A DNA stretch of 23,553 nt from positions 1 to 23,553 of IMG/VR virus record IMGVR_UViG_3300044981_000124; one strand, written 5' to 3'. Below the pieces are notes generated by a model. It was not told the DNA's origin and did not search any database. It saw nothing but the letters and a program-made list of their open reading frames with translations. Positions 1 through 23,553 of the stretch are shown piece by piece; within the stretch, counting starts at the first letter, position 1, and each line of letters begins with the position of its first letter. The stretch is from a virus. A program made the translations under genes and the position numbers.

Positions 1-169
1 CAAGGCGTCATGCAAGCTTACTGACATCCTGACTGAGAGTGGTTGGCAGACCATCGTTCAGGCGTTCTTGGCTCAGAAGAAGCAACCGCCGAAGCATTCT
101 CTGACACAGCTCGGATGGACGGAGATCGGAAGCGAAGACTCACATCAACTCCTTCACTCCTTTGTCTGA
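1..169 (+). CDS. C-terminal end of an unknown protein (5' partial)
   Basis: An open frame enters from the left edge (first complete codon at base 2) and ends at TGA 167-169, giving 55 residues. The tail is polar with a short amphipathic stretch (LTDILTESGWQTIVQAFL) and a Lys/Gln run, and I recognise no family. It is probably the end of a longer gene, because the frame has no stop inside the window and the next gene starts 18 nt downstream on the same strand. It could be a chance open frame; at this length the evidence is moderate only. Confidence 0.45.
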   Translation, partial: KASCKLTDILTESGWQTIVQAFLAQKKQPPKHSLTQLGWTEIGSEDSHQLLHSFV

Positions 170-187
170 ACGCGGCATAACTGCCGA

Positions 188-931
188 GTGGCAGACGACA
201 ACAAGCTGCGCCTGAAGCTCGAACGGCTCTACAAGCTCGCCATTTTGCGCGAGGAAGAAGAGAAGGACGAAAGCCGTCACAACGAAGCGCGCACGAGCGC
301 GTTCCTTCTGATCAAGATCGCACGTGAGAACGGGGTAAAGATCATCTTCAAGGTGCCACCGCAGAAGGAAGCGCCGCCTCCACCTCCCACAACGTCGCGC
401 TACGAAGATGTACGTTGGGCTAATCCGTCTACAGCTCCGCGTCGACCCACCGGTCCGGTTCGCAACCCATTCAATGACTTCTTTTCTGGTTCTGGTGCGG
501 ATGTCTTCGAGGACATGTTCCGCGACATGAACCGACGCCAGCAACAAGAGCAAACGGAGCGCGAACGTCGAGATCGCGAGACACGTAAGAGAAGAGAAGA
601 AGCACAACAAGAACCATTTGTTGGTGCTGACACTTACGCGGAAACTGCGCGCGATCACGAGCGCCGTCCGGGTGAATCTGATGAAGAGTATCGTGAGCGG
701 TTGCTTGACCTCTTGAAGTCACAAGGACCCGGTTTCAAGCGCCCTCAGAGACAGAACAAGAAGAGCACACGAGGTGCACCACCGCTTATCGTCGCAAAGT
801 ACGCGGGCGTATGTCGCGTTTGCCGTAAGCAGTATAACCTCGGCGACGGTGTCTACTGGATCCAAGGGTGGGGATGCTCTCATGAAGCTTGTGGCTACGA
901 AGAATTGATGAAGCAAGCAGCCAACGGGTGA
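188..931 (+). CDS. DUF2786-like protein with C-terminal zinc-binding motif
   Basis: This is a 247-residue protein with three visible parts. Residues about 9-55 contain a pattern (HNEARTSAFLLIKIARENGV) that resembles the DUF2786 type of small helical domain found in phage and bacterial proteins. The middle (about 110-200) is very rich in Arg, Glu and Gln and is probably helical or disordered. The end carries C209-x2-C212 and C230-x-H232-x2-C235 around GDGVYW, a small zinc-ribbon-like module I have seen appended to other phage and actinobacterial proteins. A nucleic-acid-binding role is possible but is inference. The start is GTG at 188 with only a weak ribosome binding site, so the exact N-terminus is uncertain. 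The next gene begins 13 nt after its stop. Confidence 0.75.
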   Translation: MADDNKLRLKLERLYKLAILREEEEKDESRHNEARTSAFLLIKIARENGVKIIFKVPPQKEAPPPPPTTSRYEDVRWANPSTAPRRPTGPVRNPFNDFFSGSGADVFEDMFRDMNRRQQQEQTERERRDRETRKRREEAQQEPFVGADTYAETARDHERRPGESDEEYRERLLDLLKSQGPGFKRPQRQNKKSTRGAPPLIVAKYAGVCRVCRKQYNLGDGVYWIQGWGCSHEACGYEELMKQAANG

Positions 932-944
932 TAGAGTTGCCGGT

Positions 945-1457
945 ATGCGGGACCGGAACTACTGGGGCGAGGAGTCCAATCCTGATTGTTGGATCTATCC
1001 ACCTCCAGTCTGTGGTCCCGAGATCCCGACGCGCTTTTCTCGCAAGATGCGCCGTGGAGACAGCATCTACTTTCTCAACGCGATTTGGCAGAACATCATC
1101 ACGGGGCAGCTCTTCACTCTTCCGGTGACCGATCCCATTCTGTCACCGCCCCCCAACTCCATCCCGTTCAACCTCACGGGATGTGAGATCTGGTACACCG
1201 CGAAGCTCAACACTCCAGATCCCGACGTAGCCGCTCCCATCGAGCTGAGTAACATGGCGCTCGGTGGTATCACCGTGACGTCGGCCGTTTCAGGAGCATT
1301 CACGGTGCTGGGTTCCCCGTTCCTCACGTCACTCTTCCCCGACAGCCGTGTGCGACTGAACGCGGATCATCAAGTCAAAGATTCCACGGGACGTGTCTCG
1401 ACAGTTGAAGTAGGACATCTGGACGTCTATCCGGACATCACTCGCAACACCACTTGA
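945..1457 (+). CDS. Putative virion/baseplate-type beta protein
   Basis: A 170-residue protein. After a Pro/Cys-rich start it shows a pattern seen in N-terminal domains of phage baseplate or tail-fibre proteins: GDSIYF, then a run of beta strands, FNLTGCEIWYTAK, and later a polar LNADHQVKDSTGRVSTVEVG segment. That general layout (a G-D pair followed by an LTG-x-x-I/V-x-x-T-A-K strand) recalls BppU/DUF2479-like domains, but I cannot confirm the family. It lies in an accessory block upstream of the portal gene, away from the tail module. Its stop overlaps a possible TTG start of the next ORF, though I prefer a later start for that gene. A role as a virion or host-contact component is inference. 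Confidence 0.7.
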   Translation: MRDRNYWGEESNPDCWIYPPPVCGPEIPTRFSRKMRRGDSIYFLNAIWQNIITGQLFTLPVTDPILSPPPNSIPFNLTGCEIWYTAKLNTPDPDVAAPIELSNMALGGITVTSAVSGAFTVLGSPFLTSLFPDSRVRLNADHQVKDSTGRVSTVEVGHLDVYPDITRNTT

Positions 1458-1468
1458 AGAGGATTCCC

Positions 1469-2362
1469 ATGCCCGATTTTCCCTCCGAAGCTCCTACGAA
1501 GAGTGATCGTCCGCCCAGCAAGATCGTGACCCGACTGTCGGGGTTGATCACTCCGAAGGGGTTCGGACTCGGGTACAAACCCGACACCCACGACAAGAGC
1601 AAAGATCTCCCGGCACGCGGTCTCTTCGGTGCTCCCATGCGCCTTGCGACAAGCGCATCGATCGCGCAGTACGCGTCGATCTATGACCAGGGACAGACCA
1701 GCTCGTGCACGGGATGGGCGTTCGCTCAAGCGATCAAGGAGCGATGTGAGATCGCGGGTGCCAAGATTCCGCTGCCCAGTCCAGAAGCTCTCTACCTGTT
1801 CGGTCGCGCCATGGCGCGTCAGCTCGCGGGGCAGACACCGGAAGATGCGCCGCTCACGGACAGCGGTGCACAACCGTATCTGGTCGTGCAAGGGATGAAC
1901 GAGTGGGGATGCCCGTCCATCAACGAGTGGCCGTTCGATCCCAAGACGATCGACAACGAGCCCGACCTCGAAGAGTTGGAGTACGCGTCCCAGTTCCTCA
2001 TCCAGCACTGCACGCGCATCTCCAGCGAGGGTGCGGGCCGTCTACTCGACATCCGCACGGCGATTGCCAGCGGCTACCCGGTCATCATCGGCACCTCGGT
2101 CGATCAGGCGTTCGAGGACTACGCGGGTGGTAAACAGAAGAACGGCCTACCCAAGGTCGTGACTGCACCCAATCCGGCGAACATTCTCGGTGGACACATG
2201 ATGCACCTCGTGGAGTACACTGCTCAGGGACTCTTCCGAGGCGTCAATCAGTGGGGCACGTCGTGGGGAGACAACGGCTACTACTGGGCCGACGAAGCGT
2301 TCGTCACCACGGACGCGATGACGGACATCTACGTGCTGGCGTGCAACGCGTCGGGACACTGA
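1469..2362 (+). CDS. Papain-like (C1A) cysteine peptidase
   Basis: A 297-residue protein with the full catalytic layout of papain-family peptidases. DQGQTSSCTGWAF places the oxyanion-hole Gln at 74 and the nucleophile Cys at 80. GGHMMHLV carries the catalytic His at 243, and NQWGTSWGDNGYYW carries the Asn at 260. The spacing (Gln six residues before Cys; Asn followed by x-W-G) is the family standard, so an active peptidase is expected. There is no signal peptide; the first 50 residues are polar and may be a short pro-region or a virion-targeting tail. I chose ATG 1469 because GAAGAGGA lies at the right distance upstream; a TTG at 1454 overlapping the previous stop is possible. The substrate is unknown: host surface protein, virion protein, or lysis target. 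Confidence 0.88.
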   Translation: MPDFPSEAPTKSDRPPSKIVTRLSGLITPKGFGLGYKPDTHDKSKDLPARGLFGAPMRLATSASIAQYASIYDQGQTSSCTGWAFAQAIKERCEIAGAKIPLPSPEALYLFGRAMARQLAGQTPEDAPLTDSGAQPYLVVQGMNEWGCPSINEWPFDPKTIDNEPDLEELEYASQFLIQHCTRISSEGAGRLLDIRTAIASGYPVIIGTSVDQAFEDYAGGKQKNGLPKVVTAPNPANILGGHMMHLVEYTAQGLFRGVNQWGTSWGDNGYYWADEAFVTTDAMTDIYVLACNASGH

Positions 2363-2372
2363 AAGGACCACC

Positions 2373-2684
2373 ATGAAAGCTCTTCTGTTCGTGTGTCTGA
2401 CGGCTTGCGCCGCGTGTCCCTCAAGCACCCCCAATCCCCCGCCTACGACGGTCCCAGAAGCGTCCGTAGCGCTCGAAGGCTCGGACGTCTGTGCTCATGC
2501 ATGCGACGTTCTGAGAGCCGCCCAGTGCCCGGAAGGGTTCACCGTGGATGGCGGGGAATCTTGCGAGGTCGTGTGCCGTCATGCGCAGCAAGGCGCGTTC
2601 GACATCAAGCCCGCGTGCATTGCAGCGGCGACTAACGCGGCTCAAGTGCAGAGCTGTGGCACTGTTCGTTGCGCACATCCCTGA
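2373..2684 (+). CDS. Small cysteine-rich lipoprotein
   Basis: A 103-residue protein starting MKALLFVCLTAC, a short hydrophobic signal ending in a perfect lipobox L9-T10-A11-C12. The signal is shorter than usual (11 residues). After a Pro/Thr linker the mature part has eight further cysteines in a regular pattern (CAHAC, QC, SC, VVC, AC, SC, RC), enough for four disulfides, implying an oxidising compartment such as the periplasm or cell surface. AAGGA precedes the ATG. It lies 10 nt after the peptidase gene and directly before the lysozyme-like gene, so it may act with them at the envelope. Spanin-like or superinfection-exclusion roles are conceivable but unsupported by sequence. Confidence 0.72.
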   Translation: MKALLFVCLTACAACPSSTPNPPPTTVPEASVALEGSDVCAHACDVLRAAQCPEGFTVDGGESCEVVCRHAQQGAFDIKPACIAAATNAAQVQSCGTVRCAHP

Positions 2685-2706
2685 CGGCATAACGGGGATA
2701 ATGAAC

Positions 2707-3750
2707 ATGGATTCGGACGAAGTGCTTCAACCCACGCAGTTTGCGATTACGGGAATGCGTCGTGCATTCTCGGACGAAGCCGGCGTACCACTCGCATCAC
2801 ACGTGGGAGCCGCTGATCCGGGTCCTCGGTGGGCTGCAAAGGCTACCGCGTTCACTGCCGGATGGACGGACACGTTCTCCGGTGAGTTTCCGAGTCTCTG
2901 GTGTGTCGCGCTCGGACTTGCAGTCGCGCAACACGAGACTTATTGCGGCGATGCGTGGGCGGGTGAACACAATTGGGGTGGTGTTCAGCTCGGTGGGCTC
3001 AACGCAGACGAGAAGAAGTGCCTCGATGACGCCGGTATCACTCCGACTCCTCAGAACGTTCCCGCGGCGCGTGCAGCACTCGCGCTGCACGGGCTCACAC
3101 GTGCGGGAGGAGCGCTTCATGTCGACTCGTCACCGACGAACGGAGGCTTCCGCTACTTCACGTGGTTCGCTGCGTTCTCTACGGATGAAGCGGGAGCTGC
3201 GCACTTCATTCACGTGCTCGATGCTAACCGTTTAGGCTGCAAGGCTGCGATGGTTGGCGCAGTGGGCGCGTGGAAGACTGACTCCGTTGCGCTTGCGTCT
3301 GCGATGTACAAGACGGGGTACTACGAAGGATTTCACGATCCCAAACTTCCCGGTGGTGCCGACGCCAACATCGCGGACTATGCGTCGGCGATCTACGGAC
3401 TCGCACCGGGCATCTACGCCAATCTCGCTGCACAAGGTTGGACCCCTTCCCCTGGTCGTCCCATCTTCGACTTGACCAGTGTGATGGGCTACCAGTCGGC
3501 GCTTACCTACCTCGCTGGCAAGCTACGGAACCACGCGTTTGATCCTCTCGGGGTCGACGGAGTCCTCGGCCCCAACACCGTCAAAGCGATCACGGAGTTC
3601 CAGAAGGAACAGGCGATTCCCATCAACGGACTCATGAACGATCAAACACTGAACATGCTCAAGTATGCGCTCAGCATTGTTCCTGATGATGGTGTTCAGG
3701 CGTTGTCGAACACGAGCCCTGCACCCGAAATGCCGGTGGCGAAGTCGTAA
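2707..3750 (+). CDS. Lysozyme-like protein with C-terminal peptidoglycan-binding domain
   Basis: A 347-residue protein. Residues about 65-135 include LGLAVAQHETYCGDAWAG followed by EHNWGGVQ, which resembles the active-site start of lysozyme/glucosaminidase folds (candidate catalytic Glu77, with Glu87 nearby and an N-W-G motif). Residues about 261-322 look like a PG_binding_1 domain: GVDGVLGPNTVKAITEFQKE, then PINGLMNDQTLNML. This implies peptidoglycan cleavage with wall anchoring, as an endolysin or virion-associated muramidase. No signal peptide is visible. ATG 2707 sits 8 nt after GGGGA; ATG 2701 in the same frame is too close to that site, and longer upstream extension would overlap the lipoprotein gene in a shadow frame. 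The exact bond cleaved is unknown. Confidence 0.78.
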   Translation: MDSDEVLQPTQFAITGMRRAFSDEAGVPLASHVGAADPGPRWAAKATAFTAGWTDTFSGEFPSLWCVALGLAVAQHETYCGDAWAGEHNWGGVQLGGLNADEKKCLDDAGITPTPQNVPAARAALALHGLTRAGGALHVDSSPTNGGFRYFTWFAAFSTDEAGAAHFIHVLDANRLGCKAAMVGAVGAWKTDSVALASAMYKTGYYEGFHDPKLPGGADANIADYASAIYGLAPGIYANLAAQGWTPSPGRPIFDLTSVMGYQSALTYLAGKLRNHAFDPLGVDGVLGPNTVKAITEFQKEQAIPINGLMNDQTLNMLKYALSIVPDDGVQALSNTSPAPEMPVAKS

Positions 3751-3771
3751 CGCGCGTTGTAAAACCGCGCG
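3751..3771 (+). repeat. Short inverted repeat after the lysozyme-like gene
   Basis: CGCGCG at 3751-3756 and CGCGCG at 3766-3771 flank a 9-nt loop, directly after the stop of the lysozyme-like gene and immediately before the next ATG. It could fold as a 6-bp GC-only hairpin. There is no T tract, so it is at most a weak pause or mRNA-processing structure, and it may be chance. Confidence 0.3.
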
Positions 3772-3772
3772 C

Positions 3773-4228
3773 ATGCTGACCTACTTGTTGACGTTTGCAA
3801 TTGGTCTCTACGCCACACTGTTTCCGGCGTATCCGCTCGGGCATCATCGTCACAACGAGATGGTGATGATCACGAAGGACATCGTCTCCACGGATGCGCG
3901 ACCACTCGAAGCGCTCTACCTGGAGAACATCGTAGCGTTCGAGTCAGGTTGGGAGCGCAACGCTGTCGGGCGTCAAGGCGAACTAGGTGCGTTCCAGATC
4001 ATGCCCAACGAAAAGACGACGCTGGCGCAGCGCAAAGAGTGGAAGGCGCGTGGAGCGAAGGAAGCGCTGTACCGTCTGCGCACGCAAGGAATCCAAGGCT
4101 ACTGCGGATGTTCAGAACAACATCCTTGCAATGACATGGTGGAGCATCGCACGTTTCCCGCGAAGCTTTACTCATGGGTCTTTGCTCCACCCGTGGTCGT
4201 TGAAGAGAAGGTGGCCGACAACCCGTGA
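3773..4228 (+). CDS. SLT-like lytic transglycosylase with N-terminal membrane segment
   Basis: A 151-residue protein. Residues 2-22 (LTYLLTFAIGLYATLFPAYP) form one hydrophobic segment, a signal peptide or signal-anchor. The catalytic region follows as ENIVAFESGWERNAVG with candidate catalytic Glu57, then GELGAFQIMP, the typical G-x-x-G-x-x-Q-I-M-P hallmark of soluble-lytic-transglycosylase folds. The C-terminal part is short and contains YCGCSEQHPC, which may form disulfides outside the cytoplasm. The protein is small for the family, so it is a minimal domain. It would cleave the MurNAc-GlcNAc bond of peptidoglycan during entry or lysis. It follows another wall-active gene, so these could be a lysis or wall-penetration pair. 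No good ribosome binding site is visible before ATG 3773. Confidence 0.78.
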   Translation: MLTYLLTFAIGLYATLFPAYPLGHHRHNEMVMITKDIVSTDARPLEALYLENIVAFESGWERNAVGRQGELGAFQIMPNEKTTLAQRKEWKARGAKEALYRLRTQGIQGYCGCSEQHPCNDMVEHRTFPAKLYSWVFAPPVVVEEKVADNP

Positions 4229-4269
4229 AGTGATGTAGGGTGAAGCCTTCAACCTGGAGGCGCACCTCA

Positions 4270-4836
4270 ATGAGCTACATCGTTGTCGAAGATCGAACGG
4301 GTGATTGGTGGGAAGGCGCGTTGGTTGACGACGTGCGCGGGCGTCAGCTCGAATCGCGTGGAGTCATTGTCCTTCCCGTTGTCGCCGACCTCTTCAAGAA
4401 GTCTGGAGTCGGTGGGTTTCACAAACGAGCATGGGGTGCAGGTTGGACCATCGACAGTCTTGCTCCTCGTATCGTCTGTCCCCTGACGATGTTCTGCGCC
4501 CAGATGTACAACACACTCAATTGGGTTGCGAAGGTGATCCCGAGTGATGAGCTTCTGGCCACACTCAAGCGCGACGTTCCTGAGCTGGTGCAAGGGTTCG
4601 TGAAGGTCTGCGCGGACTCATCGCAGTCCATCTCTTATCGCGCGGGGGTCACTCCCAATACGGAGTTGATGCTCAAAGATCTCACCGCGGACAAGCTCAC
4701 GGATGATGGTGCGTTCATCCTGAGAGGAACTGCAAAACTGTCCCTTCCCTCGGATGCACACTACGGCTTCGGTCTGTACACGATGGGATCAGGACTGCGT
4801 GTCGTGTGGTCGGCGGTTTCCCAGTCCCATTCCTAG
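4270..4836 (+). CDS. Unknown phage protein
   Basis: A 188-residue protein I do not recognise. It begins MSYIVVEDRTGDWWEG and is mixed alpha/beta with scattered hydrophobic strands. It has no signal peptide and no catalytic motif I can name. A strong GGAGG at 4256-4260 supports ATG 4270 over an earlier in-frame ATG at 4240. It lies between the transglycosylase gene and a run of beta-rich genes upstream of the portal, so a virion role is plausible, but only by position. Confidence 0.65.
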   Translation: MSYIVVEDRTGDWWEGALVDDVRGRQLESRGVIVLPVVADLFKKSGVGGFHKRAWGAGWTIDSLAPRIVCPLTMFCAQMYNTLNWVAKVIPSDELLATLKRDVPELVQGFVKVCADSSQSISYRAGVTPNTELMLKDLTADKLTDDGAFILRGTAKLSLPSDAHYGFGLYTMGSGLRVVWSAVSQSHS

Positions 4837-4893
4837 ATCGACGCGCTCAGAGTTCCGTGATAGCTCTGCACGGTATAGGGAGATGAATCCGCG

Positions 4894-5406
4894 ATGAAGT
4901 TCCCGTGCACGTTCACACGTTGGGTCGGGGCCGCACCCTCGGGTTCGAAAGTGCTCGGGTCTGACATTCTTCCTGTGGATGCCGCGAGCAATCCAACCAA
5001 AGCGCAAGCGAGTTCTGACAATTTGCTGTCCTCGCGCGTGGTGAGTATCAACGGGTGGCCACTCCAGCGAATCGCGTTCGTCGGACGCTACATCGGTGGA
5101 GGCACTCCAGTTGCGGGTTCTGTCCAGGTCTTCACGTTCGAGGACAATCTGGGGATCTGGCTCCCACTACAGTGTTCTGCGGGAGCCAGTCCTACATACA
5201 CATGCGGAGCCACGGTGGCGACGCAAGCGGGTCCGATCTTCTTCGACGCGATGACACTGATCGATTTGCCTCACGCGGCTGCCGATCTGAATTCGGTCAA
5301 CCCGGGCACGGCTCAGTTCGTCGCGATCGTGGGTGCGGGAACTTCACCACCCAACGGTCAGTACATCTTTGCTATGGGGCCTGAGTTGACGCAGAAGTCG
5401 TTCTGA
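4894..5406 (+). CDS. Unknown beta-rich protein, probable structural
   Basis: A 170-residue protein dominated by short beta-type segments and Gly/Ala/Ser/Pro (for example RIAFVGRYIGGGTPVAGSV and FVAIVGAGTSPPNGQYIFAM). It has no signal peptide and three cysteines. GGGAGA lies about 12 nt before ATG 4894, a little far. The composition fits phage capsid decoration, tail or fibre proteins, and the next gene (10 nt downstream) has recognisable adhesin-like domains. I cannot name a family. Confidence 0.65.
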   Translation: MKFPCTFTRWVGAAPSGSKVLGSDILPVDAASNPTKAQASSDNLLSSRVVSINGWPLQRIAFVGRYIGGGTPVAGSVQVFTFEDNLGIWLPLQCSAGASPTYTCGATVATQAGPIFFDAMTLIDLPHAAADLNSVNPGTAQFVAIVGAGTSPPNGQYIFAMGPELTQKSF

Positions 5407-5416
5407 GGAGTCTCCG

Positions 5417-6631
5417 ATGACGGTTTCGTCCTCTCTCGCGTTCACTCAGGGGCTCCAAGTGGGCGCACCGGGTGTGGCGATCATCGGCGTCGATGGAACC
5501 GCGGTAGTTGCCAGCAATGGCAACAATGCGAACGTCGTCACGTGGACGTTCGCTATGGTCGATGTGCCACCTGGGAGTGCGCTTCCGATTGGTATAGTGC
5601 AGACCGGTTCATCCCCCACGTACACATTCACTCCTGACATCACGGGTGGGTATCTGTTGGAGCTGACGGTGTTCGATTCGTCGGGTAATTTCGCGATCGA
5701 CTACCGCACATTTCAAGTTCCGGAGACAAGCGGACGCATCATCGTTCCCTTCAAGGGAACAGACGCTTCCCTCAACTTCATCATCTCCAGCGTAATGAAT
5801 CTTCGTGGTTGGGCGCCTTTCCAGGGCGCTTACGACAAGGAAGTGGACCTTCTTTCGTTAGGTGGAGGAGTTCTTGCGGGACTTCCCACGCGTGGGCTCA
5901 CTTCGTTCTTGATCGCGGACAACGGTGTCTTCAACAACGCGGGTGCTGTTACCGAGTGGTCTGATCAAGCTCCTTCCCAAGCTGGAAAGTTTTGGTCGAC
6001 GGTGGCTTCGGGGTCTAATCCCGCGGCATTCAACGCGAGTGGTTTCAATAGCAAGGCGACGATCGACTTCCTTGAGTCACCGTCGCAGAGCCAGTTTCAA
6101 TTCTTCTTCTCATCGCTGAACGCAGAGGGCTACTTCTGCGCTCCCACTGAATTTACGATTGCGGCGTGCTTGCAGTACACGGGAACAAAGAATTTCGCGA
6201 CCAATATGGTTTGCCCGTTCCTCTTCGCGGCAACGTCCAACAACCCAGCAACGGGATGCGGGCTTGTGGTCGGATTGGACCCCGGCAACTCGAACAACGT
6301 GATCTTTGCGGTCTTCGCGAACGACGGAACACTCAAGTACGCGGAGAGTGCAAGCGTCCCCACCAATGTGGCGCACTACGTTGTAGTTACATTTAGTGGT
6401 GGAGTGCTTTCGATCTACCTGGATGCAAACGCCGCAGTGACACAAGGTAGCGTCGGATTCATCTCTCCCACGACTGGGCTCAGCGCGCCGGTGGGTATCG
6501 GAGCTGGTGGTGTGTCGTCAAGCCAGTGTTTCGAAGGTCACATCAAGTGCATCGGAGCGTGGTGTGTTGGGCAAACTGCGGGAGAGCTTGCTCAGACGAA
6601 GGCATTCATCAAGGCGGCGGGTGGGTTGTGA
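5417..6631 (+). CDS. Ig-like plus LamG-like protein, putative adhesin or tail-fibre component
   Basis: A 404-residue protein. Residues about 15-100 look like a PKD/Ig-like domain: VVTWTFAMVDVPPGS, then YTFTPDITGGYLLELTVFDSSG, the ordinary strand pattern of such folds. Residues about 215-400 fit a concanavalin-A/LamG-like jelly roll: FTIAACLQYTG, NNVIFAVFANDGTL, VAHYVVVTFSGGVLSIYLDANA and GHIKCIGAW. Together they suggest carbohydrate or surface binding in a virion fibre or head decoration. GAGGAG precedes ATG 5417. It sits upstream of the portal gene rather than after the tape measure, where tail fibres are usually found, so head-fibre attachment is also possible. The fold assignments are by pattern only. 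Confidence 0.7.
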   Translation: MTVSSSLAFTQGLQVGAPGVAIIGVDGTAVVASNGNNANVVTWTFAMVDVPPGSALPIGIVQTGSSPTYTFTPDITGGYLLELTVFDSSGNFAIDYRTFQVPETSGRIIVPFKGTDASLNFIISSVMNLRGWAPFQGAYDKEVDLLSLGGGVLAGLPTRGLTSFLIADNGVFNNAGAVTEWSDQAPSQAGKFWSTVASGSNPAAFNASGFNSKATIDFLESPSQSQFQFFFSSLNAEGYFCAPTEFTIAACLQYTGTKNFATNMVCPFLFAATSNNPATGCGLVVGLDPGNSNNVIFAVFANDGTLKYAESASVPTNVAHYVVVTFSGGVLSIYLDANAAVTQGSVGFISPTTGLSAPVGIGAGGVSSSQCFEGHIKCIGAWCVGQTAGELAQTKAFIKAAGGL

Positions 6632-6927
6632 TCCGCGAAGCCGCCGCGCAACTGCGGTTGCGTGTTGGGGAAGGACTTCTCCATCTCGCGTTCTTTGTCC
6701 TTGGAACGGACATCAAGGATCTACCCGAAGTCGAAGATGAGCATGATGAGTCTGACTTCGATACCGCTCCGCCTGTTCCGGTGACGATGGGGGATCGCGC
6801 GAAGGAGATGGTTCAACAGGGGATGCGCGCCGAGCCCCACACGCGAACGCCAGTGCAACCCGCGCCTCTTGCGGGTAGTCTCCAAGCACGCTACGCCAAC
6901 GAGCGCGCAGCGCTGGGACGACGGTGA
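6628..6927 (+). CDS. Small acidic protein before the portal gene
   Basis: A 99-residue protein starting at GTG 6628, which overlaps the previous stop in a GTGA arrangement, indicating translational coupling. The N-terminus is amphipathic (LRLRVGEGLLHLAFFVLG), then an acidic patch (EVEDEHDESDFD), then a basic Pro-rich tail. It ends 6 nt before the portal ATG. I recognise no family; the position suggests a small head-assembly or portal-associated protein, which is inference. An in-frame ATG further upstream lies inside the preceding gene and is unlikely. Confidence 0.6.
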   Translation: MIREAAAQLRLRVGEGLLHLAFFVLGTDIKDLPEVEDEHDESDFDTAPPVPVTMGDRAKEMVQQGMRAEPHTRTPVQPAPLAGSLQARYANERAALGRR

Positions 6928-6933
6928 CGACAC

Positions 6934-8790
6934 ATGGCGCAGAATCTTCAACCCGCTGGACAGAATTCCTTCGGGACAGACAACACGACGCAGCCATTCC
7001 GTGCGCGCAATTTCCTCGATGGTGAACGGTATCGTGAGCTGGATCGTCGACAGAGCTACTACGACTGCAATCAGCACTCGTACAAGCGCTTTGACTTTGA
7101 CGGACGCCTGATCTCGACAGGTGGAGGGATCTCGGTCACACAACCGCTTCTCTCCGCAGAGCGCGCGGCCTACTACGTTCCACTCCGCTCGCGCCGCCCG
7201 TCCAGTCCGTATCGACTCCCGCGTGTGATCGTGAACGCGTTCACCGGGATGGTGTTCGGTGAGGGACGCTTCCCCAACTTCCGGGTGGAGGGAGACGAAG
7301 ACGCGGAGGACTACGTCAAGGCGCTCGTCAAAGCGATGAAGCTGCCCACTCAGATGATTCGCGCACGCAACCTCGGTGGCGCGATGGGCACTGTGGGTGT
7401 CTCATGGTGCTTCCTCAACGGTCGCCCACGCTGCAAGGTGCACAACGCCAAGAACCTCTACGTGCACGAGTGGGAAGATCGTGACGATCACATCCCAAGT
7501 CACGTCACCGAGATGTTCCAGTATTCGAACGGTGATGAGTGGGATCCGATCAAGCGTCGGTACGTCGCGAACATGTACTGGTTCCGGCGCGATTGGACCA
7601 AGAATGTGGACGTGGTGTTCCTACCCGTGAAAGTGGAACCGGGAAAGGATCCCGTCTGGGTGCCCGACGCGTCGAAGAGTCAAGACCACCGCGACAACCT
7701 TATCCACTTCGTGTGGATTCAGAACAAGGCCAACGACGGTATCGACGGATTCCCTGACTATGAGGGGCTCTACGAGAACTTCGACACACTCGACCTTCTA
7801 CTGTCCGTCATCGTTCGAGGTGCAACACTCAACCTCGATCCGACGCTCAAGCTCAAGATGGACCCTGACTTGGTCAATCGCATGGGCGTTCGCAAGGGCT
7901 CAGACAACGCACTGGTCGTCGGTAAGGACGGTGATGCCGACTACCTAGAGCTTGCTGGGCTCAGCCTGAAGGCGGGTATCGAGCTATTCAACGCCAAGCG
8001 TCGTTCGGTGCTCGAAGTCGCTCGTTGCGTGATTCCGGATCCCGATGAGATCACCGCCAACGGTACGTCTTCTGTCGCCATGAAGATGCTCTATGCACCG
8101 ATGCTTGGTGAGGCCGACATTCTTCGCGAGCAGTACGGTGAGCCCATTGCGGAACGTCTACTCGATCCGATGATCACGGTCGCGCGGATTGCTTCGCGCA
8201 GCACGATCATCATCTACGACCAAGACGGCAACGAGAAGGAAGTGCAACAGGAGATCATGCTTCCTCCGAAGACGGTGAGTGAACCCGTCACGGACGAAGA
8301 CACTGGTGCTCCCACGGGTGAGACCACCACCAAGCAAGTCGATCGCGACCCGGGTGAGGGTGGAGAGATCGAACCCGAGTGGGGTCCGTACTTCTCCCCG
8401 ACTCCGGCCGATCAGATGTCACTGGCCACCACGCTATCCACTGCGACGGGTGGTACCGAAGCGTTCATGAGCACGCAGACGGCCACTGAGTTGATGATGG
8501 TTGCGTTTGGTCGCCAAGCTCAGGACGAAGCCACGCGCGTAGCGGGCGAAGCTCAGGTGAAGCAGAAGCAACAAGCCGATATGCTCGCCAGCAACATGGG
8601 TGGACAAGTCGGAGGACCGAAGCAGCTTCCTCCAGGTGCAAAGCCGAAGCCTGGACAACCCGGTAAGCCGGGTGGGAAGCCCGGACAACCTCCACCCATG
8701 AAGCCACCCAAACCCCCGAAGCCGCCGAAGCCGGGTGGAGGTGGCGGTGGATTCGGTGGACCGCCAGATCCGAAGAATGACATGGGGTAA
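6934..8790 (+). CDS. Portal protein
   Basis: A 618-residue protein of the size and layout of phage portal proteins, closest in feel to the SPP1 gp6/DUF1073-like types. Support comes from an N-terminal region with SSPYRLPRVIVNAFTGMVFG, a central HFVWIQNKANDGIDGFPDYE segment followed by EGLYENFDTLDLLLSVIVRG (long stem helix), and SSVAMKMLYAPMLGEADILR, a helical segment common in portals. It would form the dodecameric ring at one capsid vertex through which DNA passes. The last 50 residues are a Pro/Gly/Lys tract with PKPPKPPKPGGGGGG-like repeats, which is unusual and probably flexible. A MuF-like gene follows immediately, the classic partner order. The ribosome binding site is weak. Confidence 0.85.
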   Translation: MAQNLQPAGQNSFGTDNTTQPFRARNFLDGERYRELDRRQSYYDCNQHSYKRFDFDGRLISTGGGISVTQPLLSAERAAYYVPLRSRRPSSPYRLPRVIVNAFTGMVFGEGRFPNFRVEGDEDAEDYVKALVKAMKLPTQMIRARNLGGAMGTVGVSWCFLNGRPRCKVHNAKNLYVHEWEDRDDHIPSHVTEMFQYSNGDEWDPIKRRYVANMYWFRRDWTKNVDVVFLPVKVEPGKDPVWVPDASKSQDHRDNLIHFVWIQNKANDGIDGFPDYEGLYENFDTLDLLLSVIVRGATLNLDPTLKLKMDPDLVNRMGVRKGSDNALVVGKDGDADYLELAGLSLKAGIELFNAKRRSVLEVARCVIPDPDEITANGTSSVAMKMLYAPMLGEADILREQYGEPIAERLLDPMITVARIASRSTIIIYDQDGNEKEVQQEIMLPPKTVSEPVTDEDTGAPTGETTTKQVDRDPGEGGEIEPEWGPYFSPTPADQMSLATTLSTATGGTEAFMSTQTATELMMVAFGRQAQDEATRVAGEAQVKQKQQADMLASNMGGQVGGPKQLPPGAKPKPGQPGKPGGKPGQPPPMKPPKPPKPPKPGGGGGGFGGPPDPKNDMG

Positions 8791-8793
8791 CCC

Positions 8794-9945
8794 GTGGCTC
8801 TGCATCCGAAGGTTGAACGCCTTCTAGGCGTTCGAGCACTGAAGCCTGGTGAGGCTCTGTATGAGCCGATGCACAAGCTCATCGGTGGTAACCGAGAAGA
8901 AGCCGCTCAGTATGCAGAGCAGACGAGTGTTGAACGAGTGGAAGAGCTTCTGAAGAGCAGTGTGGAGGATCTTCAGAAGCGAATCCAAGCGAAGGTGCGT
9001 CATCGCGCTCCCAACGAGACGTTCACGCTCGCTCAGATGAATGCAGCGTTGGCTCAGATCAAAGACACGCTCTTCTGGGTCAACACGGGTCTACGAGACA
9101 TCATGCTCGACATGGCAGACGAAGCCGCCATGCAGTCGGCCGATGACACGCTCCACTATCTTGAGGGGATGGACGAGCTTCATCGTGGGATCGGAACTAC
9201 TCCTATCGCGTTGCGTGAAGCGCGTGTCATGGACAGTGCTGTCGAAGGTGCTCGGTCTAGCGTCCTTCATCGCCTTGCGTCATCGGGTGAACCCGTTGAA
9301 GGTGCCGACGAAGAGCCGCATCCTGCGAAACTTGGCGTGCTCCAACGCTATGGTCTCAACACGATCGATCACTTCGAAGGGGAGATGCGTAAAGGACTGG
9401 TCACGCAAAAGACGTGGTCGGAGATGGAAGACGCGCTCATCAACAAGTCACCTTTCCTCCAAGGAAAGCCGGCGCACTGGGCAAAGCGTATCGTTCGCAC
9501 TGAGGTCATGGGTGCGTACGCACGAAGCTCGTGGGAGACTATTCGCGAAGCGGACACGTTGCTCGGGGACATGACCAAGTTCCTGGTCGCTACGTTCGAC
9601 GATCGCACAGGCTCGGACTCGTACGCAGTTCATGGACAGTGTCGACGTCCAGAGGAAGCATTCGAGTCTTGGTATGGGCTCTATCAACATCCACCGAACC
9701 GTCCGAACGATCGTGAGATCGTAGTGCCTCATCGCATCTCATGGCCCATTCCCGCGGGCATGCGTGCACTCGACAACTCCGCCGTCGCTGCACGGTGGCG
9801 ACTGGAGGGAAATAAGAGGGCTGTTCCTCCGCGACCACTCATGACGACAGTTCCCTTCGCACTCTTCGGGAAGACGCCACCTCCGCAGATCGAACGACAG
9901 CAAGAGGACAGCTCGACAGACGGCAACGAGAATGATACTCCGTAG
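8794..9945 (+). CDS. MuF/SPP1 gp7-like phage head morphogenesis protein
   Basis: A 383-residue protein starting at GTG 8794, three bases after the portal stop. The N-terminal half is helical. Residues about 232-250 carry RIVRTEVMGAYARSSWETI, followed by ATFDDRTGSDSYAVHGQ (about 265-281) and HPPNRPNDREIVVPHR (about 299-314). This is the order R-T-E-x(n), D-x-R-T, H-G-x, H-P seen in Mu F / SPP1 gp7 minor head proteins, which bind the portal and go into the procapsid. The cysteines and final H-P-N-C-R-C motif of the common form are replaced (HPPNRPND), so metal binding seems lost or altered. Its position directly after the portal supports the call. Confidence 0.82.
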   Translation: MALHPKVERLLGVRALKPGEALYEPMHKLIGGNREEAAQYAEQTSVERVEELLKSSVEDLQKRIQAKVRHRAPNETFTLAQMNAALAQIKDTLFWVNTGLRDIMLDMADEAAMQSADDTLHYLEGMDELHRGIGTTPIALREARVMDSAVEGARSSVLHRLASSGEPVEGADEEPHPAKLGVLQRYGLNTIDHFEGEMRKGLVTQKTWSEMEDALINKSPFLQGKPAHWAKRIVRTEVMGAYARSSWETIREADTLLGDMTKFLVATFDDRTGSDSYAVHGQCRRPEEAFESWYGLYQHPPNRPNDREIVVPHRISWPIPAGMRALDNSAVAARWRLEGNKRAVPPRPLMTTVPFALFGKTPPPQIERQQEDSSTDGNENDTP

Positions 9946-9948
9946 AAC

Positions 9949-10170
9949 ATGAGATCGTCGTTCAAGGCGCACCAACCTCCGTCCGTCAACAAGAACGAGA
10001 CGAAGCCGGTCTCCGCTCCACCCGTGGGAAAGGCAATCGTCAACTCCCGAGAGAATGGCGATCCTCTTCCCGACACGTCCACGGACACGCCGGATCATCC
10101 CCCCATCATCAAGTGGCCCAATGCGGGTGGACCGGACGACAAGGGTAAGGGATACAAGAACATGAAGTGA
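9949..10170 (+). CDS. Small hydrophilic protein with KNMK C-terminus
   Basis: A 73-residue low-complexity protein rich in Pro, Lys, Asp and Ser, with no predicted fold, starting three bases after the upstream stop with no clear ribosome binding site. Its last residues GGPDDKGKGYKNMK resemble the end of the next gene product (GSPDERKPFKSMK), suggesting related small proteins or a shared C-terminal tag. Its TGA lies inside the first copy of a perfect palindrome. The function is unknown; the position between MuF-like and scaffold genes suggests a minor head component. Confidence 0.55.
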   Translation: MRSSFKAHQPPSVNKNETKPVSAPPVGKAIVNSRENGDPLPDTSTDTPDHPPIIKWPNAGGPDDKGKGYKNMK

Positions 10171-10190
10171 CGGATCGCGCGATCCGTCAC
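10167..10190. repeat. Perfect palindrome, copy 1
   Basis: A 24-bp perfect palindrome with half-site GTGACGGATCGC. It includes the TGA of the upstream gene and lies about 37 nt before the next ATG. The inner 22 bp plus three following bases (25 nt in all) recur exactly at 22410-22434. As RNA it would form a stable hairpin; as DNA it would be a symmetric protein-binding site. There is no T tract, so a standard intrinsic terminator is unlikely. Confidence 0.85.
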
Positions 10191-10227
10191 CCATCGCAGC
10201 AACACAACCAATAGGAGACGCATCATC

Positions 10228-10563
10228 ATGGCTCAATCGGGTAAGGCTTCTACGGACAAGGCTGCAACTCCGTTCTCGACGCGTGATGGGAAGCCGACTG
10301 GTCAGGGCACGGGCGCTTCGGGTGGACATGACTTCCTCACTAATCCGAAGGGAACCAGCACCGGCAGTGGTGGACGCGACTTCACCAAGGAGAACCGTCC
10401 GCAGACAGGGATGAAGGACGGTAACCCGCCCAACCCCGACCAGATGCCGGCGGGTGGGAAGATCCTCAAGGCCGATCCTGGTCCCGTCAGCAAGACGGCC
10501 AAGGGCAACGGGATGGTCACGGGGTCGCCCGACGAGCGCAAACCCTTCAAGAGCATGAAGTAA
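10228..10563 (+). CDS. Low-complexity Gly/Lys/Pro-rich small protein
   Basis: A 111-residue hydrophilic protein with almost no hydrophobic core (GTGASGGHDFLTNPKG, TSTGSGGRDFTKENRP), containing an imperfect G-x-D-F-x-x repeat and ending GSPDERKPFKSMK. A good AGGAG lies 8 nt or so before ATG 10228. The similar C-terminus in the preceding small protein suggests a common partner or duplication. Likely disordered; possibly an abundant head-associated protein. No family recognised. Confidence 0.68.
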   Translation: MAQSGKASTDKAATPFSTRDGKPTGQGTGASGGHDFLTNPKGTSTGSGGRDFTKENRPQTGMKDGNPPNPDQMPAGGKILKADPGPVSKTAKGNGMVTGSPDERKPFKSMK

Positions 10564-10569
10564 CCCTCG

Positions 10570-10980
10570 ATGGGACTTCAGGCACAACTCAACGCGGTCC
10601 TCACGTCGGGTCCGTCCTCCGTTTCGGATCAGCAATTCCCGAGCGGAGTACAGACCATCACGTTTGGACTCAACCCGTCGCAGAAACAGTATGCGGTGGC
10701 GACCGGCGCAGTCGTGAACCTGAATTCTCCATCGTCACCTGTTTCGATCGACTCCATCGGAACGGGTGGACAAGTGACCCAAGCGGTCACGTTCTACGCG
10801 CGCGTCACTTCACCCATGGTGATGGTGCTCACTCAGACCAATCCGGCGGGTGGAACCGTCACCGCAACCATCGAGCTGGGTGGAGCGTTCCTCTGCGAGT
10901 TCCCGCTCAACGGTCCACTCATCGGGGTCACCGTTCAGGGATCTGGACCCTTCGAATACTGGGCTGCCGGACTCCAGTAA
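10570..10980 (+). CDS. Beta-rich protein, possible head decoration or structural protein
   Basis: A 136-residue protein built of beta-type segments (VQTITFGLNPSQKQYAVATG, VTFYARVTSPMVMVLTQTNP, GTVTATIELGGAFLCEFPLN) and ending in FEYWAAGLQ. It has no charged clusters, signal peptide or catalytic motif. It starts 6 nt after the previous stop with no strong ribosome binding site, consistent with translational coupling. Size and composition are compatible with a capsid decoration or stabilisation protein, but this is by composition and position only. Confidence 0.62.
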   Translation: MGLQAQLNAVLTSGPSSVSDQQFPSGVQTITFGLNPSQKQYAVATGAVVNLNSPSSPVSIDSIGTGGQVTQAVTFYARVTSPMVMVLTQTNPAGGTVTATIELGGAFLCEFPLNGPLIGVTVQGSGPFEYWAAGLQ

Positions 10981-11010
10981 CAAATTCCCGTTTGCACCAA
11001 ACAAGAGTGA

Positions 11011-11016
11011 TATAAA
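11011..11016 (+). promoter_or_regulatory. Possible -10 element (TATAAA) upstream of structural gene
   Basis: The 60-nt gap between 10980 and 11041 is locally AT-rich and contains TATAAA about 25 nt before the ATG. The only -35-like candidate (TTGCAC at 10992) has a 13-nt spacer, too short for the standard sigma70 class. It may be a weak or phage-specific late promoter, or just leader sequence. AGGGAGA at 11027-11033 is the ribosome binding site. Confidence 0.25.
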
Positions 11017-11040
11017 GCCGAGTCATAGGGAGAACGACAA

Positions 11041-11760
11041 ATGACGATCACGACTCTTTCGACCGCGGGCGTCGCGGCTCTCAACGGTGCAAACGCGAAC
11101 CAGATCGCCGACGAGCTGCGCGCCATGGCGTTCGGGTCGTTCCTGCGCTCGATGCCGATTCCCCTCCGGAACCAGGCACCGCTTGCGGCGGGTGCCAGTC
11201 TGTATGACTTGGCGACGCTCAGCGCGATCGTCCTTCCCGACGACGCGAAGGCCAACACGATCTTTCGCGCCTACGGACGTGCGGCGGGTTCGGCAACTCC
11301 GGGTGACATCACCCTGAAGACGGCCATCGGCGCCGCTTCTCCGTACACCACCCCGACGACGGGAACCATCGCGGTTTCTCCGAGCGGCAACATCGTGCTC
11401 TTGGGCACGGACCTCTACACCAACGTGGACGTCCTGTACCTCCCCGAAAAGTACGACACTGTGGAGCTGACGCTTTCGGTAGCGTCCAACAACCTGACCA
11501 TTCCGGCGTCCCTGGTCACTCAGGGCGTCGTGTTCCTGTTGGAGGCTCAAGCCACCATTGGAACGGTCACAGGACAGAACATCGTCATCGCGCCGGGCTC
11601 CGCGCCGGGTACCACAAAGCAAGCAAACCTCAACTTGGCCAAGAGCTTGGTTCAGTTCCTCCCCGCCGACGCGGTTACGCAGGCGCGTGTCAAGCTCGGC
11701 GTCGCCAGCGCGATCGATCAGAACGCGTTCTTCGAGGCTGCCCAAGTCTTCATGCCGTGA
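11041..11760 (+). CDS. Putative virion structural protein
   Basis: A 239-residue protein, mostly small residues and beta-type segments with an N-terminal helical part (ANANQIADELRAMAFGSFLRS) and a helical C-terminus (QARVKLGVASAIDQNAFFEA). It has its own good ribosome binding site (AGGGAGA) and is followed at once by a strong intrinsic terminator, so it is the last gene of a transcription unit, which would suit an abundant product. No cysteine, no signal peptide, no family recognised. It could be a decoration or minor capsid protein. Confidence 0.68.
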   Translation: MTITTLSTAGVAALNGANANQIADELRAMAFGSFLRSMPIPLRNQAPLAAGASLYDLATLSAIVLPDDAKANTIFRAYGRAAGSATPGDITLKTAIGAASPYTTPTTGTIAVSPSGNIVLLGTDLYTNVDVLYLPEKYDTVELTLSVASNNLTIPASLVTQGVVFLLEAQATIGTVTGQNIVIAPGSAPGTTKQANLNLAKSLVQFLPADAVTQARVKLGVASAIDQNAFFEAAQVFMP

Positions 11761-11774
11761 TCTGAACCTGGAAT

Positions 11775-11810
11775 GGGGGACACCTTACGGGGTGTCCCCC
11801 TTTGATCTTT
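11775..11810 (+). terminator. Strong intrinsic terminator
   Basis: GGGGGACACC (11775-11784) pairs perfectly with GGTGTCCCCC (11791-11800) around a 6-nt loop, followed by TTTGATCTTT. It lies 14 nt after the stop of the structural gene and before the scaffold ribosome binding site, separating the portal-side unit from the scaffold/capsid unit. A promoter for the scaffold would then be expected close by or read-through must occur. Confidence 0.88.
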
Positions 11811-11823
11811 CTGGAGGCGCGCT

Positions 11824-12672
11824 ATGTCAGGTAAAGCAGACGAGACGGTTGAAACCAAGGTCACTCCGAAGACCGAGGAAGTTGTTGTTCCGAAGGTTGA
11901 GCCGAAGGTCACTCCGAAGGTCGAGACCAAGACCGAACCGGAGACCAAGACCGAGCCGAACAACAAGCTCAAGCGAGCGCAGATCTCGATCGAGGACGAG
12001 ATTCCGGAGGACGCGGAGCTTCTGGAACTGTCCAAGACGGCGCTCAACAGTCGCCTGAAGCGTCACACTTCGCGAGAGCTGCGCGAGCGATTCGGCACCG
12101 ACGACACTGCTGAGATCAAGAAGAAGCTCGATCGACTCACGGCGCTCGAAGCCGAAGAGGAGACCCGTAAGCGCGAGGCGATGAGTGAGAAGGAGCGGCT
12201 CGAAGCCGATCTTCGCCAAGCACAGACACGTGAGGAAGAGCTGAACCGCCGTCTCCGCATGGCGGACAACGAGCGCGTGGTCAATCGCGAGGACACTCGC
12301 ATCACGAAGATCGCTCACAAGCACATCGAGCAAGACGAAGACACCACCGAGGTCGTCTTCCGGCGCTTCGCGACGTTCCTCAAGTCGGAGTACAGTGAGG
12401 AGCTGAAGGACCCCAACTTCAACGTCCCCGACAAGGAGATCGACAAGTGGTTCAAGGAGTATGCAAAGGAACATCCCAAGCATGCTCGTGAAGCCAAGTC
12501 GCAAGTCGAGAAGGTCCCTCTCAACAACGGGGCTCAGGGTAGCAACAACACGCCTTCGGCGGAGAACAAGAGTGGCACCAGTCAGGCCACCAACTTCTCT
12601 CCATCAGGCCCCAACGCAATGTCTCGGCAAGACGCCAAGGCGGCGGCTGGGAAGCTCGGTTACAACTGGTAG
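11824..12672 (+). CDS. Capsid scaffolding protein
   Basis: A 282-residue highly charged protein directly before the major capsid gene, the usual place of the scaffold. Residues about 10-47 are a Lys/Glu/Pro/Thr repeat region (KVTPK, KVEPK, KVTPK, KVETK, then TEPETKTEP); the matching DNA has a 15-nt direct repeat AAGGTCACTCCGAAG. Residues about 98-160 are a strong coiled coil (LEAEEETRKREAMSEKERLE and onward). The C-terminus is a polar linker ending MSRQDAKAAAGKLGYNW, a likely coat-binding tail. It would line the procapsid interior and leave before or during packaging. No protease domain is fused to it. GGAGG at 11813-11817 supports the ATG. Confidence 0.8.
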   Translation: MSGKADETVETKVTPKTEEVVVPKVEPKVTPKVETKTEPETKTEPNNKLKRAQISIEDEIPEDAELLELSKTALNSRLKRHTSRELRERFGTDDTAEIKKKLDRLTALEAEEETRKREAMSEKERLEADLRQAQTREEELNRRLRMADNERVVNREDTRITKIAHKHIEQDEDTTEVVFRRFATFLKSEYSEELKDPNFNVPDKEIDKWFKEYAKEHPKHAREAKSQVEKVPLNNGAQGSNNTPSAENKSGTSQATNFSPSGPNAMSRQDAKAAAGKLGYNW

Positions 12673-12876
12673 TGGACCAATTCAACTTTTCACTGTAGAG
12701 ATCGAGAAGTAGTAAAGAGACACGCATCTCCCACTACGCGGACACACCCGGCGGCAACAGGGTGGAACGGGAGAAGGTGGATCTGAACCGGTAAACGGAT
12801 TCGGTCATTCGGTGAGTCATGGCGACTCCCGAAACACTTTCAACTCTCACCCCGTTCCACCACTGAGGACACCCAC
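12673..12876 (+). promoter_or_regulatory. Structured 204-nt leader of the major capsid gene
   Basis: This is the longest gene-free gap in the window. It holds an 11-bp perfect inverted repeat GGTGGAACGGG (12761-12771) / CCCGTTCCACC (12851-12861) whose closing would enclose about 80 nt. Inside are a small hairpin GAGTC-ATGGC-GACTC flanked by CGG/CCG near 12811-12830, and a tandem ATTCGGT pair (12799, 12807). An AT-rich patch near 12680-12716 includes TTTTCA and TAGTAA with a 17-nt spacer, a weak sigma70-like candidate. A promoter plus a structured 5' leader controlling capsid expression is plausible but unproven. GAGGA before 12877 is the ribosome binding site. Confidence 0.45.
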
Positions 12877-14271
12877 ATGGCAGGCCCCGGCATTTTCCTG
12901 GGAGTACCGGCAACCGTCGTCTCCCTCAACCAGCAAGGTCTCTTGGAGCGTGCGTTCCACGACGGCCTGTATCCCAACCTCGCATTCCGCGCGGAAGCGA
13001 TGCCCGAGGAGTGGCCGGCGAACACCGGACAGCAACTCTACATCACGCGCCCGGGATTGCTTCCCGCGATCACGACGCCACTGTCTCCCGGCGTCGATCC
13101 GATCCCGCAAGCTCTCCAGTTCGAGCAGTGGATCGCTTCACTGAACCAGTTCGGTGGAACGATCGACACCAACATGCCGACGAGCACGGTGGCCATGGCC
13201 AACCTGTTCCTCCGCAACCTACACCAGCTTGGACTCCAAGCGGGACAGTCGATCAACCAGATCGCCCGCAACGCGATGTTCCAGGCGTACATCTCGGGAC
13301 AGACGGTCACGCTCACCGCGATCCTCTCGACGGACACCACGCTGCGCGTCGTATCGCTCAACGGGTTCACCGACGTCGTGATCCCGGGTTCGAACGTGCC
13401 TCCCCAGCCGGTGTCCACAACGTTCCCGCTGCCCATCACGATTGCTGGTGTTACCTCGGCAAGCGTCGTCGGGTACATTCAAGACAACCCAGCCGACGCA
13501 AATGCGTCAGGTACGCTTCTTCTCTCCGCTCAGGTGGGAACGGCGTACGCGACGACTCGCAACTCGGTCAAGAGCGCCTACGCACCGAACGTCATCCGTT
13601 CGGCCGCGGGTACCTCGGTCGACGCGATCAGCTCGTCGGACACCTTCACCTTGCAGCAAGCGATCAACGCGGTGGCGTTCCTCCGTCGCGCGAACGTTCA
13701 GCCGCACGATGATGGCTTCTACCACGCGCACATCTCGCCGCTCATCAACGCCCAGCTCTTCGCGGATCCCGTGTTTCAGCGGCTCAACCAGAGCTTGCCC
13801 GAGCACGTGATCTACAAGGAGGGCTTCCTCGGCTACATGGCCGGCATCATGTTCATCATGAACACGGAGTCTCCGGAGTCATTCAACACCGGTAACCTCG
13901 TGGCCACGGCATCGTCGGGTGTCTACGCTTCCGGAATCGGCGGCGAGGTCACCAACGGAGCTGGCGTGAACATCGGTCGCGTCATCATCACCGGCAAGGG
14001 TGCGGTCTACGAGAAGTACCTCGACGAGTCCGCGTACGTCACCGAGGCCGGCACGACGGGCAAGATCGGGGAGTTCGATGTCATCAACAACGGCATCAAC
14101 ATCCTGACCGAGCGCATCCGGCTCATCATGCGGTCGCCCCAAGACCGCTTGCAGCAAGTCGTGGGCTCGACGTGGAGCATCTCCACCTCGTTCCCCATCC
14201 CGAGCGACATCACCGCTCCCTCCGGACCTCAGCGCTACAAGCGCGCCGTCGTTCTGGAGTGCGCGATCTAA
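12877..14271 (+). CDS. Major capsid protein
   Basis: A 464-residue protein directly after the scaffold gene, with the size and features of HK97-fold coat proteins: an N-terminal arm (LLERAFHDGLYPNLAFRAEA), an extended E-loop-like region, long helical spine segments (VAMANLFLRNLHQLGLQAGQ; TFTLQQAINAVAFLRRANVQ), and a beta-rich C-terminal part with GAVYEKYLDESAYVTE and ILTERIRLIMRSPQDRLQQV. A Thr/Ser/Val-rich stretch at about 145-225 may be an inserted surface domain, as in P22-type coats. The style recalls N4 gp56-like coats, but I cannot fix the family. No cleavable delta domain is evident. It has its own long leader and a hairpin after it, as expected for the most highly made virion protein. 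Confidence 0.85.
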   Translation: MAGPGIFLGVPATVVSLNQQGLLERAFHDGLYPNLAFRAEAMPEEWPANTGQQLYITRPGLLPAITTPLSPGVDPIPQALQFEQWIASLNQFGGTIDTNMPTSTVAMANLFLRNLHQLGLQAGQSINQIARNAMFQAYISGQTVTLTAILSTDTTLRVVSLNGFTDVVIPGSNVPPQPVSTTFPLPITIAGVTSASVVGYIQDNPADANASGTLLLSAQVGTAYATTRNSVKSAYAPNVIRSAAGTSVDAISSSDTFTLQQAINAVAFLRRANVQPHDDGFYHAHISPLINAQLFADPVFQRLNQSLPEHVIYKEGFLGYMAGIMFIMNTESPESFNTGNLVATASSGVYASGIGGEVTNGAGVNIGRVIITGKGAVYEKYLDESAYVTEAGTTGKIGEFDVINNGINILTERIRLIMRSPQDRLQQVVGSTWSISTSFPIPSDITAPSGPQRYKRAVVLECAI

Positions 14272-14291
14272 GTCGTCCAGTTCCCCAACTG

Positions 14292-14324
14292 CGTGCGTGA
14301 GGGTGGCGATAGCTCTCACGCACG
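14292..14324 (+). terminator. Hairpin after the major capsid gene
   Basis: CGTGCGTGAG (14292-14301) pairs perfectly with CTCACGCACG (14315-14324) around a 13-nt loop, 20 nt after the capsid stop. The following bases (TGGTAGGGTTTC) have only a short T run, so it may be a partial terminator, pause or a 3' mRNA-stabilising structure that raises capsid mRNA over downstream genes. Confidence 0.6.
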
Positions 14325-14357
14325 TGGTAGGGTTTCTCAGAACTGGAGGCAACGATC

Positions 14358-14747
14358 ATGCGAAACGTAGTGAAGAGAGACGGCGCAACTTCTTCAACGA
14401 CCAAGTCCGACGTGGCAGTACCGGACAAGGCTCCCATTCCCGGTGGAGCGAGTGGGCAACCGGACGATCCGTTTGGGGATCGCAACGCACCCAGCACCAA
14501 GATTCACGGACTCGCGGACATCGCACCCGCACGCGCGGAGTTGAAAGTGTCTAGACCCGCTCGGCGGTTCCAAGTCGTCGGCGGTCCCGAGTCGGTGATG
14601 TGGGAAGGTGGCCGCGTGCGAATGAACCACGGCAAGATCTATCCCGAGACGGCCACCGACATCGAGTTCCTTCGGAAGCAAGGTGTCATCTTCCAAGAGC
14701 TGGTCGATGAGCCCGTGCAGACTGAGGCCGCACCTAGCGAGGTGTGA
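14358..14747 (+). CDS. Unknown protein after the capsid gene, possible head-closure component
   Basis: A 129-residue protein. The first 60 residues are polar and Pro/Gly/Ser-rich (probably disordered). The rest is a compact basic domain with RRFQVVGGPESVMWEGGRVR followed by ATDIEFLRKQGVIFQEL. GGAGG lies well placed before ATG 14358. It follows the capsid hairpin and is spaced three bases from the next gene, so the two are probably co-translated. Position suggests a neck, connector or decoration role; no family is recognised. Confidence 0.65.
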   Translation: MRNVVKRDGATSSTTKSDVAVPDKAPIPGGASGQPDDPFGDRNAPSTKIHGLADIAPARAELKVSRPARRFQVVGGPESVMWEGGRVRMNHGKIYPETATDIEFLRKQGVIFQELVDEPVQTEAAPSEV

Positions 14748-14750
14748 TCA

Positions 14751-15167
14751 ATGATCTCCGAGGAGAACAAGAATCGAGCGCGCGGGCACATGGGCTACCT
14801 CCAGGTGCAGCAAGCTTCGACGTTCTTCCTTGGCGTCCCGGCGGGTGTCCAAAGTCAGTTCCCCATTGAGATGGCTTGGTCGAAGATTCTGCCCAGCGCA
14901 GAGGACCGGTTCATCTGGCTACTCGATCGATTGGACGAGATCGAATTGCAGATCGTCGACAACACGGAGAACGTGGAAGTCGAGTCGGTCGACGAGATCA
15001 AGATCAACCCGAAGGCGTTCTCGGAAGTCATCAAGCGCTACCAGCACTGGCAAGGTGCACTCGGCAACTTGCTGGGTATCCCTCCGAATCCCTACGACAT
15101 GCGCCCGTACCTTGGCGCGGGATGGAGTGGGAATGGTGGTGGCGTCAACGTCTCTGTCCAACACTAG
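14751..15167 (+). CDS. Unknown protein, candidate head-tail connector
   Basis: A 138-residue protein, helical in the middle (EDRFIWLLDRLDEIELQIVD; AFSEVIKRYQHWQGALGNLL) with a Gly-rich end. The start overlaps tightly with the upstream stop (3-nt gap) and a GAGG motif is present. In myoviruses this place, just after the capsid gene, often holds a head-tail adaptor; the helical bundle character is compatible with this, but sequence alone does not prove it. Confidence 0.63.
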   Translation: MISEENKNRARGHMGYLQVQQASTFFLGVPAGVQSQFPIEMAWSKILPSAEDRFIWLLDRLDEIELQIVDNTENVEVESVDEIKINPKAFSEVIKRYQHWQGALGNLLGIPPNPYDMRPYLGAGWSGNGGGVNVSVQH

Positions 15168-15178
15168 GAGTCTCCCCC

Positions 15179-15580
15179 ATGAAACGGTTCTTTGCTCTGA
15201 TTCTCAGCGTCACGATGTCTCTCGTTTGCAGTACGACGGCTTGCAACACGACTCCCGCATTCGAACAGGGCGGATGCGGTGCAAACTTCACTCCTCTCAT
15301 CCAGCCGGGCGAAAACCTCGGCATCTGCATCCTTCAAGCGTCCATCTCGGATTTGGTCGATGCGATTAGCGATCCGCTTTCGCTCGTACCGGCGATCATC
15401 TCTTCGTGCCTGAGCTACGGTGAGGCGACGGTTGCTCAGGTGATCCAGATCATCGAGCAAGCGCTGACGGCAAATCCGGTGGCCGAAGCTGGTCCGGGTG
15501 ATGCGGTCCGGATACAGCGTCTCAAGAAGGTGCATGCGGCGGCACTCTCGCGATTGCATCTCGAAGCGGGAGTGCAGTAA
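15179..15580 (+). CDS. Second putative lipoprotein
   Basis: A 133-residue protein with a convincing signal: MKRFFALILSVTMSLVCSTT followed by A-C-N, placing a candidate lipidated Cys at 22 (T-T-A-C, an imperfect lipobox because -3 is Thr). The mature part has further cysteines (GGCGAN, GICILQ, SSCLSYG) and an amphipathic helical end (RIQRLKKVHAAALSRLHL). AGGAG at 15166-15170 supports ATG 15179. An envelope lipoprotein among connector genes is odd for a virion module; a superinfection-exclusion or envelope-modifying role is one inference, virion assembly use another. Confidence 0.68.
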   Translation: MKRFFALILSVTMSLVCSTTACNTTPAFEQGGCGANFTPLIQPGENLGICILQASISDLVDAISDPLSLVPAIISSCLSYGEATVAQVIQIIEQALTANPVAEAGPGDAVRIQRLKKVHAAALSRLHLEAGVQ

Positions 15581-15594
15581 CCCCAAGACGCCAA

Positions 15595-16200
15595 ATGACT
15601 CGTCGCATCCATGCTCTGACACCTCGACTTGCCAAGCGGACGCTAGCCAACAAGCTGGCTCCGCTTGGTGATCGGGTGCGGCAGTTCGCGACGAAGTTTG
15701 GGGTCCGTCCCTTTCGGTGCTTTCTCACTTGGACCAAGTGGGATTCGCCGGGAGGGATGTTCGGTCCAGGTGAGCGTGGAGAAGGTAACGAGCTGATCTA
15801 CGCGCGCTTGGAGATTCTACCAACGCCGCGAGTGACATCACTCGATCGACTCTCGTTCAGTTTGTATCACGCGGGAACGATTCCAGTGGGCTCGGTCAAG
15901 GTGGACAGGATCTCAGTGGTTCAGTTCACTGAAGACGTCCTCTTGGGGAAGGCTCTGCCGAACAATCCACTTCCGTTCGGTGAGAGTGAGCAAGAGAAGC
16001 ACATCCCTCAGCCGTACGAGTTCTTCTGGGAGATCGTGGAGGACGGACGTGGAGACAATCCACCGAAGCGCCAGCGCTTCCGTCCGATGAACAAGCCTGA
16101 GCGCCGAGCTGGAAAGCTCGACTACACCATCATGCTCGAACGCGTGAGCCAAGATCGCACGCGCGACGATCAGAGTTCGATCGGTCTGGGGCTCGAATGA
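15595..16200 (+). CDS. Unknown protein, neck or head-completion candidate
   Basis: A 201-residue protein with a basic N-terminus (RLAKRTLANKLAPLGDRVRQ), a central beta-type region (SLDRLSFSLYHAGTIPVGSV; PYEFFWEIVEDGRGDNPPKR) and a polar end. ATG 15595 has no strong ribosome binding site. Its stop overlaps the next ATG in an ATGA arrangement, so the two are translationally coupled and probably work together. Position between connector and sheath suggests a neck or tail-completion protein; no family recognised. Confidence 0.65.
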   Translation: MTRRIHALTPRLAKRTLANKLAPLGDRVRQFATKFGVRPFRCFLTWTKWDSPGGMFGPGERGEGNELIYARLEILPTPRVTSLDRLSFSLYHAGTIPVGSVKVDRISVVQFTEDVLLGKALPNNPLPFGESEQEKHIPQPYEFFWEIVEDGRGDNPPKRQRFRPMNKPERRAGKLDYTIMLERVSQDRTRDDQSSIGLGLE

Positions 16201-17054
16201 GCAACTTCTCCCCCGTGCTTCGGACGGTGCTCATGGGTACCCCTTGGGGGGAAACTTTCCCTCCACGTGCGCCACCTCCACCACTGGCGATCGATGGGCG
16301 CACGGCTGCGTGTCACATTCTTCGTGAGTACGTGACCAACCTCACGTTCTACCGGTTCATGGGGAAGGGTCTGTCTCCGAAGCCGTTCCAGATTCCACCA
16401 GAACACTTCCACATCGAGTGGCCGGACTCCACCGAAGATATGGTGATGCCGTCGATCGCGATCGTGCATTCGCGCGCCGACTACGACGTCATCGGTCTGG
16501 TCTCCTACGTCGAAGAGAACACGAGAGACGTCTACGCTCCGGGCACTGTTCTCCAGTGGCAAGCGGAGTACGTGGAGACAATCAATCTGGAGATCTGGTG
16601 CAGCAAGATGAGCGAGCGCCGCGCCATTCTTGCTGGGCTCGAAGTGTCCTTCTCTCCGACCGAGCAGATGTCCGGTGTCCGCTTCATGATGCCGGAGTAT
16701 TTCAACGAGCTGGTGTGCTTCACCATGATGCGTCGCGAGATCATGGATGAGCCCGACAGTGCAAGGAATCGTCGCAAGGCTCAGCTCGAACTGGAGATGC
16801 GCTTCAATATCGTTACGCTCGTCAACTACAACACGTTCCAACCGGTCGTGAAGGTCAACACCGATGTCGATCAGGACACACAAGTAGCGATCGATCTGAC
16901 CGTTGTTCCGGGCGCAGTCCTCGGTCCCGATCTTCAGAGCAAGGCCGGACAACAGAACACTCAAACTCAGAGCCAACCGAACAACGTGTTCCAACCGCCG
17001 CAGAGTTCGTATACGGGTGGTGGCGGAAATGATTCCAACAACCCAACGACTTGA
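16197..17054 (+). CDS. Unknown protein, candidate neck or tail-terminator
   Basis: A 285-residue protein coupled to its upstream neighbour by a 4-nt ATGA overlap. The N-terminal 40 residues are Pro-rich, followed by an alpha/beta domain (MVMPSIAIVHSRADYDVIGL; TVLQWQAEYVETINLEIWC; RRAILAGLEVSFSPTEQMSG), then FNIVTLVNYNTFQPVVKVNT, and a disordered Gln/Asn/Gly-rich tail. The core length and alternation of strands and helices are like phage neck/tail-terminator proteins, and it is the last gene before the sheath apart from the HNH gene. The call is by position and general pattern only. Confidence 0.62.
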   Translation: MSNFSPVLRTVLMGTPWGETFPPRAPPPPLAIDGRTAACHILREYVTNLTFYRFMGKGLSPKPFQIPPEHFHIEWPDSTEDMVMPSIAIVHSRADYDVIGLVSYVEENTRDVYAPGTVLQWQAEYVETINLEIWCSKMSERRAILAGLEVSFSPTEQMSGVRFMMPEYFNELVCFTMMRREIMDEPDSARNRRKAQLELEMRFNIVTLVNYNTFQPVVKVNTDVDQDTQVAIDLTVVPGAVLGPDLQSKAGQQNTQTQSQPNNVFQPPQSSYTGGGGNDSNNPTT

Positions 17055-17119
17055 TTTGTGGTACCTCTAGTCACAATTCGAAGTGAATGCGGCATGCGCC
17101 GCCCGAGGGAGTAGGAACT

Positions 17120-17827
17120 GTGACGGCACCGAAGCAAACCGAAGACTTGATCAAGGTGCGGTGGGAGCCGCATGAGGATCAGATCTTGGTTGAGCTTTGG
17201 CCGGATGGAACCGTCCCCGAGATCTCGGCGTCACTTCCAGGGCGTACGATTCGTGCGTGCGCGAGCCGAGCACGAGTGCTGGGTATCAAGTGCACGAACC
17301 GCCAGCACTTGAACAAGGTCGTCAGTCCCGTCTTCATGCGCGAGGGAGTACCTGGGAAGTTCTGTACTGGTCCTTGTCGCGAATGGCTTCCTCTGGAGAA
17401 GTTTGGGCGTCACCAGACATGTGCTGGTGGGCGACGAAACATCTGCTCTACCTGTGAAGGACGTCGTGCCTACGCAAACAACCCCGAACAGAAGATTGCC
17501 CATGTTCGTGCCTATCAAGTTCGTCACCCGGAGAAACATCGCGTTCATCAGCACAACGCGAGTGTTCGTCGCAGAGTTCTGACGGGTCCGAAGTCAGGAC
17601 CACACGGAATTACGACGGGCGATCTGAAGCTGCTTCGTGATCTCTTTGGAGACTTGTGTGTGTACTGTGGTGATCCCGCGGACACACTCGATCATGTCGT
17701 TCCCCTGACTCGTGGTGGTGAGCATTCGATTTCGAATCTCGTTCCTGCGTGTCGTCCCTGCAACAGTTCTAAACACGACAAGCTGTTGAGCGAATGGAGC
17801 GGCCGTCGAATGCCGCAGGAGAAATAG
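17120..17827 (+). CDS. HNH endonuclease with N-terminal Myb/SANT-like HTH
   Basis: A 235-residue protein. Residues about 15-55 ([16 protein letters not shown], then [14 protein letters not shown]) resemble a SANT/Myb-like DNA-binding helix-turn-helix. A zinc-type C-x3-C ... C-x(n)-C-x2-C follows ([27 protein letters not shown]). The C-terminus is a classic HNH nuclease: C180-x2-C183, D191-H192, N206, C211-x2-C214-N215, and K218-H219. It would nick or cut DNA, most likely as a free-standing homing endonuclease. GTG 17120 is preferred because GGGAGTAGGA lies just upstream; an in-frame ATG at 17087 is weaker. It ends 3 nt before the sheath gene. Confidence 0.85.
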
Positions 17828-17830
17828 GTT

Positions 17831-20434
17831 ATGGCCGCTTCTTTCGTGAGACGTTTCTTGAGCGACCCTGGGAACGGGATCCTTCTCAACATCGAGTCCG
17901 TCAACATCCTCGACCTTCTTCCCCCTGGAAGCATCGCGGGGATCGGAACTGGGACGGTCCTGATCGTTGGGGAGTTCGAGGACGGTCCTTTCAACGTCGC
18001 AACGCAAGTCGCAGACATCACCGATCTGACGAACAACTGGGGAGGGCAGATCGGCTACACCTACAGCGGCGTACCGGGCAACAATCCGTGCGCGGTCGCA
18101 CGCTTCGCGGACCAAGCTGTCTTTGCCGAGTATTGGAACGGCAATGCCGCGATGCAGCTCAACGGCAAGCAGTTCGCCGAGCTTGTCGTGTGCCGTGTGA
18201 ATACTTCCGTGGGTAACGTTCAGTTCACGGCACTTCCCTTCATCACGGGTAATGCTGCGTTCCGCTATACGCTCGCTGCAAACCAAGTCCTCGGTCTCGA
18301 CGTCGGTGCGGGTCCTCAGACCGCGACGTTCACGGCCACGGCTGCCACCGTGACAAGCACCGCGGGCACGTACGCGTCTGAAGCCGCTGGCGACACACTG
18401 ACGTTGGGCTTCGATGCACAACCCAACTTCACCGTGACGTTCCAAGCGGGTGACACGACACAAGCGAACATCCTTGCACGCATCAACCAGTTCGCCGGCT
18501 TCACATGCGCAGCAACAGTCACGGGTACGACGTTCTCTCTGACCGGATTGCAGCAAGGCAACCAAGGTCAGGTGCGTGTCATCAGTGGAAGCTCCGGCGT
18601 TCTGACGTACCTAGGTCTCACCGCGGCCACAACGTTCGGCACTGGCAACGTCGCCAACATCAATCAGGTGACCCCTGCGGAGATCACTGCGGTCGTTCAA
18701 TCGGCAATCTCGAACACGCTCGTACAGATCGATCAGAACAACGCGCTGCGCATCTCCAACACACTGGGGACGCAGAGTGCCTATGTGCTGGTGACGTCGG
18801 CAACGACAGCCACAGCTCTCGGTTTCGTTGCAAACCAGATCGGTACACAACTCGGTGTTGCCGGGTTCGTGAGCGCAGCGGGTACGTACGCGCTCGGTAC
18901 GTCCGGTACGTTCGTGATGTCCTACGACGCGGTGGCTCCGTTCACGGTCACCCTTACGTCCACGTTTACGATCGCGCAGACGGTCTCAGCGATCAACGCT
19001 GCGGCGGGTGCCACCATCGCGTATGCCGACAGCACGGTTCGCATCGCGATCATCGGCAAGGCACCGGGCGGCAACATCAACATCATCAGTGCGAGCGTTC
19101 CCGCAGTCCTCACCGAGATCGGATTCGTGGTCGGTCTCACCAACGGAGTGGCGCTTCCGCAAGGAACTATTCCGGCGGGTACGGTCGTACAGACGGCCAA
19201 CGCGGGCACCGTCTTCGTGACGATGCAGTCCGTGATCTTCGGGTCGGCAGGTTCGCCACTCGCGTCCACGGTCGGCGGTGTGTCGCAACCCACGGGTGTC
19301 ACCATCGGTGGCGTTCCTGCACCTCTGACGGGTCCGTGGATCGTTCCCATCCGCCACGCGCTCGACAACACGTTGGGCGTTCTCGCGGGTGCAGGAACTA
19401 TTTCCTCGATGCCCACGTGTCCTCTCCTGTTCTCGCTTGCGGTCACCAACCTGATCGCGACGACGGCGGCGCTCACGGACTCCCAGATCGATGCTCAGTA
19501 CGTGACTGCACTCGCGGCGACGACGGCGATCAACACCGTCTCCAAGCTCGTCAACATCGTCTACTCCGCGCGTCAGTCGAACACGCTTCGAACCCAACTG
19601 CGCACGAATGTGCAAACGGCCAGCGCGGGCGGCTGCTACGGGCGCGTCGCGTGCGTGCGTCCTCCGCTCAACACACTCGAAGCCAACGCTCTCAGTCTCG
19701 CGGGTGCACCGGGCGTCGGTGCATCGAGCGATCAACGCGTCATCTACTGCTACCCCGGCGCGTCCACGTTCGTTCCGACTGTGGCACTCCGTGGCACTGC
19801 GGGTGGACTCGGCTTCACACCTTCGGGCAACGTGGACGTCGGATCCGATGGGTTCATGGCGTCACTGCTCTCCCAGCTCAACCCGGAAGAGAACCCGGGT
19901 CAGGAGACGACGTTCACGGGTGGCGTCGTGGGCATCGAGTCTGGTGCCAACGTCCAGAGCTTCACGATCAACGACTACATTCTGTTCAAGGCGGCGGGCA
20001 TCGCGGCTTTGCGCATGGACAGGGACACCGGGGTCGCGATCTTCCAGTCGGGTGTCACCAGCGTCAACCCACTGGTCTACCCCCAGCTCACGCGCATTTC
20101 GCGTCGGCGCATGGCGGACTTCATTCAAGACAGTCTCGCTCAGCTCTGCGTAGCGTTCGGGAAGCGTCTGTCGACCAACGCACGTCGCAAGGCCATGGTG
20201 GTGGAGATCAAGAGCTTCCTCGAACAGCTCTTGAACCGGTCCAACCCGGCGGCGCAACGAATCGGTGGCTACTCCATCGACACCGTTTCGGGGAACACTC
20301 CCACGACGCTCGGACTCGGAATGTTCCGAGTCACCATCTCCGTGCAGACGCTTTCGTCCTTGGACAGCATCGTGCTGGCCACGGTCATCGGCGAGCAAGT
20401 CTCGGTTCAGGAGCAGTTGCCGCAAGCCGCTTGA
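17831..20434 (+). CDS. Tail sheath protein, enlarged
   Basis: An 867-residue protein. The N-terminal part (IESVNILDLLPPGSIAGIGT; TVLIVGEFEDGPFN) and the C-terminal part (QSFTINDYILFKAAGIAALR; PLVYPQLTRISRRRMADFIQ; GKRLSTNARRKAMVVEIKSF) have the features of contractile tail sheath subunits. The middle is an insertion of about 270 residues with repeated beta modules. Two longer copies begin AGTYASEAAGDT (about 178-268) and AGTYALGTSGT (about 351-441), each running through I-N-x-x-A-G to a terminal L-G-L/I-G-F; a half-copy lies between (about 276-345, ending TATALGF). The pattern resembles the flagellin hook IN motif. Most sheaths are about 400-700 residues. The tube gene follows, as expected. 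Confidence 0.88.
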   Translation: MAASFVRRFLSDPGNGILLNIESVNILDLLPPGSIAGIGTGTVLIVGEFEDGPFNVATQVADITDLTNNWGGQIGYTYSGVPGNNPCAVARFADQAVFAEYWNGNAAMQLNGKQFAELVVCRVNTSVGNVQFTALPFITGNAAFRYTLAANQVLGLDVGAGPQTATFTATAATVTSTAGTYASEAAGDTLTLGFDAQPNFTVTFQAGDTTQANILARINQFAGFTCAATVTGTTFSLTGLQQGNQGQVRVISGSSGVLTYLGLTAATTFGTGNVANINQVTPAEITAVVQSAISNTLVQIDQNNALRISNTLGTQSAYVLVTSATTATALGFVANQIGTQLGVAGFVSAAGTYALGTSGTFVMSYDAVAPFTVTLTSTFTIAQTVSAINAAAGATIAYADSTVRIAIIGKAPGGNINIISASVPAVLTEIGFVVGLTNGVALPQGTIPAGTVVQTANAGTVFVTMQSVIFGSAGSPLASTVGGVSQPTGVTIGGVPAPLTGPWIVPIRHALDNTLGVLAGAGTISSMPTCPLLFSLAVTNLIATTAALTDSQIDAQYVTALAATTAINTVSKLVNIVYSARQSNTLRTQLRTNVQTASAGGCYGRVACVRPPLNTLEANALSLAGAPGVGASSDQRVIYCYPGASTFVPTVALRGTAGGLGFTPSGNVDVGSDGFMASLLSQLNPEENPGQETTFTGGVVGIESGANVQSFTINDYILFKAAGIAALRMDRDTGVAIFQSGVTSVNPLVYPQLTRISRRRMADFIQDSLAQLCVAFGKRLSTNARRKAMVVEIKSFLEQLLNRSNPAAQRIGGYSIDTVSGNTPTTLGLGMFRVTISVQTLSSLDSIVLATVIGEQVSVQEQLPQAA

Positions 20435-20466
20435 TTCGGGTTCTGGGTCCATAAGGAGCGAATGTC

Positions 20467-20928
20467 ATGACCGCGTTTCTCACAACTCAGAATCCGTCCC
20501 AGCGCATCAAGGGACAAGAAGTCACCGTCCTCGTTACACAAGGCGGTGTCCTTCAAGACACGCTGACGGACATCCAGTCCTTCGAGGTGGAAGCACAGTT
20601 CGAGATCAAGTCCATGGGCTACCTCGGTGAGGTGTCCAACCGGAAAGACGAGATCTACAACGGGTGCAAGTTCACTATGGAGCTTCACCTCCACACTCAG
20701 GACTGGTTCAACTTCCAGCAACAGATCAAGAACAAGGCTCAGCGTCTCTCGCCAAACCTGATCTTCAACATCTCCAGCGTGCTCAGCTTCCCCAACGGGC
20801 AGACACCGTCGCTCACGATTCCCGACGCACACTTCGGGCCGAACCCGCTGAGTATCTCCAGCCGTGGCGACTACGTGAAGGTGAAGCTCGAAGGTGAGTC
20901 TTCGGACTTCGTTCTCCAACTGACGTAA
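20467..20928 (+). CDS. Tail tube protein
   Basis: A 153-residue protein directly after the sheath with a strong AAGGAG. It shows the tube-type layout of beta strands with a central amphipathic helix: TDIQSFEVEAQFEIKSMGYL, then RKDEIYNGCKFTMELHLHTQ and WFNFQQQIKNKAQR, then GDYVKVKLEGESSDFVLQLT at the end. Hexamers would stack to form the inner tube around which the sheath contracts. Length and gene order (sheath, tube, chaperone, tape measure) match typical myoviruses. The following region is structured and convergent with a reversed gene, so this may be the last gene of its transcript. Confidence 0.85.
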   Translation: MTAFLTTQNPSQRIKGQEVTVLVTQGGVLQDTLTDIQSFEVEAQFEIKSMGYLGEVSNRKDEIYNGCKFTMELHLHTQDWFNFQQQIKNKAQRLSPNLIFNISSVLSFPNGQTPSLTIPDAHFGPNPLSISSRGDYVKVKLEGESSDFVLQLT

Positions 20929-21031
20929 CGGAGGCGCGATCGTATGGGCGGTCCTCTTGGTGTGAAAACCTAGTGGTCAGGACTCCAGGCTTGGCCACGG
21001 GTTAGGAATTGCGCCTCCGTACACCACTAGG
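20928..21031. repeat. Crossing inverted repeats in the convergent intergenic region
   Basis: ACGGAGGCGC (20928-20937) pairs perfectly with GCGCCTCCGT (21011-21020). CCTAGTGGT (20969-20977) pairs perfectly with ACCACTAGG (21023-21031). The two pairings cross, so both can form together only as a pseudoknot, otherwise they are alternatives. TGGTGT (20958-20963) could also compete for ACACCA (21021-21026). An inner GTGGTC/GGCCAC hairpin is possible. The region lies between the stops of the tail tube gene (+) and the regulator gene (-), so a bidirectional terminator is the simplest reading; an RNA element or recombination site is not excluded. Confidence 0.6.
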
Positions 21032-21039
21032 ACCCCCGC

Positions 21040-21393
21040 TTACTGTTTCAGTGCATCGAGTGCTGCCGTGACGCGATCTGTCTCCTCGTGAAGCTCGACG
21101 AGTCGCGCACGTAGCGCGTTGCGAACGTCGTCGTAGGCGACACTGAATTCGAACGTGGGGAGTTCGATCTTCAGTGAAGTGCCGTTCGTCTTTGGTGCGG
21201 TCTTGAGCGTACCCTTGTGTGCGTAGAGACGCGCTGTCTTCGGCCCAGTAGAGACCACGATTCCCTTCTTACGAAGTTCGTACAGCGTTGTCTTCACGGT
21301 GTTGAGCGGAGCGCGGATCCTCATAGCGATTACTCGCGCCGCGTGTGGTCCGAATTCTTTCAGGTAGGTCTCGATTCGTGCAGCGGTTGTCAT
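21040..21393 (-). CDS. Winged-helix DNA-binding regulator, only gene on the - strand
   Basis: A 117-residue protein on the opposite strand to all neighbours. Residues about 4-57 form a winged-helix-like domain: ARIETYLKEFGPHAARVIAM, then LNTVKTTLYELRKKGIVVST with the recognition helix (NTVKTTLYELRKKG) and a wing (IVVSTGPKTARLYA). Residues about 88-117 are a long helix (VRNALRARLVELHEETDRVT), likely for dimerisation. This suits a small transcription factor. GGAGAA lies upstream of the ATG at 21393; longer starts are possible but lack this signal. Structured sequence lies after its stop and a divergent gap before its start, so it looks like an independently transcribed insert (moron). Targets unknown. 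Confidence 0.75.
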   Translation of the reverse strand: MTTAARIETYLKEFGPHAARVIAMRIRAPLNTVKTTLYELRKKGIVVSTGPKTARLYAHKGTLKTAPKTNGTSLKIELPTFEFSVAYDDVRNALRARLVELHEETDRVTAALDALKQ

Positions 21394-21496
21394 GATGGTT
21401 CTCCAGGTTGATCGAGTTATGCCGCTCGACTCATGCGGTAAAGAAGTTGTCTCGCGTGCCGTAGGCGCGTAGGTATCTCGGTAAGGAGGACAGATC
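21394..21496. promoter_or_regulatory. Divergent intergenic region between regulator and Pro-rich gene
   Basis: This 103-nt gap separates the - strand regulator from the + strand gene at 21497, so it should hold divergent promoters or a regulator promoter with read-through from the left blocked. An imperfect direct repeat CGAGTTATGCCG (21413-21424) / CGACTCATGCGG (21427-21438), 9 of 12 identical, lies next to the regulator start and could be an operator. Clear -10/-35 pairs are not evident. Confidence 0.35.
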
Positions 21497-21772
21497 ATGA
21501 GAACCAAAACTACCCAGCCACCCCCGCCGCCGTCCGATGCTCAGGTCCCTGTGACCGAAGAGGATGCAGCTCCGGTACATGCTTCGATGAAGCTCGGCAC
21601 TCCTGTCCACACGATCGGCGATGCACAGGATGTCGTCGTTACCCCGGATCCTCAGAGTCCACAGCCCGATCCGCAGACGTCGACTGATCCGGCACCGTTC
21701 CTTCCACTCTCAAACCCCGGACTCACTCGGGAACAAGCGCTGGTGTTGGAAGCACAAGGACGTCCCCGGTAA
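21497..21772 (+). CDS. Small Pro-rich protein
   Basis: A 91-residue low-complexity protein with a strong AAGGAGG before its ATG. It is rich in Pro, Asp, Gln and Thr (TTQPPPPPSDAQVPV; VTPDPQSPQPDPQTSTDPAP) and ends in a short helix (LTREQALVLEAQGRPR). No fold or family is recognised; it is probably disordered. It comes before a hairpin terminator and the gp10-like gene. A good ribosome binding site and a long clean frame support it being real. Confidence 0.58.
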   Translation: MRTKTTQPPPPPSDAQVPVTEEDAAPVHASMKLGTPVHTIGDAQDVVVTPDPQSPQPDPQTSTDPAPFLPLSNPGLTREQALVLEAQGRPR

Positions 21773-21782
21773 AGCGCATTTC

Positions 21783-21822
21783 AAGGCCAGAGGCTTCCAT
21801 CACGTGTGGGGCTTCTGGCCTT
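21783..21822 (+). terminator. Hairpin terminator-like structure
   Basis: AAGGCCAGA (21783-21791) pairs perfectly with TCTGGCCTT (21814-21822), and the stem can extend inward through GGCTTCC against GGGGCT with G-T pairs, leaving a short loop. It begins 11 nt after the stop of the Pro-rich gene. The tail (GCTGCGTTTG) is only mildly T-rich, so termination may be partial. It argues against the longer start at 21806 for the next gene. Confidence 0.6.
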
Positions 21823-21847
21823 GCTGCGTTTGTGGCACTCTATCGAG

Positions 21848-22393
21848 GTGCCCGGGAAGTCGATCACGATCTTCGAAGCACCCAAGTGGGTGCAAAACCT
21901 GAGCGACGATATGCGTGAGGCTGCACTCAGGGGAGTGCAGAGCGCCGCGCTAAGGCTGCTACAGCACGTCCAAGTGACCGTTATACCGGCGACCAAGGAC
22001 GAAAGGACCGGTATGGGGCCACCGGTCGATCGGGGCGCTTATAGGGCATCCTGGCGCAAGCGCAACGTATCCAACGGGGCAGTGGTCGAGAGCACTCTCC
22101 CCTATGCTTCGATCATCGAGTTTGGCGCGCGCCCTGAGAACGTCAAGATCGGGCGAGAGATGATCGACGCACTTACGGAATGGGTCATCCGCAAAGGACT
22201 CGCCGGGAAGTCGGACAGTAGTGTCGAGTTCCGATCCCAAGCACGCAACATCGCGTGGGCCATTGCTGTATCGATGAAGAAAGCGGGCATCTTTTCAGGC
22301 GGTAAGGGACTGCGCGTGCTCGAACGCGCGTCCGTCGAAGTGCCGCGATTCATCAAAGAGGAAGTGACACGTGAGATAGAACGTCTAAAGTGA
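21848..22393 (+). CDS. HK97 gp10-like tail/neck protein
   Basis: A 181-residue protein resembling the HK97 gp10 family of small phage tail-completion proteins. The key stretch is PPVDRGAYRASWRKRNVSNG (the D-x-G-x-L/Y-R-x-S-W strand), followed by STLPYASIIEFGARPENVKI (the Y-A-x-I-x-E-F-G hallmark), then amphipathic helices (ARNIAWAIAVSMKKAGIF) and FIKEEVTREIERL. It would act at the head-tail junction or the tail tip during assembly. GTG 21848 is chosen because the longer start at 21806 lies inside a terminator hairpin; it has no good ribosome binding site, and ATG 21911 is an alternative. Unusually, it lies after the tube gene rather than before the sheath. Confidence 0.75.
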   Translation: MPGKSITIFEAPKWVQNLSDDMREAALRGVQSAALRLLQHVQVTVIPATKDERTGMGPPVDRGAYRASWRKRNVSNGAVVESTLPYASIIEFGARPENVKIGREMIDALTEWVIRKGLAGKSDSSVEFRSQARNIAWAIAVSMKKAGIFSGGKGLRVLERASVEVPRFIKEEVTREIERLK

Positions 22394-22409
22394 GCCACCA
22401 AACACCGAT

Positions 22410-22434
22410 TGACGGATCGCGCGATCCGTCACCC
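22410..22434. repeat. Perfect palindrome, copy 2
   Basis: A 22-bp perfect palindrome (22410-22431), half-site TGACGGATCGC, followed by CCC. The 25 nt are identical to 10168-10192. It lies 16 nt after the stop of the gp10-like gene and directly before the chaperone ribosome binding site (TGGAGA), so as RNA it would fold right next to the translation start, and as DNA it could be an operator. Confidence 0.85.
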
Positions 22435-22448
22435 TGGAGAATCATCTC

Positions 22449-23075
22449 ATGACCATGCCGATCACAGAAGAGCCGTTGACTCCCGAGGACGCTCAGAGAG
22501 TAGGAACCACTACCGGCGCTCAGTCGTTCGCAGAGATCGCCGCGAAGGCGCAAGCGGGACAGGAGCAAGCCGCTGACCTTCAGGACGAAGGCATCGAGCC
22601 GAAGGATGATGTCCTCGGTCCACTTCCTCCGTGGGCGCTTCCACTTCCTCCGGAGGTGAAGCTCCCAGTCGGACGACAGATCTACGTCATGCGGTTCCGC
22701 GCAAAGATGACAGAGACTCCGAAGCTCGGCGACCGGTACTGCATCTTGTGGAGCCTCACCGAGGCCGACGAGAAGCTCGCGTATCGTCGCACGCGTGGCG
22801 AAGCCACCATGGCACTCAACGAGCTGTCCAAGCAGATGATCCGCGTCGTCGGCTTCGTGCGAGTGGACAGTGCTGGAAAGGAGTCGGCAGAGGGAGCGCT
22901 CACTGACTGGACGAACGGTCCAGGCATCGGTGGTATCGCGCGATTCTGGGACGCGATCGGTGCTCGCTGCAAGATGCAAGTCAAGAACGCCTACGCCAAG
23001 CTCCACACGATGGAGGTTCCAGACATCGTCGATTTTTTTACCAACTGTGTCGCTGTTCGAACCGTGAGTGGTTGA
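22449..23075 (+). CDS. Tail assembly chaperone, upstream (G-like) product
   Basis: A 208-residue protein just before a second overlapping ORF and the tape measure gene, the standard place of tail assembly chaperones. The N-terminal 60 residues are acidic and polar, then a compact domain (LPVGRQIYVMRFRAKMTETP; DRYCILWSLTEADEKLAYRR; STRGEATMALNELSKQM-like helix) and a C-terminus VPDIVDFFTNC. GGAGA supports the ATG. Near the end, GAT TTT TTT A (23031-23040) provides a T7 slippery run. A -1 shift there joins this frame to the next ORF, making a longer fusion of about 302 residues, as with lambda G/GT. The chaperones are thought to bind the tape measure during tail assembly. Confidence 0.78.
   Translation: MTMPITEEPLTPEDAQRVGTTTGAQSFAEIAAKAQAGQEQAADLQDEGIEPKDDVLGPLPPWALPLPPEVKLPVGRQIYVMRFRAKMTETPKLGDRYCILWSLTEADEKLAYRRTRGEATMALNELSKQMIRVVGFVRVDSAGKESAEGALTDWTNGPGIGGIARFWDAIGARCKMQVKNAYAKLHTMEVPDIVDFFTNCVAVRTVSG
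23033..23039 (+). other. Predicted -1 ribosomal frameshift site (T TTT TTT)
   Basis: Seven T's fall exactly in the X XXY YYZ register of the chaperone frame (codons GAT TTT TTT ACC). Re-pairing one base back enters the frame of the next ORF at TAC (23039-23041) with no stop before 23354. An 8-bp stem with one bulged G follows: GTTC-G-AACC (23055-23063) and GGTTGAAC (23070-23077) with a 6-nt loop, 15 nt after the slippery run. The arrangement matches frameshift signals of phage tail chaperones, though the spacer is longer than the usual 5-9 nt. Confidence 0.72.
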
Positions 23076-23356
23076 ACGGCGACGGTTGTTTCCCGCTAGA
23101 CCCCGATCTGCTCTACGATCGGCTCAACAAGGTCACCTTCCACCGCGATGCACCGATCGATGCCTTCTGGCACTACCTCATCGACTTCGTTCCCGACGAG
23201 ATGCTTCAGATGCGTGTCGAGCAAAAGGTCTACCTCTCTCGCTACGCACGCATTCCTCCGGACTACTGGGAGAATCGTGAAGTCTTGGAGATGCGCCAGT
23301 ACCTCGAAGCCACCGGCAACCTCGTGAAACGTGAGAACAGTCCAGTGAGAGACTAA
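23039..23356 (+). CDS. Tail assembly chaperone, downstream (T-like) frame
   Basis: This frame is open from the slippery site to TAA 23354-23356 and encodes 105 residues after the shift (YQLCRCSNREWLNGDGCFPL, then DAFWHYLIDFVPDEMLQMRV and IPPDYWENREVLEMRQYLEA). It overlaps the end of the upstream chaperone. Its only start candidate near the overlap is TTG 23072 with a weak upstream signal, so translation as the -1 fusion is more likely than independent initiation. The mostly helical, aromatic-rich product is like the T part of G-T chaperone fusions. Its stop overlaps the tape measure ATG (TAATG), so the genes are coupled. Confidence 0.68.
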   Translation, partial: YQLCRCSNREWLNGDGCFPLDPDLLYDRLNKVTFHRDAPIDAFWHYLIDFVPDEMLQMRVEQKVYLSRYARIPPDYWENREVLEMRQYLEATGNLVKRENSPVRD

Positions 23357-23553
23357 TGGCGGAGCACGAAGGTACAGAGATCCACGCGAAACTCGTCCTC
23401 GACGAAGAGGCGAAGGAAGCGACCGAACATCTCAAGGAGGGGTTCGAGTCGATCGGGGAGAAGGTTCACGAGATCCAGCACGAGATGATGGAGTTGGTGA
23501 AGACGACACTTGCTGTCGCCGCGGGTTTCGAGTTGGACAGGGGCATCGAGTCC
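23356..23553 (+). CDS. Tape measure protein, N-terminal part (3' partial)
   Basis: The frame starts at ATG 23356, overlapping the chaperone stop, and stays open for 66 codons to the window edge. The visible part is helical and charged (LVLDEEAKEATEHLKEGFES; KVHEIQHEMMELVKTTLAVA), ending in a hydrophobic helix, as in tape measure N-termini. It would fix tail length by extending along the tube and later pass into the host. The call rests on position after the chaperone pair and on the helical start; most of the protein lies outside the window. Confidence 0.75.
   Translation, partial: MAEHEGTEIHAKLVLDEEAKEATEHLKEGFESIGEKVHEIQHEMMELVKTTLAVAAGFELDRGIES

Follow-up and report, generated by a model that had tools for sequence, protein, structure and literature searches.

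Upstream of a putative tape measure gene in an uncultured contractile-tailed phage, a reading frame of 208 codons is overlapped by a second one in the -1 register, and the question arises how the second frame is translated. The window analyzed here (the whole stretch of DNA under study) is a 23,553-base IMG/VR virus record, a structural-gene fragment with a GC content of 0.59. The original prediction proposed a -1 frameshift at a run of seven Ts in a tail assembly chaperone gene of this window. That proposal is borne out by a conserved slip site, a conserved domain in the -1 frame, a covarying stem and a tape-measure-like ORF next to them. We consider it very probable that this is a tail assembly chaperone gene of the G/GT type with a signal for -1 programmed ribosomal frameshifting. 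As judged from sequence, two forms of a tail-building helper protein are almost certainly made through a backward slip of the ribosome on the T run. The features on which the argument draws are as follows.

17831-20434: tail sheath gene, assigned through the sheath of a distant relative (clade B) that resembles an annotated tail sheath
20467-20928: tail tube gene (phrog_365, E 0.011)
21806-22393, plus strand: HK97 gp10-like/Neck1 tail completion gene, between the tube and chaperone genes
22449-23075, plus strand: zero-frame ORF with an ATG start, encoding a short tail assembly chaperone-like (G-like) protein of 208 aa
23012-23017, plus strand: Shine-Dalgarno-like GGAGGT, 15 nt upstream of the slip site
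23033-23039, plus strand: slippery heptamer T_TTT_TTT (-1 shift site), in the register GAT TTT TTT ACC
23039-23356, plus strand: -1 extension, 105 aa after the slip plus a TAA stop; T-like domain of the long form
23042-23088, plus strand: stem-loop of ~19 bp with a minimum free energy of -25.2 kcal/mol, from folding and a covariation test
23042-23046/23084-23088: outer stem, 5 bp
23049-23058/23074-23083: main stem, 10 bp, beginning 9 nt past the heptamer
23060-23063/23070-23073: upper stem, 4 bp
23073-23075, plus strand: zero-frame stop TGA, inside the 3' arm of the stem
23356-23553, plus strand: next gene, a putative tape measure gene with its ATG at 23356, truncated by the contig end

The gene neighbourhood is that of a contractile tail. 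The annotated match of the distant relative's sheath is the tail sheath of Alicyclobacillus phage MMB025 (3e-6). The order is sheath, tube and chaperone pair, followed in relatives by a large ORF; in the window, the neck-like ORF and two small ORFs separate the tube gene from the chaperone gene. Only 198 bases of the putative tape measure gene are covered by the contig. Among the relatives, an ORF of ~480-810 aa begins within ~25 nt of the -1 stop in most cases, and its size and position suggest a tape measure protein.

Several other ORFs of the window are of note in their own right. Immediately 5' of the sheath gene lies an HNH endonuclease ORF (17087-17827, plus strand; E 1.4e-12), possibly a free-standing homing endonuclease, and a 155-aa ORF on the opposite strand (21040-21507, minus strand), with no Pfam match, sits between the tube gene and the chaperone region. 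A papain-family cysteine protease-like ORF (Peptidase_C1, E 3e-5; 1454-2362, plus strand) is found amid the structural genes, a type of gene that tailed phages do not usually carry. Two further plus-strand ORFs, one with a peptidoglycan-binding domain (2548-3750) and one resembling a Laminin_G_3/ConA-like lectin (5417-6631), are possible lysis and receptor-binding genes.

Searches of Pfam and PHROGs with both parts of the predicted protein found no meaningful named family. An AlphaFold2 model of the upstream ORF, for which 44 homologs served as input, reached a pLDDT of 96, and its top fold match in the PDB was the HK97 tail assembly chaperone 2ob9, a weak match (E 1.1, prob 0.38, TM 0.51 on the target, 8% identity). 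Matches among viral structures include several phage tail assembly chaperones, for example that of Bacillus phage Gemini (prob 0.98). Gene order and the weak fold match of the modelled protein thus support its identity as a tail assembly chaperone. By sequence, the extension also matched 8fje 'E8' in the PDB (7.5e-13), but we discounted this hit: its score adds up four poor copies of a short repeat, whose independent E-values all exceed 0.1.

Direct searches of IMG/VR with either ORF retrieved no relatives, and no matches to cultured phages were found for the window's sheath or ORF. Since the ORF searches came back empty, the tail sheath (17831-20434) was taken as bait, which recovered 64 IMG/VR loci and a further 3 from bacterial metagenome-assembled genomes. 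With a profile built on the upstream ORF, homologs were recognized in 51 ORFs of the sheath-related loci, and in 3 more in bacterial bins. Once near-identical copies and one homolog cut by a contig end had been dropped, 47 distinct junctions (the window plus 46) were left; the first 44 fell into a near group (clade A, n = 20) and a far group (clade B, n = 24).

Apart from the heptamer at 23033-23039, no run of A or T in the window reaches seven bases, and direct reading confirmed both the predicted coordinates of the heptamer and its exact slippery register. Conservation of the heptamer in relatives had been proposed as a check on the prediction, and a slip site was indeed found at the same position in all 47 junctions examined, as a heptamer or as a tetramer. 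The form U_UUU_UUN is present in 30 of the 47 (window included), ending in a pyrimidine in 17 and in a purine in 13. Two junctions have a lambda-type G_GGA_AAR heptamer in place of the T run (G_GGA_AAA in L020, at 11843-11851, and G_GGA_AAG in L068, near 7670), and 15 have a tetramer alone, namely U_UUU followed by C in 14 and U_UUC in L034. An in-frame T_TTT_TTN was found in 28 of the 44 junctions tested, as compared to 6 occurrences in 183,664 other codons of the same loci.

The choice of T_TTT codons at 42 loci has a joint probability of ~10^-64, given the encoded amino acids, the codon usage of each locus and independence, the true value being less extreme because the loci are related. The slip-site residues differ (DFF, AFF, HFL, RFL, SFL, GFL or NFL) while T_TTT stays constant; residues neighbouring the site vary among Asp, Ala, His, Arg, Ser, Gly, Asn, Phe, Tyr and Leu, and in several high-GC phages Leu at the site is coded by TTA, which accounts for 1% of Leu codons. 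Varying neighbours, a constant T at the third position and a rare TTA for Leu argue that the nucleotides themselves are under selection, and on these sequence grounds chance synonymous codon choice is excluded as the cause of the conservation. The spacing to the zero-frame stop is ~25-46 nt from the start of the slip site as a rule; in L016, L018 and L019 it is 76-91 nt, and there the stem closes ahead of the stop.

The -1 frame of the window is open from 22907 to the TAA at 23354-23356, whose last base belongs to the ATG of the next ORF at 23356. After a one-base back-slip, this frame reads TAC CAA CTG and onward, and the predicted fusion comprises 197 + 105 = 302 aa. Near the junction, the -1 frame offers a single start, a TTG at 23072, which overlaps the zero-frame stop and is unconserved. 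The -1 ORF has no good start of its own and ends at the putative tape measure ATG, both as originally predicted. Relatives share no conserved -1-frame start, the starts being scattered or absent, and in many no start occurs from the slip site to 60 nt beyond the stop.

The -1 frame encodes a conserved domain. A downstream-domain profile trained on clade A matched the -1 frame in 22 of 23 clade B loci (E 1e-13 to 0.004), and one trained on clade B matched it in 19 of 20 clade A loci (E up to 0.04), whereas in the same cross-clade searches the zero and +1 frames gave no match better than E 0.1. The domain has a conserved RY core in both clades. For the tetramer-bearing members a +1 shift was considered and dismissed: in many of them the +1 frame soon meets a stop, and it is the -1 frame that holds the domain.

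The hairpin downstream of the heptamer had been described as a bulged stem of 8 bp. A hairpin is present, and its size had been underestimated (~19 bp). The z-scores of the window hairpin range from -4.2 to -4.9 against dinucleotide shuffles; in comparison with coding windows from this contig its p value is 0.007, and it lies below 99% of those of similar GC. The zero-frame stop falls within the stem, as had been noted. Among relatives, the stem has its 5' arm a few nucleotides past the slip site; its 3' arm coincides with the zero-frame stop or follows it closely, and the sequences of the arms differ. An arm-swap test showed that a junction's own arms pair better than swapped ones, with P 0.0002 in clade B and P 0.0002-0.0016 in clade A, depending on the interval; the test is conservative under relatedness, and differences in GC between genomes could add slightly to the effect. 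The nearly identical L053 and L058 differ at a stem pair, T-A being replaced by C-G. The z-scores from 60-nt dinucleotide shuffles, taken alone, gave no hairpin signal in clade A (mean z -0.28), and it was the arm-swap test that was positive there. By these comparisons of sequence, the stem arms covary across the relatives. Thus, the conservation of the stem, another check that had been proposed, was found in both clades, except that no convincing stem was found in three clade A members, L006, L011 and L012.

The Shine-Dalgarno-like GGAGGT at 23012-23017 may help frameshifting. Complementarity to the anti-Shine-Dalgarno sequence peaks in an 8-nt window ending ~7-13 nt upstream of the site and is above the coding background in both clades, but not above synonymous recoding. 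Because the encoded amino acids suffice to account for the enrichment, no selection is claimed for this stretch.

Could the two frames be joined, or expressed apart, in some other way? Homopolymers are error-prone in some sequencing technologies, so that an error in sequencing or assembly might have split one continuous gene at the T run. The original prediction itself had named such an error as a possible refutation. Independent relatives refute it: the two-frame layout recurs in 47 distinct junctions from many samples, most of them without a T7 homopolymer, and neither covarying stems nor a conserved slip site would be expected from an error, which leaves this account with a negligible probability. 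Alternatively, the -1 ORF might start by itself and yield a separate protein, for example by termination-reinitiation at the TTG at 23072, which in the window begins one base ahead of the stop codon and has a GTG as its counterpart in L030. That start is unconserved, however, and many relatives have none near the junction; separate expression would also leave unexplained why a slip site ~25-90 nt upstream of the stop is conserved at the nucleotide level. We regard it as most improbable.

An edited mRNA would give the fusion as well. If RNA polymerase slipped on the T7 run, standard translation of the product would yield the long protein, and poly-U runs are able to induce polymerase slippage (PMC4066793); the run in question is, moreover, the only one of that length in the contig. 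Yet the relatives have T6 followed by C, A or G, T4 followed by C, or GGGAAAR, and all the same keep the register and the downstream frame. Polymerase slippage is not favoured on runs so short and mixed, which do, however, follow the rules of tRNA re-pairing, and a covarying stem better suits a stimulator of ribosomes. Transcriptional slippage is therefore quite unlikely, and a programmed ribosomal frameshift remains by far the preferred reading.

Site, register, hairpin, conservation, covariation and -1-frame coding are all established at the level of sequence, and from them we infer the slippage itself, its rate and the roles of both proteins. According to this model, most ribosomes would pass T_TTT_TTT and terminate at the TGA at 23073, giving the short chaperone of 208 aa. 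A fraction would be paused by the stem-loop at 23042-23088, and in these the tRNA-Phe in the P and A sites would slip back by one base and re-pair perfectly with UUU UUU. The slipped ribosomes would then add 105 residues from the -1 frame, so as to produce a 302-aa long form that ends at the start codon of the tape measure gene. If the roles are those known from lambda gpG/gpGT, the tape measure protein would be covered by the short form, and the added domain of the long form would bring in the tail tube.

The frameshift is new for this phage family and ordinary in kind, being a member of the known G/GT type. Less ordinary are a covarying hairpin that absorbs the zero-frame stop and a slip site whose type has switched repeatedly. 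On the sheath tree, the class of the slip site changes at least 15 times, with at least 6 switches between tetramer and heptamer. Relative to their own genomes, hairpins at tetramer-only junctions rank stronger than those at heptamer junctions (median p 0.09, as compared to 0.23 for heptamers in clade B and 0.30 in clade A; one-sided Mann-Whitney 0.009 overall and 0.037 within clade B), a comparison that is a lead only, because it was made post hoc and clade is a confounder. Two sister loci, L049 (U_UUU_UUG, -13.8 kcal/mol) and L050 (U_UUU_CUC, -20.9), differ in the same direction. Perhaps, and we put this forward tentatively and with some doubt, as the site switched between heptamers read by two tRNAs and a tetramer read by one, lineages with the weaker tetramer kept or gained a stronger covarying stem and so held the rate steady, a weaker slip site being offset by a stronger hairpin. 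The family forms a natural experiment, with different slip sites and hairpins at the same junction, and could reveal how evolution keeps a frameshift ratio constant. Our findings extend tail-chaperone frameshifting to a large uncultured myovirus family, whose long form would be missed by ordinary annotation because cultured relatives are almost lacking and its proteins match no family.

Several known systems invite comparison. The lambda heptamer is of the G_GGA_AAG type, from which the U_UUU_UUU of the window differs, though the lambda type does occur at the same place in L020 and L068. The window otherwise resembles lambda gpG/gpGT in having a putative chaperone pair that adjoins the putative tape measure gene and a predicted -1 shift, and its extended form is presumed to be of low abundance, as in lambda (PMC5009743). 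To the HK97 chaperone (PDB 2ob9), the likeness is a weak one in predicted fold, with no sequence similarity. Among efficient motifs in E. coli are U_UUU_UUY heptamers; the best tetramers there are A_AAG and then U_UUC and U_UUU, and the U_UUY/A_AAG tetramer with the pseudoknot of the IS3 family was shown to shift (PMC4066793). The 15 tetramer-bearing distant relatives, with U_UUU or U_UUC and in most cases a downstream stem, are similar to this IS3-family case, although the latter concerns an IS transposase rather than a tail gene, and the window has a full heptamer.

A close parallel is P2, in whose tail operon (FETUD) E/E+E' is expressed by a -1 frameshift at TTTTTTG (PMC3091744). The proteins differ in size (208/302 aa in the window, 91/142 in P2), with no detectable relation in sequence, and the downstream hairpin is absent in P2 and its Burkholderia relatives (PMC3091744), whereas the window has a strong, covarying stem-loop. 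On the other hand, both phages have a contractile tail and the general order sheath, tube, chaperone pair and tape measure, and a U_UUU_UUN heptamer directs a -1 shift in P2 and is predicted to do so in the window, an extension thereby prolonging the short protein (PMC3091744). The all-T heptamer had been contrasted with a more common G GGA AAG type; it is nevertheless not unusual for such genes, as the TTTTTTG of P2 E/E' shows, and the site in the window belongs to a known class.
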